A stretch of DNA of 64,000 bases from Niabella soli DSM 19437 (GTDB lineage: Bacteria > Bacteroidota > Bacteroidia > Chitinophagales > Chitinophagaceae): the NCBI RefSeq assembly GCF_000243115.2, contig NZ_CP007035.1, forward strand, positions 3,286,001 through 3,350,000, given 5' to 3'. A program made the position numbers and the translations under genes. Positions 1-64,000 of the stretch are shown here, piece by piece (position 1 is the first letter of the stretch; each line of letters opens with the position of its first letter). The notes beneath the pieces were generated by a model. The model ran no database searches. It had not been told where the DNA came from and saw only the letters and a program-made list of their open reading frames with translations.

Positions 1-328
1 TCATATAAACCGCATTCTCTTCAATACAATAAACGATCAGGTCGTCGATTATACCGCCCTGGTCATTGGTAAAACAACTGTATTGCGCCTGGTTCTTTTT
101 TAATTTGGCTGCATCATTACTGGTCACCCGCTGGATCAGTTCCAGCGCCTGCGGGCCCTTTACAATAAATTCGCCCATATGGCTTACGTCAAACACTCCT
201 GCATTTTTCCTCACGGTTTGATGTTCTTCATTTATTCCCGAATAACTGATCGGCATATTATACCCTGCAAATTCAGCCATTTTGGCTCCCAGGTTGATGT
301 GTTTTTGCGTAAACGGAGTTTCCTTCAT
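1..328 (-). CDS. gcvT: Aminomethyltransferase (glycine cleavage T protein), N-terminal part
   Basis: The 109 codons present read from ATG at 328 to the window edge, so the C-terminal two thirds are missing only because the window stops. The protein begins [17 protein letters not shown] and carries the T-protein hallmarks [12 protein letters not shown], a DVSHMGE motif and [10 protein letters not shown]. In the family this enzyme takes the aminomethyl group from lipoyl-H protein and passes the methylene to tetrahydrofolate, releasing ammonia, in the cytoplasmic glycine cleavage system. No other gcv gene is visible here. A TAnnTTTG box at 347-354 lies 18 bases upstream of the start. The identification rests on recognisable N-terminal motifs. 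Confidence 0.93.
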
Positions 329-346
329 ATAAAACTAATATTGGCA

Positions 347-354
347 CAAATGTA
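347..354 (-). promoter_or_regulatory. -7 promoter box (TACATTTG) for gcvT
   Basis: Reading the minus strand gives TACATTTG, a full match to the Bacteroidota -7 consensus TAnnTTTG, 18 bases before the gcvT ATG. I see no convincing -33 TTTG at the usual spacing. The divergent stretch to 616 holds no other feature I can support. Confidence 0.5.
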
Positions 355-616
355 AGTGGATTCGGGGAAGGGAAAATAAGATTTTTGTTTCCCGCAGAAG
401 GCACAGAATAACACAGGTTCTTTCTGGAAGCCATAGTTTTTTAAGGTTGGGCATTAAAAACAAACCCTGTGTTAGTTTGGTTTCCTGGTGAGACACGGGA
501 GACTGGGGCGATGCGCGGCAGAATTGTACTATTGCTGTCACACAAGTCCCCTGGTCGCGGGCTTCCCGGCTGAATATTCCTTTTGAAACAATTTCACGAT
601 GTTGTATCTTTTCCGA

Positions 617-1861
617 ATGAAACGTACTTGTTGTTTGATCCTTTTATTCCTTTGTTCGATGGCTACTACTGCTCAAATCAAAAATGACGGCTTCTTTGAA
701 CAATTATTGCGGAAAAATGCTTCGCCCTTGCTGACGGATGTTTTAAACAAACCGGATACCTTTCAATACCAGCTTATTTATACGGAAATAAAAAGAAATA
801 AAAACCAGGAACCGCAGTTTATCGATCATTACCTTAATGTGGACCGAAACCGTTACTTCAATCCGGCGTCCACCGTAAAAATGCCCGTGGCCTTTGCCGC
901 GCTGGAAAAGATCAACCAGCTTAACGGTAAGATCACGGTGCAGGATGTAATGCTTACGGACAGTTCCTACAGCGGCCAAACAGCCGTTACCACCGATTCT
1001 ACAGCGGAAAATAACCTGCCTTCTATTGCCCACTATATAAAAAAAATATTCCTGGTCAGCGATAATGAGGCCTACAACCGGTTATATGAATTTGACGGAC
1101 AGCAATACTTAAACGAGTCTCTTTGGAAAAAAGGATACAACGATATCCGCATCACCCGCCGGTTTACACCTATGACCGAAGAAGAGAACCGGCATACCAA
1201 TGCCATTCGTTTTTTTAACAAGGGGCAATTAATTTACACACAGCCCCCGGCTTACAGCACTATCCGTTTCCGGTTCCCCAAAAACAAGATCCTTGTTGGC
1301 AAAGGCCATTGGGACAAAAACGACAGTCTCATCAACACGCCGATGGATTTTACCACGCACAACAATCTTCCATTGGAGGATGGCTATCATTTGTTGCGCT
1401 CCGTATTATTTCCTTCATCGGTTCCAGCCAGCCAGCGGTTCCAGCTTAAGAAAGAAGACTATGAATTGCTGTACACGTATCTATCTGAACTTCCTTATGA
1501 AAGCCGTTTCCCGAAATATGATACCACCGAATTTTTTGACAGTTATACCAAGTTTTTCTTTTTCCGCGCGGGCAAAGAAAAAATACTTTCTTATATAAGA
1601 GTATTCAATAAAGCCGGCTGGAGCTATGGGTTTTTAACGGATTATTGTTATGTGGTGGATTTTAAAAATAATGTTGAGTTTATGCTGAGCGGCACCATTT
1701 ATGTAAACAGTGACGGCATATTGAATGATAACAAATACGAATATGAAACCATCGGCTACCCCTTTTTTAAAGAAGTAGGAAATATCATCTATCGCCATGA
1801 ATTGAATAAAAAACGGACTGTGACGCCTGATTTAAGCAACTGGCGCAAGACATACAACTGA
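617..1861 (+). CDS. Secreted class A beta-lactamase-like serine hydrolase
   Basis: The family comprises penicillin-recognising serine hydrolases exported to the periplasm. All three active-site boxes are visible (numbering from an ATG at 599): S91-T-V-K94 with the nucleophile serine and general-base lysine, S154-D-N156, and K338-A-G340 followed by WSYGFLTD in place of the usual KTG. The start at 617 is preferred because it gives a clean signal peptide, MKRTCCLILLFLCSMATTAQ. The frame stays open back to 599, which would add six residues. The protein is about 415 residues, longer than true class A beta-lactamases of about 290, so it may be a peptidoglycan or ester hydrolase rather than a resistance enzyme. 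It appears to be a single-gene unit, with gcvT divergent on its left. Confidence 0.78.
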   Translation: MKRTCCLILLFLCSMATTAQIKNDGFFEQLLRKNASPLLTDVLNKPDTFQYQLIYTEIKRNKNQEPQFIDHYLNVDRNRYFNPASTVKMPVAFAALEKINQLNGKITVQDVMLTDSSYSGQTAVTTDSTAENNLPSIAHYIKKIFLVSDNEAYNRLYEFDGQQYLNESLWKKGYNDIRITRRFTPMTEEENRHTNAIRFFNKGQLIYTQPPAYSTIRFRFPKNKILVGKGHWDKNDSLINTPMDFTTHNNLPLEDGYHLLRSVLFPSSVPASQRFQLKKEDYELLYTYLSELPYESRFPKYDTTEFFDSYTKFFFFRAGKEKILSYIRVFNKAGWSYGFLTDYCYVVDFKNNVEFMLSGTIYVNSDGILNDNKYEYETIGYPFFKEVGNIIYRHELNKKRTVTPDLSNWRKTYN

Positions 1862-2031
1862 TCGTTTTGATTTAACTCTTATAAACACTAACGCGCCAAA
1901 AGCAACAGGGCCGCTTCTTCCAGGAATACCCGTACTATAACTTACGCACACCCTGCAACAATATATCGCAATTATTGGTTATTTGACAGAGGTCATACCA
2001 TCATCAATTTATTTTAGTGTAATTTTGCGCC

Positions 2032-2697
2032 ATGAAATTCGAGAAGATTCATAATAAAGGACAGGCCAGGCTTTTTAAGAACGACTACCTGGAGATGCTG
2101 ACAAAAACACATCCGTTGGTTATTTGGGGTATGTATATTCCTGTTATTGCCTATATGTTATATTATAGCAATGACACTAATAATTATAGCTGGAGCGCTG
2201 TTTTTTTATTCTTTTTTATTGGGATTTTTTCCTGGAGCTTTTTTGAATACCTGGCGCACCGGTTTATTTTTCATTGGGTAAGCGATAACCCCGCAGCGCA
2301 AAAGATCTCTTATGTAATGCATGGCAACCACCATCACTACCCAAGAGACCGCCAGCGTTTATTTATGCCACCGGTGCCCAGTCTGATTATAGCATCCGCC
2401 TTATTGGGCGTTTTTTATCTTTTTATGGGCTCCCGCGCTTTAATGTTTTTCCCCGGGTTTATGCTGGGCTATTTAATGTATGGAACCATGCACTACGCCA
2501 TTCATGCCTGGAACCCGCCCTTTAAATGGATGAAAGGCCTGTGGCGCAATCACCACCTGCATCATTACAAAGACGAGCATAAAGGCTTTGGTGTAAGCAG
2601 TACTATCTGGGATCATGTGTTTGGTACGATGTTCGATCTTAAAAAAGAGAAAGAGGACAAAGAAAAAGTGCAGGCACTGATGTTTGATAAAAAATAG
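2032..2697 (+). CDS. Fatty acid hydroxylase / sterol desaturase family membrane di-iron enzyme
   Basis: This 221-residue integral membrane protein has the histidine clusters that bind the di-iron centre: H76-RFIF-H81, H97-GNHHH102, H154-YAI-H158 and H174-HLHH178. The arrangement resembles the catalytic domain of fatty acid 2-hydroxylase (FA2H/Scs7), which adds a 2-hydroxyl to acyl chains, often of sphingolipids. Many Bacteroidota make sphingolipids and hydroxylated fatty acids, so membrane lipid modification is the likely role. Hydrophobic segments lie around residues 30-45, 55-72 and 115-150. There is no fused cytochrome b5 domain, unlike the eukaryotic enzymes. A strong intrinsic terminator follows, so it is probably monocistronic. 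The exact substrate cannot be told from sequence. Confidence 0.85.
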   Translation: MKFEKIHNKGQARLFKNDYLEMLTKTHPLVIWGMYIPVIAYMLYYSNDTNNYSWSAVFLFFFIGIFSWSFFEYLAHRFIFHWVSDNPAAQKISYVMHGNHHHYPRDRQRLFMPPVPSLIIASALLGVFYLFMGSRALMFFPGFMLGYLMYGTMHYAIHAWNPPFKWMKGLWRNHHLHHYKDEHKGFGVSSTIWDHVFGTMFDLKKEKEDKEKVQALMFDKK

Positions 2698-2722
2698 TTT
2701 CCAAATTCTTTTACAACTTTTG

Positions 2723-2755
2723 AAAATCTGTCTGTTATACTGACAGATTTTTTTT
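2723..2755 (+). terminator. Intrinsic terminator after the fatty acid hydroxylase gene
   Basis: Perfect 10-bp arms at 2723-2732 and 2742-2751 (AAAATCTGTC / GACAGATTTT) with a 9-base loop run into a T tract ending at 2755, 25 bases after the stop codon. Confidence 0.85.
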
Positions 2756-2847
2756 ATTAAATCAATCCATACTACTGTTCCTCTTTTTGTTTTTGTATTT
2801 CTTACATTTATTTTGTTAGTAACGGGTGAATTAAAAATTAAAAGATT

Positions 2848-2855
2848 TATATTTG
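2848..2855 (+). promoter_or_regulatory. -7 promoter box (TATATTTG) ahead of the first susC
   Basis: TATATTTG matches TAnnTTTG exactly and sits 70 bases before the susC start, leaving room for a leader. A clear -33 element at 19-21 bases is not seen. The nearest TTTTG is at 2811-2815. Confidence 0.5.
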
Positions 2856-2925
2856 ACCCGATAGGTTGACTTGTCCCTGAATTGCTTTGCCGTCAACTAC
2901 TTTTTATTACTAAACCAGAAATCTT

Positions 2926-5900
2926 ATGCTTCAATGCAGTAACCTGCGTGTGCCTACTCTGCACGCGCCTTTCAAATCCACAAACGGGCTCTGGGTAACA
3001 AAATGGATGCTTACTCTTTGTTTGTTTTTCTTTGCATCCCTGGGTTATGCAAACCCTTTAATTACAAAACATCCACCGGATAAAACCGTTTCCGGAAAAG
3101 TTACAGATGAAAAAGGAGCGCCTGTTGACGGTGCAACCGTCTTGCTCAAAGGCACTTCTGTTGGGGTTACCACTAACGCAGAAGGTGTTTTTACTATTAA
3201 AGTGCCCAACGCCGGTGGCATCCTGGTTGTTTCTCATGTGGGCTTTGTTGACCAGGAAGTAGCTATAGGCAATAAAAGTAATCTCAACATAACCCTCATA
3301 AGCAGTAAGTCGGAGCAACTGACAGACGTAGTAGTTGTGGGTTATGGTAAACAGAAAAAAGTAACCGTTACGGGTGCTGTAGCACAGGTGAAAGGGACTG
3401 AATTGGAAAAATCACCGGCCGTGAACCTGTCCAACTCGCTGGCGGGCCGTTTGCCGGGTGTAACCGCCATGCAGCGAAACGGAGAGCCGGGGGGTGATGG
3501 CTCCACGTTACGCATTAGGGGAACCAATACACTGGGAAACAGTTCTCCCCTGGTGGTTATTGATGGGGTGCCCGACCGCGCGGGTGGACTGGAGCGCCTT
3601 AATCCCGCTGAAGTAGAAACCATGTCGGTGCTAAAAGATGCATCGGCTGCCATCTACGGAGCACGCGCGGCCAACGGTGTTATCCTGATCACCACCAAAC
3701 AGGGAAAGGCAGGAAAACCGATGCTCAGCTACGATTTTAGCAGGGGCTGGCAGCAACCTACCACCATTCCAAAAATGAGCAATTCCGCACAGTATGCCGA
3801 GCTGATGAATGAACAGAAACTATTCTCTGATGTACCCTACGCAGAATGGGGCGACGCCTGGAAGGCATTTAAAACAACCGGATCCTATACAAAAAAAGCT
3901 GGCGGAGTTGTAAACTCCTATTATACGCCAGACGACCTGAAAAAATTTGCAGATGGCTCCAGCCCGTTGACACACCCCAATACCGACTGGTACCATACCG
4001 TATTCAAAAAATGGGCTGCCCAGCAAAATCATACCCTGCAGGTTAGCGGTGGCTCGGAAAATGTGAAATACCTGGCATCCCTGGGCTATTTAAAGCAGGA
4101 TGCATATTACAAAAACTCTGCAACCGGGTACCAGCAATATGATATGCGGATGAACCTCGAAGCCAAGGTAAACAAATATATCACTACTACTTTTGGCATC
4201 AGCCTCCGGGAGGAATATCGTCATTACCCAACAGAAAGTGCCAGTACTATTTTCAGGATGCTGCTACGTGGTAAACCTACTGAAATAGCCCAATGGCCCA
4301 ACGGACTCCCGGGGATGGATATCGAGAATGGTCAAAACCCCGTTGCCATTACCACAGGAGTTACCGGGTACGATCGTAATAAGAGAGACTATATTCAATC
4401 CAACGGCCAGATAGATATTACCAATCCCTGGGTAAAGGGGTTAAAACTGACCCTGCAGGGGGCCGTGGATAAATACATCCGCCGCGACAAACGGTTTGCC
4501 ACTCCCTGGTACTTGTATAACTGGGATAAAAAAACCTATGAAGCCGATGGCGTCACCCCCAAACTCACCAAAACGTTGCGGTCCACTTTTACCGACCCAA
4601 ATCTAAGACAGGCGGATGAGGCTGAATTACGTGTAAATATGGTGGGCATGCTGAGCTATGACCGCGTTATCAAGGACGCGCATACCATTGGCATTATGGC
4701 CGGTATACAAAGGGAAACAAGAGACGGGGATAATTTCTTCGCTTACCGGCGCTATTTTATTTCTGATGCCCTGGACATCCTGGATGCCGGGGGCACTGTT
4801 TCGCAAAACCTTGGCGGCAGCGCTTTTAACCGGGCTACACTGAGCTATTTCGGACGAGCCACTTATAACTACCGGGAGAAATATTTAGCCGAATTTGTAT
4901 GGCGTTATGATGGCTCTTATTTCTTCCCTGTAAACCGGCAATTTGGATTCTTCCCCGGTATAATGGCGGGCTGGAATATTTCCAAGGAGAAATTCATGGA
5001 AAATGCACGATTTGTTAATAATCTGAAACTCCGCGCTTCCTACGGCCAGATGGGTAACGACCAGGTGGAATTTAACGGGGTTATTCCTGAATACGGCTTT
5101 TTGTCCCTGTACCAGTATGGAACCCGGATACAGAACGGTCAGGTGGTTAAATCATTACAGGAAAGCATCGTACCCAACCCCAATTTTACCTGGGAAGTGG
5201 CCGATAACGCCAACCTGGGCCTGGACGGAACCCTATTGAATAATAAGATCAATTTCACCCTTGAAGTATTTAGAAACCAGCGGAAGCAGATCCTTATTCA
5301 ACGGTTAGGCTCCACTCCGCTTAGCTCTGGTATTTCCGGGAAACTGCCACCTGTAAATGCAGGACAACTGGAAAACAAGGGTTTTGAATTTAGCGTGGGT
5401 TATAATGGCCGGGTAAATGAGTTTACTTACCAGGTGAGCCTGAACGGTGCTTACACGAAGAATAAAGTGGTTTTCTGGGATGAAAACCCGGGCGTACCAG
5501 TTTACCAGCGCGCCACCGGGCACCCCTTTGGAACCAGCGGCTATTCTTTCCTGGCGTATGAGTATGACGGGGTATTTAAAGATGCCGCAGACATAGCCGC
5601 CACTACCAGCAAGATCAGCTATGATGCCGTTGAAAAAAACCTGCGCCCCGGTGATATGAAGTTCAAGGATGTGAATGGCGATGGTAAAATTGACGCATTG
5701 GACCAGGTAAGGCTGGATAAAACCAGGGATCCGATCTACACCACCGGTTTCAGCCTTAATATGGCCTATAAATCCTTCGATCTGTCTATCCTTTTCCAGG
5801 GGGCCTTCGGTGGCTTGCAATTACTGAACTTCAACGAAACAGGTGAATTTGGTAACTGGTTAGATTACAGTTATAACCATCGCTGGTCGGCCGATAACCC

Positions 5901-6204
5901 CAGCAGTGTAGACCCCAGGCTGGTGAGCCGTACCAATACCTATTATACATCCGGGTACCGCCAAAACACCTACTGGTTAAGAAGCAATAATTACCTGCGG
6001 TTTAAAAACTTTGAATTGGGTTACAACCTGGATCCAAATATTGGAAAGCAAATCGGCATTAAACAGTTCCGGGTATACCTGGGCGGGCAGAACCTGGTTA
6101 CCTGGCAAAAGTTGAAACTATGGGATCCGGAAGGAACTGCAGAGAACGGATATATTTATCCTCAATCCAGAATCTTAAGCGTAGGAGCCAGAGTAACTTT
6201 CTAA
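2926..6204 (+). CDS. SusC/RagA-family TonB-linked outer-membrane transporter
   Basis: This 1092-residue outer-membrane barrel works with a SusD lipoprotein and TonB energy to bring oligomeric nutrients into the periplasm. In order: an export signal (hydrophobic stretch about residues 28-42), a carboxypeptidase-D-like domain (about 53-130, starting VSGKVTDEKGAPVDGA), the TonB-box/plug junction DVVVVGYGKQKKVTVTGAV, the plug with IRGTNTLGNSSPLVVIDGVP and VLKDASAAIYGARAANGVI, and a barrel ending in GARVTF. No STN domain is present, so it should not signal to an anti-sigma factor by the FecA route. The susD partner follows after 13 bases. It is visibly paralogous to the SusC at 15458-19054. The substrate is unknown. 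Confidence 0.95.
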   Translation: MLQCSNLRVPTLHAPFKSTNGLWVTKWMLTLCLFFFASLGYANPLITKHPPDKTVSGKVTDEKGAPVDGATVLLKGTSVGVTTNAEGVFTIKVPNAGGILVVSHVGFVDQEVAIGNKSNLNITLISSKSEQLTDVVVVGYGKQKKVTVTGAVAQVKGTELEKSPAVNLSNSLAGRLPGVTAMQRNGEPGGDGSTLRIRGTNTLGNSSPLVVIDGVPDRAGGLERLNPAEVETMSVLKDASAAIYGARAANGVILITTKQGKAGKPMLSYDFSRGWQQPTTIPKMSNSAQYAELMNEQKLFSDVPYAEWGDAWKAFKTTGSYTKKAGGVVNSYYTPDDLKKFADGSSPLTHPNTDWYHTVFKKWAAQQNHTLQVSGGSENVKYLASLGYLKQDAYYKNSATGYQQYDMRMNLEAKVNKYITTTFGISLREEYRHYPTESASTIFRMLLRGKPTEIAQWPNGLPGMDIENGQNPVAITTGVTGYDRNKRDYIQSNGQIDITNPWVKGLKLTLQGAVDKYIRRDKRFATPWYLYNWDKKTYEADGVTPKLTKTLRSTFTDPNLRQADEAELRVNMVGMLSYDRVIKDAHTIGIMAGIQRETRDGDNFFAYRRYFISDALDILDAGGTVSQNLGGSAFNRATLSYFGRATYNYREKYLAEFVWRYDGSYFFPVNRQFGFFPGIMAGWNISKEKFMENARFVNNLKLRASYGQMGNDQVEFNGVIPEYGFLSLYQYGTRIQNGQVVKSLQESIVPNPNFTWEVADNANLGLDGTLLNNKINFTLEVFRNQRKQILIQRLGSTPLSSGISGKLPPVNAGQLENKGFEFSVGYNGRVNEFTYQVSLNGAYTKNKVVFWDENPGVPVYQRATGHPFGTSGYSFLAYEYDGVFKDAADIAATTSKISYDAVEKNLRPGDMKFKDVNGDGKIDALDQVRLDKTRDPIYTTGFSLNMAYKSFDLSILFQGAFGGLQLLNFNETGEFGNWLDYSYNHRWSADNPSSVDPRLVSRTNTYYTSGYRQNTYWLRSNNYLRFKNFELGYNLDPNIGKQIGIKQFRVYLGGQNLVTWQKLKLWDPEGTAENGYIYPQSRILSVGARVTF

Positions 6205-6217
6205 AAATTATACAGCA

Positions 6218-8083
6218 ATGAAAAAGACAAACTATATAAATATCCTGTTCCTTTTGGCAGCAAGCCTTGTGTTTACTGCCTGTAATAAAGGATTCCTGGA
6301 TACCAAGCCTCAGAGTAAATTTCCCTCGGACGTAACCTGGTCGGACCCTGCTCTTGCCCAGGCTTTTATAAACGGGTTATATGCCGGATTATATGAAGGC
6401 GGATTCTCGGAAGAAATGCTGTCCAGTTTTACGGATGAATCCATTTTTACCCACGCCGGCAGGGGCATCAATACAGCAATGGAGGGCAACTTAAACCCGT
6501 CCAACACAGGGCTGATACTTGCGGCTACCGACTGGGGGAATATGTATAATATTATCCGCATGACCAACCTGGCTTTGGAAGGCCTGGCTACCGCCACTTT
6601 TGATAATCCTTCTTTAAAACAAAAGCTGGAAGGAGAGGCCCGGCTACTCCGCGCCTATTATTACCATCAGTTGCTGCGTTTTTATGGCGGGGTGCCGCTG
6701 ATCACAAAATCCTATAAACTGGGGGATGATTTTAAAATGGCCCGCAATACCTATGCAGAAGTGAGTGATTTTATAGTAAAGCAGGCCGATACAGCTTATA
6801 CACTACTAAAAGATAAACAGATGCAACGCGGTGATGTTTCTGCGCTCATGGCGCTGGCGCTCAAATCACGGCAGTTGCTTTATGATGCCAGCGACCTGCA
6901 TGATATACCCACTGCCAAGACAAAGTCAACAGTATTATCCGGGTTTGCCAAACCGGAGCTACTGGGTTTCGTAAGCGGCGACCGAATGGCCCGCTGGACA
7001 GCCGCCCGGGACGCTGCAAAAAAGGTGCTGGATGAAGCCGGTTCCGGTTACAAGACGAATCTTACCGCCCCGGCCTCCTTTGATGATGCGAAAAAGAATT
7101 ACCTGTCCATCGCCATGGGCGGCGCCAGTAAGCACCCCGACGCCGATCCGTCTGTTACCACCACTAAAGAGTCGATCTTTGAACGGACCTTTAGTCCGGA
7201 CCTGAACGAAGGCGCGCAACAGCATGGCTTGCGACAGGGGCCTAACGGCTATAATAACTGGGCGGGAAATACGCCGATAGAAGAGCTGGTGGATGACTAT
7301 GGTATGATGGACGGAACGCAATTTGACTGGAACAACCCGGCTGAAAAAGCAGACCCCTATGTAAACCGCGAGCCCCGGTTTTATATTTGCTTTTTGTATG
7401 ATGGCGCTCCCTGGAAGCCACGGGGCAGGCCTGAAGATCCGGCCAACCAGATACAAACAGGGTCTTACACTATAAACGGAACCATTCTTCCCGGTTTGGA
7501 CACCCGCCAGGGGCCGATCGAAAACTGGAACGGCAGCTTTACCGGCTATTATTTCCGCAAGTTTATTGACCCCGACCCCAACCTGCGGGATAACTCCGGA
7601 CGCCAGTATGTTCCCTGGCCTTTCTTCCGGTATACCGAAGCCATGTTTAACTATATTGAAGCCTGTATTGAACTGGGCCAGGATGATGAAGCAAGAACCT
7701 GGCTGAACAAGATCCGGTACCGGGCGGGGATGCCGGCGGTTACAGAATCCGGCGATGCGCTACGTCAACGCTACCGTCGTGAAAAAAGAGTGGAGATGGT
7801 TTTCGAAGAGCAGCGTTACTTTGATGCAAGAAGATGGATGATTCCCGCTCAGACAATTGGCAGAAAAGCGGTTTATATACAGGTAACCGGCGTTTTAAAA
7901 CCGGGAGCTACCGCGCCTTCCCCCTACCGGAAGGATAAGACTTTGTTCGATTATACCTATACTCCCGTTGAAACCAACAGCCTGGAAAACCGGACCTGGC
8001 TGGACAAAATGTATTTTCGTCCGATCCGTTTGGACGAGCAACAAAAAAACAGCCTGCTGGAGCAAAACCCGGGATATCAATAG
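6218..8083 (+). CDS. SusD/RagB-family nutrient-binding lipoprotein
   Basis: This is the surface lipoprotein that caps the SusC barrel and binds substrate. The signal peptide ends in a lipobox with C22 (VFTAC). The family's TPR-like helices are recognisable in GEARLLRAYYYHQLLRFYGG and in the C-terminal block LNKIRYRAGMPAVTESGDA followed by RREKRVEMVFEEQRYFDARR. Its 621 residues are typical of the long SusD subfamily. It follows susC by 13 bases and is followed by a strong terminator, so susC-susD form a closed two-gene unit. It is close in sequence to the SusD at 13549-15447. Confidence 0.94.
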   Translation: MKKTNYINILFLLAASLVFTACNKGFLDTKPQSKFPSDVTWSDPALAQAFINGLYAGLYEGGFSEEMLSSFTDESIFTHAGRGINTAMEGNLNPSNTGLILAATDWGNMYNIIRMTNLALEGLATATFDNPSLKQKLEGEARLLRAYYYHQLLRFYGGVPLITKSYKLGDDFKMARNTYAEVSDFIVKQADTAYTLLKDKQMQRGDVSALMALALKSRQLLYDASDLHDIPTAKTKSTVLSGFAKPELLGFVSGDRMARWTAARDAAKKVLDEAGSGYKTNLTAPASFDDAKKNYLSIAMGGASKHPDADPSVTTTKESIFERTFSPDLNEGAQQHGLRQGPNGYNNWAGNTPIEELVDDYGMMDGTQFDWNNPAEKADPYVNREPRFYICFLYDGAPWKPRGRPEDPANQIQTGSYTINGTILPGLDTRQGPIENWNGSFTGYYFRKFIDPDPNLRDNSGRQYVPWPFFRYTEAMFNYIEACIELGQDDEARTWLNKIRYRAGMPAVTESGDALRQRYRREKRVEMVFEEQRYFDARRWMIPAQTIGRKAVYIQVTGVLKPGATAPSPYRKDKTLFDYTYTPVETNSLENRTWLDKMYFRPIRLDEQQKNSLLEQNPGYQ

Positions 8084-8117
8084 TAAGACGATATAAGCCG
8101 GCATAACCGGAGCACAT

Positions 8118-8180
8118 AAAGGTTATCTCAAAACCCGTGGCCGCAACAGATGCCGCCGCCTTTTGAGATAACCTTTTTTT
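8118..8180 (+). terminator. Intrinsic terminator after the first susCD pair
   Basis: Sixteen-base arms at 8118-8133 and 8161-8176 (AAAGGTTATCTCAAAA and its complement) enclose a GC-rich loop and are followed by a T tract. This ends the plus-strand susCD unit. Confidence 0.85.
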
Positions 8181-8367
8181 ATACATTTTTAAATCAACGC
8201 TGCAATAATACTAATTAGAAAAGGCTTCGTCAAGCTGTTAATGACAAGTGCTGCAAGTTGCTGGAAATGAATTTATATAAGGAGCGTCATCCGATAGTTA
8301 TCGGATCCGACCGAAGTTTTGCCCGTAAAGCAAAACGAGCGGAGGAATCCGGAGACCTCTCGGTTCT

Positions 8368-8652
8368 GTCCCGAAAACATTCGCATATGCGTCAAGGTAG
8401 GTAAGAAGATCAACCAGCCCCAATGGGGGCTGCCGGTAGGTAGAAAAAATGTCATCTACGATTATTACGCCCCAGCCGGGGCGTTTAGTGATTAACGAAA
8501 TTTAGATTCTTCATGCAAAAAATATTAGGTCCTGGTTATCAATGTCTCCATCACCTGGCGGCCCTAACAGGCCGCAATGCTACGTTTAACCTACCATCTA
8601 CCGGCCAGCGGCCCCGATGGGGCCTTAACGCATATGCGAAAACATTCGGGAC
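8368..8652. repeat. Palindrome cluster bounded by 25-base inverted repeats
   Basis: Outer arms lie at 8368-8392 and 8628-8652. They begin GTCCCGAA and end CGCATATGCGT, and differ only in the six bases between. Inside are four GC-rich hairpins: 8415-8432 (CAGCCCC/GGGGCTG), 8468-8483 (CGCCCC/GGGGCG), 8558-8575 (GCGGCC/GGCCGC) and 8610-8624 (GGCCCC/GGGGCC). Short GGTAGGTAG and CTACCATCTACC tracts lie between them. No open frame of note is present. It resembles a REP/MITE-like non-autonomous element. An additional 8-bp hairpin (ATCCGATA/TATCGGAT) lies just upstream at about 8289-8306. Confidence 0.65.
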
Positions 8653-8656
8653 CCCA

Positions 8657-8820
8657 CTGCCAATGACATATGTTGTTTTTAAGTTATGAAAACCAATCAT
8701 TAATGTTGCCGTCGTTTCGACGAACTCCGATGAAGGTCGGGAGAAGTGATCGGAGAAATCTTGTTCTTTAATGATGGGATTTACCTTCGCCCTCCTTCGT
8801 TTTTCAGGCTCATTATACTT
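8657..8820. repeat. Dispersed intergenic repeat, copy A
   Basis: It starts CTGCCAATGACA and contains TTATGAAAACCAATCATTA, then GTCGTTTCGACG, GGAGAAATC and GTTCTTTAATGAT. The same order of blocks recurs at 20993-21247 and, in part, at 29219-29430. It lies between the terminator and palindrome cluster on one side and the 3' end of the haloperoxidase gene on the other. Confidence 0.65.
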
Positions 8821-10134
8821 TTATTTTGTTTTTGAACCCGCGCTGATCTTTTCTAACACCCGGGCTCCCACTTTCAGCCCCTGCTCCCGCCCGTTGTTGA
8901 TGGCGTCCATAAAATGAATGCCACCAAAAAACCTTGAAAGGCCGGCTTCAATTGCTGCATTCTGAAAAGAAGCAAATTTTCGGGGAGGCAGTCCATAAGA
9001 AACTTCTACACTATCGGTAAACGGGAAATTATCGCCAAAATAGTGTGTTAAAATTGTTGCCGAAGTAGCCGATGCTACTGAATGGCCACTCGTATATTCC
9101 GGAAAGGGCGGCGTTTGCAACAACGGTTCCCAGGTGGGGTCTATATACTTTCGTATAGCGGTTTCGGGTCGAATACGGTTGCTTCTGAATTTTTCATCCC
9201 AACAACTGATAAACGCGTCCATTAACCCTACTGACATTGTTGTGTAAATAAACATCGTTTGCTCAAAGCTTTTTTTCGTAGTGGCGCAGACTATGCCGGT
9301 AATGCCCAGCCAATGTGCTCCCGGGGATATCTTCTTTACCCCTGCCATCAGATGCCCGTTATCCTGCACGGCAAAAGGATTACAATCCCAAAAGGCAGCG
9401 ATTGTCTTTTTTGATGAGTCTAACATTTCCTTATAGTTCCCCATCATAAGCGTATAGAAGCCTGACTCTTTACTTTTTGAAAAGGCCACCGGGGGAGCCG
9501 GCTTAAACTGCGCTGCCGAATCTAACGTAAACGGGCGTACCTTATTAAAGTAAGGCTCTACCGCTTGCATAAATGCCGGGGGAGTGGGGTACCAGTTCCC
9601 TTCATTCCCAAGGGGGGTATATTTGGGCAGGGCGCTTAATTTATTATAGCCGTCTGCTTTGGCATACGCAAGGATCCTGTCGCTGATATAAGTCGCATAC
9701 CGGTGGGACTGATCAATTACCTGCGCATCTAATCCTGCATTTTTGCAGGAATCAAGAAACTGCTGCTCGTATTTTTTTAAAAGATAGCCTGAAGGCTGCA
9801 TGCTGCCTGCTGTTTCCAACATCGCCAGTAAGGCGCTTAACTTTACATTATATCCTGTAAGGGTTTTATTCTTTTTAATGACCGGATATCCGTTTAGCAC
9901 ATGCCGCATGGTTTGGAGCGAATCATTATTGGCTGCCAGCACTTCATAACCGGCCAAACAGGCGTAGGAGTAAAACCTTGCCGCCAGCGGCGGGCTCGTA
10001 ATATCGTGCACCATCACCTCAGTCATCCGGGTTATAACCTGACTGATATCGATGTTATCAAAATCCCTTGGTTGTTTTTGGGGTAACCCGCAGCTATAAA
10101 ATAAAAGAAGCCCCAATAAAATTTTCCTTGTCAT
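8821..10134 (-). CDS. Vanadium-dependent haloperoxidase / PAP2-type lipoprotein
   Basis: This 437-residue exported protein has a lipobox cysteine at C15 (LLFYSC). Its C-terminal half carries the vanadate/phosphate-binding signature shared by vanadium haloperoxidases and PAP2 phosphatases: K315-x6-R322-P323, T348-S-G-H351, and S400-R-x5-H407-x2-D410. Known members either oxidise halides with peroxide or hydrolyse phosphomonoesters. Sequence alone does not choose between these. Two departures from the textbook motif are T348 where PSGH has proline, and two rather than three residues between H407 and D410. Its start overlaps the stop of the upstream FG-GAP gene by one base (TAATG), so the two are translationally coupled. 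It is the last gene of the sigma/FecR/SusCD unit. Confidence 0.85.
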   Translation of the reverse strand: MTRKILLGLLLFYSCGLPQKQPRDFDNIDISQVITRMTEVMVHDITSPPLAARFYSYACLAGYEVLAANNDSLQTMRHVLNGYPVIKKNKTLTGYNVKLSALLAMLETAGSMQPSGYLLKKYEQQFLDSCKNAGLDAQVIDQSHRYATYISDRILAYAKADGYNKLSALPKYTPLGNEGNWYPTPPAFMQAVEPYFNKVRPFTLDSAAQFKPAPPVAFSKSKESGFYTLMMGNYKEMLDSSKKTIAAFWDCNPFAVQDNGHLMAGVKKISPGAHWLGITGIVCATTKKSFEQTMFIYTTMSVGLMDAFISCWDEKFRSNRIRPETAIRKYIDPTWEPLLQTPPFPEYTSGHSVASATSATILTHYFGDNFPFTDSVEVSYGLPPRKFASFQNAAIEAGLSRFFGGIHFMDAINNGREQGLKVGARVLEKISAGSKTK

Positions 10135-13100
10135 TATTTTGCTTTTGCCCTGTACGCCTCAATGGCTCCCTGGTTGATCCCAAAAAATAAAATATTGTTT
10201 ATCTCCAGTACGCTCCGGATATCCCCTTTTAGATGGAAGCCGGACTGCGGCTGTGGCAGATAACTGAAGTTGCCTTTACCATCGTTCCGGAGCAACACAC
10301 CATAATTCGCATCGCTTTTCCCAAACCGTAGTCTTGCATGATTGCTGTTTCCACAAAGCAGCAGGTCTTCATTACCATCTTTATCAAAATCCAGTGGCGT
10401 AATGGTAAATACCGGCGCAAACTGGGCCTGAACAGGCAATGCTGTTTTGCGAAATTTATTATCCGCCCCCATCAGGAACAAAGAGGTTTCCAAACAATTT
10501 GCTTTTAGCCGTTTTGCGTCTTTTAATTCTTCCGGGGTGAAAATATCTTTGATCGTTGCACCTGCATAACTTTTATAATCAGGGAAACGGGTGCGCATGC
10601 TGCTCATCTGGTCAAATAGTTCATCGCGCGTTACATAAGGATAAGTCTTGCCCTGGATATAAAAGCACAGAATGGGGTCGATCGATCCGTTATTATCAAA
10701 ATCTTTATAATAAAGTTCCGCAGGCTCCTTATCGCTTACCTTGCATTGCATATTGGTTCCCTGGTTTCCTATGATAATATCGGGCTTCCCGTCTTTGTTT
10801 ACATCTGTTACCTGTATTTTGTTCCACCATCCGCTCAAAGGCTGATCAAAATATTGAGCCGTTTGATCTTCCAGCTTTCCGTTATGGTTGATCAAAACGG
10901 TAACCGGCATCCATTCGCCCACTACGATCAGGTCATTTTTCTTATCTCCGTTCAAATCTACCCAGGCGGCATCCGTAACCATGCCGGCCTTTTGAAGGGA
11001 GGGCGCCAGGGATGCGATCCGATCCGTAAAATGCCCCTTGCCGTCGTTGATCAACAGGTAACTTACCGGTGTTTGCGGGTATTGCCCGGGCAGCACCCGG
11101 CCCCCAACAAACAGATCCAAAAAGCCATCTCCATTAACATCGGCAGCCCGAACACAACTTTTACTTTCGCGCATAGCGGGCAGCGCTTCCTTATCTTTTT
11201 TGAAATGCCCTTTGCCGTCGTTTATATAGATCCGGTCCTGCAACAGAGGGTCATCCGGTGCATAATTATGGTACCCGCCACTTGCTATGTACAGATCTAA
11301 AAAGCCATCTCCATTCAGGTCTGCGAATAAGGCATCCCCATCTTCATATAAAGAATCTGCTTTAATATCAGGGCTTTGCTGTGGTATAAAGCTGCCGTTT
11401 TTCTGCTGCAGGTACAGCACACCGGGGTGCCCGCTTCCACCACCCACATAAATATCTTCCAGGCCATCTTTATTAATATCTGCTTTTGCCATGCAGGGGC
11501 CCTGGAAGGAGAGGGGATTGATCAGCAGGGGTTGTCTTTTAAAATCGTTAATGGCGTTCTTTGCGTTATTGTATAATATCGGCGATTTGATTTCCTGGAA
11601 AGCCGGCTTTACGGGAGCAGATGGGCGGTACACTAAATTGGCATTTTTTTCATCCAGGGTGAGCTGCTGGTTGGCTTTAACATTGGGAATAACCTGCATG
11701 CCGCCGCGCTGCCAGATCACTTTTAAAGAATCGATCACCGAATCGCCCCCCAACCCAAAATGCAGCATAGCCGATACAGTAGACTGATACCCTCTCGCAG
11801 GCATTTGTTCCAGATATTGTTGCTTATTTTTCTGATAGAGGTACAATTTGGCGCCAATGCCCTCGGTATTGCCTTTATCGCCTTTTAGTTTTATGGTCAG
11901 GTAGTTATTATGCGCTTGTTGCGAGCGCTCATTTCTGTAAATAAATGCGGGTTGATTAATATTATTCACAATTACATCCAGGTCGCCGTCGTTATCCAGG
12001 TCTGCATAAACTGCCCCGTTACTATTGGAAGGCTGCGTAATGCCCCATTGTTTACTAACATCGGAGAAGGTCAGGTTGCCGTTATTCTTAAAAAAATAAC
12101 TGCTTACATTAGACGCCGGTATTTTCTTCACCAGTTCCAATACTTCCTCCCGTTTTAAACGCCCTTTACTTTGTATATAGTCATTCATGTATTTTATAAA
12201 ATCCATATTGGTAAAATCGCGTGTATAACCGTTGGTCACAAAAAGATCTTTCCAGCCGTCGTTATCATAATCGGCAAAAAGCGGCGCCCAGCTCCAGTCC
12301 GTATTGGATATATGGGCCAGTTGCCCGATCTCACTGAAAGTGCCATCGCCGTTATTTAAATGGAGCATATTGCGCATATACTGATAGTAAAATCCATTGC
12401 GTACATTCAGATCAAATTTCTCATAATTATCAGGAGCAAATAACAGTTTTTGCCGCTTATTATCTTCCGGCAACATATCCAGTGTAAAAATATCCGTCAG
12501 GCCATCATTATTAACATCCGATATATTATCACCCATAGAAAACTGGGAAATATGGCCCAGGGCCGATGCCAATTGGTTCGTAAAGGTTCCGTTCTTATTA
12601 TTCAGGTACAGGTAATCGGGCACACCATAGTCATTCGAAATATAAATATCCGGCCATCCGTCCTGGTTGATATCGGCGATCGCAGCACCAAGACCATAGC
12701 TGAGCGCAGAATGACTGATGCCGGACTGCGCCGTGATGTCAACAAAATGATTATTGTCGTTGCGGAACAATTTGGGGGCGGCATTGGGGTCCGGTTTGGA
12801 AAGCACCGCGGCCGTACTTGCTTCGTCCAGCACCGGTAAATTATCGGGGTTATGATTCAGCAGCAGCATGTCCAGGTCTCCATCGCGGTCAACATCAAAA
12901 AAATACGCTTGCGTACTATAGGAAGAATCTGCTAAACCATATTGGGCGGCCTGTTCGCTGAAATGCGGCGTTCCCTGCTGATCGTTCCCTTCGTTAATAA
13001 ACAACTGATTGATGCGGTGCTCCCCCCGCACTTTGCCGGAGTAACATAAATAGATATCGGGCTTACCATCCCCGTTTACATCGGCAATCGTTACACCTGT

Positions 13101-13460
13101 TTTCCAGGGTCCCGGTCGCCCTGCAACGCCGGCACTGCCGGTAACGTCGGCAAACTGCATATTGCCTTTGTTCAGGTATAATTTGCAGTCAACCATATTG
13201 CCCGAAAAATAAAGATCTTCCAGTCCATCGCCATTCAGATCGCCCACGGCCACCCCGCCACCATTATAGACATACTCATACATCAGCACATTAATATTGG
13301 GCCCCTCGGTAAGCGTGTTACTGAAGGAAACATGCGTGCTATCGCCCGGCAATAATGTAAATAAGTGTGCGGAGTTATCTTTTTTAGCAGTTTCTTTTTG
13401 ATGACAGCCACAAACCAGTATGGCGGCAATTATACCAAAATATAATCTGAGCAATTTCAA
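10134..13460 (-). CDS. FG-GAP/VCBS repeat and ASPIC/UnbV lipoprotein (CRTAC1 type)
   Basis: This 1108-residue surface or periplasmic lipoprotein (signal MKLLRLYFGIIAAILVCGC) is built from beta-propeller FG-GAP blades. About 14 Ca-binding loops of the form DxNxDGxxD are visible, such as DLNGDGLEDLY, DVNGDGKPDIY, DINQDGWPDIY and DVNGDGFLDLF. An ASPIC/UnbV domain sits near residues 520-605 (GIGAKLYLYQ to LTLDE). In this family such proteins are extracellular binding or adhesion modules of largely unknown function. The start codon appears to be TTG at 13460: an in-frame stop lies three codons upstream, and no ATG gives a signal peptide. A 14-bp hairpin separates it from susD, and its stop overlaps the haloperoxidase start. 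Confidence 0.9.
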   Translation of the reverse strand: MKLLRLYFGIIAAILVCGCHQKETAKKDNSAHLFTLLPGDSTHVSFSNTLTEGPNINVLMYEYVYNGGGVAVGDLNGDGLEDLYFSGNMVDCKLYLNKGNMQFADVTGSAGVAGRPGPWKTGVTIADVNGDGKPDIYLCYSGKVRGEHRINQLFINEGNDQQGTPHFSEQAAQYGLADSSYSTQAYFFDVDRDGDLDMLLLNHNPDNLPVLDEASTAAVLSKPDPNAAPKLFRNDNNHFVDITAQSGISHSALSYGLGAAIADINQDGWPDIYISNDYGVPDYLYLNNKNGTFTNQLASALGHISQFSMGDNISDVNNDGLTDIFTLDMLPEDNKRQKLLFAPDNYEKFDLNVRNGFYYQYMRNMLHLNNGDGTFSEIGQLAHISNTDWSWAPLFADYDNDGWKDLFVTNGYTRDFTNMDFIKYMNDYIQSKGRLKREEVLELVKKIPASNVSSYFFKNNGNLTFSDVSKQWGITQPSNSNGAVYADLDNDGDLDVIVNNINQPAFIYRNERSQQAHNNYLTIKLKGDKGNTEGIGAKLYLYQKNKQQYLEQMPARGYQSTVSAMLHFGLGGDSVIDSLKVIWQRGGMQVIPNVKANQQLTLDEKNANLVYRPSAPVKPAFQEIKSPILYNNAKNAINDFKRQPLLINPLSFQGPCMAKADINKDGLEDIYVGGGSGHPGVLYLQQKNGSFIPQQSPDIKADSLYEDGDALFADLNGDGFLDLYIASGGYHNYAPDDPLLQDRIYINDGKGHFKKDKEALPAMRESKSCVRAADVNGDGFLDLFVGGRVLPGQYPQTPVSYLLINDGKGHFTDRIASLAPSLQKAGMVTDAAWVDLNGDKKNDLIVVGEWMPVTVLINHNGKLEDQTAQYFDQPLSGWWNKIQVTDVNKDGKPDIIIGNQGTNMQCKVSDKEPAELYYKDFDNNGSIDPILCFYIQGKTYPYVTRDELFDQMSSMRTRFPDYKSYAGATIKDIFTPEELKDAKRLKANCLETSLFLMGADNKFRKTALPVQAQFAPVFTITPLDFDKDGNEDLLLCGNSNHARLRFGKSDANYGVLLRNDGKGNFSYLPQPQSGFHLKGDIRSVLEINNILFFGINQGAIEAYRAKAK

Positions 13461-13490
13461 AGTAAATCAATTTGAGGATCCGGAAAAACA

Positions 13491-13524
13491 GATATGCTAA
13501 TACACCGGGATGTATTAGCATATC
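13491..13524 (-). terminator. Attenuator-like hairpin between susD and the FG-GAP gene
   Basis: A perfect 14-bp stem (13491-13504 with 13511-13524, GATATGCTAATACA and its complement) has a 6-base loop. On the minus strand it is followed by TGTTTTT. It is placed to let only part of susCD transcription continue into the downstream lipoprotein genes. Confidence 0.65.
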
Positions 13525-13548
13525 AAAAATTATTCGCAATGAAGTTAA

Positions 13549-15447
13549 TTAATATCCCGGATTCTGAATGAGTTTTTGATTCTTATTTACCTCATCCAGC
13601 GCCAGGGGTCTGAAATACATTTTATCCAGCCAGGTACGGTTTTCTAACCCGTTATCATTATAAGGAACATACGTGTAGGAGTAAACGTTCTCATCATGCT
13701 TATAGGGCGAAAGCGCCGTTTGTCCCGGCCTTAGTTTACCGGTTACATTAATAAACAGCAACTTTCTTCCAAGAGTTGCCGGAGCGATCATCCAGCGCCG
13801 GGCATCATGATAGCGATGCTCTTCAAATGCCAGCTCCACCCTTCGTTCATTCCGGTATTCCTGCCGCAGGGCATCACCGGTAAGCGTTATCGCAGGCATG
13901 CCGGCCCGGAAGCGGATTTTATTGAGCCAGTTCTGCGCTTCGGGGTATTGCCCCAATTCAATACAGGCTTCCGCATAATTGAACACCAATTCTGTATAAC
14001 GAATGAAAGGGAAGGGGATAAACTGCCTGGTATTATTATCGACAATATTGGGATCGGGGTCAATAAACTTGCGCATATTATAGCCCGACCAGGAGGCGTT
14101 CCAGTTCTCAATGGCGCTTTGGCGGGTATCCAGGCCGCCGGTAAGTACCCCGGGGGCTGTTTCGTAATACCCGGTCTGGATCTGGTTGGCCGGGTCCTGG
14201 GTTACGCCGATCTTATCCCGCGGCTTCCATGGGGCACCATCGTATAAAATGGAAGCATAAAAACGGGGGTCCCGGTTGGCATAAGGATGCGCGGCCTCCA
14301 CCGGGTTAGTCCAGTCAAATTTGGTTCCGTCCATCATTTCATAATCATCTACCAGTTGTTGTACGGGAATATTGCCGGACCAGTTATGGTAGCCGTTGGG
14401 GCCATTATCCAACCCTACCGAAGTTCCATCGGTGCCAGGTCCGCCGGAGTAGGCCGCCGGTGCGAACTGGCGTACAAAAATAAGCTCATTGCCTGCTGCA
14501 GCATCTACTCCCGGGGCTTTGCTTCCCCCGCCCATGGCTACCGAAATATAGTTTTGGGTGGCCACGGCCGGTGCTGCCGGAGCGCCCAGGTTGAGCATAT
14601 ATCCTGAATTTCCGGCGGCATTCGCCGCATTGATGGCTGCCATAGCGGCATCCTTAGCCGCCTGCCAGCGGGCGTTACGATCACCGCTTACATAGCCCAG
14701 TAGTTCGGGATTAGAATAGGCCGAGAGCACCGACGATTTTGCTTTTGCGGTGGGTACATCGTGCAGATCACTGGCTGCATACAAAAGCACACGCGATTTT
14801 AATGCCAGTGCCGCAACAGGAGTAGCCCGGCCGCTTACCAGCTTTTTACCGGTTAATAACCCAACGGCGGTATCACAGTCGGCCGATATAAATTTTACAC
14901 AATCGGCATAGGAGCTCCGCGCAATACTATAATCCTGGTTTAATCCATAACTGTGCGCAACCAGGGGAACGCCTCCGTAGTAGCGTAGCAGTTGCTGATA
15001 GTAGTAGGCCCTTAGAAAATGCGCTTCCCCCTGCAGCCGGTTATTTAAAACCGTATCCGGAAATGTTGCCGTTTTCAGATTTTCCAGGGATACATTACAG
15101 GCTCTTATGTACTGGTACATCAGGCCCCAGTTATACGTATCGTCTACCCAACCCAGATTGCTGGGGCTTAGGGTACCCTCATTTACTATATTGATGTTCC
15201 GGCCGGGGTGCACAAATACTGCTTCATCCGTTAAGGAAGCTAATTCCTGCTCATACCAACCGCCATTTCCCAGGCCATTGTAGGCATTGGTAACAAAGGC
15301 CTCCGATAGCGCGCCATCCGTCCATGCCTGGGCTGATGAGATAGAGGTTTCAGGCGTTGTGTTCAAAAAATTCTTACTGCAGGAGTTTAATAACATAGCA
15401 GACCCGAGCATGCCTATCGCCATATATTTATATGCTATCTTTTTCAT
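13549..15447 (-). CDS. SusD/RagB-family nutrient-binding lipoprotein (second copy)
   Basis: This is the SusD partner of the SusC immediately upstream (10-base gap). The lipobox cysteine is C23 (MLLNSC) and the length is 632 residues. The motifs GEAHFLRAYYYQQLLRYYGG, LNKIRFRAGMPAITLTGDA and RRVELAFEEHRYHDARR match the plus-strand SusD at 6218-8083 almost block for block, as does the ending ENRTWLDKMYFRPLALDE. The two are clear paralogues. It is a surface substrate-binding protein; the ligand is unknown. Confidence 0.94.
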   Translation of the reverse strand: MKKIAYKYMAIGMLGSAMLLNSCSKNFLNTTPETSISSAQAWTDGALSEAFVTNAYNGLGNGGWYEQELASLTDEAVFVHPGRNINIVNEGTLSPSNLGWVDDTYNWGLMYQYIRACNVSLENLKTATFPDTVLNNRLQGEAHFLRAYYYQQLLRYYGGVPLVAHSYGLNQDYSIARSSYADCVKFISADCDTAVGLLTGKKLVSGRATPVAALALKSRVLLYAASDLHDVPTAKAKSSVLSAYSNPELLGYVSGDRNARWQAAKDAAMAAINAANAAGNSGYMLNLGAPAAPAVATQNYISVAMGGGSKAPGVDAAAGNELIFVRQFAPAAYSGGPGTDGTSVGLDNGPNGYHNWSGNIPVQQLVDDYEMMDGTKFDWTNPVEAAHPYANRDPRFYASILYDGAPWKPRDKIGVTQDPANQIQTGYYETAPGVLTGGLDTRQSAIENWNASWSGYNMRKFIDPDPNIVDNNTRQFIPFPFIRYTELVFNYAEACIELGQYPEAQNWLNKIRFRAGMPAITLTGDALRQEYRNERRVELAFEEHRYHDARRWMIAPATLGRKLLFINVTGKLRPGQTALSPYKHDENVYSYTYVPYNDNGLENRTWLDKMYFRPLALDEVNKNQKLIQNPGY

Positions 15448-15457
15448 TTATTGCTAT

Positions 15458-18400
15458 TTAAAAAGTGACTTTAATACCGGCATTAATAACTCTTGCCTGC
15501 GGATAATATTGACCATTTCCTGTGCCCGCTTCCGGATCAAATATGTGGAGCTTATCCCAGGTAAATAAATTAAGCGCGCTTACATAAACACGCAGGTTAC
15601 TCATTCCGGCATGTTTGCTGAGGCTTGCGGGCATATTATACCCAAGCTCCAGGTTCTTCAGGCGCATATAATTCATACTCCTTAAATAATAGGTATTACT
15701 TCCATAACCTGCCTTCAATTCATCGATATAACCTGTGCTGGCTCCCGAGGTATAGGGTGTGTTATCCCTATTGGCAATACGTGGATCCACGCTGCTGGGG
15801 TTATCGATAGTCCATTGATGGTCATACGTATATTGCAAATAGTTACCAATATCTCCCGATTCTGTTAAACTCATATACTGTTTGGCTCCTGTGGCGCCCT
15901 GTAAAAGAATAGTAAGATCAAAGGCCTTATATTGAAGATTGATATTGATGCCACCGGTAAAAGTGGGCTCATTGGTATAATCCTGCCTTACCCGGTCATT
16001 GGCGTCAATCTTTCCATCATGATTCACATCCTTGAATTTCATATCCCCCGGCCGGATGGTGGGGTAAACATTTGAATAATCCAGCTTCGTCTTCGTCTGA
16101 TCGATATCGTTCTGGTCTTTAAATACGCCATCATATTCATAAACTAAATACGAACCATTTGCATTGGAGCTAAACGGATGCCCGGTTGACCATTGCCATT
16201 GCGGTGCGCCTTTATTTTCGTCGAAGGACAATACTTCATTTTTAGCATAGCCGCCGTTCACACTTACGGAATACCGGAAATCGTTCAGATCTCCATGGTA
16301 CCCGAGGGTAAATTCATATCCTTTATTTCGAACGGTACCGAAATTAACGGGGGGCAACAGCGGAACAATACCCGAACTTAAAGGAGTGGATCCCTGTTGT
16401 TGCCAAAGGATGTTAGTCCGTTTATTATAAAAATAATCGAACTCAAAATTGATCCTGCCGTTTAACAACTGGCCTTCCAGTCCTACGTTGGAGTTATTGG
16501 CCACTTCCCAGGTGAAATTGTTGTTGGCCACCACCGTTTCATACAGGGTTTTAAAAGCTGAATTATTGATGGAATAGCCTCCAAAAGAATAGTTAGATAA
16601 GTATTGATATTCTTTAAACTGACCCTTGTAATATACCTGGTCATTTCCCAACTGCCCCCAGGAAGCTCTTAATTTCAGGTAATTCACAAAGGGAACACTG
16701 TTCTTGAAGAAGTTCTCGTCTGAAATGACCCAGCCGCCCATTACGCCCGGGAAAAAACCGCTGCGGTGCGCCGGAGGAAACAGGTAGGAATAATCATTCC
16801 GCCACAAGAATTCAAATAAATATTTTTCCTTGTAGTTGTAAGCGGCCCGGCCGAAATAGCTTAGGCGCGCCCGGTTATAGCCCGCCCCGCCTACGGTTTG
16901 CCTGGGAGGAGATCCGGCAAAGAACTGATCCAGCCCCGAGGAAATGAAGTTCGTGCTATAGCCGTTAAAATCACCTTCCTTATTGGTCTCCTTTGTTACC
17001 GCCGCCAATAAGGCTATGGTATGTGGGCCAATGACGCGATCATAATTTAAGAACCCGGAGGTCAGGATGTTCATGGTCTGCGCGTTCATCTGGGACAACT
17101 GCGGGTTCGTAAACGTGGAGCGCAACTGCTTTGTCAGCAAGGGCGTTTTTCCGTCTGCCTCGTATGTTTTATGATCCCAGAAATAAAGGTACCAGGGAGT
17201 CCTCCAGTTTTTGACATTTTGATTCTCATAATCAACAGTGGCGATTCCTGTTAACTTTAACCCTTCTACCCCGGGTATTTTAAACACCACCCTTCCGTTT
17301 GTCTGGAAATAATCTCTTATATCCTTGTTATACCCGGTTTGATTAGTGGTGATCACAACAGGGTTCTCTCCGTTTTCAATATCCGGACCAGGGAGCCCGT
17401 TGGGCCACAATTCCGGCTCCGTTGGCCGGCCCCGCATCAGCATCCTGAAAATGGAACCGGCTGATTCGGTGGGGAAGTTCCGGTCCTCCCTTCTCGCATT
17501 CAGATCAATACCGGCGCTCAGGTACTTATTGATGTTTCCATCCAGGTTGATCCGCATATAATACTGTTTATAATTGGTAGCAGAATTCTTATAATAGGCA
17601 TCCTGGTAATTATAGCCGCCGGAGGCCAAAAACTTAAAGTTATCAGAACCGCCCCTGAGCTGTATATAGTGCTGGTATTGTGGTTGCCAGGTTTTAAGCG
17701 CTCCTTTAAACCAATCGGTATTCGGGTGGCCCCAGGGATCGCTTCCATCTTTATATTTCTGTATGTCCGACGGCTGGAAGGGCGCATTTACCGTATTACC
17801 ACCCTGGGTGGTATATTTCCCGGTTGTTTTAAAGGCATTCCAGGCTGCCGTCCATTCTGCCGAAGGAATATTATCATAAATGGTGGTCTCATTATTCATT
17901 TCGGCGTATTCCACCGCATCTGCCATTTTAGGGATCACGGTGGGCTGCGCCAGGCCATAATTAAAGTTGTAGGACAACACCGGCTTGCCTGATCTCCCGC
18001 GTTTGGTAGTGATCAGGATCACCCCGTTGGCCGCCCGTACCCCATAGATAGCGGAAGAGGCGTCTTTTAAAACAGACATTGTTTCGATATCGGCCGGGTT
18101 TATTTTATCAAGCCCACCCCCGATATCGGGCACGCCATCCACCACAATCAGGGCACTTGTGTTGCCCAGCGTATTGGTACCGCGGATACGGATATTAGCC
18201 CCATCATAACCAGGCTCTCCACTGGTTTGCATAGTGCTAATGCCCGGTAACCGACCTGCGAGAGAATTAGACAAGCTGGCGGCCGGTGACTTTTCCAGCT
18301 CGGCGCCTTTTACCTGTGCTACGGCACCTGTAACGGTTACCTTCTTTTGTGTGCCATAACCCACTACCACCACTTCATCCAGCTTATTTTCCAAACCAGT

Positions 18401-19054
18401 AAGCGTTACATCCAGTTTCGCGTCCCTGCCTACGGTCACTTCTTTGCTGTTATAACCAACACGCGAAAACACCAGCACATCCCCGGGCTTTGTGTCGATA
18501 GTGAAAATACCGCCGGCTGTGGTTACCGTACCCACCCTGGTGCCTTTTATGGAAACAGAAACCCCGTCAAGCGGATCGCCTTTTTCATCCCGTACCACAC
18601 CGCTTATTGGAGGTAGTTGTTTTTCTTCCTTGATAGCAACGGCCTGTTTTCCGGGTTTCCCGATAACCACGATCGCATTACCCCGGACATCGTATTCCAG
18701 ACTGGTTTGTGCAAACAGGTCCTTTAGCACATCCGCCAGGATCCTTTTACCTCCGGGCAAAAGCAGCGATGTGTAGGCGCTTACCTGGTTGTCTATATAG
18801 GCAAAACGAAAGTCTGTTTGCCGCTCGATCTGGCTAAATACCGTTTTAAGCGATGCACGCTCCTGTTTTACGTTTACGAAAGTGGAATGCACATCCTGGG
18901 CCCTGGAACTTCTTGCATAAAGCACATTCAATGAAAACAGCACTAACACTGCTGCTACAAAACTTAATTTCATCAGATAACCAATTTCCCTGTAAATGTT
19001 GTGATCTTTGGGGCGCGGGCAGAAAATACCCCGGTAAAAGGCACATTTTTTCAT
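15458..19054 (-). CDS. SusC-family TonB-linked transporter with N-terminal STN signalling domain
   Basis: This 1198-residue outer-membrane transporter has, in order: a long n-region and signal peptide (hydrophobic core about residues 28-46), an STN/secretin-like domain (about 65-125, VFSQIERQTDFRFAYID to NAIVVIG), a carboxypeptidase-D-like domain (about 148-225), the junction EVVVVGYGTQKKVTVTGAV, the plug, and a barrel ending in GIKVTF. The STN domain is what allows a TonB receptor to contact a FecR anti-sigma factor, and fecR plus an ECF sigma gene lie directly upstream. The plus-strand paralogue at 2926 lacks this domain. An alternative start is M28 (MKLSFVAAV). Confidence 0.95.
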   Translation of the reverse strand: MKKCAFYRGIFCPRPKDHNIYREIGYLMKLSFVAAVLVLFSLNVLYARSSRAQDVHSTFVNVKQERASLKTVFSQIERQTDFRFAYIDNQVSAYTSLLLPGGKRILADVLKDLFAQTSLEYDVRGNAIVVIGKPGKQAVAIKEEKQLPPISGVVRDEKGDPLDGVSVSIKGTRVGTVTTAGGIFTIDTKPGDVLVFSRVGYNSKEVTVGRDAKLDVTLTGLENKLDEVVVVGYGTQKKVTVTGAVAQVKGAELEKSPAASLSNSLAGRLPGISTMQTSGEPGYDGANIRIRGTNTLGNTSALIVVDGVPDIGGGLDKINPADIETMSVLKDASSAIYGVRAANGVILITTKRGRSGKPVLSYNFNYGLAQPTVIPKMADAVEYAEMNNETTIYDNIPSAEWTAAWNAFKTTGKYTTQGGNTVNAPFQPSDIQKYKDGSDPWGHPNTDWFKGALKTWQPQYQHYIQLRGGSDNFKFLASGGYNYQDAYYKNSATNYKQYYMRINLDGNINKYLSAGIDLNARREDRNFPTESAGSIFRMLMRGRPTEPELWPNGLPGPDIENGENPVVITTNQTGYNKDIRDYFQTNGRVVFKIPGVEGLKLTGIATVDYENQNVKNWRTPWYLYFWDHKTYEADGKTPLLTKQLRSTFTNPQLSQMNAQTMNILTSGFLNYDRVIGPHTIALLAAVTKETNKEGDFNGYSTNFISSGLDQFFAGSPPRQTVGGAGYNRARLSYFGRAAYNYKEKYLFEFLWRNDYSYLFPPAHRSGFFPGVMGGWVISDENFFKNSVPFVNYLKLRASWGQLGNDQVYYKGQFKEYQYLSNYSFGGYSINNSAFKTLYETVVANNNFTWEVANNSNVGLEGQLLNGRINFEFDYFYNKRTNILWQQQGSTPLSSGIVPLLPPVNFGTVRNKGYEFTLGYHGDLNDFRYSVSVNGGYAKNEVLSFDENKGAPQWQWSTGHPFSSNANGSYLVYEYDGVFKDQNDIDQTKTKLDYSNVYPTIRPGDMKFKDVNHDGKIDANDRVRQDYTNEPTFTGGININLQYKAFDLTILLQGATGAKQYMSLTESGDIGNYLQYTYDHQWTIDNPSSVDPRIANRDNTPYTSGASTGYIDELKAGYGSNTYYLRSMNYMRLKNLELGYNMPASLSKHAGMSNLRVYVSALNLFTWDKLHIFDPEAGTGNGQYYPQARVINAGIKVTF

Positions 19055-19099
19055 ACCTTTAGTTTGATTTAAATGTTAACGAATAGTGGTTTTAAATCA

Positions 19100-19130
19100 G
19101 GGCTGCACTAACTCGCACTTAGTACAGCCC
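19100..19130. promoter_or_regulatory. Hairpin in the fecR-susC leader
   Basis: Arms GGGCTG-c-ACTAA (19100-19111) and TTAGT-a-CAGCCC (19119-19130) form a stem with one mismatch in the 128-base gap between fecR and susC. A T tract follows on the plus strand only, so for minus-strand transcription it is more likely a leader or attenuation structure than a terminator. Confidence 0.4.
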
Positions 19131-19182
19131 ATTTTTTTTCATCATTAATTACTGGTTTATACTATTTATTATTTCACATGTA

Positions 19183-20229
19183 TTAATTACAACCTGCTCC
19201 ATCCACCCATACCGTGCTTTCCCCGTCTTTGTACCATTTTGAATGAGTCATCAAACACAGAATATCCAAACATTCGCTCAGCGATTTATCCGTAAAATCT
19301 GCGGTAAACCGGCAGGTGGCTAATGGCCTGCTCTTTAATTTTACACTTACACCAAACTGGTTGCCGATAGCCGTAGCCACGGTTTCCCATGTATCATTAT
19401 TGAAGGTAAAGGTTTGTTTGGTCCAGGCCGGAACCGCATCCGCGGCAACATAAGCGGTATTTGCCTGATTGCTGACCGGCAGTAACTCATTAATAGTCAG
19501 TTGATTGCCAGGCAATAAAACCCCCATGGATTTATGAGAAGCCGATTCGTCTACCCGTACTTTTCCACGGGCAACCGCTACCTGCAATCCGTTAGCCATC
19601 ATTTTTACGTTAAATGCCGTTCCCAGCACCCTGATATTGTATTTGCCGGTATTTACAATAAAGGGATGTTTTTCGTCATGAGCCACGTCAAAATAGGCTT
19701 CTCCGGTGAGCGTTACGCTCCGCAGGGAGCCTTTTCCAAAGGATGAGGCGTCATACTGCAACTTACTGTCTTTCCGTAATGTAATTACCGAACCATCGGG
19801 AAGTGAAACAACCTGTACTGCAGCTTTTGAACCCTCAGCACTACGAGCGGCCAAAACTGCTTTGGGGTGAAGCGGTTGCGGCCGGATGAACATTTTAATA
19901 GCGGAGAAGTAGCCTGCAGCAATCATGATCCCCGTAAGCGCTGCAGCAGCAGGCCACAGGTACCGGCTACGTTGCGACTTATGTACCGTGTGCTTTTTTT
20001 CTTCTAAAATTCTTTCATGGAGCCGCCGGTACACCCGATCCCATTGCTCTTTGCTCCCAACCGGGAAACTTTTTCCATTATCCCAGGCGTCCTGCAGCCC
20101 AATAGCCAACTGCTCTTCATCAGTAAGTTCGGATAAAAGCGCCCAAAACTCTTCCATTTCCTGGGGAGAACAGGACCCGGCAATATATCTTTTAAAAAGA
20201 TGGTCTAACCGTTTGGGATTAGTGGACAT
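19183..20229 (-). CDS. FecR-family anti-sigma factor
   Basis: This 348-residue inner-membrane regulator would hold the ECF sigma factor inactive until its SusC partner signals through the STN domain. Visible parts: a cytoplasmic N-terminal region with LDHLFKRYIAGSCSPQEMEEF, a transmembrane segment near residues 88-107 (LWPAAAALTGIMIAAGYFSA), a periplasmic FecR domain (LPDGSVITLRKDSKLQYDA, GEAYFDVAHD, FIVNTGKYNIRVLGTAFNV) and a C-terminal DUF4974-like region. It sits between the sigma gene and susC, the standard order in Bacteroidota. Confidence 0.93.
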   Translation of the reverse strand: MSTNPKRLDHLFKRYIAGSCSPQEMEEFWALLSELTDEEQLAIGLQDAWDNGKSFPVGSKEQWDRVYRRLHERILEEKKHTVHKSQRSRYLWPAAAALTGIMIAAGYFSAIKMFIRPQPLHPKAVLAARSAEGSKAAVQVVSLPDGSVITLRKDSKLQYDASSFGKGSLRSVTLTGEAYFDVAHDEKHPFIVNTGKYNIRVLGTAFNVKMMANGLQVAVARGKVRVDESASHKSMGVLLPGNQLTINELLPVSNQANTAYVAADAVPAWTKQTFTFNNDTWETVATAIGNQFGVSVKLKSRPLATCRFTADFTDKSLSECLDILCLMTHSKWYKDGESTVWVDGAGCN

Positions 20230-20291
20230 AGCAATCTCATTAATTTAAATACGCTGTATTTATTAATGACGACAAAACGGTAAGGGTAGGA

Positions 20292-20927
20292 CTATTGCAA
20301 AAAAATTTCTTGTATCATCAGCAAAAAAACGCCCCCAAGTATGAAAACAATCCAGCAGGTTTCAATGCTGTTACCATTAAAAACCCGCTCCAGATGCCTG
20401 AGGGTTTGGGTAATAGTATTTTTTACAGTATTGCGTGAAATCTTCAGCTTTTGGGCGATCTCAACATGAGAGAGCCCTTCCAAACGGCTTAGGATCAGAA
20501 TTTCCTTTCGTTGCGGCGATAGCTCATTTAACAATTGCGTAATGAGCTCTTTTTGCTCCAGATGTTTTGCAATGCTTGTCTGAGCCTGCTCGCTTTGAGA
20601 TGCGTTGGTAATATGATCCGTGATTAATTGTTGCAGGCGGGCGTTGCGGGCGGCAGCTTTTAAAAAATCCAATGCCTTGTGTTTCGAAATAACAAAGAGA
20701 AAGGCAGCCGGCTCTTTAACCTCCGCTAACAGTTCTTTTTTTTGCCAGATCTTAAGAAACACATCCAGGGTAAGTTCTTCTGCCACTTCCTGCAATTTTA
20801 CAAAGGACAGTAAGTAGCCATATACTTTGGCTTTATACAGATCAAAAAATCGGCCAAGAGCAATTTCATCTCCCCTGGAAATAGAAAGCAATAGACCTTC
20901 ATCATCAATCATATCATAAATATACAT
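20292..20927 (-). CDS. ECF RNA polymerase sigma factor (sigma-70 family), SusCD-linked
   Basis: Region 2 is recognisable around LGRFFDLYKAKVYGYLLSFV and EELTLDVFLKIWQKK. Region 4 is LNELSPQRKEILILSRLEG followed by the helix-turn-helix HVEIAQKLKISRNTVKNTI. It is expected to direct transcription of the downstream susC operon after release by FecR. An unusual feature is a hydrophobic C-terminal tail (CWIVFILGGVFLLMIQEIFL) that could act as a membrane anchor and extends it to 211 residues. ATG at 20927 is used. An alternative start at M6 is possible, because no strong promoter or ribosome site decides. Confidence 0.93.
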   Translation of the reverse strand: MYIYDMIDDEGLLLSISRGDEIALGRFFDLYKAKVYGYLLSFVKLQEVAEELTLDVFLKIWQKKELLAEVKEPAAFLFVISKHKALDFLKAAARNARLQQLITDHITNASQSEQAQTSIAKHLEQKELITQLLNELSPQRKEILILSRLEGLSHVEIAQKLKISRNTVKNTITQTLRHLERVFNGNSIETCWIVFILGGVFLLMIQEIFLQ

Positions 20928-20992
20928 ATTTTATTTCCCGCCAAAGCAGTCGCTATATATTTTAAATTGCCTCAAAAGGAGTGGATATCAGG

Positions 20993-21247
20993 CTGCCAAT
21001 GACAGATGCTTTAACGTTATGAAAACCAATCATTATTGTTGTCGTCGTTTCGACGGAACGAACCCCGACAAAAATCGGGGCGAGTGAACGGAGAAATCTC
21101 GTTCTTTAAATAATAAGATTTCTCTTCATCCGCCCTGGGCGGACTCATCGACGATACCTGACTGTGTCATCGCCTCATTGTTTTGCCCGCCTGAATGATT
21201 GCAGATGGGGCAGGCAACGCAATAGATAACGCAGGATGACAGTGTTT
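20993..21247. repeat. Dispersed intergenic repeat, copy B
   Basis: This copy shares CTGCCAATGACA, TTATGAAAACCAATCATTA, GTCGTCGTTTCGACG, GGAGAAATC and GTTCTTTAA with copy A. It shares CTTCATCCGCC, GTGTCAT and the GGATGACAGT end with copy C. It contains two internal hairpins, CCCCGA/TCGGGG near 21062-21080 and TCCGCCC/GGGCGGA near 21128-21143. It fills most of the 600-base gap between the sigma gene and the next cluster. Confidence 0.65.
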
Positions 21248-21325
21248 TTTTGTCTAATTGATATACCCTCAGTAAGCTTATATATGAAAATTCATTTGCA
21301 ACAACTGCCGTACTCGATAATTATA

Positions 21326-21366
21326 AACTAAAAAGCACCCCCAAAACCGGGGGCGCCTTTTAGTTT
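21326..21366. terminator. Bidirectional-looking intrinsic terminator
   Basis: AAACTAAAAAGCACCCCC pairs with CCGGGGGCGCCTTTTAGTTT around a short AAAA loop, with one or two mismatches. The A/T flanks give a U tract in either direction. It would end the minus-strand TonB receptor/lipoprotein unit. Confidence 0.7.
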
Positions 21367-21527
21367 CAGAAAAATATAATTATTCTACAGTACCTGCATT
21401 GTCGTAAGCCATAGCCTGGGGTTGCAAGAAGCCCAGCCTGCTAACAAATCAGGTATTCCAAGTGCACCGCTGTAAGAAACTTTACAAAATCGATGGGATT
21501 ACCGGTTGAATGAGACTTTAAAATTTA
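21367..21527 (-). other. Non-coding gap with a possible decayed reading frame
   Basis: On the minus strand, between the lipoprotein stop and the terminator, a frame reads SYSGALGIPDLLAGWASC. After a frame change it continues as LQPQAMAYDNAGTVE and a stop just before the terminator. This looks like the frameshifted tail of a lost gene, but I cannot assign it to a family. Confidence 0.25.
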
Positions 21528-22883
21528 TTACAAACCCGGCGCCTTGGTAGCAAAGTCATAACTTGTCCATGCAAAAGCGGTTTTGTCAGCGCCTGTGTTA
21601 GCTGTATTGTTGAACACCAATTTTGTGAAATCGGCAAATGTATACGCTGGGTAAGTTCCGGTAGCATTGTAGTTTGCGCCTGGAACAGGGCTGCCGGCAG
21701 ATGTTGTTACACCGGTTGCCCCGATAAAGTTAGGACCGGTGTAATTCATGTCTATTTTAACATCTTTAGCAATAGCCGGCCCTGTGCCATCGTTAAATTT
21801 GATCAAACCGTTTGTTGGATTAGCCGCTGTGGCAGCCCAAAGAACTTTTGCATTGTTGATCGTAATTTTACAACCTGTACGGTAGGTGAACCCTGCGCGA
21901 AGTGCATAAGCAGGATTACCTGAAGTACCCGCGTCATTACCATTTGCGTTATAAACGCCTACTGAAAGATTGGTGAAAGTAGGATTTGACAAGTTGTCTG
22001 TAATTGCAGGAGTAGAAGCCAGGTCAGAGAACCCGCCGTCGCCTTCCATCATACCGGAACCGTTGGTAATGTCTGTAAAGCCCGCTTCACGAACTTCGAT
22101 TACGTTTTTAGCAGTACCCTTCCAGCCAAGACACCAGTCGAAAGTATCGTCAGCAGAGTTAACCACCAAAATGTTTTCAACGTTTACGGTACCGCCAAAA
22201 AATTCAATATTATCATCAGAACCATCGTGTAACCAAAGGTTTTTCAGGATAGTACCTGTGCCCTGTGCGTACAATGAAAGGTTGTTACCTTCTTTTGTTG
22301 CGTTAATACGTGCGCCGGCATAACCGATTTCTACATATTCCAAATCACCTGAACCATCAGCATCATCCTTACCGCCATAAAGTGCATCACCAATCTCAGT
22401 TGTTTGTGTGTAAGAACCATCTCTTGTGCCAGTAGCCGCGTTAACAAGTGTAGCTTTACCACACAAGAAAACACCCATCCAGTCGCCCGGTTTTTTGTTT
22501 GCAGAAATGAAACGGATTGGTTTATCTGCTGTACCTACGGCTTTCAGTTTTCCACCTTGCATTACCTCTACAGATATGCTTGTAGCAGCAGCTCCGCCAG
22601 AAGCAGTTGCCGTAAATGTGGTACCCGGGCTAACCGTTAATGTAGAACCGTCTACTACAATCAAACGACCGGTAAGTTTATAGTTACCGGCAGGCAACGT
22701 AAAATTTCCGTTTACTTTTCCCTGCAGGTTATTGGCGTCAAAGTCGGGATCTGTCATTGAAGAGATAAATCCGTCTTTTGTTCCGTTACCATCACTGGGA
22801 GGAGGGGTAGTAGTACTGCTGTCGTTCTTGACACAAGAAGCGAACACTGCTGCAACCGCAGCTAACATGAGTATTTTTTTCAT
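21528..22883 (-). CDS. Surface beta-helix lipoprotein paired with a TonB-dependent receptor
   Basis: The 451-residue product has a lipoprotein signal (VFASC, C17) and a low-complexity Thr/Pro/Ser linker. The rest resembles a right-handed parallel beta-helix: repeated short strands rich in G, N and D, such as GNFTLPAGNYKLTGRLIVVD, GGTVNVENILVVNSADDTFD and NLWLHDGSDDNIEFFG. Proteins of this sort are often annotated only as hypothetical next to a TonB receptor. The receptor gene lies 48 bases upstream on the same strand, so the pair is probably one operon. No enzymatic motif is visible, so a surface binding role is the most I can infer. Confidence 0.7.
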   Translation of the reverse strand: MKKILMLAAVAAVFASCVKNDSSTTTPPPSDGNGTKDGFISSMTDPDFDANNLQGKVNGNFTLPAGNYKLTGRLIVVDGSTLTVSPGTTFTATASGGAAATSISVEVMQGGKLKAVGTADKPIRFISANKKPGDWMGVFLCGKATLVNAATGTRDGSYTQTTEIGDALYGGKDDADGSGDLEYVEIGYAGARINATKEGNNLSLYAQGTGTILKNLWLHDGSDDNIEFFGGTVNVENILVVNSADDTFDWCLGWKGTAKNVIEVREAGFTDITNGSGMMEGDGGFSDLASTPAITDNLSNPTFTNLSVGVYNANGNDAGTSGNPAYALRAGFTYRTGCKITINNAKVLWAATAANPTNGLIKFNDGTGPAIAKDVKIDMNYTGPNFIGATGVTTSAGSPVPGANYNATGTYPAYTFADFTKLVFNNTANTGADKTAFAWTSYDFATKAPGL

Positions 22884-22931
22884 TTTGTTGCTTTTTTTGT
22901 TTTATTTGAATGTTTAAGTTGCGTTAGAAAT

Positions 22932-25703
22932 TTACAATTGCCAGTTAACCCCCAAAACCAGGGTTACGCCTTTTTTATAACTGCTTATCAGTATGTCCTT
23001 CGTTTCGCCCGTTACGTTGGATGTGGCTCTTTGGGTTAGTTTAAATTCCGAATTCAAGATGTTTCGCGCACCAAAATTTATTGCCAGTTTGGATTTTTTC
23101 AACCCGAAACTGTTGATAAAATCGAGTGTTGGGACTGCTTTTTCCAAAACGTTTTCACGCCCGGTGGTTCCCACAGAATATACTTTATCGTACGCATAGT
23201 TCAACACCAAAGTCGATAAAAATGATGTCTTATCGCTGCTGGTGTTGTAGCTCAAATCAGCGTTGACGAGCAACGGGGAAGCACCCTGCATTTTTCCTTT
23301 GTGATTGGTAAATGTAGCCGATACAAGACCTGTTGTTACGTCGGTTTGGTCTTCCAGGCTGTATAAATAAGAAGCATTCAAGCCGAAAGAGAAATCGCTG
23401 CTGCGTTTTTCATTTTCAATAATGTATAAGGTTTTTCTTACTTCCAGTTCTGCACCTGCAACATCAGCATACTGCGTATTTACGTAAGAATAGTCAAGCC
23501 CCGGCGTATTCATAATCATTCTCACAATCGGGTCCTGAATATGTTTATAGAACCCGCCTACGGAAATAATTTCTTTTCCGGACCAATAATAATCGTATTT
23601 CAAATCGGCATTGTAAACCGTTGAAGGTTTTAAATACGGGTTTCCGCGTTCGTTAAAGTTTACATCGCTGTACAGGAAGTTTGCCATTTCCTTAAACTGT
23701 GGCATGGTGTAGGTTTCGCTTGCTGCAAAACGCAAGACGTTTTTATCATTGAAGTTGTATTTAAGACTTAAACTTGGTAACAGGTAATTTTTGTCGATAA
23801 GCGATGGTGGTGTCGTAAGGTCTGTTACGGTGCTCGTAATATTGGTATTCCAGGTAATGGTTTGTTTCACATTTTCGCTTCGTAAACCAACCTGCAAGGT
23901 AAATTTCCCGCTTAGCGGGTAAAGCCACTGGGCATAGCCTGACCCAATTTTGCGATGCCCGATATAATACATCGGATTTAAATTGGCATTGTTCCACAAG
24001 GTTATAAGGTTGAAAGCACCCGAGTTAAGGCCTTGCTGATTTAATACGGCATCGGGGTTGCCCGGATCCACTGCCAATCCGCTTTGTTGATAATCAAACT
24101 CTGTAAAATTGAACGTACGGTCTGTTTTTCTATACGCTCCGCCCAAAGTCAAAACCGATGGCAAATTTGCTTCCGGGTTAAAAGTATAATCTATTGCGGC
24201 TTTCCCGGCAAAATCATTCTCGTTGAGTGTAGAAAAAAAGCGGTTATTATCTCCCGGAGAATTGGCACTTAGAATGTAGCTTCCGGCTCCCGTCATGGCA
24301 TAAGCATTGGTTTTTCTGTCCGGCTCTGTTCCACGCATTGTACTATAAACGGCACCAACGTTTGCACTGACTTTATCGCTGAATTTATAATCTGCCAACA
24401 ATTGGTTGGAGAACAAATTATTATTATTGTTTTGCTGGCGGACAATGCGCGATTGTTGTGCATCTTCCGAACCAAGATTATCATTAATATCTTTATTGTA
24501 ACCCAAATAATTCCCCACAAACTGAGTATTATTATGGATAAAGAGCGCGTTCCATGAAAGGCTTCCTTTAGTGTATTTGAATTTTACGTTTCCGAGCAAA
24601 GACTGCGTGGTTTTATAATCAGAGCGGTCCATATTCATACTTTGCTGGTAATCGCCCGTATTTGTCGCCTGTCCTATAAAGCCTTTTCTGTAGTAATAAT
24701 CGCTCACGCTGTTTGCAACAGCAAATAATGAAAGGGTATTATTGCCATTCCCTACCTTCAATCTCCGGCCGCCAGCGATGTTAAAGTTTGTATTTATGGG
24801 GGGCGAAACACTGTTGGTTTTGAAACCGGAATGAAACGTGTATTGGGTCAAATCCGTAATCGGAACATTTCTACCGTTTTTAAGAAAGCCAAAATAACTG
24901 TACGCGCCGTTCGCAATCGAAAACTTGTCTGCCGAAATAGCATTGGTGTTAAGGCCTGCACCTACAGAAATGCTCAAAAGTTTAGCTTTTTCTAATTCTT
25001 TAGAAGAAATATCAATATTCGCCCCGGAATTATCACCGTAAAGGTTGGCTCCGAAAGTTTTGTTTACATTAATGTTTTTAATGATGTTGGATTGAAAAAA
25101 CTCCAAAGAAATGTTTTTGTACAGTGGGTCTTCCGCGGGAAGTGGCAATCCATTAAGAAATGTAGAGTTGTACCGGTCGCCAAGCCCGCGTACAAATACG
25201 TTTTTCACGCCTTCCTGTTTAGCAATTCCTGCTGTTTTTGTAACGGCAATTGCGGCATCGGAAACGCCTTTTTTCGCCATTTCCTGCGAACCGATGGCTT
25301 GTTTCATTTCCAAAGATCTTTTCTGCTCGGTAAGAAGCGCAGCCTCGGATTCTTTGGTTGATTTTCCCTGTACAACTACGCCTTCCAACTGTACCGCTTT
25401 ATTTTCCAAAGCCACCAGTAATTCTTTAAAACGGCCGCCTTCAGCTTCAATGTTACTTACCGTTTTAGTTGCATAGCCCACGGCAGAAATTTCAAGTTCA
25501 TATGCTTTTTCGACACTTACAGCCAGGGTGAAATCTCCTTCGGTATTAGTGCGGGTGCCGGTATTGGCTCCTGTAATCTTTACGGTAGCCCCCACAATCG
25601 GTTGCCCGGCATCATTTACCACTTTTCCCGAAATCTTATTTTGTGCCGCCAAACAATTACCAACCAGCATTAATAATCCAATAAGCAGATACCTGAATTG
25701 CAT
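22932..25703 (-). CDS. TonB-dependent outer-membrane receptor
   Basis: This protein of about 923 residues has a signal peptide (MQFRYLLIGLLMLVGNCLAA), a carboxypeptidase-D-like domain (KISGKVVNDAGQPIVGATV) and an unusual junction with ALENKAVQLEGVVVQGKST. The plug carries NVFVRGLGDRYNSTFLNG, and the barrel ends LGVNWQL. It is not a SusC: it is shorter and lacks the SusC plug signature. The start is ATG at 25703; the longer frame would begin with TTG at 25721. A near-consensus -7 box (GACTTTTG, 25719-25726) lies 16 bases upstream. It is divergent from the DUF47/PiT phosphate genes and followed by the beta-helix lipoprotein gene. The substrate is unknown, and phosphate-containing compounds are one inference from context. 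Confidence 0.88.
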   Translation of the reverse strand: MQFRYLLIGLLMLVGNCLAAQNKISGKVVNDAGQPIVGATVKITGANTGTRTNTEGDFTLAVSVEKAYELEISAVGYATKTVSNIEAEGGRFKELLVALENKAVQLEGVVVQGKSTKESEAALLTEQKRSLEMKQAIGSQEMAKKGVSDAAIAVTKTAGIAKQEGVKNVFVRGLGDRYNSTFLNGLPLPAEDPLYKNISLEFFQSNIIKNINVNKTFGANLYGDNSGANIDISSKELEKAKLLSISVGAGLNTNAISADKFSIANGAYSYFGFLKNGRNVPITDLTQYTFHSGFKTNSVSPPINTNFNIAGGRRLKVGNGNNTLSLFAVANSVSDYYYRKGFIGQATNTGDYQQSMNMDRSDYKTTQSLLGNVKFKYTKGSLSWNALFIHNNTQFVGNYLGYNKDINDNLGSEDAQQSRIVRQQNNNNNLFSNQLLADYKFSDKVSANVGAVYSTMRGTEPDRKTNAYAMTGAGSYILSANSPGDNNRFFSTLNENDFAGKAAIDYTFNPEANLPSVLTLGGAYRKTDRTFNFTEFDYQQSGLAVDPGNPDAVLNQQGLNSGAFNLITLWNNANLNPMYYIGHRKIGSGYAQWLYPLSGKFTLQVGLRSENVKQTITWNTNITSTVTDLTTPPSLIDKNYLLPSLSLKYNFNDKNVLRFAASETYTMPQFKEMANFLYSDVNFNERGNPYLKPSTVYNADLKYDYYWSGKEIISVGGFYKHIQDPIVRMIMNTPGLDYSYVNTQYADVAGAELEVRKTLYIIENEKRSSDFSFGLNASYLYSLEDQTDVTTGLVSATFTNHKGKMQGASPLLVNADLSYNTSSDKTSFLSTLVLNYAYDKVYSVGTTGRENVLEKAVPTLDFINSFGLKKSKLAINFGARNILNSEFKLTQRATSNVTGETKDILISSYKKGVTLVLGVNWQL

Positions 25704-25928
25704 ACGTGAGATTTGCTGCAAAAGTCAATCCGCCGGATTACCCCATTGTTACGTAGCCGTTACTAAATTGTTTCTGTAATTTTATTTCTATGTTAACAGC
25801 CTGTTTTTTGTGGACATACAGTGGAAAACCGGTGTATTGGGTAAACAAAAAATCAAATCAAACCCTGTTTTCTATATTAAGGAATTATTAATTCCTTTAA
25901 TTTTATGGGTACGCTCCCCTCAAGCCAA

Positions 25929-25936
25929 TAATTTTG
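25929..25936 (+). promoter_or_regulatory. -7 promoter box (TAATTTTG) for the DUF47-PiT operon
   Basis: An exact TAnnTTTG match 20 bases before the ATG at 25957, in the divergent region shared with the TonB receptor gene. Confidence 0.55.
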
Positions 25937-25956
25937 CCACCAATTAAATTTCAACC

Positions 25957-26604
25957 ATGGGATTAAATTCATTTATTAAACTGTTCACACCCAAAAACAC
26001 TGTTTTTTTTGAGCTGTTTGAAAAAATTTCAAACAATGTGGCCCTGATGGGGACTCTTATTAAAAAATTTGCTTCGGAACCTGATCCGGACAAAAGAAAT
26101 GCCTATGTACAGCAGATCATTGACCTGGAGCACGATAATGACGAACTGACGCACAATGTGTTTACAGAACTGGGGCGCAACTTCATTACGCCTTTCGACC
26201 GGGAAGACATCCACTTTCTTGCCACCTCGCTTGATGATATTGCCGATTATATTTATTCCGCCGTTAAAAAGATCAAGCTCTACCGCGTGAATCCCAATGA
26301 AACGGGCATTTTAAAAATGGTGGAACTGATAGAAGCTGCTACAGAACAGGTAAGAATAGTGGTAATGGAGCTGCGGGATATGAAAAAGATACGGGATATT
26401 ACGGAAGGCCTGATCAAAATAAACAGTATAGAGAACCAGGCAGATGATGTATTTGACCTGAGCATTGAAAAACTATTTGATACGGAATCGGACGCAAAAG
26501 AAGTGATCAAAAAAAGGGACATTTTCCAGGTGATGGAAACAGTAACGGATAAGTGTGAGGACGCCGGTAACGTCATTGAATCCATTATTATCAAATACGC
26601 GTAA
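25957..26604 (+). CDS. DUF47 / PhoU-like phosphate transport regulator
   Basis: This 215-residue all-helical protein begins MGLNSFIKLFTPKNTVFFEL and has the paired PhoU-like helices of the DUF47 family (ADYIYSAVKKIKLYRVN, ENQADDVFDLSIEKLF, VMETVTDKCEDAGNVIESI). Members are nearly always next to a PiT transporter and are thought to modulate it. The pit gene follows here after 113 bases on the same strand. No membrane segments are present, so it is a cytoplasmic protein. Confidence 0.92.
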   Translation: MGLNSFIKLFTPKNTVFFELFEKISNNVALMGTLIKKFASEPDPDKRNAYVQQIIDLEHDNDELTHNVFTELGRNFITPFDREDIHFLATSLDDIADYIYSAVKKIKLYRVNPNETGILKMVELIEAATEQVRIVVMELRDMKKIRDITEGLIKINSIENQADDVFDLSIEKLFDTESDAKEVIKKRDIFQVMETVTDKCEDAGNVIESIIIKYA

Positions 26605-26621
26605 TCTGTTCATCGGCTGTA

Positions 26622-26710
26622 GTTCCTGGTTCATAGCCCGCAATGAAAACGAACATCTGCAAAAAACTATGATCCATGAGCTAAGAACCATGAACCATTA
26701 ACTATTAACC
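26622..26710. repeat. Degenerate ATGAACC/GGTTCAT repeat between DUF47 and pit
   Basis: TGGTTCAT (26627-26634) is complementary to ATGAACCA (26690-26697). Several decayed copies of CTATGATCCATGA and ACCATTAACTATTAACC lie between and after them. The same vocabulary appears in the hairpin at 37028-37089. Confidence 0.45.
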
Positions 26711-26717
26711 ATAATTT

Positions 26718-27746
26718 ATGTTCTCCTTACTTATAGTTATTGTTGCATTGGCGCTGATCTTTGATTATATCAACGGATTTCATGATGCCGCCAATTCTAT
26801 TGCAACAATTGTTTCCACCAAAGTACTAACGCCCTTTCAGGCCGTATTATGGGCCGCATTCTGGAACTTTGTTGCTTTTTTTGTTTTTAAAGACCATAAA
26901 GTTGCCGATACCATCGCTAAAACAGTAAAACCGGAATTTCTTGATTTTGACCTGGTCGTAATACTGGCAGCAGTGATCGCCGCCATCCTGTGGAACCTGT
27001 TTACCTGGTGGTTTGGTATTCCGTCGAGCTCCTCCCACACGTTGATCGGAGGTTTAATAGGCGCCGCCATCGCCAAAGCTCATACTTTTAATGTTATTGT
27101 GATGGCCAATTTTATAAAAACAGTGGTCTTCATCTTTCTTTCTCCGCTGATCGGCATGCTGCTGGCGTTCCTGATCACCCTTGGCATTTACTGGATCTGC
27201 AGAAATAAAAATCCCTACAGCACCGACAAATGGTTTAAACGGCTGCAGCTAGTGTCCTCCGCAGCCTTTAGCCTGGGCCATGGTGGTAACGACGCGCAAA
27301 AAGTAATGGGACTTATTTCTGTAGTGATTCTTTATCATGGTGTGCAAACAGGAACTATGAGCGCAGATGTTGATCCGAAAAGCATCCTGATGTCACATGC
27401 CTGGATCCCCATCGCCTGCTATAGCGCTATTGCCCTGGGCACCATGAGCGGGGGCTGGAAGATCGTAAAAACCATGGGAACAAAGATCACCAAAGTAACC
27501 CCGCTGGAAGGCGTGGCCGCAGAAACGGCAGCAGCCTCTACCCTTATCCTTACCGAAGGCATGGGTATCCCCGTAAGTACCACCCATACCGTAACCGGAG
27601 CCATTATAGGGGTGGGCGCCACCAAACGCCTGTCTGCCGTACGCTGGGGCGTTACCATCAACCTGTTAATAGCCTGGATCCTGACCATTCCGGTTAGTGC
27701 CGTGGTTGCAGGGATCGTTTATTATGTGATCAAATTATTTATGTAA
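26718..27746 (+). CDS. pit: PiT-family low-affinity inorganic phosphate transporter
   Basis: This 342-residue inner-membrane permease moves phosphate, usually as metal-phosphate with H+ or Na+. It shows the duplicated PiT signature: DYINGFHDAANSIATIVST near the N-terminus and FSLGHGGNDAQKVMGLI in the middle, plus the paired GIPSSSSHTLIGGLIGA and GIPVSTTHTVTGAIIGVG repeats. About 10 hydrophobic segments can be followed. It forms an operon with the upstream DUF47 gene and ends at a hairpin terminator. Whether it is tuned for phosphate import at high Pi or something else cannot be read from sequence. Confidence 0.94.
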   Translation: MFSLLIVIVALALIFDYINGFHDAANSIATIVSTKVLTPFQAVLWAAFWNFVAFFVFKDHKVADTIAKTVKPEFLDFDLVVILAAVIAAILWNLFTWWFGIPSSSSHTLIGGLIGAAIAKAHTFNVIVMANFIKTVVFIFLSPLIGMLLAFLITLGIYWICRNKNPYSTDKWFKRLQLVSSAAFSLGHGGNDAQKVMGLISVVILYHGVQTGTMSADVDPKSILMSHAWIPIACYSAIALGTMSGGWKIVKTMGTKITKVTPLEGVAAETAAASTLILTEGMGIPVSTTHTVTGAIIGVGATKRLSAVRWGVTINLLIAWILTIPVSAVVAGIVYYVIKLFM

Positions 27747-27780
27747 CAACCGGTACACCAACTACATTTTTAAAAAAAGT

Positions 27781-27809
27781 AGCTGTCTCAAAAGGGCAGC
27801 CATTTTTTT
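27781..27809 (+). terminator. Intrinsic terminator after pit
   Basis: GCTGTCT and AGGGCAGC form a 7-bp stem with a short loop (CAAA) followed by a run of T, about 35 bases after the pit stop. Confidence 0.75.
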
Positions 27810-27855
27810 GTTTACGCACCTGCTATAAATAAAAAAGAGCCCGAAGCAAATTAAT

Positions 27856-27942
27856 GCCGGGAAGGCGGAAATACGGGAAGATATTGTTTTTTAAAATAAT
27901 TTTGATGCCGGTTTATTATTCCCGCCTCACCGGCTTCCCGGC
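27856..27942. repeat. Imperfect inverted repeat upstream of galE
   Basis: GCCGGGAAG (27856-27864) pairs with CTTCCCGGC (27934-27942). Inner GGCGG/CCGCC tracts extend an interrupted stem. It occupies the 267-base pit-galE gap and has no clear function. Confidence 0.4.
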
Positions 27943-28013
27943 CAGTTATCACTTTTGAAACAATCCTTTTTTGTAGCGTTTTTTTCCGCAACTTTGTTCC
28001 ACAATATTTTAAT

Positions 28014-29042
28014 ATGAGTAAGATTTTAGTAACCGGGGGTAGTGGGTATATAGGATCACATACCATTGTTGATTTAATTGAAAACGGATACGATGTAATA
28101 TCTGTTGATAATAACAGCCGTTCCCAGCCTTTTATTTTAGACCGGGTCGAAAACATCACGGGTAAAAAGATAAAAAATTACAAAGTGGATCTTTGCGATT
28201 TTGATGATACCCATGCTATTTTTATGGAAAACCCGGACATTACCGGGATCATTCATTTTGCCGCTTACAAAGCGGTGGGCGAATCAGTAGAAATGCCCTT
28301 GGTATACTACGAGAATAATCTGAACTCTTTACTAAATGTTTTAAAGTGCGCCCGCGATTTTAGTACGCCGTATTTTGTTTTCTCGTCCTCTTGCACGGTT
28401 TACGGCAACCCCGATAAAATTCCGGTAGTGGAGACAACTCCTACCAAACCGGCAGAATCTCCTTATGGCGCCACTAAACAAATGGGTGAGCAGATCCTGA
28501 CCGATTTTGCAAAAGTGTTTGACACCAATGTGATCGCATTGCGTTATTTTAACCCGGTAGGTGCGCACCCCTCTATCGAAATTGGGGAAGTGCCCATTGG
28601 CCGCCCGCAAAACCTGGTGCCGGCCATTACGCAAACCGCTATTGGCAAATTACCCAAAATGACGGTTTTTGGCGACGATTATGATACCCGCGACGGCTCC
28701 TGTGTACGGGATTTTATTCACGTAAGTGATATTGCCCATGCGCATACCCTGGCCATCAAATACCTGGAAGAGGTAAAGAATAAGTCCAATTACGAGATCT
28801 TCAACCTGGGCACCGGCAATGGCGTTACCGTTTTAGAGGCGATACGATCATTTGAAAAAGTAAGCGGGGTAAAACTGAATTATGAAATCGGCCCGCGCCG
28901 CCCGGGGGATGTTATTGCCATTTACGCCAATAATGACCATGCGGTTAATACACTTGGATGGGAAATCAAATATGGCCTGGACGCTATGATGGAGACGGCC
29001 TGGAAATGGGAGCAGCAACTGTCAAAGGAAAAACAGGCGTAA
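28014..29042 (+). CDS. galE: UDP-glucose 4-epimerase
   Basis: The enzyme interconverts UDP-glucose and UDP-galactose using tightly bound NAD, supplying galactosyl donors for polysaccharide or the Leloir pathway. It is an extended short-chain dehydrogenase of 342 residues. The NAD-binding GxxGxxG is at G8-G11-G14, the catalytic serine is near S126 within FVFSSSCTVYG, and the Y151-x3-K155 pair sits in SPYGATKQMGEQIL. Further hallmarks are HFAAYKAVGES, ALRYFNPVGAHPS and GRRPGDVIAIYA-like residues near the C-terminus. It stands alone between two terminator structures. Confidence 0.95.
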   Translation: MSKILVTGGSGYIGSHTIVDLIENGYDVISVDNNSRSQPFILDRVENITGKKIKNYKVDLCDFDDTHAIFMENPDITGIIHFAAYKAVGESVEMPLVYYENNLNSLLNVLKCARDFSTPYFVFSSSCTVYGNPDKIPVVETTPTKPAESPYGATKQMGEQILTDFAKVFDTNVIALRYFNPVGAHPSIEIGEVPIGRPQNLVPAITQTAIGKLPKMTVFGDDYDTRDGSCVRDFIHVSDIAHAHTLAIKYLEEVKNKSNYEIFNLGTGNGVTVLEAIRSFEKVSGVKLNYEIGPRRPGDVIAIYANNDHAVNTLGWEIKYGLDAMMETAWKWEQQLSKEKQA

Positions 29043-29071
29043 TTGTTAGGGCACAAAATTTTTGTTCAACT

Positions 29072-29098
29072 GAGCGAGGCTACAAGCCTCGCTCTTTT
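29072..29098 (+). terminator. Intrinsic terminator after galE
   Basis: GAGCGAGGCT (29072-29081) and its complement (29085-29094) form a perfect 10-bp GC-rich stem with a 3-base loop, then TTTT, 30 bases after the galE stop. Confidence 0.88.
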
Positions 29099-29218
29099 AT
29101 TACCCGAAAAAAAGCAATTTATCGATTGGCATTGTCAGATTTTTTCAATGGTTTTAGCAGCGAAAAAGCCACAAAAGCTCTGAAACACTGAAAGAATATG
29201 TGAGACCACAAATTAAAG

Positions 29219-29430
29219 TAATGAAAACCAATCATTATTTTTCCCCGTCATTTCGAGCCCGACGCCAGGAGGGGAGAAATCCCGTCCTTTAATGATAAGA
29301 TTTACCTTCGGTGATAAAAGTTCCCTTCATCCGCCTTTGGCGAATTCATTGAAATGACGCCCCCTTAATGTGTCATTGCTTCAATGATTTGGCGCCGTAA
29401 ATCCTAATTCAGGGTGACAGTTTTTTTAAT
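29219..29430. repeat. Dispersed intergenic repeat, copy C
   Basis: It begins AATGAAAACCAATCATTATT as in copies A and B and contains CGTCATTTCGAG, GGAGAAATC, CCTTTAATGATAAGATTTACC, CTTCATCCGCC, GTGTCATTGC and an ending GGGTGACAGT before a T run. CGTCATTTC near the left and GAAATGACG near 29352-29360 are inverted, giving a MITE-like outline of about 115 bases. It fills the 399-base gap after galE. Confidence 0.65.
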
Positions 29431-29441
29431 ATCCAATTGGA

Positions 29442-30533
29442 TTATTTTAAGAAATGTGCCTTTGGCACCGCTCCAATTCCAGGTTCGTCCGGCACTTCAA
29501 TAACCCCATTCGCCTTATAAACGATGCCTCCTTCAACCGGATCTTCGCTAAACATTAGCGCGGTATCAAAGTCAAAATATACGATATTCGGACTGCACAA
29601 GGCCAGGTGTGCAAAGGCCGTCATGGCCAGCCGCGATTCCAGGAAGGCCCCGATCTGTATTTCCATACCGGCGTCTTCGGCCATACGGATCATCTGCAAC
29701 GCATTGTAAATACCACCGCTTTTGCCCAACTTGATGTTGATGCGATCGCAGGCCTTCAGCCCGATCAATCGTTTTACATCATGCTGATCACAACAGCTTT
29801 CGTCTGCCATCAACCTAACAGGGCTTTCTGCTTTAATTTCAGGTAGCTCCATAAAGTTCCACCGGGCGATGGGCTCTTCGCAATGTTGTATCTTAAACGG
29901 TGCCAGCGCTTTCAATGTTGCAATGGCTTCTTCTGTATCCCAGCCCTGGTTGGCATCCACCCGCAACGGAATATCATACCCCACCGCTTCACGTATGGCC
30001 TGTATGCGTTTTACATCTTCCGCACCGCCTTTGCCAATTTTCACTTTAATAACAGGAAATCCCTGCCCTTTTATTTTTGCCGCATCCGCCGCCATTTTGG
30101 ACGGCGCTCCCACACTTACAGTATAATCGGTCACTATTTGTTTGTTCTTATTCCCTCCTAAAAAAGCGTATAAAGGCAGTCCTGCGTGTTTTGCGGCGAT
30201 ATCATACAAGGCCATATCAAAAGCGCTTTTAATACTTTTGTTGCCATAGATAACCCCATCCATATCTGCAATACGGCCCGGTATATCCAGCGGATCTTTC
30301 CCCCTCAATACCTGCTCAAAATAGCGGCTCACAACAAGTCCTGTATCTGCCGATTCGCCGTTGATAGTCATAAACGGGCTGCATTCGCCCCAACCGGTAA
30401 TGCCGGCATTAGTTTCGATCTTTACCAGCACGCTTTCCGCGTTATAAAGCGGTCCCAGGGAAATAATGAACGGCTCCTTTAGGGGAATAAATAATTTATA
30501 ACAAGTAATGTTTGTGATCGTCAATTGTTGCAT
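29442..30533 (-). CDS. Dipeptide epimerase-like enolase-superfamily enzyme
   Basis: This 363-residue cytoplasmic TIM-barrel enzyme is of the muconate lactonising/L-Ala-D/L-Glu epimerase branch. The catalytic set is complete: K163-V-K165 as one base, metal ligands D193 (RVDANQ), E219 (HCEEP) and D244 (MADES), and K268 on the opposite face (INIKLGKSGG). The most common assignment in Bacteroidota is L-Ala-D/L-Glu epimerase used in murein peptide recycling, but o-succinylbenzoate synthase or other dipeptide specificities share these residues. It lies alone, with the small secreted-protein gene 31 bases upstream on the same strand. Confidence 0.85.
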   Translation of the reverse strand: MQQLTITNITCYKLFIPLKEPFIISLGPLYNAESVLVKIETNAGITGWGECSPFMTINGESADTGLVVSRYFEQVLRGKDPLDIPGRIADMDGVIYGNKSIKSAFDMALYDIAAKHAGLPLYAFLGGNKNKQIVTDYTVSVGAPSKMAADAAKIKGQGFPVIKVKIGKGGAEDVKRIQAIREAVGYDIPLRVDANQGWDTEEAIATLKALAPFKIQHCEEPIARWNFMELPEIKAESPVRLMADESCCDQHDVKRLIGLKACDRINIKLGKSGGIYNALQMIRMAEDAGMEIQIGAFLESRLAMTAFAHLALCSPNIVYFDFDTALMFSEDPVEGGIVYKANGVIEVPDEPGIGAVPKAHFLK

Positions 30534-30564
30534 CTGCTAAAAATACAACAGTTAGTGGAAAGCC

Positions 30565-31005
30565 TCACATCCCGCAGTTATATTGTTTGGAAGAAAGTAC
30601 AACGCCGTTTATATCAGTAAGCACTACGAATAAATGCTTTTTATCGCGTAAGGAGAACGTGTAGATAAAAGCGTCCTTCCTCGATAATTCTGTAACGCCG
30701 TATATCTCGCAGCCTTTGTATTCCTTCTTTATTTGTTGCATGATAAAAACCGGGAGGTTTTGTTCTTTATAATACCTGATGGTTTGAACGAGGTTACCTC
30801 CATTATCAAAACGCGCCCGCATTAATATATTATCTTCCTGAAAAGAAACGTCGCTAAAATCCTTACCTGCTGACCATACTACATTATGTGCATTTTTGAA
30901 CAGCGCGTTAAAAGATTTTAAAGACAAGTCGTTAACCAAAGGGTTGCCCGCAGCGGCGCAATACCCAACGCTGCTGAGCAGTAGCAGCAGTAGAATCCGT
31001 TTCAT
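30565..31005 (-). CDS. Small secreted PepSY-like protein, function unknown
   Basis: This 146-residue protein has a clear signal peptide (MKRILLLLLLSSVGYCAAAG). The mature part has the alternating strand/helix pattern seen in Bacteroidota PepSY-like periplasmic proteins: FKNAHNVVWSAGKDFSDVSF, QTIRYYKEQNLPVFIMQQIK, GVTELSRKDAFIYTFSLRDK, then HLFVVLTDING. I see no catalytic motif. A two-component system lies upstream on the same strand after 139 bases, so it could be a target or sensor accessory, but this is inference only. Confidence 0.65.
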   Translation of the reverse strand: MKRILLLLLLSSVGYCAAAGNPLVNDLSLKSFNALFKNAHNVVWSAGKDFSDVSFQEDNILMRARFDNGGNLVQTIRYYKEQNLPVFIMQQIKKEYKGCEIYGVTELSRKDAFIYTFSLRDKKHLFVVLTDINGVVLSSKQYNCGM

Positions 31006-31144
31006 GATGCTTGTTTTTTTATTGTGTATACAAATTCACAAAGCTCATTCCTCATTATAAAGGTATCGCGCAGGGGAAAAAAAGTCAATCCCCCCATAAG
31101 CGTGATTTTGTACGATCCTCTATGAAGGACAGGGAAAGACAACC

Positions 31145-31801
31145 TCAGATATACCGGTCTTTCCGGGCCACTTTTATGGCCTCATCACGGGAGTTGACAT
31201 TTAATTTGTGATAGATATTTTTGATGTGCGATTTTACTGTTTCCAGATCAATAAATAATTCGGTTGCAATTTTTGAACGGCTTTTTCCATCTGCAACACA
31301 TTCAAGGATTTCCGTTTCCCTTTTGGTTAAAGGGGTATTTATATTTTTTTGAAAATGCCTCATTACCAGCATGGCTATATTGGCGCTCATAACACCCCCG
31401 CCTTTTACCACCTCTTTAATATGCTCTTTTATTTTATTAAAAGAAGTGTTTTTAGTAAGATATCCTGAAGCGCCGTTTTTTAATGCCGTAAAAACCAGTT
31501 CCGCTGATTCATATACGGTAAGCATAATAATTTGTGTTTGTGGCAGTCTTTTTTTGATTTCGGGTAACGCATCCACGCCTTTGATCCCCGGCAGTTGAAT
31601 ATCGAGTAAAATAACATCCGGCCGGTTTGCCTCCAGGCCGCTTAGCGCTTCTTCAACCGATCCATAGTCTCCGGACGTAAAAAAAAATTCGTCGGCTTCT
31701 AAAAGCCTCACGTATCCCTTCCGGATGATTTCATCATCTTCTATGATACATACATTAATGATCTGCGGGGCTCCGGTACTATATGGGTTATCGGTATTCA
31801 T
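31145..31801 (-). CDS. NarL/FixJ-type response regulator
   Basis: This 218-residue DNA-binding regulator has an N-terminal receiver domain (acidic pocket around EDD at residues 21-23, phosphoacceptor D67 in VILLDIQLPG, switch residues MLTVYES and the conserved lysine in GYLTKNTSF). The C-terminal LuxR-type helix-turn-helix is TKRETEILECVADGKS to ETVKSHIKNIYHKLNV. The cognate kinase gene lies 14 bases upstream, so the two are co-transcribed. Targets are unknown; neighbouring genes give no strong hint. Confidence 0.93.
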   Translation of the reverse strand: MNTDNPYSTGAPQIINVCIIEDDEIIRKGYVRLLEADEFFFTSGDYGSVEEALSGLEANRPDVILLDIQLPGIKGVDALPEIKKRLPQTQIIMLTVYESAELVFTALKNGASGYLTKNTSFNKIKEHIKEVVKGGGVMSANIAMLVMRHFQKNINTPLTKRETEILECVADGKSRSKIATELFIDLETVKSHIKNIYHKLNVNSRDEAIKVARKDRYI

Positions 31802-31815
31802 TGTAATTGCTATTA

Positions 31816-34761
31816 TTAATTTGGCAGTATATTAAAAATTAAAGAACAGGAGGTCCCCTGGTGCTTTACGGAAGTAATGGTAATATGCCCGCCGATTTTA
31901 TCGGCCCTGCGTTTGATATTGCTTAGCCCGTTACCGGTAAGCAACTCTTTGTCAAACCCCACACCATCGTCTGTAAAATAAACGCCCACAGCGCCCGGGC
32001 TTTCTTTGCGGCAGACTATAACTACTTTTGTTGCCTGCGCATGCCGCATGCTGTTACTCAGCAGCTCCTTAAAGATCATGATGATATTGCGGTTGTGGCC
32101 GGGGGGGATTTTTATTCCCGGCTCCATACCGGCAAGACCTGTAAACTCAAACTGAACCTCCGTATCGCTAAATAGTTCCACGCCGGTTTGCCGGATCGTA
32201 GTCAGTACATCATTCAGGTTATCGCTTTCCCTGGACAAAGACCAGATAATTTCTTTTGTACCGGTATAAAGTCCCAGGGCATTTAATTTTATCTGGCTGA
32301 TGATTTTATTTTTGTCTTCATCTTGTGGATCTGTTTTATGTTGCAGTACATCCGCCAGCAAGGATATCCTGGTTAATTTATTCCCCAGCTCATCATGAAA
32401 ATCCGCAGCCGTTTGCTCTCTTATTTTTTGTTGCTCCTGTTCTTTAATTTTACGGATCTCTTTATGCCTCTTACGTTTCTCATTTGCATATAGCAACTGG
32501 ATGCCTCCGCCAACCAATATTAACGCTACCACTATCAGCCCTTTGAACCAGGTGGTTTTATAATAGGGCGTAATAATGGTAAAGGGATACGCAACCGTAT
32601 TTGCAGAGGCTATGCCCTCCCTGGTAAAAGCTTTCACTTTAAAAATATACTGACCTGGCGGAAGGTTTTTATAGTTTAATGTTGTTTCGGAGCGAAACGA
32701 TGAAAAGCCGGCGTCAAAACCATCCAACCGATAGGAATATAAAAATGCGGACGGATCGCGCAGGCAAATCCCCTTAAAACTGAAGGAAATGCTGTTATTG
32801 TCAAATGCGATTTCCGGGTTCAACGGCAAATGCTCCCATGCCGAAAAAGTACCCGAACCAGCCGCTTTGAAGCCCGGATAATCCACGCCCTCAAGAACCA
32901 CAACCGGCCTCCTTATATTATCCTTTTTTTCAGGTAACGGATTGTATATAAAAGCTCCTTTTGTAGTACCGATCCAAACATTCTGTTCCCCATCTTCAAG
33001 TATCGCATTCAGATTTGTTTCTGAGGGCTCATAGCCATCGCTAATATTGAATTGCTTTACATCGAAGCTTTTTAAATTATCATTCAACCGCACCCATTGC
33101 ATTCCGGAACTGGTTCCCACCCACAGCTTCCCGCCGGAATCCTTCATTAGTGTAAAAACGTTATTATCCTTCAACCCGTTATCCCGGCTACAGGGCAACA
33201 CTTTGTTTGCAACCGGATCCCAAAAAAAGAGACCATCTCCGAAACTGCCGATCACAATGTAGTTACCGGTACGCTCAAAACAGGAAATCGTTATATCGTC
33301 ATCTATACCCTGGATATACAATTTTTTAAAATCATGTTTCCGCCGGGAATAACGATACATTCCGTTATCTCCCGCCAATAGTATTGCATCATCATCTAGT
33401 TCAATAGAATTAACAAGCCCCGTGGTGCCTTCAAATTTTGTAGCGGTTACCCCATCGATCCAATAGCCCCCCATTGTTGTATGCACCAGTACCCGGTTGC
33501 CATAAGGCTTGATGGTATAAATTCCCGGACGGTATTTTTTTTCGAGCGGTATCTCTGCCACCCGCCCTGCGTTTATCTGTAACAGCCGGTTATCCGTTGT
33601 TCCGATATAGATCGTTCCCCGGCCGTCAGAGCCCATACAATTAATTCCGTAGCTGCTATGCCGCGCGTAATCGATACGGTGAAATGTTTTTGTTTGGCGA
33701 TCGTATTGCTGCAATCCGCCTTCTCTTGTGCCCAGCAGGATGCTCCCCTCTTTTGTTTTTGAAAACCCCATTACAATATTGCCTGCCAGCCCTGTATTTT
33801 TATCATACTTCACAAACGGGCCTTCGCAGTATTTAAACAACCCGTCGCCATCAGAACCTATCCAGAAATTGTTATCAGCATCCTTATAAATAGTATGAAT
33901 CATATTATCCGACAGGCCGTTGCGCGCATTGATCTCTTTTTTAAATGAAAGGTCGCCCCCATCCAGAACAATAATACCTTTTGACGATGCCACCCAAAGA
34001 TTATTACCATCATCAACACAGGCATTCAGAAAAAAACCTGAGGTTTCCTTTCTTTGAATAAGTACTCCATCCTTAATTTTTAAAAGTGCCCGTTGGTTGG
34101 TTATGGCGTAAAAAGCGTCTTTTCCCTCTGTTAACTGCCGGATAAATTCATGCCTCCGGAGACCCGCCATATCCGGCTCTTTCGTCCACTGTTCATTCAG
34201 CAAAGTGTAAAAACCGGCTCCATTTATATACACCCACAAGCGGTTCTTACTGTCGCAGTATACACAGGTAGGGGTTTTGTTTTTTTCAGGAGTATTGAGC
34301 CGGATAACCTTATCCCCCTTTACAATAAATATTCCCTGCCAGGCACTATATGCATAAATATTTCCCGACGCATCTTCCGCAATGGCATCAAAACTTACAA
34401 ACGGGTTCTCTTCCGGCGTTTGCAGGTTTTGGAACCGGTATCCATCATATTTAGAAAGTCCTTTTGTTGTCCCGATCCATATGTCTCCCTTGCGTGAGCT
34501 ATACAGCGCCGTGATGCTATTCGAATTAATGCCGTCCTTTTTTGAAAAGCTTGTAAAATGCACTCCATCAAAACGGTTCAGACCCGCCGCCGTTCCTATC
34601 CATAAATAGTTCCGGATGTCCTGTGCAATGCTGGTTACCTGGGATTGGCTCAGCCCATTATTAACATTGAAGTTCTCAAGTGGCAACTGTTGTGCCTGCG
34701 CCGTTTGCAACGCAAAGCAAATCAGGACAATCCGGCTAATCCTTGCAGACAGTTGTATCAT
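31816..34761 (-). CDS. Sensor histidine kinase with periplasmic two-component propeller
   Basis: This 981-residue membrane kinase has, in order: a signal sequence, a long periplasmic part made of propeller repeats with the pattern xxxWIGTxxGLxxxDG (for example NYLWIGTAAGLNRFDG and GDIWIGTTKGLSKYDG), a Y_Y_Y Ig-like domain (about residues 640-735), and one transmembrane helix near 740-758. A HisKA_3 dimerisation domain follows, with the phosphoacceptor H near 788 in DFHDELGNKLTRIS, and then an HATPase domain ending with GNGLSNIKRRADKIGGH. The sensor layout is that of hybrid regulators which detect periplasmic sugars, but the response regulator here is a separate gene. The ligand is unknown. 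Confidence 0.93.
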   Translation of the reverse strand: MIQLSARISRIVLICFALQTAQAQQLPLENFNVNNGLSQSQVTSIAQDIRNYLWIGTAAGLNRFDGVHFTSFSKKDGINSNSITALYSSRKGDIWIGTTKGLSKYDGYRFQNLQTPEENPFVSFDAIAEDASGNIYAYSAWQGIFIVKGDKVIRLNTPEKNKTPTCVYCDSKNRLWVYINGAGFYTLLNEQWTKEPDMAGLRRHEFIRQLTEGKDAFYAITNQRALLKIKDGVLIQRKETSGFFLNACVDDGNNLWVASSKGIIVLDGGDLSFKKEINARNGLSDNMIHTIYKDADNNFWIGSDGDGLFKYCEGPFVKYDKNTGLAGNIVMGFSKTKEGSILLGTREGGLQQYDRQTKTFHRIDYARHSSYGINCMGSDGRGTIYIGTTDNRLLQINAGRVAEIPLEKKYRPGIYTIKPYGNRVLVHTTMGGYWIDGVTATKFEGTTGLVNSIELDDDAILLAGDNGMYRYSRRKHDFKKLYIQGIDDDITISCFERTGNYIVIGSFGDGLFFWDPVANKVLPCSRDNGLKDNNVFTLMKDSGGKLWVGTSSGMQWVRLNDNLKSFDVKQFNISDGYEPSETNLNAILEDGEQNVWIGTTKGAFIYNPLPEKKDNIRRPVVVLEGVDYPGFKAAGSGTFSAWEHLPLNPEIAFDNNSISFSFKGICLRDPSAFLYSYRLDGFDAGFSSFRSETTLNYKNLPPGQYIFKVKAFTREGIASANTVAYPFTIITPYYKTTWFKGLIVVALILVGGGIQLLYANEKRKRHKEIRKIKEQEQQKIREQTAADFHDELGNKLTRISLLADVLQHKTDPQDEDKNKIISQIKLNALGLYTGTKEIIWSLSRESDNLNDVLTTIRQTGVELFSDTEVQFEFTGLAGMEPGIKIPPGHNRNIIMIFKELLSNSMRHAQATKVVIVCRKESPGAVGVYFTDDGVGFDKELLTGNGLSNIKRRADKIGGHITITSVKHQGTSCSLIFNILPN

Positions 34762-35144
34762 TTTTATACGTTCTCTATAAAATTAAAATACAAAAACGAC
34801 TCTGTAATTTATTTTTACGTATGCCAATAAAAACGGGCAGGCAGTAAAAACCACCTGCGTTGCAGACAAAAAAATCTACATGAGAAAAATTATTTTTTGT
34901 GGCGATTGTTTCTTCAACATTTGAATAAACGCAGCCAGTTACACCACAAAGTTACCGTTGCTGCAGGAAATAAGCATCCCCCATAAAGGGGGATTTATAG
35001 CTGTCGGCCGTCATTGAAAAACAATGATGGATCAATAATTATACTGGTTACTGTATCATCACAGGTTCCGGGAACGGGCCTTTCCGTTTTGTGGCAGGCA
35101 AAAAGCAACAAGGCCCTACGGCAAGGATTGTTGTTCTCATAAAA
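34762..35144. other. Intergenic region with one GC hairpin
   Basis: No gene is supported in these 383 bases. ATCCCCC (34976-34982) pairs with GGGGGAT (34988-34994) in a tight hairpin without a U tract. It lies downstream of the ORF6N gene and upstream of the kinase gene, so it could be a transcript end or a leader element. Confidence 0.4.
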
Positions 35145-35762
35145 TTAAATGGTTTTAAAAGGAGAAACGGAAAAAGGGGAGGGACGCAACAAGAAGAGTA
35201 TACACTCAGGACTCAGCGGCATCTGTTTTAAAGCCGATCGGGTTGCGGGCCGGGGCCTTAACTTTTCTTCCATTATTTCTTTGATTAACTCAAAAATAGT
35301 TTCGATTTCGCCGTCGTGCATTTTTACATCATGTCCAATATTGATAATCTTTTTATCCAGTTGCTCTAATTTTAGTAATATATCCTGATTGGCAAGCAGT
35401 GCTTCACGCAGCCGGACAAAAATATCAACGATTTTTATGCTTACCTCTATGGCCTTGCTGCTTTTTAAAACATTCGCCAGCATCAATACCCCATGTTCGG
35501 TAAACGCATTGGGCATCGACCCGCCCAATACTTGCTTAGATGGTATCGCATTTTGCGACACCATTAAATCCGCCTCGGCATCAGTAAGTTTAAACATAAA
35601 ATTTTCGGGAAAACGAGCAGCATTGCGTTTTACCTGTTCATTCAATCTTCTTGTTTCCACGCCATACATTGCAGCCAGATCTCTGTCCAGCATTACTTTT
35701 TGTCCTCTTAGCGTATAAATCTTATTAATTACACTTTCGTCATTGATTATCAGTGCTTTCAT
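35145..35762 (-). CDS. ORF6N-domain DNA-binding protein, probable C-terminal frameshift
   Basis: The ORF6N domain is a short DNA-binding module first known from phages and common on bacterial accessory DNA. It is visible from about residue 9 (VINKIYTLRGQKVMLDRDLA) through AAMYGVETRRLNEQVKRN, RFPENFMFKLT and NAFTEHGVLMLANVLKS. A coiled-coil tail LLKLEQLDKKI follows. ATG at 35762 is used; the open frame further upstream starts only at TTG. The family usually ends with a motif like RxxIGF. Here RNPIGFK followed by TDAAES and a stop at 35206-35208 lies in another frame, and one extra C near 35248-35251 would restore it. As written the protein runs on with an unrelated tail to 35145. Confidence 0.8.
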   Translation of the reverse strand: MKALIINDESVINKIYTLRGQKVMLDRDLAAMYGVETRRLNEQVKRNAARFPENFMFKLTDAEADLMVSQNAIPSKQVLGGSMPNAFTEHGVLMLANVLKSSKAIEVSIKIVDIFVRLREALLANQDILLKLEQLDKKIINIGHDVKMHDGEIETIFELIKEIMEEKLRPRPATRSALKQMPLSPECILFLLRPSPFSVSPFKTI

Positions 35763-36037
35763 AGTATAAAGGTTTGCTTTGTTAAAGAAACTCCTGTTTT
35801 TCAAACGGTTCTATGTCAGGCAATCGCTCCCGCTAATTTAACTTATTTATTTCCTGAAAACAAAAACGACCAACCCCCTCCATAAGACCGTCGCGGCCCC
35901 AAAATCATCATTTAGTGCCTGTATATGCATCCCGGGACGGAATCCTGCCGCCATTATGACCGGAACCCCGAACTGAGCGTAGCAACCCAGATGCCACCTA
36001 TGCTGCAGCCGGTTCAAAAAATATCCGGCATCCAACC

Positions 36038-37009
36038 CTATTTTTTATACACTTCCGGGTTTACGATCGTGGGCAGCGGCGCGCCGGTTAAGCCGGCGAT
36101 CACGTTGCGGGCAGACAAGAGGGCCATTTGATCACGCGTTTCCTCGGTGGCAGAACCAATATGCGGTAATACACACACATTAGGCATCCTTAATAATGGG
36201 TTCTCCGGCGCCATGGGTTCAGGGTTGGTTACGTCCAGGCCGGCCCCCCAGATCGTTTTCTGATCCAGCGCTTCTTTCAGATCGGCCTCATCATGCAAAC
36301 CGCCCCGCCCGGTATTTATGAAAATGGCGCGGGGTTTCATTTTTGAAAAAGCGTTTTTGTTGAATATATTTTTTGTCTGGGGCGAGAGATTGGCATGCGC
36401 CGAAAGTACATCACTGTTGGCCAGCAGCTCTTCAAAAGAAACATAGCCGGCTCCTAATTCTTTCTCTGCCGTTTCATTCCGGTTCCGGTTGTGATAGATG
36501 ATCTTCATATCAAAAGCCGCCTTACACTTTTTGGCCATTTCAAAGCCAATGCTGCCCAAACCGAAAACACCTAATGTTTTGCCATACAATTCTATACCTA
36601 AATCGGCAATTGGTTCAAATTCCTGCCATTTCCCGTCTAATATTTTATGATAATTATAAAATGCTTTGCGCGATACCGCCAGCATCAGCAGGAAGGCGGT
36701 ATCTGCTGTGGCACGACTCAAAACACCCGGCGTATTGCCCACCGGGATGCCCAGGCGGGTTGCGGCGGCAATGTCTACATTATCATACCCAACTGAAAAA
36801 AGAGAAACCACTTTCAGGTGCTTGCAGGCCTCCAGGAAATGGGCGTTTGCCTTTACAAAGCCGGCGCTTAGCAGGGCATCATACTGCTGCAATTCGGTAA
36901 TTAACACCTCCTGAGCGAGCGTTTTGGCAGAAATGGTTACCGCAATACCGGCATCTTTCATTAACTGGATACCTGTTTCGGGGATGGGCCGTGTTACGAA
37001 TACTTTCAT
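36038..37009 (-). CDS. D-2-hydroxyacid dehydrogenase (glyoxylate/hydroxypyruvate reductase type)
   Basis: This 323-residue cytoplasmic NAD(P)H-dependent oxidoreductase reduces 2-oxoacids such as glyoxylate or hydroxypyruvate. It has the Rossmann G150-x-G152-x2-G155 motif and the catalytic triad R235 (INTGRGG), E264 (TNPEPM) and H283 (LPHIGSAT). HNRNRN after strand beta-2 (about 173-178) has basic residues that would favour NADPH. The family is broad, so the physiological substrate is not fixed; GhrB-like glyoxylate reductase is the best match in form. It appears monocistronic. Confidence 0.9.
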   Translation of the reverse strand: MKVFVTRPIPETGIQLMKDAGIAVTISAKTLAQEVLITELQQYDALLSAGFVKANAHFLEACKHLKVVSLFSVGYDNVDIAAATRLGIPVGNTPGVLSRATADTAFLLMLAVSRKAFYNYHKILDGKWQEFEPIADLGIELYGKTLGVFGLGSIGFEMAKKCKAAFDMKIIYHNRNRNETAEKELGAGYVSFEELLANSDVLSAHANLSPQTKNIFNKNAFSKMKPRAIFINTGRGGLHDEADLKEALDQKTIWGAGLDVTNPEPMAPENPLLRMPNVCVLPHIGSATEETRDQMALLSARNVIAGLTGAPLPTIVNPEVYKK

Positions 37010-37027
37010 GATTTATGATTGTGAATA

Positions 37028-37089
37028 GTTCATAGCTCATGGTTCATAGCACCGCATCAACCATGAACTATACGCCATGAACTATGAAC
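37028..37089. repeat. Imperfect hairpin of GTTCATAG/CTATGAAC units
   Basis: The left arm starts GTTCATAGCTCATGGTTCAT and the right arm ends GCCATGAACTATGAAC; they are complementary with a short insertion. A second hairpin, TCGGCGAA/TTCGCCGA, is at 37095-37120. Related ATGAACC words occur at 26622-26710. Confidence 0.5.
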
Positions 37090-37170
37090 GAGCCTCGGCG
37101 AAGCTACCGCTATTCGCCGACATTTTTCTTCGCTTCACCGAGAAACAAACGCCAAACAAGGTACTATGTA

Positions 37171-37202
37171 TTGCCCAATACTATAGCTATCGGGTATCTT
37201 TG
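37171..37202 (+). promoter_or_regulatory. Promoter of the padR-pspC operon
   Basis: TTG at 37171-37173 and TATCTTTG at 37195-37202 are separated by 21 bases, close to the Bacteroidota -33/-7 layout. The -7 box is an exact TAnnTTTG match 20 bases before the padR ATG. Confidence 0.6.
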
Positions 37203-37222
37203 ACCTACAATCGACCGAAATA

Positions 37223-37555
37223 ATGAATATTGATAATACACAAAGCCAGATGCGGAAAGGGATTTTAGAGTTCTGCATTCTTTCCGTGATCAAAAGAGGG
37301 GAGGCTTACCCCAGCGATATCCTGGAGGAAATGCGCGCCGCGGGTTTACAGATCCTGGAGGGTACACTTTATCCCCTGCTTACCCGGCTGAAAAATGCGG
37401 AAATGCTTACGTATCGCTGGGAAGAAAGCAGCAGCGGGCCACCCCGGAAATATTTTTCCCTTACCGAAAAAGGAGAGCAGTTCTATAAAGAACTGGAGCA
37501 AACCTGGAACGAACTTTCTGTAGCCGTAAATACCCTAAGCAATAAAACCCTGTAA
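37223..37555 (+). CDS. PadR-family transcriptional regulator
   Basis: This 110-residue winged-helix protein consists only of the PadR DNA-binding domain. QMRKGILEFCILSVIKRGEA forms the first helices, LEEMRAAGLQILEGTLYPLL the recognition helix, and PPRKYFSLTEKGEQF the wing. It lies 16 bases before the PspC-domain gene. This padR-pspC order recurs in Bacteroidota and suggests it regulates its own operon, perhaps in response to envelope stress. It lacks the long C-terminal helix bundle of larger PadR proteins, as expected for the short subfamily. Confidence 0.93.
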   Translation: MNIDNTQSQMRKGILEFCILSVIKRGEAYPSDILEEMRAAGLQILEGTLYPLLTRLKNAEMLTYRWEESSSGPPRKYFSLTEKGEQFYKELEQTWNELSVAVNTLSNKTL

Positions 37556-37571
37556 CAACAAAACATAAGAA

Positions 37572-39746
37572 ATGAAACAGATCATAAACATACAATTGGG
37601 AGGACGCAGCATTGCTATTGAAGATACCGCAGCGGCAAAAGTAAAGCAGTACCTGGACAGCCTGCGCGCGCATTTTGCCAAAGAGCAGGGAAAGGATGAG
37701 ATCATTGCCGATATTGAAAGCCGTTTTTCGGAGCTGATGTTTGAAAAACTGCGCAAAGGCGCGCCGCATATCACCGAAGCCGATACAGATGAAATGATCA
37801 CCATGATGGGCCGCCCCGAAGACCTGGAAGAAGGCGCCGCAACAGCCGGGAAAAATCAGGAGCCGGATAACAGCTATGCCAATAGCTCCTACGGCAGCCG
37901 GAAACTGTACCGTGATGAAAATAACAAAAAACTTGGCGGGGTTTGCAGTGGTATTGCGCACTGGCTCAATATTGATCCCTCCATTGTACGGGTGCTGTTT
38001 GCCATCATTGCCCTGGGCGGTTTTGGTACCGGGGTATTTATTTATATCCTGTTGTGGATCTTCCTTCCCTCCCGGAACCTGGAAGGCTATAAAGGCAAAC
38101 GCCTGTTCCGCAACCCCGATGAAAAACAATTGGGCGGGGTTTGCAGCGGTATTGCGGCTTACTTTGGCAAGGAAACCCGCATCATCCGTCTGATCTTTGC
38201 CGCTCCGCTGATCCTGAGCATCCTGAACGGTATTTTAAGACATGGCGATTCCTGGTTCTTCCCCAATTTTATGTTTGGCTCCCTCACCGGAACCTTTATT
38301 GCCACCTACATTATTTTATGGATCGTGCTGCCGGAGGCGATCAGCCCTTACGAAAAAATGGAAATGCACGGCCAGCCGGTGGATCTGAACAGTATCCGCA
38401 ATAACGTTCAAAACTCCATGGGCGATGTAAAAGAGCGTGTAAAGGACTGGAGCAAAGAAGTAGCCGATTCCGCTTCCAAACTGGGACAATCAGGAAAAGC
38501 ATATGGACAGAATTTTGGCCGTGAATTTGGAACCGCCGCCGGAAGGGGCGCCCGCGGCCTGGGCTACGGCATTGCTATGGGTATAAAAATTATTTTCCTG
38601 ATCGTTTTTGGCACTATAATCTTCTCCTTGTTTGTTGCACTGCTTGCCCTGGTATTTAGCGGGTATGCCTTTGCTCCGTTTAATAATTTCCTTTGGACCA
38701 GCGACAATCAGCAGTTCCTTGCCTGGGGCACGCTGCTGCTTTTTATAGGCGCTCCCATCGTTGGCGGAGTAGTATGGCTGGTACGCACGATTTTAAATGT
38801 AACCACCCCCGGCAAGTACCTCAACTACCTGTTTGGCGGCTTGTGGGCCTGCGGCTGGGTGTTTTTGGTTTTGACGGTTTCAAGCATTTCGAAGGATTTT
38901 AAACGTTCCCAAACTGTTGAAACCCCGGCAGTCATAAGCCAACCCGGTAAGGGGAAATTGCTCATAACCGTATCTCAGCCGGAGTTGGAATATAAGGGCG
39001 ATTTTAGCTGGATGCGTAACCGCGATAACCGTATTAATGGTTTTAGCATGACAAAGGACACCTTAAAAATCTCGGACATCAATCTGCAGTTTGAAAAAAG
39101 CGACGATTCTTTGTATCATGTGTCAATCAGTAAACAGGCCCTCGGCAGCACAGATGAAGAAGCGCTGGCCCGCACCAATAAAATACAATATACCGTATCC
39201 TCTCAGGACAGTGTGCTTGACCTGCCAAGCGGCTATGCTATCGACAAAAGCGCCAAATACCGCCTGCAGCACGTGACTGTTGTTATTTCAGTGCCCGTTG
39301 GCAGGAAAATACAGATCGATGAAAGTGTCTTTCAAAAACTGAATCCGATGGATATTAATATTGAGGCCGATGGCAACCGTATTCGCCGGGTGCACCGTGA
39401 GCGGTTCCGTTACGAATATGAATCAGGCATAGAATATACGATGGATGCCGACGGTGACCTGGAAAGTGATAATGGTACGGTGATCAGCCAAAAGAACAAT
39501 TCAAAAAATGACAGCACCTATAAATGGACCGACGATTCAAAGAAAACAGACACCGCTTCCCATAACACCAGCGGCTACCGGTATAACAATTCAGCAAAAG
39601 ATACCGTTGCTACACAAAACAATACCTATCGTTATTCTGATGAAAAAGCAAAGCCGGCGGCTACATCAAAAGACGTGATCCACAAAGAGATCCTGCAAAA
39701 GGAAAAAGAACTGGAAGAACTGAAGAAAAAAGTGGACGGGCAATAA
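37572..39746 (+). CDS. Double PspC-domain membrane protein
   Basis: This 724-residue protein has two tandem PspC domains (about residues 112-170 and 176-260), each opening KKLGGVCSGIA or KQLGGVCSGIA and each with membrane helices (FIYILLWIFLP; TYIILWIVLPE). An N-terminal cytoplasmic part precedes them (MKQIINIQLGGRSIAIED to DDEMITMMGRPEDLEE-like residues). Further hydrophobic segments lie at about 336-360, 380-405 and 415-440. The soluble C-terminal region ends in a Ser/Asp/Lys-rich tail and the coiled coil EILQKEKELEELKKKV. PspC proteins are part of phage-shock-type envelope stress responses. Its job here is inferred from that and from the upstream padR. Confidence 0.9.
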   Translation: MKQIINIQLGGRSIAIEDTAAAKVKQYLDSLRAHFAKEQGKDEIIADIESRFSELMFEKLRKGAPHITEADTDEMITMMGRPEDLEEGAATAGKNQEPDNSYANSSYGSRKLYRDENNKKLGGVCSGIAHWLNIDPSIVRVLFAIIALGGFGTGVFIYILLWIFLPSRNLEGYKGKRLFRNPDEKQLGGVCSGIAAYFGKETRIIRLIFAAPLILSILNGILRHGDSWFFPNFMFGSLTGTFIATYIILWIVLPEAISPYEKMEMHGQPVDLNSIRNNVQNSMGDVKERVKDWSKEVADSASKLGQSGKAYGQNFGREFGTAAGRGARGLGYGIAMGIKIIFLIVFGTIIFSLFVALLALVFSGYAFAPFNNFLWTSDNQQFLAWGTLLLFIGAPIVGGVVWLVRTILNVTTPGKYLNYLFGGLWACGWVFLVLTVSSISKDFKRSQTVETPAVISQPGKGKLLITVSQPELEYKGDFSWMRNRDNRINGFSMTKDTLKISDINLQFEKSDDSLYHVSISKQALGSTDEEALARTNKIQYTVSSQDSVLDLPSGYAIDKSAKYRLQHVTVVISVPVGRKIQIDESVFQKLNPMDINIEADGNRIRRVHRERFRYEYESGIEYTMDADGDLESDNGTVISQKNNSKNDSTYKWTDDSKKTDTASHNTSGYRYNNSAKDTVATQNNTYRYSDEKAKPAATSKDVIHKEILQKEKELEELKKKVDGQ

Positions 39747-39759
39747 TGTCAAAAGCCGG

Positions 39760-40188
39760 TTAGGGCGCATGCCGCCTTTTTATGAGCGTTCCGTCCAGGT
39801 ATTGAATAATGAAAAAGCAACCTAACGCAAATAACAGTGGTCCCTTTAACGCTACCAGCAATGCAATCGCCTCTGTGGCTGCCTTGTTCCCAAAAACAAG
39901 CGCAACACCATAAATTATGGCTATGGCCAATACGATTGCGGCGGGCAGCAAAAGATTCCAGATAAACCGCCGCCTATATTCATTCCTGGTTTTTATTTTC
40001 CGGATAACATTAAAGGAGAAAGAATAGGAAGGCCCGGTTGCGGTTGTTTTTTCCTTCAGCGCCTTAAACAACATATCATACGCCTGCAGCTCATTGAGCA
40101 TTGATGGATCGTTGCTTTCCGGAACAGACCCGTGCATGCCGGCATCCAGCCATTCCTGTATTTTACTGTCGAGGTCTTTTTCTTTCAT
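39760..40188 (-). CDS. Membrane protein, probable anti-sigma factor partner
   Basis: This 142-residue protein has a soluble acidic N-terminus (LDSKIQEWLDAGMHGS, MLNELQAYDMLFKALKEK) and two transmembrane helices, about residues 72-92 and 103-128. Its start overlaps the stop of the ECF sigma gene by four bases (ATGA), the coupling expected for a sigma/anti-sigma pair. There is no zinc-binding HxxxCxxC motif, so the anti-sigma role is from context and layout only. Confidence 0.6.
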   Translation of the reverse strand: MKEKDLDSKIQEWLDAGMHGSVPESNDPSMLNELQAYDMLFKALKEKTTATGPSYSFSFNVIRKIKTRNEYRRRFIWNLLLPAAIVLAIAIIYGVALVFGNKAATEAIALLVALKGPLLFALGCFFIIQYLDGTLIKRRHAP

Positions 40189-40721
40189 TTTAGGTAACTT
40201 TTAAGTTTCTCCTTTAAAATTTTACGCGCCCGGAAAAGATAGTTCTTAACAGTGCCTTCGGGCATCCCGGTTATCTGCCGGATTTCTTCGTAGGACATTT
40301 CATTAAAATGATACAAGGTTACCACACTTCTATAGGCAACCGGCATTCCTTCAATCAACTTATGCACGTACCCGAGAATATCTTTCTGCTCTGATAATCT
40401 TTCCGGAGTTTCGGTTGTAAAATAAACCTCCTCTGTTATTTCAGAACGCCCCTGTTTTTTATGATCCCGTATATAGTTCAATGCTGTGTGGTAGGCTATA
40501 CGGGCGACCCATGTTGATAATTTAGATTGAAAAGAAAACTTTTCCAGATTATTGTATACTTTAATAAACACTTCCTGTGCAATATCCTCAGTGTCCGTTT
40601 TATTATCCACCAGCCTGTTCACTATATAAAAAACAAGCTGTTCATATTCTTTTACCAGCAGTTCAAATGCCCGCAAATCGCCCTTAAGCGCCAATGAAAC
40701 CATGTTTCTTTCATTAAACAT
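40185..40721 (-). CDS. ECF RNA polymerase sigma factor
   Basis: This sigma-70 family protein has region 2 (LRAFELLVKEYEQLVFYIV, DTEDIAQEVFIKVYNNLEKF, LSTWVARIAYHTALNYIRD) and region 4 (GMPVAYRSVVTLYHFNEMS, YEEIRQITGMPEGTVKNYLF). The start is set at ATG 40721 (MFNERNMVSLALKGDLRAF) because a TAnnTTTG box at 40744-40751 lies inside the longer open frame that runs up to 40853. The resulting 178 residues fit the family. It is co-transcribed with the membrane anti-sigma-like gene. The divergently oriented small membrane protein at 40901 may be a target. Confidence 0.92.
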   Translation of the reverse strand: MFNERNMVSLALKGDLRAFELLVKEYEQLVFYIVNRLVDNKTDTEDIAQEVFIKVYNNLEKFSFQSKLSTWVARIAYHTALNYIRDHKKQGRSEITEEVYFTTETPERLSEQKDILGYVHKLIEGMPVAYRSVVTLYHFNEMSYEEIRQITGMPEGTVKNYLFRARKILKEKLKSYLK

Positions 40722-40743
40722 ATCAACTGCTGTAATTACTGAA

Positions 40744-40751
40744 CAAAAGTA
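40744..40751 (-). promoter_or_regulatory. -7 promoter box (TACTTTTG) for the ECF sigma gene
   Basis: An exact TAnnTTTG match on the minus strand, 22 bases before the ATG at 40721. It decides against the longer frame starting at 40853. Confidence 0.55.
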
Positions 40752-40900
40752 AAAGCCTATAATACGGGCACATTTATCCCGGCCGGAACAAGACACAGCA
40801 ATCGTCTGAAATGTTGCAAAAAAAATTTCTTTTATTTCCGCAACATTCAGCACTTCTTTTGTGACTATTGATTATCCGGGTTTAAATAAAAAATAAAATT

Positions 40901-41236
40901 ATGAAAGATATTCTCGCGTTTTTTATGATCGTTGCCGTTGTTGCCATCCTTGCGGGTGTTGGTATTGAATTTATGAACTATTTATTAAAAAGACGTCTTA
41001 TAAGATCCGGGCAACTGGATGAAAACTATCTGCGCTTGTTGACCCGGAAAAACAATCTTTTATCTTCATTAAAATGGGGCATCTTACTATTCTTTGGAGG
41101 TACCGGTCTTATTATTATTGGCACGCTTGCTTTTGACTGGGAACAGTCACCCATTCCCTGGGGCATAGAAACCGTTTTTATTTCAGCCGGATTTTTGATT
41201 TATTATTTTATAGTATCTCACAAGCAGAAGGACTGA
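40901..41236 (+). CDS. Small inner-membrane protein, DUF6249-like
   Basis: This 111-residue protein has three hydrophobic segments (about residues 3-25, 55-75, 86-104) separated by a basic loop with LLKRRLIRSGQLDENYLRLL. The layout resembles the DUF6249 proteins often encoded beside ECF sigma genes in Bacteroidota, though I assign it only by form. It is divergent from the sigma gene. The 239 bases after it up to 41475 hold only a 6-bp hairpin (ACGAAC/GTTCGT, 41454-41471). Confidence 0.6.
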   Translation: MKDILAFFMIVAVVAILAGVGIEFMNYLLKRRLIRSGQLDENYLRLLTRKNNLLSSLKWGILLFFGGTGLIIIGTLAFDWEQSPIPWGIETVFISAGFLIYYFIVSHKQKD

Positions 41237-41475
41237 TGTTGTTTGGTTGCTATTGACCTGCAGCCTTATTTTCCCCGCACTCCTGCGTTTAGCGCTAAAA
41301 AGAAAAGTAATACTTTGTTGTTGCCGGGGAATTGTATTGCCCGGACAGTAGCCAGGTCTTTACTTATAATACTCCTCAATTTTTCAACCTGCAAAAGTAT
41401 TCCCTGGCCCGTAAATAAAGGTCGTTTACCGCTTTGGGATTGTCTTTAGCCGTACGAACCCATAAGTTCGTTTAA

Positions 41476-43917
41476 ATGATCCTTGTTATGATAACAAAGA
41501 AATTTTCACTTCTTTTCATACTATACTGTTTTGGCACCACGGCTCTTTTCGCACAAACAAACGATTCTATCTTAATCAAGGGGCAGATCACTGATTCATT
41601 GCAACAACCCGTTGCCTGGGCCACCGTAACGCTTACGAAAGGAGATACTATCATTTTTACGATTCCCGCTAATGCAACCGGCGTTTTTTCATTTGCTGCA
41701 AAAGAAAAAGCGGGTACATTGCTAACCATTACGAGCACCGCTTGTTTGCCATTCTCTACAACCATTCCCTGGGCACGGGCTGAATCGGGCACCCTCAATA
41801 TGGGCCGGATAATGTTGCAGCAAAAAGGAACGGCTTTGCAAAATGTAACGGTTACCGCAACGAAACCTTTAATAAAAAAAGAAATTGACAAACTGGTTTA
41901 CAACACGGAGATGGATCCGGAAAGCAAGTTCAGCAGCGTACTGGATATTATGAAAAAAGTTCCTTATCTGTCGGTTGACGGCCAGGAAAACCTCACGTTA
42001 AAAGGCAACAGCAGTTACCGGATCTTAATCAATGGAAAACCCTCGGGCATTGTTGATCAGGATCCGAAGAACTTTTTAAAGACCCTGCCCGCTTCCACTA
42101 TTCAAAGTATTGAAGTATATACGACGCCCCCGGCCAAATATGACGCAGAAGGATTGGGCGGGGTCATTAATATTGTTACTACCAAAAAAATAGGAGAAGG
42201 GTATAAGGGAACAGTTAACATCAGTGAAGGGTTTCCTTCCGGTGGTCCTTCCGGTGGTTTTTCTTTTACAGCCACACATAAAAAGCTGGGAGTTGAATTA
42301 TACGGCGGCGGCAACTTTGCTGAAAATGCCCTGGTAACAAATACTACCAGCCGAACGACCAGTGGCGATGTGCCCACCAACCTCAATGTTACAGGAAGCA
42401 ACAAGGGCCATAATAACGGCCGCTACCTGGGTACCCAATTCAGCTATGAGTCCGATTCGCTCCAATTATTCACCGCGCAGTTTAATCTAAACGGGTTCAA
42501 CGGAAGAAATAACAGCTACCGCAGTTCCATATTGGATCAGGGCGAAGCAATACTGCAACAGTTTATCCTGGCAGGCAATTCCAGATTCAATAATAACGGC
42601 CTTGATGCCGGCCTCAACTACCAATTGGGATTCCGGAATGATAAATCCAGGTTGCTCACTATTTCCTACCGGTATATGCAGTACAAAACCAACAGCGCCG
42701 CCAGCAATAGTTTTCTGGAGGCGATCCATTATCCCGTTCCCGACTATAGCCAGTACAACAATACAACAACAACGGAACATACCGGCCAGGTGGATTATGT
42801 CCAGAATATAAAAAAAATAAAAATGGAAGCCGGAATAAAAGCTATTTTCCGGGACAATAGAAGTGCCTTTAACACCCTGAAATATGATTCTCTTTCCGAT
42901 CAGTTTTTAAATGATCCCGCACAACGGGACGCCTTTGTGAATCATCAGGCTGTTCTTTCTGCGTACAACACCTATTCCTTTACATTAAAAAACTGGGGGT
43001 TTAAAGCCGGCGCAAGGCTGGAGGAAACCATTAATAATATTGATTTTGAGGCTACGCAAACAAAAGTGGCCCACAACTACTTTAACCTGGTTCCGTCCCT
43101 CGCCATTAATAAAAATTATACGAACGGAACCTATATCAGTTTCGGTTATAATCAACGGCTGAAACGCCCGGGTATTAATCGCCTGAACCCATTTGTAAAT
43201 ATGTCGGATCCTAATTTTATAAGCTACGGGAATCCCGATCTAAAACCCTCCCTGATCCATAGTTTTGACCTGGGCTACGGCAGCAATAAAAAACAAGCCA
43301 TAAACATCGGCCTTAACTATGCCTTTTCCAACAACCTGGATCTGAAAACCTCCCGTTATGATTCCGCCTCAAAAATCACTTATACTACCTATGACAATTC
43401 AGGTAAAATTGCAGCCCTGATGCTCAATGCCAACTTTAATCTGGCCCTTACCAAAGCGCTGCGAACCGTTATTAACGGCAACATAGGCAATTTCTGGATC
43501 CAAAGCGCCGTTGATGAGCGGCTCGCAAAAACACAACAACTACTGTACAGCGCAACCCTCTCCAATAGTTATACCTTTAAAAATGACTGGATCGTCAGCG
43601 CCTCTTTGTACCTATATGGAAAAAACCTGGCGCCCGCACAGATACAGGGAACCGTCAATGGATATATAGCCTCCGGCTTTAGTATGAGTAAAAGCCTGCT
43701 AAAGAAAAAACTATCCTTCTCTGCATATATCAATAACCCCTTTACAAAATTCAGAAACAGTCGCACGGAAATCGTGTCATATGATTTCATTGAAATAAAC
43801 AGCAACCAGCAGTATTTTAGAAAAGCGGGGTTCAGTATTAATTACCGGTTTGGAAAATTGAAAAAGGATATTCTAAAAAATAAACGGGGTATCAACAATA
43901 ATGATATCTCCAATTAA
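41476..43917 (+). CDS. Outer-membrane beta-barrel TonB-dependent receptor
   Basis: The 813-residue product has a signal peptide (MITKKFSLLFILYCFGTTAL from the second ATG at 41488, probably the better start). A carboxypeptidase-D-like domain follows (LIKGQITDSLQQPVAWATV), then a plug region with ILDIMKKVPYLSVDGQENLT, YRILINGKPSGI and PAKYDAEGLGGVINIVT, and a long barrel of the OMP_b-brl_3 type. This subfamily is distinct from SusC and usually has no SusD partner. The substrate is unknown. It is probably co-transcribed with the NTF2-like gene, whose frame begins at its 3' end. Confidence 0.88.
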   Translation: MILVMITKKFSLLFILYCFGTTALFAQTNDSILIKGQITDSLQQPVAWATVTLTKGDTIIFTIPANATGVFSFAAKEKAGTLLTITSTACLPFSTTIPWARAESGTLNMGRIMLQQKGTALQNVTVTATKPLIKKEIDKLVYNTEMDPESKFSSVLDIMKKVPYLSVDGQENLTLKGNSSYRILINGKPSGIVDQDPKNFLKTLPASTIQSIEVYTTPPAKYDAEGLGGVINIVTTKKIGEGYKGTVNISEGFPSGGPSGGFSFTATHKKLGVELYGGGNFAENALVTNTTSRTTSGDVPTNLNVTGSNKGHNNGRYLGTQFSYESDSLQLFTAQFNLNGFNGRNNSYRSSILDQGEAILQQFILAGNSRFNNNGLDAGLNYQLGFRNDKSRLLTISYRYMQYKTNSAASNSFLEAIHYPVPDYSQYNNTTTTEHTGQVDYVQNIKKIKMEAGIKAIFRDNRSAFNTLKYDSLSDQFLNDPAQRDAFVNHQAVLSAYNTYSFTLKNWGFKAGARLEETINNIDFEATQTKVAHNYFNLVPSLAINKNYTNGTYISFGYNQRLKRPGINRLNPFVNMSDPNFISYGNPDLKPSLIHSFDLGYGSNKKQAINIGLNYAFSNNLDLKTSRYDSASKITYTTYDNSGKIAALMLNANFNLALTKALRTVINGNIGNFWIQSAVDERLAKTQQLLYSATLSNSYTFKNDWIVSASLYLYGKNLAPAQIQGTVNGYIASGFSMSKSLLKKKLSFSAYINNPFTKFRNSRTEIVSYDFIEINSNQQYFRKAGFSINYRFGKLKKDILKNKRGINNNDISN

Positions 43918-43927
43918 AACAATAAAA

Positions 43928-44416
43928 ATGAAAAAGATAATCATTGCCGGGTTTGCATTATTACTTTACGCTTCCGGAAAAGCCCAGGTAAGCGACACCA
44001 CCTCGCTTTTCAAAACCATGAAACACCTGGATAGCCTGTTATTTGAAACAGGTTTTAATAAATGCCAGGTAAGTGTCTACGACAATATCGTTAGCGATGA
44101 CCTGGAGTTTTATCATGATGTGGGCGGCATCACTTCCGGCAAAGCCGCCTTTAAAGCATCCATACAAAATAACATCTGTAATAATTCCGATCAACCCAAA
44201 CGAAGGCTGGTTAAGGGTTCTATGCAAGTGTACCCGCTTTATAAGAATCAACAACTATATGGTGCGATACAGGAAGGCCGTCATGTTTTTTTTATATTAT
44301 CCAATGGACAATACAAAAAATCGGGCACCGCTAAATTCACGGAACTATGGTTACTGGAAAATAACAGATGGAAATTAAAACGGGTATTGAGTTTTGATCA
44401 TAAAGCGGCGCAATAA
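43928..44416 (+). CDS. Secreted NTF2-like (DUF4440-type) protein
   Basis: The 162-residue product from ATG 43928 has a signal peptide (MKKIIIAGFALLLYASGKAQ). The mature domain fits the cystatin-like NTF2 fold: DSLLFETGFNKCQVSVYDNI, SDDLEFYHDVGGITSGKAAF and FTELWLLENNRWKLKRVLSF. Members are small ligand-binding or enzyme-like domains, and no catalytic role can be assigned. The frame is open back to 43901, overlapping the receptor gene, but that start gives no signal peptide. Confidence 0.75.
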   Translation: MKKIIIAGFALLLYASGKAQVSDTTSLFKTMKHLDSLLFETGFNKCQVSVYDNIVSDDLEFYHDVGGITSGKAAFKASIQNNICNNSDQPKRRLVKGSMQVYPLYKNQQLYGAIQEGRHVFFILSNGQYKKSGTAKFTELWLLENNRWKLKRVLSFDHKAAQ

Positions 44417-44456
44417 ATGATGCAGGTTCAAAAATGATTGCGAGCCGGTTTTGTAG

Positions 44457-44464
44457 TAAATTTG
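44457..44464 (+). promoter_or_regulatory. -7 promoter box (TAAATTTG) for the oxidoreductase gene
   Basis: An exact TAnnTTTG match 27 bases before the ATG at 44492. Its position inside the longer open frame argues against a start at 44438. Confidence 0.55.
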
Positions 44465-44491
44465 ATCATCTTTTTACTACAAACGGTTGCC

Positions 44492-45817
44492 ATGAACTCA
44501 AGAAGAAAATTCATTACCAATGCCTCATTGCTGACATTCGGCGGATGGGCCTTACAGTCCTTTAATACAAAAAACTTTTCACGCGGTAATATCGCTGCCG
44601 CGGACCAGATCAATATCGGCGCCATCGGCATTAACGGCATGGGTTGGTCAGATACATTATCTATGCTCAAAAATGCAGGAGTAAACCTGGTGGCGCTTTG
44701 CGATGTGGACAAAAACGTATTGAACAAACGCATGGCGGAGCTTTCAAAAAAGAATATCGATACGGCTAAAATAAAAACCTATGGCGACTATCGCGCCTTG
44801 CTGGATCGCAAGGATATTGATGCGGTGATCATTGGCACACCGGACCACTGGCACGCCCTCATCATGATCCACGCCCTGCAGGCCGGAAAAGACGTGTATG
44901 TTGAAAAGCCCGTGGGTAATTCTATTCAGGAATGCAGGACCATGGTGGCTGCGCAGGAAAAATACAATAAAGTGGTGCAGGCAGGCCAATGGCAGCGCAG
45001 CCAGCAGCATTTTCGCGATGCGATCGATTTTGTGCATTCCGGTCAGTTGGGCAACATCAGGACGGTAAAGGTTTGTTGCTACCAGGGCTGGATGAAGCCC
45101 GGGCCCAAAGTGGCAGACAGTGCGCCACCTGCCGGTGTGGATTACAAACAATGGCTGGGGCCCGCCAAAACCCGGCCCTTCAACAGCAGCCGGTTCCATT
45201 TTAATTTTCGCTGGTTCTGGGACTATGCCGGCGGGTTAATGACCGACTGGGGCGTGCACCTGATCGATTATGCCATTTTTGGTATGAACGCCCCCGTCCC
45301 CAAAACCGTTTCTGCTTTAGGTGGTGATTTTGCTTACCCCGATCTGTACCAGGAAACACCGGACACCCTTACTGCACTTTATGAATTCGACAATTTTAAC
45401 CTGGTTTGGGATCATGCCATGGGCATCGATAACGGCAATTTTGGAAGAGACCACAGCATCGCCTTTATAGGCAATAATGGCACCCTGGAACTGGACCGCG
45501 GCGGCTGGGAGGTGATCGAAGAAAAGCGCAGCGACAAAAAAGTAAGCGTCGCCCGCAAAAGCCCTACCGACAACGGGCTGGATAAACACACAGAAAATTT
45601 TATTAAAGTAGTGCGCTCGCGCAAACTAAACGATCTGAACTGCTCCATACAAACCGGCGCCCATATCGCCACCGTTTGCCAGATGGGCAATATTGCCTTC
45701 CGCAGCGGCCAGAAAGTGGTTTGGGATAAAAACAAAAAGCAGTTTACCAACAACGGGTTGAACGCAAAATACATGATGGCTTCCTATAATAACGGGTATC
45801 AGCTACCGAAGATTTAG
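44492..45817 (+). CDS. TAT-exported Gfo/Idh/MocA-family oxidoreductase
   Basis: The 441-residue protein starts MNSRRKFITNASLLTFGGWA, a twin-arginine signal, so it is likely folded with its nucleotide before export to the periplasm. The N-terminal Rossmann fold (NIGAIGINGMGWSDTL) and the family's substrate-site motif VYVEKPVGNS are present, followed by GQWQRSQQHFRDAIDFV and DWGVHLIDYAIFGMN. Exported members in Bacteroidota include glycosidases that work through an NAD redox cycle and dehydrogenases of sugars or inositols. Which applies here is not clear. No carbohydrate-transport genes are adjacent. Confidence 0.88.
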   Translation: MNSRRKFITNASLLTFGGWALQSFNTKNFSRGNIAAADQINIGAIGINGMGWSDTLSMLKNAGVNLVALCDVDKNVLNKRMAELSKKNIDTAKIKTYGDYRALLDRKDIDAVIIGTPDHWHALIMIHALQAGKDVYVEKPVGNSIQECRTMVAAQEKYNKVVQAGQWQRSQQHFRDAIDFVHSGQLGNIRTVKVCCYQGWMKPGPKVADSAPPAGVDYKQWLGPAKTRPFNSSRFHFNFRWFWDYAGGLMTDWGVHLIDYAIFGMNAPVPKTVSALGGDFAYPDLYQETPDTLTALYEFDNFNLVWDHAMGIDNGNFGRDHSIAFIGNNGTLELDRGGWEVIEEKRSDKKVSVARKSPTDNGLDKHTENFIKVVRSRKLNDLNCSIQTGAHIATVCQMGNIAFRSGQKVVWDKNKKQFTNNGLNAKYMMASYNNGYQLPKI

Positions 45818-45844
45818 CTTATGGGCACTTTTATTTTTGCCAGA

Positions 45845-46036
45845 TCAATTTAATCCTGCTGCTTCGATAAACTTTTCCCGGCTCAAGTCGCTCATAACGG
45901 TGATGCTATTGGGGTGTACGGTTCCTTTCTGATCTATTACAACATAGGTTGGATAACCGCCCTCTGCATTTAACTTCTTCCGGAGCGCCGCTTCCAACTC
46001 CTGGTTAATGAAGATATGCGTGCCGAAAGGTTTGTC
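45845..46036 (-). pseudogene. C-terminal remnant of a thioredoxin-like (TlpA-type) protein
   Basis: On the minus strand, 62 codons read DKPFGTHIFINQELEAALRK and GGYPTYVVIDQKGTV, the cis-proline strand region of a thioredoxin fold. They end SREKFIEAAGLN and a stop at 45847-45845. A stop codon lies immediately upstream, and no start, signal peptide or CxxC is present, so it is a truncated relic. A full-length thioredoxin-like gene of this type lies nearby at 47293-48399. Confidence 0.7.
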
Positions 46037-46091
46037 TTATTTTGATTTCTGCAAGCTTTCCGATATCTTAGAGTTCCGGACACTAAGATAA

Positions 46092-46568
46092 ATGAAAATA
46101 CCTTCTAAACTATTTCTTCTGATTTTTTTGTTGTACTGTCAAAAGGACGCGGCAGCACGAATACACATCCGCTACAGCAGTTATCAGGAATTAAAACCGG
46201 CGGCGGACCTGCCCAATACAACAACTTATCTTATTACAAAAGAGCCGGGCTGGAAAGAAGATCACTATCTGGACCTGGCTACACTTACTGTCGAATACGG
46301 ATTTAATAAAATAATTCCTATCTGGGTAAAAGAGCCGCCCCGTCTGGTGGGTTATGATAAGCTAACGGGGAAGTATTATGAATTGAGTCCGGAAGAGCTT
46401 CATATAATATTAAAAGAAAATAGCCTGGATGCAAAACAACTGCTCCGGATTAGTTTTTATAAACGGCATGGCGGCAAAGTTTTTGCAGGGATCCTGGTAG
46501 TGCTCATCATTTACGGACTTATGCCCACACGCACCCGTAAAAAAATAATTACACCACAAAAAATATAA
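46092..46568 (+). CDS. Envelope protein of unknown function with one C-terminal helix
   Basis: This 158-residue protein has an N-terminal signal-like stretch (MKIPSKLFLLIFLLYC) and a transmembrane helix near 130-146 (VFAGILVVLIIYGLMP) followed by a basic tail TRTRKKI. The region between is hydrophilic and would lie in the periplasm (TTTYLITKEPGWKEDHYLDL, LVGYDKLTGKYYELSPEEL). I do not recognise a family. It ends two bases before the next gene, so the two are one operon. Confidence 0.6.
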   Translation: MKIPSKLFLLIFLLYCQKDAAARIHIRYSSYQELKPAADLPNTTTYLITKEPGWKEDHYLDLATLTVEYGFNKIIPIWVKEPPRLVGYDKLTGKYYELSPEELHIILKENSLDAKQLLRISFYKRHGGKVFAGILVVLIIYGLMPTRTRKKIITPQKI

Positions 46569-46570
46569 CT

Positions 46571-47287
46571 ATGCCTATCTACGTTTACATCCTCTCCGGC
46601 TTTATTATTATCTATGCACTGGTTTTTCTTTTATATAAAAATAGGATGCGAAAAACAGCCGACACCTTCAACAACCTGGACCTGAACAGTGAGGCCCGCA
46701 ATGCGGCCACCTATCAAATGGACTATCTTGAGGGAGGCTATGCCTTTATCAAAGAGCAGCTCAAAACAACTCCTGTTGACGCTTTTACATCTGCCCGGGC
46801 ACAACATACCCCTACAGACGAGGCAAAGGATATGGCAAAAAACTTGGTGAAGGGCGCCGCCACAATGGGAACCGTGCGTTTCAGAACCGTTCATACGCCG
46901 AAGTATCTGGTACTAAGCGGCGACAGCCTCCATTTGCTGGATACAGATAAAAATGGCGATATATCCGCACACCTCATTTTTGACCGGCAGCGGTTAACAA
47001 ATTCCACATTGCAGGAAACCACCAAACCGGGCGGGTCTTCTTTTATGCAGCAAAAATTTGGCAACTACTCCCTGCGCACGTACAAGCTTTCATTAAATAC
47101 AGATGATCAGCCCATCGTGCTGGACCTGTATTCTTCCTTTTTAAATATAGGCCCGCAAAACCAGGGCTCGGTTGCCCTCCGGGTGCAGGATATGGTACCG
47201 CAATTCGTTGTGGGCGGGAATTTTTTAAATAAGCTGGGCAATAAATACCCGAATTTGAAGGTAACTACGGACCTGCCGAATATTTAA
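46571..47287 (+). CDS. Membrane-anchored protein of unknown function
   Basis: This 238-residue protein has an N-terminal helix (YVYILSGFIIIYALVFLLY, residues 4-22) and a soluble remainder. That part includes NAATYQMDYLEGGYAFIKEQ, FRTVHTPKYLVLSGDSLHLL and LSLNTDDQPIVLDLYSSFL, mostly predicted beta strands and reminiscent of a PH-like fold, though this is only an impression. It is co-transcribed with the gene upstream and convergent with the thioredoxin-like gene, with a gap of five bases. Confidence 0.6.
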   Translation: MPIYVYILSGFIIIYALVFLLYKNRMRKTADTFNNLDLNSEARNAATYQMDYLEGGYAFIKEQLKTTPVDAFTSARAQHTPTDEAKDMAKNLVKGAATMGTVRFRTVHTPKYLVLSGDSLHLLDTDKNGDISAHLIFDRQRLTNSTLQETTKPGGSSFMQQKFGNYSLRTYKLSLNTDDQPIVLDLYSSFLNIGPQNQGSVALRVQDMVPQFVVGGNFLNKLGNKYPNLKVTTDLPNI

Positions 47288-47292
47288 GCATC

Positions 47293-48399
47293 TTACCACC
47301 CCTGCTTCTTTATTTCCTGTTCTATGGTTCCCGCTGTTACCCATATCTGACCATCATCATCATGGCTCAGCACGTTATAATTTCCATCCAGCAAAAACCG
47401 GAAGGGAATAAAGGATACCGCATATTTTTTTGCCAGGGGGCTTTCCCAATTTTTTAAATCAGAGACGTTGATCCAATGGCTAATTTTATCTTCTTTGATC
47501 GCCTCCAGCCATTTTTCGCGGTCGTTGTCAAGCGAAACACTTACTATTTCTAAACCTCGGTCTGCATATTTTTTATACAGCTCTATTAGACGCGGATGCG
47601 TGATTCTGCATGGGCCGCAATCACTTGCCCAAAAGTCAATCAAGATCAGTTTTTTATTTTTAACATCAGAGAGCCGGAAGTCTTTCCCATCAGCGGTTTT
47701 CATTGAAAACTTTTCAAAGCCTCCTTCTTTAGCAATAATACTGTTTCGCTGCAATCCTTTTAAAAGTCGTTGTATTTCTTCGGTTGCCTGTTGGGCAGAC
47801 GAAAGTTTTGCTATCAGAGCCTTTGTTCCCTCATCCCCGGTATAGTATTTTGAAGTGCGAATAATATTCGGCAATACTTTGGATTCCGGGTATTTTTTTA
47901 TAATGCTGTCAACATAGTGGAATGCCAGCGCTTTTTGCTTTTCCCTAATAGCCACTTTCTGCTCTTCGGTTATTATTCGGGGTTCAGGAATTTTTTCATC
48001 TTCAGGGTCATACGTGCCAAAACCCCTATAGGCTGCATTTCCATAATCGTTATAGATCATTGCATCCAATGGTCCTATTAGTTTTGATGTGCGCATTAAA
48101 ACGGATTGAATGTCCTTCATTTTTATTTCCTTACACTCCAGTGTATATACTCCGCTTTCCAGCCAGATGCTGCTGGCGCCCGAGCTATCGGTCATTATTA
48201 ATGCAATACCCGGTTCCTTTATATTGCCACTTACTTCAAAGCTGCCATCAGGTTTTATAAGGGCATCGGGAAGGCCGGAAATCTTAACTTTCCTACAATT
48301 GCTTAGCAGCTTTGTTTTGCCATGAATAGTAACGTGCTGCTGGGCAAAAGCGCCGGCGCAAAAAACAGAGAGGGTAATTATTGATAACAACGTCTTCAT
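47293..48399 (-). CDS. Periplasmic TlpA-like thioredoxin with DUF4369 domain
   Basis: The 368-residue protein has a signal peptide (MKTLLSIITLSVFCAGAFAQ), an N-terminal DUF4369 domain (about 22-130, VTIHGKTKLLSNCRKVKISG) and a helical linker. The C-terminal thioredoxin domain (about 230-368) holds the redox pair in FWASDCGPCRITHPRLIELY. Such proteins reduce or rearrange disulfides of envelope proteins, for example in cytochrome maturation. It lies eight bases after the LytTR regulator gene on the same strand, so it belongs to the two-component operon and may be its output. A remnant of a related gene is at 45845-46036. Confidence 0.88.
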   Translation of the reverse strand: MKTLLSIITLSVFCAGAFAQQHVTIHGKTKLLSNCRKVKISGLPDALIKPDGSFEVSGNIKEPGIALIMTDSSGASSIWLESGVYTLECKEIKMKDIQSVLMRTSKLIGPLDAMIYNDYGNAAYRGFGTYDPEDEKIPEPRIITEEQKVAIREKQKALAFHYVDSIIKKYPESKVLPNIIRTSKYYTGDEGTKALIAKLSSAQQATEEIQRLLKGLQRNSIIAKEGGFEKFSMKTADGKDFRLSDVKNKKLILIDFWASDCGPCRITHPRLIELYKKYADRGLEIVSVSLDNDREKWLEAIKEDKISHWINVSDLKNWESPLAKKYAVSFIPFRFLLDGNYNVLSHDDDGQIWVTAGTIEQEIKKQGW

Positions 48400-48407
48400 T
48401 TTATTTT

Positions 48408-49163
48408 TTATTTCAGATATATTAAAACATTTGCAACATATTCTTTTTTGCTTTTTGAAACAGGGATCTCATCACCATTTTCAAAGACCAGATAACCGCC
48501 ATCACCTCTTGCCCAACTTTTGATATACGCTTTGTTCACCAGATGGGATTGGTGACAACGCAGAAATCCAAAGTCTGCCAATAATTCTTCGTATTCATAA
48601 ATAGGTCTGGAAACCATAATCTTTTCTCCGCCTGAAAGATAAAAGGTAGTGTATGCGTTAGACGATTCACAACGGATGATCTCACGCGGATATACAAACC
48701 GTGTTTCTTTTAAAGCGGGCAGTGCAAGTTTATGAGCCGTTCTTTCATCCCGGTTTCTGATAAGAGCCAGCAGGTTGTCAAGCTCCTTGTTATGTTTCTT
48801 TGTTTTTATTCTTTCTGTGGCTTTTTCAACTGCCAATTGCAACTCTTTAATATTAATGGGCTTTAATAAATAATCAACTGCTGAAAATTTTATGGCTTGT
48901 ATGCCATACTGGTCAAAAGCTGTGATCAGTATGATCTCAAAATTATTTTCACCGAGTGCTTCCAGCATCTGAAATCCACTTTTACCCGGCATTTGAATAT
49001 CCAGGAACACCAGGTCGGGGTTCACTGATGTTATCAGTGAGGCGCCATTATCGGCATTCATTGCAGTACCGGCAATCACTACCTCAGTACAATACTTTTT
49101 TAATAGTCCATCAAGGTTGTCGATATTATTTACTTCGTCATCTATAATTACGGCACGTGTCAT
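48408..49163 (-). CDS. LytTR-family response regulator
   Basis: This 251-residue protein has a receiver domain (acidic residues D8-D9-E10, phosphoacceptor D55 in LVFLDIQMPG, LITAFDQYG and the lysine in DYLLKPINIKEL). The C-terminal LytTR DNA-binding domain runs from about 150 (IIRCESSNAYTTFYLSGG, FLRCHQSHLVNKAYIKSWAR, GDEIPVSKSKK). The kinase gene overlaps its start by four bases (ATGA). The targets probably include the downstream thioredoxin-like gene. Confidence 0.94.
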   Translation of the reverse strand: MTRAVIIDDEVNNIDNLDGLLKKYCTEVVIAGTAMNADNGASLITSVNPDLVFLDIQMPGKSGFQMLEALGENNFEIILITAFDQYGIQAIKFSAVDYLLKPINIKELQLAVEKATERIKTKKHNKELDNLLALIRNRDERTAHKLALPALKETRFVYPREIIRCESSNAYTTFYLSGGEKIMVSRPIYEYEELLADFGFLRCHQSHLVNKAYIKSWARGDGGYLVFENGDEIPVSKSKKEYVANVLIYLK

Positions 49164-50935
49164 AATAGCCAGTTGTTAAATATGAAAGTGACAATTGTTC
49201 CCTGTTCTATATTTTTAATATTCCATCCAATTTGACGATCCTTTAGTGTTTTGTTCAACAGCCTTATCCGCTCCTCCGTAAGTTTTAACCCGTATCCGTT
49301 TCTGGCCCTTGGGTTAAACCCTGATCCATTGTCTGCAATACAAACGACAAGATTATCTTCGTTTATTTTGTAATCAATTGTCAATAGTCCCTTGTCATAA
49401 TAATTGGAAATACCGTGTTTAACCGCATTTTCAATCACAGGTTGCAACAGCAACGCCGGCACTTCTATTTCGGTTTTATTGATCGCTTTCTCCAATGCTA
49501 TTTCAAACCTAAAGCCGAAACGGAGTTGTTCCAGTTTCAAATAATTTTCAATCAACTCCAGGTCTTTTGAAAGGCTGACAAATTCTTTTTCGCTTTGGCT
49601 TAAAGAATTGCGTAGCAGCAAACTAAAGTCATTCAAATAACGGTAGGCGCCTTCAATGTCGTTTTTAGTAATTAGCCCCTGTATAGAACTCAGCGCGTTA
49701 AAGACAAAATGTGGGTTAAATTGCGATTTGATGGATTTGATCTCTGCCTGCGTCAGTTGCCTTTTTGCTTCTTCTTTTTTAAATTTTGCTTTCTGCCGGC
49801 GGTTTATTAGCAAAAGATAAGCCGATGTAAATGCCAGAGAAGACAATATCCCCGCAATCATTTTAAACCATAGGGTCTGGTACCAATACGGTTGCACGTA
49901 GAAAGTATACACCGTTACATTCTGCCGCTGTATACTAAAACGCACCTTCAACTGATGACTTCCGGGCGGAATGTTTTTAAGCCATATAAAATTAAGGTCA
50001 AAGTCATTGGGCTTCCAGCCGGTGCTGTCTTTGCCGGATAGCAGGTTGTATTCTAAAATTTCTTTAGATTTAACAATATCATCGAGATAAAAAATAAGGT
50101 TGTTTTCCCCTGGTTTAAACTTCTTTGGCAGTTTTTCTATGCTGTCTTTAGAGGGTAACCAATCTTCGTAGTTTTCGAATAATTGAGGCGGCTTCCATTG
50201 CTTTTTAAAGGTCTCCAAAAAACCGGACATTTGATCTGTAGTGAAAACGTTCACAATAGAAGGAGTACGACTAAGCCACAAGGCCGATTGCCTGGCCTGT
50301 ATTAATGCTGGCTTATTTTTCCTGCGCACTTCAAAAACAAGCCGGTTGCCGGCGGTGGATTTAAACTGTCCAAGATAGGCGCCAACGGTATCAGCAGCCG
50401 TTCTGTTTATTTGTTGAGTATAATTATAAAAAATCCATTTATAAAAAAGTGTGGGAGTATGCCACGGTACTACAACCTCTGTTTGATTCCTGAGAACTCT
50501 GAACTCATATTCCGTTGCATTTTCTTTATTAATGCCTTCTACTATAACAATGATTCCTGTTGAATCAAAAACAGGAATGGCATATTGCCCTGCATAAGTA
50601 TAGGTCATCATCATGGAGTGATCTATCGTATCATTCGGATACTTCTTAAGTTCAGGAATTTTCCGGAGCACCGTTTTATTGCTTACTGCAAGGTTATTGG
50701 AATACAGTGTTATCATCATTAGATAAGGATCTCTGGAGTGAGCAGATAGATTCTTTCTCTCATTATAAACATCGGACGATTGCATTGAGTACATTGTCAT
50801 CGAAAAATATTTCCGGATGGAGTCGCCATGGGTATCGCCCGTAAGCACCGGGTTGATCTTGTCCATTATAAACGGTTGCCCGAAACAATTGATTGTCAAC
50901 AATAAAATTCCTAGAATGTAGATTACCGGTTTCAT
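49160..50935 (-). CDS. LytS-type sensor histidine kinase
   Basis: The 591-residue protein has a signal peptide, a periplasmic sensor region with a Y_Y_Y-like beta domain before the membrane (SHQLKVRFSIQRQNVTVYTF), a transmembrane helix near 360-382 (IAGILSSLAFTSAYLLLINR), and a short coiled coil. The His_kinase domain has its phosphoacceptor H in FNPHFVFNALSSIQGLI (about residue 406), and an HATPase domain follows (LLQPVIENAVKHGISNY, IADNGSGFNPRARNGYGLKL). It is the cognate kinase of the LytTR regulator. The ligand is unknown. Confidence 0.93.
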   Translation of the reverse strand: MKPVIYILGILLLTINCFGQPFIMDKINPVLTGDTHGDSIRKYFSMTMYSMQSSDVYNERKNLSAHSRDPYLMMITLYSNNLAVSNKTVLRKIPELKKYPNDTIDHSMMMTYTYAGQYAIPVFDSTGIIVIVEGINKENATEYEFRVLRNQTEVVVPWHTPTLFYKWIFYNYTQQINRTAADTVGAYLGQFKSTAGNRLVFEVRRKNKPALIQARQSALWLSRTPSIVNVFTTDQMSGFLETFKKQWKPPQLFENYEDWLPSKDSIEKLPKKFKPGENNLIFYLDDIVKSKEILEYNLLSGKDSTGWKPNDFDLNFIWLKNIPPGSHQLKVRFSIQRQNVTVYTFYVQPYWYQTLWFKMIAGILSSLAFTSAYLLLINRRQKAKFKKEEAKRQLTQAEIKSIKSQFNPHFVFNALSSIQGLITKNDIEGAYRYLNDFSLLLRNSLSQSEKEFVSLSKDLELIENYLKLEQLRFGFRFEIALEKAINKTEIEVPALLLQPVIENAVKHGISNYYDKGLLTIDYKINEDNLVVCIADNGSGFNPRARNGYGLKLTEERIRLLNKTLKDRQIGWNIKNIEQGTIVTFIFNNWLL

Positions 50936-51254
50936 TTACATAACAAATCAACATAAATAATATTTCCAAATAATTGCAGTTTTGAAAACATCCTGTTTGG
51001 CTTTGAATTCGGCAATAATATGTTTCTCTGCCGCAATGACTTTGCTGTTATAGCCCTTAACTGTCTTTCCTTTTTCAATGGGCACGCAGTTGGATATAGT
51101 TTTCAGAGCTCGATTGTTGCTGTTTTGCAATTATGTGCATTTTAACTGATGCTAATTTACAGGCAATTGCATCGAAAATTATTTTTCGCCGAGAATTTAA
51201 TCCGCCCCGCCAAGTTCTGGCAAAATCAGGAATTCGTAAATCTTAAATACCAGC
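50936..51254. other. Intergenic region upstream of lysS
   Basis: I support no gene here. It is the divergent region between the LytS-type kinase and lysS. A 60-codon minus-strand frame at 50948-51130 has a protein-like composition but matches nothing I know. Confidence 0.4.
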
Positions 51255-51262
51255 TATCTTTG
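51255..51262 (+). promoter_or_regulatory. -7 promoter box (TATCTTTG) for lysS
   Basis: An exact TAnnTTTG match 24 bases before the ATG at 51287. The same box sequence precedes padR at 37195. Confidence 0.6.
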
Positions 51263-51286
51263 CACCTCATTTTCAACAATAGATTC

Positions 51287-52810
51287 ATGAGCACACAATC
51301 TTTTTCCGAGCAGGAAAAAATAAGAAGAGAGAAATTACAGAAATTGAGAGCCGCAGGGATTGACCCATACCCGGCGCCATTATTCCCGGTGAGCCACTAC
51401 TCCGCGGATATAAAGGCCCAATTTACAGAAGAAACAAAGGAAAACTTTGCCCGGGTATCCCTCGCGGGACGTATTATGAGCATTAACGACAAGGGAAAAG
51501 TGTTCTTCATAAAAATACAGGATAAACAGGGGCTGATCCAGCTATATGTAAAAAGGGATGAACTGTACCCCGGCGAGGATAAAAGCGCCTGGGATGTTTT
51601 GGTGAAACACGGACTGGACCTTGGTGATTTTATCGGGGTTACGGGCTATGTATTCATAACAAAAACAGGGGAGACCTCCCTCCACACCCAAACACTCACC
51701 CTGCTGTCAAAATCATTAAAACCCCTTCCCGTGGTTAAGCGCGATGAAGAGGGGAACGTTTTTGACGAGGTGACAGATCCCGAATTCAAATACCGCCAGC
51801 GTTATGTGGACCTGGTGATCAATGCATCAGTGAAGGAGACGTTTGTCAAGCGGACTAAAATGATCAATTCTATCCGTGAATTTCTAAATGCGCAGGGCGC
51901 CTTAGAGGTAGATACGCCCGTTTTGCAGTCGATCCCAGGCGGCGCGGCCGCCCGCCCCTTCGTTACGCACCACAACGCACTGGACGTTCCCTTTTATTTA
52001 CGTATTGCTAACGAGCTTTATTTAAAAAGATTGATCGTGGGTGGTTTTGACTGGGTATATGAGTTTAGCCGCAATTTCCGTAACGAAGGGATGGACCGCA
52101 CCCACAACCCCGAGTTCACCGTATTGGAATTTTATGTGGCCTACAAGGACTATTTCTGGATGATGGAAACCACCGAACAATTACTGGAAAAAGCAGCAAT
52201 CGATGTAAACGGTACTACAGAGGCTGCTGTAGGCGATAAAAATATTTCCTTTAAAGCGCCCTATGCACGCGTGTCTATTTATGATGCGATAAAAGAGCAT
52301 ACCGGTTTCGACGTAAGCGGTCTTTCAGAAGAAGGGTTGCGCGATGTGTGTGCCAAACTGGGCATCCATACAGATAAAACCATGGGCAAAGGAAAGCTCA
52401 TTGACGAGATCTTTGGCGAAAAATGTGAAGCCCATTATATACAACCCACTTTTATTATTGACTATCCCATTGAAATGAGTCCGCTTACAAAGAAGCACCG
52501 CGAAAAAGAAGGCCTGGTGGAGCGCTTTGAGCTGATGGTAAACGGAAAGGAAATAGCCAATTCCTACTCCGAATTAAATGATCCCGTTGAACAACGCTCC
52601 CGCTTCGAAGAGCAGGCAAAACTGATGGAACGAGGGGATGAGGAAGCGATGTATATCGATTATGACTTCCTCCGTGCGCTGGAATATGGTATGCCACCAA
52701 CTTCAGGTATCGGCTTTGGTATCGACCGTTTGGTAATGCTGCTTACCGGTCAGCCTTCCATACAGGACGTATTATTCTTTCCGCAAATGCGGCCGGAGAA
52801 GATGGATTAA
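51287..52810 (+). CDS. lysS: Lysyl-tRNA synthetase, class II
   Basis: This enzyme charges tRNA-Lys with lysine. The 507-residue product has an N-terminal OB-fold anticodon-binding domain (about 55-165, VSLAGRIMSINDKGKVFFIK) and the class II catalytic core. Motif 1 is near VDTPVLQSIPGGAAARPF, motif 2 is EFSRNFRNEGMDRTHNPEF, and motif 3 is GIGFGIDRLVMLLTG. The start is ATG at 51287 (MSTQSFSEQEKIRREKLQKL), not the upstream ATG at 51149, because the -7 promoter box lies between them and the 46 extra residues have no counterpart in the family. A hairpin follows the stop. Confidence 0.97.
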   Translation: MSTQSFSEQEKIRREKLQKLRAAGIDPYPAPLFPVSHYSADIKAQFTEETKENFARVSLAGRIMSINDKGKVFFIKIQDKQGLIQLYVKRDELYPGEDKSAWDVLVKHGLDLGDFIGVTGYVFITKTGETSLHTQTLTLLSKSLKPLPVVKRDEEGNVFDEVTDPEFKYRQRYVDLVINASVKETFVKRTKMINSIREFLNAQGALEVDTPVLQSIPGGAAARPFVTHHNALDVPFYLRIANELYLKRLIVGGFDWVYEFSRNFRNEGMDRTHNPEFTVLEFYVAYKDYFWMMETTEQLLEKAAIDVNGTTEAAVGDKNISFKAPYARVSIYDAIKEHTGFDVSGLSEEGLRDVCAKLGIHTDKTMGKGKLIDEIFGEKCEAHYIQPTFIIDYPIEMSPLTKKHREKEGLVERFELMVNGKEIANSYSELNDPVEQRSRFEEQAKLMERGDEEAMYIDYDFLRALEYGMPPTSGIGFGIDRLVMLLTGQPSIQDVLFFPQMRPEKMD

Positions 52811-52818
52811 AAACATGG

Positions 52819-52857
52819 GTAAGACCTGTAAGGTTTTTTAAACCTTACAGGTCTTAC
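52819..52857 (+). terminator. Terminator-like repeat hairpin after lysS
   Basis: Perfect 18-bp arms (52819-52836 and 52840-52857, GTAAGACCTGTAAGGTTT and complement) with a TTT loop lie 9 bases after the stop. There is no long U tract. The core ACCTGTnAGGTT recurs at 53962-53991. Confidence 0.7.
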
Positions 52858-52874
52858 ATTTCTAAAACACACTA

Positions 52875-53969
52875 ATGTCCACACCAACCACCCCTGTTTA
52901 TTTAAACACCGCCGCCTGCGGCCTGATCCCGGGGGCCGTACAGGAAAGCGGAATGGATCTTTATAAACGCTTTACCACCAACAGCTCCCTGGCAGCCGAG
53001 CACTGGCGCGATGTACAGCGTTTTGAAATAAAGGAAACGATTGCCCGGTTCATGGGCACAACAAAAGAAAACATCGCGCTGATCCCGAATTTTTCTCATG
53101 GCATTAATGCAATTGTTCAGGCGTTAAATGGGAACGAAAAAGTACTGCTCTACAGAAAGGATTTCCCCTCCGTTTACATTCCTTTTGTCATCAACAATTT
53201 CAATATTGTATGGATAGATGATGAGGACGGTTTCCTGATCTCAATGGAAAAAATAGAAACCCTCATCCGGGAGCAAAAAATAAACCTGGTGGCAATCAGT
53301 CATGTGCAATGGCAGAGCGGCTTTAAACTGGATATTAAAACCCTTTGCAGCATTTGCCGGCAAAATAATGTTTATACAATTATTGACGCCACCCAAAGCC
53401 TGGGGGCCGTCAATATCCACCTTCCGGAAATAAACCCGGATGTATTGATCGCCAGCAACTATAAATGGATGAATGCCGGTTTTGGAAGCGGCATCTTATA
53501 TATGAACGCAGCATTTGCACAACGGTACCCGGCAAAAATTTCGGGAATGCAAAGCAATACGTTTCGTTTTAACAAGGAGCATTTTGATTTTGACGGCGGC
53601 ATTGAAAACTATGAACCCGGCAGCATCAATATGTTTGGCTTTTGTCTGGTTAACACTGCAATCGAAGAAAAAAACAAAACAGGCATTGCGGTTATTGACG
53701 CGCAGAACACCGCTCTTACAAAAACACTTTTGGAAAAGCTTTCAATACTGCCTGTGCAACTCATCGGTCCCGCCACAATGGACAATCGTTGTTCTATCCT
53801 GGTGCTGAAAGAGGAGCGGGGACTGCACCAGCATTTAGCAAACAATACTATTATAACCACGGGTAGGAACGGATTGGTGCGCATCAGCATGCACTACCAT
53901 AATACGGTTGCAGATATAGAAACCCTGGTGACCTGTATACAGGATTGGGCGCAGGCGACAAACCTGTGA
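52875..53969 (+). CDS. Class V aminotransferase (PLP-dependent, cysteine desulfurase-like fold)
   Basis: This 364-residue cytoplasmic PLP enzyme has the cofactor-contacting aspartate D171 in TIIDATQSLG and the Schiff-base lysine K197 in ASNYKWMNAGFGSG. H143 in ISHVQWQSG stacks or guides the cofactor as in the family. It lacks the cysteine-bearing mobile loop typical of IscS/SufS, so it is more likely a transaminase, kynureninase-like enzyme or isopenicillin-epimerase-like protein. It is flanked by two copies of the same hairpin. Confidence 0.87.
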   Translation: MSTPTTPVYLNTAACGLIPGAVQESGMDLYKRFTTNSSLAAEHWRDVQRFEIKETIARFMGTTKENIALIPNFSHGINAIVQALNGNEKVLLYRKDFPSVYIPFVINNFNIVWIDDEDGFLISMEKIETLIREQKINLVAISHVQWQSGFKLDIKTLCSICRQNNVYTIIDATQSLGAVNIHLPEINPDVLIASNYKWMNAGFGSGILYMNAAFAQRYPAKISGMQSNTFRFNKEHFDFDGGIENYEPGSINMFGFCLVNTAIEEKNKTGIAVIDAQNTALTKTLLEKLSILPVQLIGPATMDNRCSILVLKEERGLHQHLANNTIITTGRNGLVRISMHYHNTVADIETLVTCIQDWAQATNL

Positions 53970-53991
53970 GGTTCTTGCAAACCTCACAGGT
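53962..53991. terminator. Hairpin repeat between convergent aminotransferase and glpF
   Basis: ACCTGTGAGGTT (53962-53973) pairs with 53980-53991, a 12-bp stem that overlaps the aminotransferase stop codon and ends three bases before the glpF stop. It probably serves both strands. It shares its core with the hairpin after lysS. Confidence 0.65.
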
Positions 53992-53993
53992 CT

Positions 53994-54701
53994 CTAATTC
54001 AGGCACTGAAATACTATCGCGGCCAGCACCGCACCGATAATTGGCCCCACAATGGGCACCCAGGCATAGCCCCAATCGCTGGGCCCCTTTTTTCCAATAG
54101 GCAAAATAGCATGCATCAGCCGGGGACCAAAATCCCTCACCGGATTGATGGCATAACCCGTAGGGCCACCGAGGCTTAAGCCAATGCCCAGCACAATAAA
54201 CGCTACAGGTAATGCATCCAGGGCCCCCAGGCTATTTGCCGGCGCAATAATAAACAGTACCGTCAGGATCAGGATAAAGGTTCCGATCAATTCCGTAAGC
54301 ATATTATTCAAAGGGCTGCGGATCGCCGGTGCCGTGCTAAAAGTAGCCAGTTTCAGGCCCGTATCATCGGTAGCTAAGTAATGTTGCCGGTAGGCCAGCC
54401 AAACACCTGCCTGGCCCAGCATCGCGCCCAGCAGTTGCCCACCAAGGTATTGCGGAATTGTATTGCTGTTAATTTTCCCTAACCAGGCCAGCGCCACAGT
54501 TACGGCGGGGTTCAGATGGGCGCCGCTTGCTTTTGAGGAAACAAACACGCCTACAAAAACAGCCATCGCCCAGCCAAAAGTGATCACGATCCAGCCGCTG
54601 CTGTTTCCCTTGGTCTTATTTAAGACCACGTTCGCTACCACCCCATTCCCCAGGATAATGAGCAAAAAGGTTCCAACCAATTCTCCGGTAAAAATATTCA
54701 T
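53994..54701 (-). CDS. glpF: Glycerol facilitator (aquaglyceroporin, MIP family)
   Basis: This 235-residue inner-membrane channel lets glycerol diffuse into the cell. Both half-helix motifs are visible: N64-P-A66 in SGAHLNPAVTVAL and N186-P-V188-R-D190 in GYAINPVRDFGPRL. The aspartate after the second motif (NPxRD) is typical of glycerol-conducting members rather than water-only aquaporins. Six hydrophobic segments fit the family. The glycerol kinase gene lies 112 bases upstream on the same strand, which supports glycerol as the substrate. Confidence 0.94.
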   Translation of the reverse strand: MNIFTGELVGTFLLIILGNGVVANVVLNKTKGNSSGWIVITFGWAMAVFVGVFVSSKASGAHLNPAVTVALAWLGKINSNTIPQYLGGQLLGAMLGQAGVWLAYRQHYLATDDTGLKLATFSTAPAIRSPLNNMLTELIGTFILILTVLFIIAPANSLGALDALPVAFIVLGIGLSLGGPTGYAINPVRDFGPRLMHAILPIGKKGPSDWGYAWVPIVGPIIGAVLAAIVFQCLN

Positions 54702-54813
54702 ATAAAATTCGTTTATCGTTTGAAGTTTTTTGTTTGAGGTTAGCCTCCGTGTATTCTATACCTTATCGTTTTCGTTTTGAAGTCTGTTATTTTGACGTTT
54801 TCAACTTCAAACA

Positions 54814-56310
54814 TCAGACTTCTTCCGTCCAGGCCTGGGCTGCTTTTACCGCACGCTTCCAGCCTCTTGTTAATTGTTCGCGCACCTCCTCCGTCATATA
54901 CGGTTCAAATGCCTGGTCTACCTGCCAGTACCGTTCCACTTCTTTTATGTCATTCCAGAAACCTATTGCCAGGCCGCTAAGATATGCAGCGCCTAAAGCC
55001 GTGGTTTCCGTGATCTTCGGCCGCACCACTTTTGTATCCAGCAAATTCGCCTGGAACTGCATCAGGTAATTGTTCACCGTAGCGCCGCCATCCACCCGTA
55101 CTTCTTTGATTGAAATACCGGAATCCGCTTCCATCGCCTTCAATACGTCCATGGTCTGGTAGGCGATGCTCTCTACCGCCGCCCGCGCAATATGCCCGTC
55201 GGAGCTGCCCCTGGTAAGACCGGTGATCATTCCCCGCGCATGCTGGTTCCAATAAGGCGCCCCCAGCCCGGTAAAAGCGGGCACCATGTACACGCCGCCA
55301 TTATCGGGCTCCGTTGCCGTTAGCGCTTCTATATCCCCCGATTTTTGAATCAGCTTCAATCCATCGCGTAGCCACTGCACCACCGCTCCTGCAATAAATA
55401 CACTGCCTTCCAGCGCGTAGCTCACTTCATCATTTATCTTCCAGGCGATGGTCGTTAACAAATTATTTTCAGACGGCACCGGCTTGGCTCCTGTATTCAT
55501 CAGCATAAAACACCCCGTACCATACGTATTTTTCACCATTCCGGACTGAGTGCACATTTGACCGAATAACGCTGCCTGCTGATCTCCGGCAATACCGCTC
55601 ACCGGAATTTTTGCTCCTGTTAAAACCATATCCGTATGACCGTACACCTCGCTGCTGGAACGCACTTCGGGCATCATGCTTAACGGGATGCCAAATAATT
55701 CCAGCAATTCCTTATCCCACTCCAGTGTATGAATATTGTAGGCCATGGTGCGCGATGCATTGCTGACGTCGGTTGCATGCACCTGGCCGTTGGTCAGTTT
55801 CCATAACAACCAGGAATCAACCGTTCCAAAACACAATTCGCCTTTTTCGGCCCGCTCCCTTGCCCCTTCTACGTTTTCAAGGATCCACCGGATCTTTGTT
55901 GCCGAAAAATAGGCATCGGTCACCAACCCTGTTTTTGCTTTTATGGGTGCCGAATGTCCTTCCTGCTTCAACGCATCACAATAGTCGGAGGTACGTCGAT
56001 CCTGCCATACGATGGCATTATAAACGGGTTGTGACGTAGCGCGATCCCATACAACCGTTGTTTCCCGTTGATTGGTAATGCCAATGCAGGCAATGTCGGC
56101 AGCGCTTAGCCCCGCCTTCACAATGGCTTCGGCAGCCACCCCTAACTGGGTCGACCATATTTCATTGGCGTCGTGCTCCACCCAACCGGGCTTCGGAAAG
56201 ATCTGTGTAAACTCTTTTTGCGCTACGGCAACAATTGTTCCGGACTTATCGAAAACAATAGCGCGGGAACTGGTGGTACCTGCATCGAAAGAGAGAATGT
56301 ACTTTGGCAT
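54814..56310 (-). CDS. glpK: Glycerol kinase
   Basis: This FGGY-family kinase phosphorylates glycerol to sn-glycerol 3-phosphate with ATP, trapping glycerol that enters through GlpF. Landmarks are the N-terminal phosphate loop [18 protein letters not shown], the substrate region [31 protein letters not shown], and the C-terminal nucleotide block [20 protein letters not shown]. The start is ATG at 56310 (MPKYILSF, 498 residues); the frame is open to 56316 but only with TTG. It lies between the phosphoesterase gene and glpF, all on the minus strand. Confidence 0.96.
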
Positions 56311-56449
56311 AGTCAACCGTTTATTTGAATTTTAAAATTAAATCCTATCGTTTCCTGTTTATAAACAGGAAGAAAGAGTGCATCAATATAAAACAAAATA
56401 TTTCATTCTACGCAATTGCAATCCTTCGCCGGGGCAAAAATTGTGCCCG

Positions 56450-58153
56450 TCATTTCATTGATACGGTTAAAGCCTTGGGCCGTGTCATCGTTTCCGTATA
56501 AACATTCCCAAACCGGTCTGTTACCTTTATCAATACCGGCGAAGTGGGGCTTACGGCCGCAGCTTTAAACAGGTGCGCCGATGTTGTGGTACAAAAATCG
56601 CTTGTGGGCGTTGCCCCGGCGTTCAGCCGCAGCGCCTCGTAAGAAATAATATGCAGCGGATCTTTCACCTTTACACGTGTAACAGCCAGCGGCATTGTTC
56701 CGTTTTCGAACAATTCCACTTTCCAGCGTTTATCGTACCCCCAAACGTTCACCAAAATTTCGTTACCGGTATTTTTTACAGCATACGCGTCTACATAATC
56801 CGCCAAAAGTGCATCGGTGGTTTTGGGTGCATAGTTAGCAGCCGTAATATGAACCAGGTTCATATCATAAGCCCTGAACTGGTACTGCTCCTCATACCCG
56901 ATTGCTTTATATAACCACTGATACCCGGTGTTATTAAATTTCCAGATGGCATAACCTCCCGGGGCGCCGTCTTTACAGATCTGATTGCCGGCATAACCGC
57001 TTTTGCCGGTCCACCACCAGGTAGCGCAAACAGCGCCGGAGTTATGCTCCATCAGCGTTGGTGAATTTTCATAAGCATAACAGATATGGGTATGCCCGGT
57101 TAATACATTTACATTGCTGAACCCGGAGAAACAGTCGATCAATGCTGATGCGTTGGTCAAATTCAGCGCTGCGGTTTCCGAAGCTGACGGGTTACCGTTT
57201 AAATGGATGTGCATGGCCAGAACAACAGGGGCCGACTTATCAGAAAGGGTTGCCAGGTCCTTTTTTAACCACGCCAACTGGTCTGCGACGATGGTTTCAT
57301 TGTAGGACCGGTCGCCCAAAGTGCCCTGAGCGCCTCCTTTATTTACATACTCAATATTATCTAAAACAACATAATGTACTTTTCCAAGGTTGAACGAATA
57401 ATAGGTGGGGCCCAGTGAAGCTCTGAAAGCGGCTTCTGCGGGCCAATCGGCGGCCACATAGGGGTCATTATCATGATTGCCCATGGTATGGAAGACCGGT
57501 ATATTTATGTTTTTCATTACAGACAGGTATTCAGCAAAGCTGTATTTGTTCGCATACCAGTAAGCATCCCAGGTCATGTCGCCCAGTGTAAGTCCGTACA
57601 CTTTGTACCCTTGCTGCCGGTAGCGATCGATGGTTGCCTTTGCATCCGGCAAAAAGCCGTTTTGAAACTGGGCAATATCATCGTTCCGGTTGGCCAGGTG
57701 CAGATCGCCAATTGCCAGCACTACATGCTTATCATTGTCTGTTTTTGTTACTGTAAAGTTTATTGTTTCCACCACGGATGCATCGGCTCCAAATGCCTGG
57801 TAAAAAACCGGGAGTATGGTATTGCCAGCGCTCACCTCATAGCCGCCGGGTACGGAAATAAAAACAAATTTTTTTGTTTTTGCGGAAGGAAGATAATAAC
57901 TGCCGTCTTTGCCAGTAGTAGTAACCGCCACCCCATCTGATACCACCACACCCGGCACGCCCGCACCGGCACAGGTAACCCGCCCTTTAACCGTCATGCC
58001 GGCTACATCAGGCAGGGCGCCGCTTTCATTGCCGGAAGTTTCCGTTCCCGGTCCGGCAGCACTCCCTTTACTACACCCCCCGGCAGCCAACCCTGCACCG
58101 GCCATTGCGCCGGAAACAAGAAAGGCCCTCCTTGAAATCGTTCTGCTTTTCAT
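56450..58153 (-). CDS. TAT-exported calcineurin-like phosphoesterase, three-domain lipoprotein
   Basis: The 567-residue protein begins with a twin-arginine signal (RTISRRAFLVSGAMAGAG) and a lipobox cysteine at C27, so it is likely exported folded and lipid-anchored. An N-terminal carboxypeptidase-D-like domain follows (about 53-135). The metallophosphatase core has D150-x-H152 (AIGDLHLAN), G191-D192, G226-N-H228-D229, and later histidines in LAMHIHLNG and VLTGHTHICY, which together bind two metals. A C-terminal beta domain (about 420-560) matches the calcineurin-phosphoesterase C-terminal type. It would remove phosphate from a phosphomonoester or cleave a phosphodiester. It lies 13 bases after the GDPD gene, so the two probably act in sequence. 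Confidence 0.9.
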   Translation of the reverse strand: MKSRTISRRAFLVSGAMAGAGLAAGGCSKGSAAGPGTETSGNESGALPDVAGMTVKGRVTCAGAGVPGVVVSDGVAVTTTGKDGSYYLPSAKTKKFVFISVPGGYEVSAGNTILPVFYQAFGADASVVETINFTVTKTDNDKHVVLAIGDLHLANRNDDIAQFQNGFLPDAKATIDRYRQQGYKVYGLTLGDMTWDAYWYANKYSFAEYLSVMKNINIPVFHTMGNHDNDPYVAADWPAEAAFRASLGPTYYSFNLGKVHYVVLDNIEYVNKGGAQGTLGDRSYNETIVADQLAWLKKDLATLSDKSAPVVLAMHIHLNGNPSASETAALNLTNASALIDCFSGFSNVNVLTGHTHICYAYENSPTLMEHNSGAVCATWWWTGKSGYAGNQICKDGAPGGYAIWKFNNTGYQWLYKAIGYEEQYQFRAYDMNLVHITAANYAPKTTDALLADYVDAYAVKNTGNEILVNVWGYDKRWKVELFENGTMPLAVTRVKVKDPLHIISYEALRLNAGATPTSDFCTTTSAHLFKAAAVSPTSPVLIKVTDRFGNVYTETMTRPKALTVSMK

Positions 58154-58166
58154 ACGGGGGATGACA

Positions 58167-59078
58167 TTATTTCAACTGGTAAAACAAATCGGGATAATCG
58201 GTAATAATGCCATCCACACCCATATCGGCTAGCTTTTTAATTGTGGGCAAATCATTCACCGTCCAGGGTACTATTTTGATGTTGCGCTGATGACACTCTT
58301 TTACCAGCTCTGGTGTTACAATGGCATAATGCGGACTATAATATGCCGGCGTATAACCCAGGGCCTCCAATTGTTCAGCCAACGGGCGCTTTTCTTTATC
58401 ATCCACTAAATAAGAAGTTTGCACCTGTGGGTATTTTTGATGCATTATTTTTAATGCCCGCACATCAAAACACTGGATAATAAGCCGTTTGCCAATATTA
58501 AACGGCAGGAGGGTTTGCATAGCCAGGTCTGTGAATTCCGCCACGGGCGGGCTGGTAACGCCATCACCTTTGGGGCTGGATTTAATTTCAATATTATATT
58601 GAATGGCGATGTCTTTCTTTTTAGCATAGGCCTCTGTGGTGGTGAGCAGCTCTTTTAACAGCGGCTTTACTGCGGCCATTTTTTTCTGGCGGGGCTCTGC
58701 CGGATAGAACTTTTTGCCTACATCATATTTTTTAATCGAATCGTAGGTCATGGTGTACAGGATCCGCTTTTTTGACTCCGCAGGGGTGAGGGTATCGCCC
58801 TCCGGTGTGGTGGTAAACCCGTAATTAAATGTAGCGTCGTGCGATACGATAACCTGTTTGTCCTTTGTTACCTGCATATCCATCTCCAGGGTGGTAACCC
58901 CCATATCTATGGCGTTCAGCATGGCAGGGATCGTATTTTCCGGCATCAGTCCGCGGCCACCGCGGTGCGCTTCCATATCCAGGTTTTTATAGGTTGGCGG
59001 AAGCTGGATTTTCTTTTGCCCGTACCCGGCCATTGTTACGGCCAGCAGAAGCGCGACGCTAAAAATTGTTTTTTTCAT
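58167..59078 (-). CDS. Periplasmic glycerophosphodiester phosphodiesterase
   Basis: The enzyme hydrolyses glycerophosphodiesters such as glycerophosphocholine or glycerophosphoethanolamine to glycerol 3-phosphate and the alcohol. The 303-residue protein has a signal peptide (MKKTIFSVALLLAVTMAGYG). The GDPD site is complete: H38-R39 with E47-N-T (AHRGGRGLMPENT), metal ligands E65 and D67 (LEMDMQ), and H80 (VIVSHD). ADMGVDGIITDYPDLF closes the barrel as usual. It is followed after 13 bases by the phosphoesterase and preceded by a 281-base gap that contains a repeat and may hold its own promoter. Confidence 0.94.
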   Translation of the reverse strand: MKKTIFSVALLLAVTMAGYGQKKIQLPPTYKNLDMEAHRGGRGLMPENTIPAMLNAIDMGVTTLEMDMQVTKDKQVIVSHDATFNYGFTTTPEGDTLTPAESKKRILYTMTYDSIKKYDVGKKFYPAEPRQKKMAAVKPLLKELLTTTEAYAKKKDIAIQYNIEIKSSPKGDGVTSPPVAEFTDLAMQTLLPFNIGKRLIIQCFDVRALKIMHQKYPQVQTSYLVDDKEKRPLAEQLEALGYTPAYYSPHYAIVTPELVKECHQRNIKIVPWTVNDLPTIKKLADMGVDGIITDYPDLFYQLK

Positions 59079-59234
59079 TTGGTACTATTCATTATTTATG
59101 ACATTGAAAGAAAGATCTGTTCGTCTGAGATCCCAATAAAAGAATTTAAGTTCTTTGAAACGACAAGTTATTATTCGTCGCCTCGTGTTATTTATTTGCG
59201 TTACGAAAACAATGTGTTCATAACATAATATTCT

Positions 59235-59346
59235 TTCGTCACCCTGACCGGCGTTCGGACGGGGGTCTCTCACTTCCCGGGCAGTCCGGCATCACAGGGA
59301 TGCCTCGGCTCTCCCGATAAATCGGGATTGCGCCCGGCATGACGAA
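59235..59346. repeat. Palindromic intergenic repeat inside the glycerophosphodiester locus
   Basis: It starts TTCGTCACCCTGACCGG and ends CCGGCATGACGAA, with a TTCGTCA/TGACGAA terminal inverted repeat. CCCGATAAATCGGG forms an internal hairpin. It is the only sizeable gene-free stretch between the SGNH and GDPD genes and is a MITE-like unit. The rest of the 59079-59359 gap shows nothing I can support. Confidence 0.55.
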
Positions 59347-59359
59347 TGTATAATTGCAT

Positions 59360-60052
59360 TTATAAATACTTTCCGTCTTTTAAAATTTTTGACCACAGTT
59401 TATATCCGTTAATATTCAGATGCAGGCCGTCATAAGTAAGATCTTTGTTCAGCTTACCGTCCTTTAGAAAATGCGGGTGCAGATCGATGACGGTTATCGC
59501 CTCATCCTTGCCCAGTTTCTTAAGCCCTTCATTTACGGCGGCTATATGTTCATCTTTCCCGTAATGACCTTTTTTGGGCGGAATATCTGCGTTCACAGGA
59601 AGCACGGTCTGAAAATAGATTTTTGTAGCCGGGCTTTCCTTTTTGATCTGGCGGATGATGCGTTTATAGTTATTTAAGATCACTGCATCCGGAACATTGC
59701 GGGAGATATCATTAGTGCCGATCAGAATAAAGACCTTTTGCGGCTTGCCTTCCGTAACCTCGTGCAGGCGCTCCAGCACACCAAAAGTGATGTCGCCGCT
59801 GATGCCCCGGTTCTTGCATTCGGGGTTTTGAAATAACTCTTCCCAGTCGATACCGGCAGTAATACTGTTACCCAAAAAGATAATATCTTTTGACGAATTG
59901 GGAAAGGCATTAAACTGGTCCACCCGCAATTTATAACTGCCCGGGCGGTAAGTGCTGTCCCAGGCAGGGGATTGGGCGTTGCTTCCGACGGCGCTAAACA
60001 CACAGGCCAGGATAAGGCCTGTGTGTAAGGTTTTTTTTAATTTAAGTTTCAT
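59360..60052 (-). CDS. Secreted SGNH/GDSL esterase
   Basis: This 230-residue exported hydrolase has the four SGNH blocks: S63 nucleophile in IIFLGNSITAG, G86 in NRGISGDIT, N114 in LIGTNDISR, and D208-x2-H211 in YDGLHLNINGY. It resembles the platelet-activating-factor acetylhydrolase branch, which removes short acyl groups from lipids or sugars. In this operon a deacylation step before the phosphodiesterase is plausible. It lies eight bases after the DUF5689 gene. Confidence 0.9.
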   Translation of the reverse strand: MKLKLKKTLHTGLILACVFSAVGSNAQSPAWDSTYRPGSYKLRVDQFNAFPNSSKDIIFLGNSITAGIDWEELFQNPECKNRGISGDITFGVLERLHEVTEGKPQKVFILIGTNDISRNVPDAVILNNYKRIIRQIKKESPATKIYFQTVLPVNADIPPKKGHYGKDEHIAAVNEGLKKLGKDEAITVIDLHPHFLKDGKLNKDLTYDGLHLNINGYKLWSKILKDGKYL

Positions 60053-60059
60053 TGATTAT

Positions 60060-61694
60060 TTATTCTACTATTCTTGTAATAAGCGAATCATTGGGACCGC
60101 CACGGCCCGGTTCTATATCGGCAATGGTAGCCGCAGTGTGGGTATCGTCTGTTGCCTGAAATAATTCTATTGGTGTCTGCTTCCTTGCGCTGGTCCACCG
60201 ATGCAAGGTAATATTATAAACCCCTCCCATCATATTGAACAACCCGGCATCAGTAGCCGCAACCGGGTGCGCCGCATTTATCGCATAGGGCATATTAGTG
60301 GTATTACCTGGTGAGCGATAATACAGATAGGGCAGAATCACCGGCTTGTAGGTGCTTTGATCAATACCCACTGAGAACATAGAATACCAGTCGTTATTAC
60401 AGATCCGGTAACCCAGTATCGGGTTTTTGGAAGGATCGTAAATAGAAGTGGTTCCGCCGGAAGCTACAAATAACACGTCTTCCGGAACTGATTTCTCGTT
60501 AACTGTGGTCCCTTTAAACAAGGCGACACCGCAGGTGTTCCCGCTATTCGGAAAGGGGCCGCTGGTTGAAAAGGCACTTGCGCGGAACAAGCCGCCATCA
60601 CCCTTATTGGTAGCGCTGGTTGAATAGGTCTTTTGATACCAATTCGTTCCTGCCGGGAAAGAAACCGTACCCGCATTGCCATTGATTTTTTTGCCCTGGA
60701 AACCGAAGTAAAAGAATTGCCCTTTTAATACAGAGCCAGATGTAATGTTCCACTTAATAGTCCGCTGTCCTCCGGTGGCCCAACCGTTATCCAGCGCAGG
60801 GGTAGACGCGCCAGGGTTGGCACAGAAAACAATGCTGTAGGGTGTTACAGCGAAGTTGATGTCTTTGGTGGCGATCATCTGCACGTATTCGTTACCACCA
60901 TCGCCGCCCTTGGGATCGCCCATGAATCCGGAAATAAGGAGGTCCTGTTCAGAAGATCCCATATTCACTATGTCATCTGCATCTCTTGTTCTTAATTGTA
61001 TCGATCCCTTTTCCGTAGCAAAAGGTATTCCTACATAAGCCGCTAAACTGAATGGGGCATTATTAGCATAACTTACGCTGGGATCGGTATAAAGTGTCAG
61101 ATCGGCAAAACCATCATTAATTGTTTTAACGCCGCCGATTCCCTCCCCGGCCGGTAATGTGGGATTGAAGCTGGATTTATTAACGATACACAGGGAACTT
61201 TCGTAATTGTTAGGATTCGCCAGCAGCTCTGCTGTGGTTATCGCATTTGTGTTGACTTGTCCTTTTCCCTTGGATTCAATTTTAGCGTCTGTTACACCAA
61301 CAATAGTTAAAATGCCGTTCTTTCTGGTTAAAGTAGCGCCGTCAATATTGATCATTAACGAATCCCCCGGGTGGTAATTAGCGGCAGTGGCGCCCAGGTC
61401 TATGGCAATGCCCCGTAACATATTAAGGCGGCGGCTGTCCTGCACTACCAGCAATCCATCCGGGATATTTTTTTCAGTGTGATCCGATATTACCACCGCA
61501 GCCAGCCGGGCGCCGCCATACAGCAGGTCCTTAGTAAGCGTTACATCCTGGCCGTTGTACAGCAAGCGTACATCCAGGGCGGAAATTACATCGTAGGGCA
61601 CTCCGCCCGGATAATTTTCGTAGGTATTTTTGGTGCAACTGTTGATTGCTGCAGCTATGCTTAACACCAAAAGGAGATTGAATATATGTTTCAT
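60060..61694 (-). CDS. DUF5689-domain surface lipoprotein
   Basis: The 544-residue product from ATG 61694 has a lipoprotein signal (LSIAAAINSC, C20) and a DUF5689 region in its N-terminal half (VPYDVISALDVRLLYNGQDV, VVISDHTEKNIPDGLLVVQD). OB-fold-like strands follow (GDSLMINIDGATLTRKNGIL), and the C-terminal half is unassigned and Gly/Asn/Ser rich. These proteins usually sit beside SusC/SusD and are thought to be surface binding accessories. The longer frame to 61748 overlaps susD and gives no signal peptide. Confidence 0.82.
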   Translation of the reverse strand: MKHIFNLLLVLSIAAAINSCTKNTYENYPGGVPYDVISALDVRLLYNGQDVTLTKDLLYGGARLAAVVISDHTEKNIPDGLLVVQDSRRLNMLRGIAIDLGATAANYHPGDSLMINIDGATLTRKNGILTIVGVTDAKIESKGKGQVNTNAITTAELLANPNNYESSLCIVNKSSFNPTLPAGEGIGGVKTINDGFADLTLYTDPSVSYANNAPFSLAAYVGIPFATEKGSIQLRTRDADDIVNMGSSEQDLLISGFMGDPKGGDGGNEYVQMIATKDINFAVTPYSIVFCANPGASTPALDNGWATGGQRTIKWNITSGSVLKGQFFYFGFQGKKINGNAGTVSFPAGTNWYQKTYSTSATNKGDGGLFRASAFSTSGPFPNSGNTCGVALFKGTTVNEKSVPEDVLFVASGGTTSIYDPSKNPILGYRICNNDWYSMFSVGIDQSTYKPVILPYLYYRSPGNTTNMPYAINAAHPVAATDAGLFNMMGGVYNITLHRWTSARKQTPIELFQATDDTHTAATIADIEPGRGGPNDSLITRIVE

Positions 61695-61729
61695 CAGTAA
61701 CTTTTTTATAGATTCTTTAATACTAGCCC

Positions 61730-63301
61730 TTAAGGCTTCTGCCACCATACGTTGGTATTGATCTGATCCGGACCCTGGGCGGCAACAGCCGTTTTATAAT
61801 TGGTGGGATTGGCAGATTGTACATAAACAGGATACACCAAACGGGCTGGCATTACACCGCCATTTTGCAAGCCGGGCAATTCAGATAAATGCAGGTTTGG
61901 ATAGCCTGTACGCCGGTATTCAAACCATTGCTGCAGATCCGTCAGGAACAGCGCGTAGTATTTTTGCCCATGTATCAACTCCATTTTCCGGTCAAAAGAG
62001 AGGTCATTGCTCCAAACAACACTACCGGCAGCCAGGTTATCAAGATGATCCGCAAATTCGGAAGAAGTGATGTCCTCCGGAAAATTGGGAACCCAGTAGT
62101 TAATAGCGGAAGCAATACCCTGATAAAAATAATCTCTGGGGTTGCCGCCGATCCAACCTTTTAATGCTGCTTCGGCCAGTATAAACTGTACTTCTGCATA
62201 TTGCATTATGATCCCTGTCCAGGGGTTCTGCTGTAATGACCATACGCCGCCGGTGCTTTTATCGTCATAACTTTGAAAATAACAACCCTTGGGATCGGCA
62301 TGGCCGGGAATGTACCCGCTTGATACCCCGCGCCAACCGCCGCCGCTGGCCTGTGCAATACCCAGGCGGCCAATGCTTCCCGACCCATACGGTTTGGCAG
62401 AAGTAATTCTTGGGTCGGTCCAGGTAATCAAACTATCCAAAAAATAGCTGCAGATTGCCGGTGTCCTGAAATCCTGCACCCGCACGTTATACACATAGGG
62501 CGAAGTATAAGGGTCCGTACTGCTGGTTTGCCCGGTCCAAAGCACCCTGGCACAATCGGCGTTGGAGGTCATGATGGGGTAAGTTGCAGGATCCTGAACA
62601 ATTTGTTTTATCTTATCCTGGCATTGCTGCGCCACCTCGGCCTTTCCTGATATGCGGAGCAGCAATCTTAAGTACAAAGAGTTTCCGAATTTTCTCCATT
62701 TTGAAAGATCTCCGTTATAAACCGGGTCACTTGTTACAACAATGGCCTGGTTTTTAGCCAGCAACTCATTTGCCTCTTCCAGTTTTTTAAACAGGCTTTG
62801 ATAAATGTCCTTCTGCCGGTCAAAAACGGGTTGCACATTTCCTTCCTTGCCCTGAAGCGCTTCCGTGTAGGGAATATCGCCATAAGTGTCCGTTAAATTC
62901 GCAAATACCCACGCTTCACAGATCCGGGCAATACCCTGGTAAGAAGTATTAATGCTATCACCGCTGCTTGACAGGCTGTCCACACTTCTGAAGTTGGTGA
63001 GCTGCACATACCAGGCATTCCATAAATAATCGGACTGGCTGGCCCTGAAAGCATAGCGGAATACTGTATTTTCCCCGTCGCTGATGCTAACCGTAACCTG
63101 CATCAGTTCATTTGTAAAGCTCCGGTTCCTTGTCATGCCCGGCCAAAGAGCATTTACCAGCGCAGGCGCCAGTATCTGGCTGGAGGAAGTGTGCAGGATA
63201 TTAATGGGATCTATATTTAGCTTTTCGAATCCTTTTTTGCAGGAGTACATTGCTGACACCAACAACAATAATAAGGAGCCGATAAAAAATTGTTTTTTCA
63301 T
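61730..63301 (-). CDS. SusD-like lipoprotein (SusD_2 type)
   Basis: This 523-residue surface lipoprotein has its lipobox cysteine at C21 (VSAMYSC). The sequence FEKLNIDPINILHTSSSQIL is the signature start of the SusD-like group 2, and FAEHLD-type C-terminal residues with DLQQWFEYRRTGYPNL also match this group. It is clearly different from the two SusD proteins at 6-15 kb. It lies between the SusC gene and the DUF5689 gene and would bind the substrate on the cell surface. Confidence 0.92.
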   Translation of the reverse strand: MKKQFFIGSLLLLLVSAMYSCKKGFEKLNIDPINILHTSSSQILAPALVNALWPGMTRNRSFTNELMQVTVSISDGENTVFRYAFRASQSDYLWNAWYVQLTNFRSVDSLSSSGDSINTSYQGIARICEAWVFANLTDTYGDIPYTEALQGKEGNVQPVFDRQKDIYQSLFKKLEEANELLAKNQAIVVTSDPVYNGDLSKWRKFGNSLYLRLLLRISGKAEVAQQCQDKIKQIVQDPATYPIMTSNADCARVLWTGQTSSTDPYTSPYVYNVRVQDFRTPAICSYFLDSLITWTDPRITSAKPYGSGSIGRLGIAQASGGGWRGVSSGYIPGHADPKGCYFQSYDDKSTGGVWSLQQNPWTGIIMQYAEVQFILAEAALKGWIGGNPRDYFYQGIASAINYWVPNFPEDITSSEFADHLDNLAAGSVVWSNDLSFDRKMELIHGQKYYALFLTDLQQWFEYRRTGYPNLHLSELPGLQNGGVMPARLVYPVYVQSANPTNYKTAVAAQGPDQINTNVWWQKP

Positions 63302-63338
63302 GTGTATTTTTTATTGATTTTGGTCACATGGAATTTTG

Positions 63339-63388
63339 TATAAAAATTTTCATCGCCTTGCGCATGAATTTGCTCGAAAATTTTTATA
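63339..63388 (-). promoter_or_regulatory. Inverted repeat in the susC-susD gap
   Basis: Perfect 13-bp arms TATAAAAATTTTC (63339-63351) and GAAAATTTTTATA (63376-63388) lie in the 107-base gap between susC and susD. It could set the susD to susC mRNA ratio, but the AT-rich stem may be weak. Confidence 0.5.
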
Positions 63389-63408
63389 GTCATTTCATAT
63401 TAAAAGAA

Positions 63409-64000
63409 TTAAAGTCCGATAGATAAATTAAAACCAACACTGCGTGTAGACGGAAACTGGCCTACCTCAAACCCTCTTACGATATCTGATCCGCTGAGGG
63501 TACCAAATTCAGGATCAAAAATTGGCCAGGGCGACCAGATGAACAGATCACGCCCGTAAATACCAAGGGTGGCTGTTTTTAGTCCGACCTTCTTCAACAG
63601 TTTTGCGTTGAAAGAATAATAGAGCGTGGCTTCCCGGAATTTAATAAAATCGGTACTGAACGTACTTCCTTCTGCGTTAAGGGATCCCATACTGTTTTGA
63701 TAGTACTGATCCACGTCATAGGCCACCACATCATTTTTGCGATAACCGGTAACCTCGCCTTTATCATTCAGCACTTCCAACACGCCATTGCCAATAATGC
63801 CATTATAACGACCCGGCAATGTGACAGCCAATTTACCCTGTTCCACCATTTTATAGTGGGTCAGCGAATAGGCTACAGCGCCGGCCTGTGCATCAAACAA
63901 TAGTTTTAAACTAAATTGCTTATACCGGAAATTGTTACCCAGGCTCACTTTATACTTGGGTGTTGTATTGCCTAAATAAATAATATTGCTGGTGATTTTA
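63409..64000 (-). CDS. SusC-family TonB-linked transporter, C-terminal part
   Basis: The coding frame is open across the right edge and ends at 63409; only the last 197 codons are present. The C-terminal SusC barrel is recognisable: GNNFRYKQFSLKLLFDAQAG, FIKFREATLYYSFNAKLLKK, LGIYGRDLFIWSPWPIFDPE, then GTLSGSDIVRGFEVGQFPST and a final strand GFNLSIGL. It is the transporter of the glycerophosphodiester locus. The rest, including any STN domain, lies outside the window. Confidence 0.93.
   Translation of the reverse strand, partial: KITSNIIYLGNTTPKYKVSLGNNFRYKQFSLKLLFDAQAGAVAYSLTHYKMVEQGKLAVTLPGRYNGIIGNGVLEVLNDKGEVTGYRKNDVVAYDVDQYYQNSMGSLNAEGSTFSTDFIKFREATLYYSFNAKLLKKVGLKTATLGIYGRDLFIWSPWPIFDPEFGTLSGSDIVRGFEVGQFPSTRSVGFNLSIGL

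What the first reader, a model, noticed from the sequence alone, without database searches (positions are those of the whole stretch)
53994..64000. PUL-like locus for scavenging glycerophosphodiesters
All on one strand: SusC, SusD-like, DUF5689 lipoprotein, SGNH esterase, glycerophosphodiester phosphodiesterase, calcineurin-type phosphoesterase, glycerol kinase and glycerol facilitator. Catalytic residues are intact in every enzyme. The order supports a full path: capture, deacylation, cleavage to glycerol 3-phosphate, release of phosphate, glycerol uptake and rephosphorylation. SusCD systems are best known for glycans; a phospholipid or teichoic-acid-like substrate would be less usual. The function is inference.
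Basis: partly seen in the sequence, partly recalled or inferred. Interest (0 to 1): 0.75.

Follow-up and report, generated by a model that had tools for sequence, protein, structure and literature searches.

The report
Glycerol-phosphate scavenging operon with outer-membrane importer
A soil bacterium carries a nutrient-import machine of the type normally used for sugars inside its glycerol-phosphate operon, and relatives show the same link many times over, which suggests it harvests the backbone of phospholipids or related glycerol-phosphate compounds.

Summary
Beyond base 64000 the same strand continues into full-length SusC and glpD, with a divergent DeoR/GlpR-type regulator. The unit is glpR | glpD-susC-susD-DUF5689-SGNH-GDPD-metallophosphoesterase-glpK-glpF, about 14.5 kb.

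- GDPD or this phosphoesterase lies near 19 of 30 loci of this SusD clade and 0 of 20 control SusD loci; counting any phosphoesterase type sought, 20 of 30 against 5 of 20.
- GlpT is rare: 3 of 147 Chitinophagaceae genomes, all three in such SusCD-glp clusters. All four GlpT genes of the Pedobacter family in a class-wide sample lie near this SusD.
- An operator learned at glpR-glpD recurs about 195 bp before susC in 14 of 34 clade loci lacking adjacent glp or anti-sigma genes, and in 0 of 41 anti-sigma-wired loci.

Not everything fits. 23 of 109 clade loci have neither such enzymes nor glp genes, including 9 of 10 close, complete non-Niabella ones. Deacylation and phosphate release are weakly supported. 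Exact substrate unknown. Closest known: Pi-induced PUS clusters of Flavobacterium; the GlpR wiring appears to be a new variant.

The parts
53994..54701 (-). glpF, glycerol facilitator (MIP family)
   Evidence: PF00230 138 bits; TIGR00861 168.4 bits, just under its cut-off of 171.25
54814..56310 (-). glpK, glycerol kinase (ATG start 56310)
   Evidence: NF000756 832 bits and TIGR01311 745 bits, both over cut-off
56450..58153 (-). secreted metallophosphoesterase (RR-containing, lipoprotein-like leader), phosphodiesterase or phosphatase
   Evidence: PF16371+PF00149+PF16370; alignment; predicted fold near Rv0805, purple acid phosphatases and GpdQ (model)
58167..59078 (-). periplasmic glycerophosphodiester phosphodiesterase (GDPD/GlpQ-like)
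   Evidence: PF03009 135.9 bits; PDB 3ch0 E 1e-73; conserved residues
59360..60052 (-). secreted SGNH/GDSL esterase
   Evidence: PF13472; PDB 6njc and 7pzg E 4e-51 and 5e-51
60060..61694 (-). DUF5689 surface lipoprotein, probably a non-catalytic binding partner
   Evidence: PF18942; found in 30/30 and 79/79 clade loci, 1/11 sister loci, 0/20 controls; predicted OB-like plus lamin-tail-like parts at weak scores
61730..63301 (-). SusD-like lipoprotein (PF12771)
   Evidence: PF12771 324 bits
63409..64000 (-). SusC TonB-dependent transporter, C-terminal part; the whole gene (1091 aa) runs to 66684 in window numbering. Further parts outside the window (same numbering): glpD 66936-68531 (-), two predicted operator sites 68552-68571 and 68585-68604, DeoR/GlpR-type regulator 68674-69453 (+)
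   Evidence: TIGR04056 544 bits for the whole gene; glpD and regulator; operator sites:

Best explanation
A GlpR-controlled catabolic operon with its own outer-membrane importer for glycerophosphodiester-type compounds (phospholipid headgroup esters or short glycerol-phosphate polymers). SusCD with the DUF5689 lipoprotein captures the substrate and moves it through the outer membrane (inferred from family). In the periplasm GDPD cuts the diester to glycerol 3-phosphate, with help from the SGNH esterase and the metallophosphoesterase (inferred). This genome has no GlpT over cut-off, so the phosphate is probably removed in the periplasm by the metallophosphoesterase or by PafA, and glycerol enters through GlpF, is rephosphorylated by GlpK and oxidised by GlpD; relatives with GlpT would take G3P up directly. 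The DeoR-type regulator next to glpD represses the operon until G3P appears (inferred from family and conserved operator). Shown: gene content, order, conservation, GlpT location, shared operator motif. Not shown: transport, substrate, enzyme activities, transcription, regulator binding.
For: Same strand continues into glpD, with a divergent GlpR-type gene. Related clusters with glp genes in Chitinophagaceae and Sphingobacteriaceae. Enrichment over control SusD loci: GDPD or this phosphoesterase 19/30 vs 0/20 (p 2e-6); any phosphoesterase type sought 20/30 vs 5/20 (p 0.009); glp genes 12/30 vs 1/20 (p 0.008). GlpT: 3 of 3 in the Chitinophagaceae sample in such clusters (in G049 the SusD is of the 38% sister group), 4 of 4 in family f41 within 7 kb of the SusD. 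Phosphoesterase, SGNH and GDPD also sit in glp operons without SusCD (L180, L182). Operator PWM from glpR-glpD regions found before susC in 14/34 plain clade loci, 0/41 anti-sigma loci; Markov shuffles 0.15%. In two Pedobacter genomes the intergenic exact matches of the operator core are at glpR-glpD and susC. PafA present and GlpT absent in the own genome.
Against: 8 of 30 Chitinophagaceae and 22 of 79 named clade loci (15 of 79 by the broad count) have neither enzyme nor glp genes nearby, including nine of ten close, complete non-Niabella ones. Outside the two families none of 11 fetched relatives has glp genes beside it. Other Niabella clusters lack the phosphoesterase, and L053 lacks SGNH and GDPD too. 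SGNH resembles a sugar O-acetylesterase. No expression or biochemistry. Operators of DeoR-family paralogues may look alike; the 14 operator loci are all Pedobacter and related; the exact core does not hit glpR-glpD in this genome or in N. pedocola, and genome-wide it is not clearly commoner than a reversed control (18 against 14 in four genomes). Own susC has no strong site of its own, so control would need read-through from glpD across 251 bp.
Confidence: 0.7

Rival explanations
1. It is a phosphate-acquisition cluster of the PUS kind: SusCD imports organic phosphorus so that phosphatases release phosphate, and glycerol use is a by-product.
For: SusCD with phosphodiesterases or phosphomonoesterases is the PUS layout of Flavobacterium johnsoniae (passages of PMC8115612); PafA is present in this genome.
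Against: The regulator beside it is GlpR-like, with glpD, glpK and glpF on the same strand as susCD, and the operator motif is shared between glpD and susC in relatives. The SusD belongs to PF12771, not to the PusD1/PusD2 Pfams pf07980/pf14322. Phosphate response was not tested.
Confidence: 0.2
2. The SusCD-DUF5689 pair imports an unrelated glycan or glycolipid and only happens to lie in the glp operon in some lineages; some loci carry glycosidases.
For: Clade loci without such enzymes or glp genes (8/30 and 15-22/79). GH36 in L050, GH89 in L130, and GH92 next to this locus. SGNH close to a deposited sialate O-acetylesterase.
Against: GDPD/phosphoesterase and GlpT co-locate far above control SusD loci. 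The glp label needs at least 13 changes on the SusD tree, so it was not one chance insertion. The glycosidases seen are scattered and differ from locus to locus; glycosidases were not counted systematically.
Confidence: 0.15
3. The substrate is a glycerol-phosphate polymer (teichoic-acid-like or capsular), possibly glycosylated or acylated, rather than small phospholipid headgroup esters (a sub-case of the best explanation).
For: SusCD systems typically take oligomers (established knowledge). GDPD plus esterase plus occasional GH36/GH89 would suit substituted poly(glycerol phosphate) (the match to teichoic acid substituents is recalled).
Against: No endo-acting surface enzyme recognised in the own cluster. 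PLD-like genes in L058 and L157 point as well to phospholipids.
Confidence: 0.2

Closest known systems
PUS (phosphate utilisation system) clusters with PusCD, Flavobacterium johnsoniae (PMC8115612, passages seen)
   Same: SusC/SusD-type importer beside periplasmic phosphodiesterases or phosphomonoesterases instead of CAZymes; organic phosphorus substrate proposed.
   Different: PUS are defined by strong induction under phosphate depletion. Here the unit carries glpD, glpK and glpF and a GlpR-type regulator and operator; SusD is of another Pfam family than PusD1/PusD2; the enzymes are GDPD, MetallophosN/C and SGNH rather than pf16670, pf00149 or PhoA.
glp regulon of E. coli (glpTQ, glpFK, glpD, GlpR; recalled)
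   Same: GDPD (GlpQ-like), GlpF, GlpK, GlpD and a DeoR-family regulator; some relatives add GlpT near GDPD.
   Different: A TonB-dependent SusCD-DUF5689 importer lies in the same unit; no GlpT over cut-off in this genome.
Polysaccharide utilisation loci (PULs)
   Same: Tandem susC-susD, further surface lipoprotein, secreted enzymes in one unit.
   Different: No CAZyme recognised in the unit; regulator is cytoplasmic GlpR-like, not anti-sigma/ECF or hybrid two-component.
B. thetaiotaomicron BT4724-25 / BT4727 (PMC10434189, table lines seen)
   Same: A TonB receptor and RagB/SusD pair listed two locus numbers away from a GDPD gene.
   Different: Listed there among iron-responsive genes; no glp linkage in the passages seen; sequences not compared here.

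Membership tests
PUS / PusCD | SusC/SusD pair co-located with phosphomono- or diesterases | tested here: met
PUS / PusCD | Induction by phosphate depletion | not testable with these tools
   no expression data
PUS / PusCD | SusD of the PusD1/PusD2 Pfam type (pf07980, pf14322), for PUSI and PUSII | tested here: not met
   PF12771 324 bits; PF14322 22.6 bits, under its cut-off of 27; pf07980 not listed; PusD Pfams (PusD is described there as polyphyletic)
glp regulon | glycerol kinase GlpK | tested here: met
   TIGR01311 745 of 590 bits
glp regulon | glycerol facilitator GlpF | tested here: met
   PF00230 138 bits; TIGR00861 slightly under cut-off
glp regulon | FAD-dependent G3P dehydrogenase GlpD | tested here: inconclusive
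   best match is G3P dehydrogenase, under the NCBIfam cut-off; DAO and DAO_C over cut-off
glp regulon | DeoR-family GlpR beside the genes | tested here: inconclusive
   DeoR family certain; best NCBIfam is AgaR under cut-off, GlpR models lower
glp regulon | shared operator | tested here: inconclusive
   two predicted sites at glpR-glpD in this genome, none strong before its susC; same motif before susC in 14 of 34 plain clade loci of relatives; binding not tested
glp regulon | G3P transporter GlpT | tested here: not met
   no match over cut-off in the own genome; present in some relatives' clusters
PUL | susC-susD pair | tested here: met
PUL | carbohydrate-active enzyme in the unit | tested here: not met
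   none among the unit's genes; a GH92 gene lies beyond glpR, outside the unit
PUL | ECF sigma/anti-sigma or hybrid sensor next to susCD | tested here: not met
   ECF/anti-sigma genes are present in other clade loci

The most novel reading that the evidence does not exclude
A SusCD-DUF5689 importer clade that bacteria repeatedly switch between surface (ECF/anti-sigma) control and glycerol-3-phosphate (GlpR) control, used to eat glycerol-phosphate polymers such as teichoic acids, i.e. a utilisation locus for a phosphate-backbone polymer rather than a polysaccharide.
Probability: 0.2. Interest if true: 0.8.

Novelty: new variant of a known kind. Interest (0 to 1): 0.6.

Why it matters
SusCD systems are a hallmark outer-membrane importer of Bacteroidota and are usually read as glycan systems. 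A large clade (Chitinophagaceae and Sphingobacteriaceae) tied to GlpR, GlpD, GlpT and GDPD would suggest that phospholipid debris or glycerol-phosphate polymers are an actively imported carbon source for soil Bacteroidota, and would give a sequence rule (SusD clade, DUF5689, glp operator) for guessing the substrate of many unassigned SusCD pairs. It also gives a natural series of regulatory rewiring: an N-terminal extension of SusC (90 residues or more before the CarbopepD-like domain) is present in 35 of 41 anti-sigma-wired loci, 1 of 28 glp-wired ones and 0 of 14 operator-bearing ones.

Tried and rejected
Chance neighbourhood: rejected, because control SusD loci from the same search rarely carry these genes. 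My first control count (2 of 20) used HMMs built from the clade's own genes and was too kind: Pfam on selected control genes showed a GDPD and a purple-acid-type phosphoesterase in L096 and a PF04185 phosphoesterase in L081; a recount with those as extra queries on both sets gives 5 of 20. L094 also has GDPD-glpK-glpF at its left edge, only glpF being within the counted distance. Single ancestral insertion of SusCD into glp: rejected by the SusD tree, where the glp label needs at least 13 changes over well-supported branches (quick method, SH-aLRT only; gain or loss not resolved). Reading the calcineurin-type enzyme firmly as a phosphatase: not kept (mean pLDDT only 73). DUF5689 as an enzyme: no PDB sequence hit and only weak OB-like and lamin-tail-like fold matches, so a binding role is inferred. 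The viral structure library was uninformative. STN domain in the long SusC proteins: Pfam lists it in 1 of 4 extended proteins tried, below cut-off, so only the extension is claimed. A paper search for the AgaR/DeoR operator gave nothing useful in its listing; the likeness of my motif to the E. coli AgaR consensus is recalled. Operator near DUF6528 (L004 8373): one exact core match, but core matches per genome are not clearly more frequent than the reversed control, so not claimed. Papers: no description of a GlpR-linked SusCD seen in the listings of searches (open-licence PMC only; one search listed 15 of 324; passages read in three papers).

Selection and dropped rows: of the list I fetched 40 of the 41 places at 37% identity or more other than the own one (G095:C643, a partial hit, was left; the split G102:C2 gene counts once) and, as controls, 20 of the lower ones (30-36%), one of them a second SusD of the own genome; the list itself was cut. 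L164 gave no SusD in my ORF set (79 of 80 counted). 15 named loci were left out of the tree (125 of 140 rows). 5 of 33 glpR-glpD regions were left out of motif training as near-copies. Of the 38 places I fetched 20. L042 and L058 overlap on one contig. By equal contig lengths L040/L133, L043/L175, L157/L235, L152/L236, L147/L237 and L156/L239 are the same loci in two collections. Loci are related, so Fisher p-values are optimistic.
Full report
1. What is there. The window is base 3286001-3350000 of a single 4.70-Mb contig. Reading past the window end (L004) gives full SusC, then glpD on the same strand, then a divergent DeoR/GlpR-type regulator. In window numbering SusC runs to 66684, glpD is 66936-68531 and the regulator 68674-69453. 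The unit is therefore glpR | glpD-susC-susD-DUF5689-SGNH-GDPD-metallophosphoesterase-glpK-glpF. That it is one transcript is inferred. Gaps over 100 bp are susC-glpD (251), SGNH-GDPD (281), glpK-phosphoesterase (139), glpF-glpK (112) and susD-susC (107). The SGNH-GDPD gap is partly filled by a dispersed repeat with 15 matches in the genome, itself included. Leaders: GDPD and SGNH carry signal peptides, SusD and DUF5689 lipoprotein signals, and the phosphoesterase an RR-containing lipoprotein-like leader (judged by eye from the sequence).

2. Enzymes. GDPD aligns along its length with PDB 3ch0 (E 1e-73), and the residues named in the observation check are invariant in 11 relatives. The phosphoesterase has the MetallophosN/Metallophos/MetallophosC architecture also found in the three relatives checked, L046, L112 and L119. 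It is only 25-34% identical to 21 relatives. Its predicted fold (mean pLDDT 73) is nearest to Rv0805 (recalled as a cyclic nucleotide phosphodiesterase), purple acid phosphatases and the glycerophosphodiesterase GpdQ, so monoesterase or diesterase cannot be decided. SGNH is nearest to 6njc/7pzg, deposited as sialate O-acetylesterase / lysophospholipase L1. The DUF5689 model (mean pLDDT 87) shows OB-like and lamin-tail-like parts at weak scores, and it has no PDB sequence relative at E 1 or better.

3. Neighbourhood test in the family. SusD was searched in 147 Chitinophagaceae genomes; 110 have a match at E 1e-20. I fetched 60 loci and annotated them with the window's proteins and HMMs built from them. 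In the clade at 45% identity or more (30 loci with the own one), within 8.5 kb: DUF5689 30, metallophosphoesterase 17, GDPD 11, SGNH 6, any glp gene 12, any of GDPD/phosphoesterase/PF01663-type 20, FecR-type anti-sigma 10, neither phospho enzyme nor glp 8. Among 11 sister loci (37-39%): 7 with a phospho enzyme, 1 with glp genes. Among 20 control loci (30-36%): 2 with a phospho enzyme, 1 with a glp gene. Because these HMMs favour the clade, I recounted both sets with extra queries (other GDPD, purple-acid type, PF04185, PF01663, EEP, PLD): clade 20 of 30, sister 8 of 11, control 5 of 20, p 0.009; for GDPD or this phosphoesterase alone 19 of 30 against 0 of 20, p 2e-6 (L096 among the controls does hold a GDPD domain by Pfam). 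For glp genes p is 0.008. In the 30 loci glp genes and FecR never occur together (0 of 12 glp loci, 10 of 18 others).

4. Named relatives. Of 79 counted: DUF5689 79, metallophosphoesterase 49, GDPD 43, SGNH 29, GlpT 10, any glp gene 20, FecR 34, glp and FecR together 3, neither phospho nor glp 22 (15 by the broad count). A frequent Pedobacter form is glpF-glpK-glpD | glpR-susC-susD-DUF5689-phosphoesterase-GDPD-glpT-SGNH (e.g. L120, L130, L146, L169; L120's record is titled Flavobacteriaceae). Against the simple picture: of ten close, complete non-Niabella loci (L039-L041, L102-L108) nine are anti-sigma-wired and free of these enzymes, L108 being the exception, and all six other Niabella or same-genus loci (L038, L053, L098-L101) lack the phosphoesterase. 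Scattered extra genes are PLD-like (L058, L157), GH36 (L050), GH89 (L130), EEP phosphodiesterases (L128, L134), PF01663 (L068) and DUF6528 (L099, L136).

5. Class-wide sample. With a profile of the clade's SusD 31 of 395 Bacteroidia genomes match at E 1e-80. Of 20 further loci fetched 9 are in family f41 and 11 in other families. In f41, 4 of 9 are glp-linked; outside, 0 of 11. Four of the nine f41 loci (L235, L236, L237, L239) are also in the named set, judged by equal contig lengths with Pedobacter records, so f41 is taken as Sphingobacteriaceae.

6. GlpT as an independent marker. The gene between glpD and susC in L050 passes the GlpT equivalog cut-off (728.7 of 632.55). GlpT occurs in 3 of 147 family genomes at E 1e-150, and all three copies lie between glpD and susC of such clusters; in one of the three (G049) the SusD is of the sister group (38%) and DUF5689 was not found. 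In the class-wide sample it occurs in 10 of 395 genomes. All 4 in f41 lie within 7 kb of this SusD. The other six are in other families; five of them lie beside a weakly matching GDPD and four beside glpD, and no SusCD shows in the 1.5-kb flanks. The own genome lacks GlpT (best 49 bits) but has PafA (784 of 650 bits), so dephosphorylation before uptake through GlpF is the likely route here. Growth tests in the PafA paper included glycerol phosphates among the substrates (passages of PMC8812569).

7. GlpD side. 92 GlpD matches in 89 of 147 genomes. Of the 17 most similar to the own GlpD (62% identity or more, the own included), 12 lie in clusters with this SusCD or, in G049, its sister. Of the 5 others, three (L179, L180, L182) carry GDPD and, in two, phosphoesterase and SGNH, without the clade SusCD; two (L181, L183) carry no GDPD or phosphoesterase. 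Among 15 ordinary GlpD loci (54-58% identity) 14 have glpK and 13 glpF; none has the clade SusD; one has a phosphoesterase and a PF01663-type gene (L195) and one a GDPD several kb away (L198).

8. Operator. A motif learned by EM (150 starting seeds) from 28 glpR-glpD regions reads NGTTTCGTTTTNTTNCNTTT. The own locus has two sites there; the next best in 18 kb is 9.9. Scanned on susC upstream regions, the motif scores 16 or more in 14 of 34 plain clade loci (these susC regions were not used in training; all 14 are Pedobacter), in 1 of 32 glp loci and in 0 of 41 anti-sigma loci; Markov shuffles give 0.15% for the plain set. The aligned upstream regions show the site as one of the best-conserved blocks, about 195 bp before susC. 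In two Pedobacter genomes the exact core has 7 and 6 matches (2 and 6 for the reversed control). The intergenic ones are glpR-glpD in each genome, plus susC once in one genome and twice in front of the same susC in the other; the rest lie inside open frames. In the own genome (3 matches, control 2) and in N. pedocola (2, control 4) none is at glpR-glpD, whose sites there deviate from the core. So the signal is in position, not in number. Caveats: related loci, and possible cross-talk with other DeoR-family regulators.

9. Evolution. On a SusD tree of 125 loci the glp label (30 rows) needs 19 changes, at least 13 over well-supported branches, against a shuffled mean of 27. Wiring also goes with an N-terminal SusC extension: 35 of 41 anti-sigma loci, 1 of 28 glp, 0 of 14 operator-bearing, 4 of 20 other plain, 3 of 3 with both.

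10. Known or new. The closest described systems are the PUS clusters, whose PusCD lie with phosphodiesterases and monoesterases and are induced by phosphate depletion (passages of PMC8115612). This locus shares the layout but differs in SusD family, enzymes and regulator. The listings of searches showed no paper describing a SusCD joined to glp genes; subscription papers are not covered. Verdict: a well-supported new variant of a known kind, with the exact substrate open.

Noticed in passing
window 59190-59360: The gap between the SGNH and GDPD genes holds a dispersed repeat with 15 matches in the genome, itself included.
   Followed up: partly
L004 7471-10724 (window numbering 69471-72724): Just beyond glpR lie a DUF6528 gene and a GH92 glycosidase gene; DUF6528 genes also sit inside related glp clusters (L099, L100, L136) and beside glpD in L194, so it may belong to the system.
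   Followed up: partly
L004 10856-12427: A gene of the GH3 Pfam family whose best NCBIfam match is lyso-ornithine lipid synthetase OlsH (413.7 of 620 bits, under cut-off); a GH3-family gene also neighbours the cluster in same-genus loci L038 and L053.
   Followed up: no
L128, L134, L135, L139, L173: Sphingobacterium/Pedobacter members of the SusD clade that are anti-sigma-wired have EEP-type phosphodiesterase genes nearby (Pfam-confirmed in L128 and L134; the others by phmmer), hinting at another phosphodiester substrate.
   Followed up: partly
L068, L069, L073, L076: Part of the sister SusD group (37-39% identity) has PF01663-type phosphodiesterase genes beside it (Pfam-confirmed in L068), so a phosphodiester substrate may be older than the glp link.
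   Followed up: partly
L257, L258, L260, L262: In other Bacteroidia families GlpT sits with glpD and a distant GDPD and no SusCD in the short flanks, a glpTQ-like arrangement.
   Followed up: partly
L096 (control locus): A distant SusCD pair (31% identity) is followed directly by a GDPD-domain protein and a purple-acid-type phosphoesterase, perhaps an independent phosphodiester locus.
   Followed up: no
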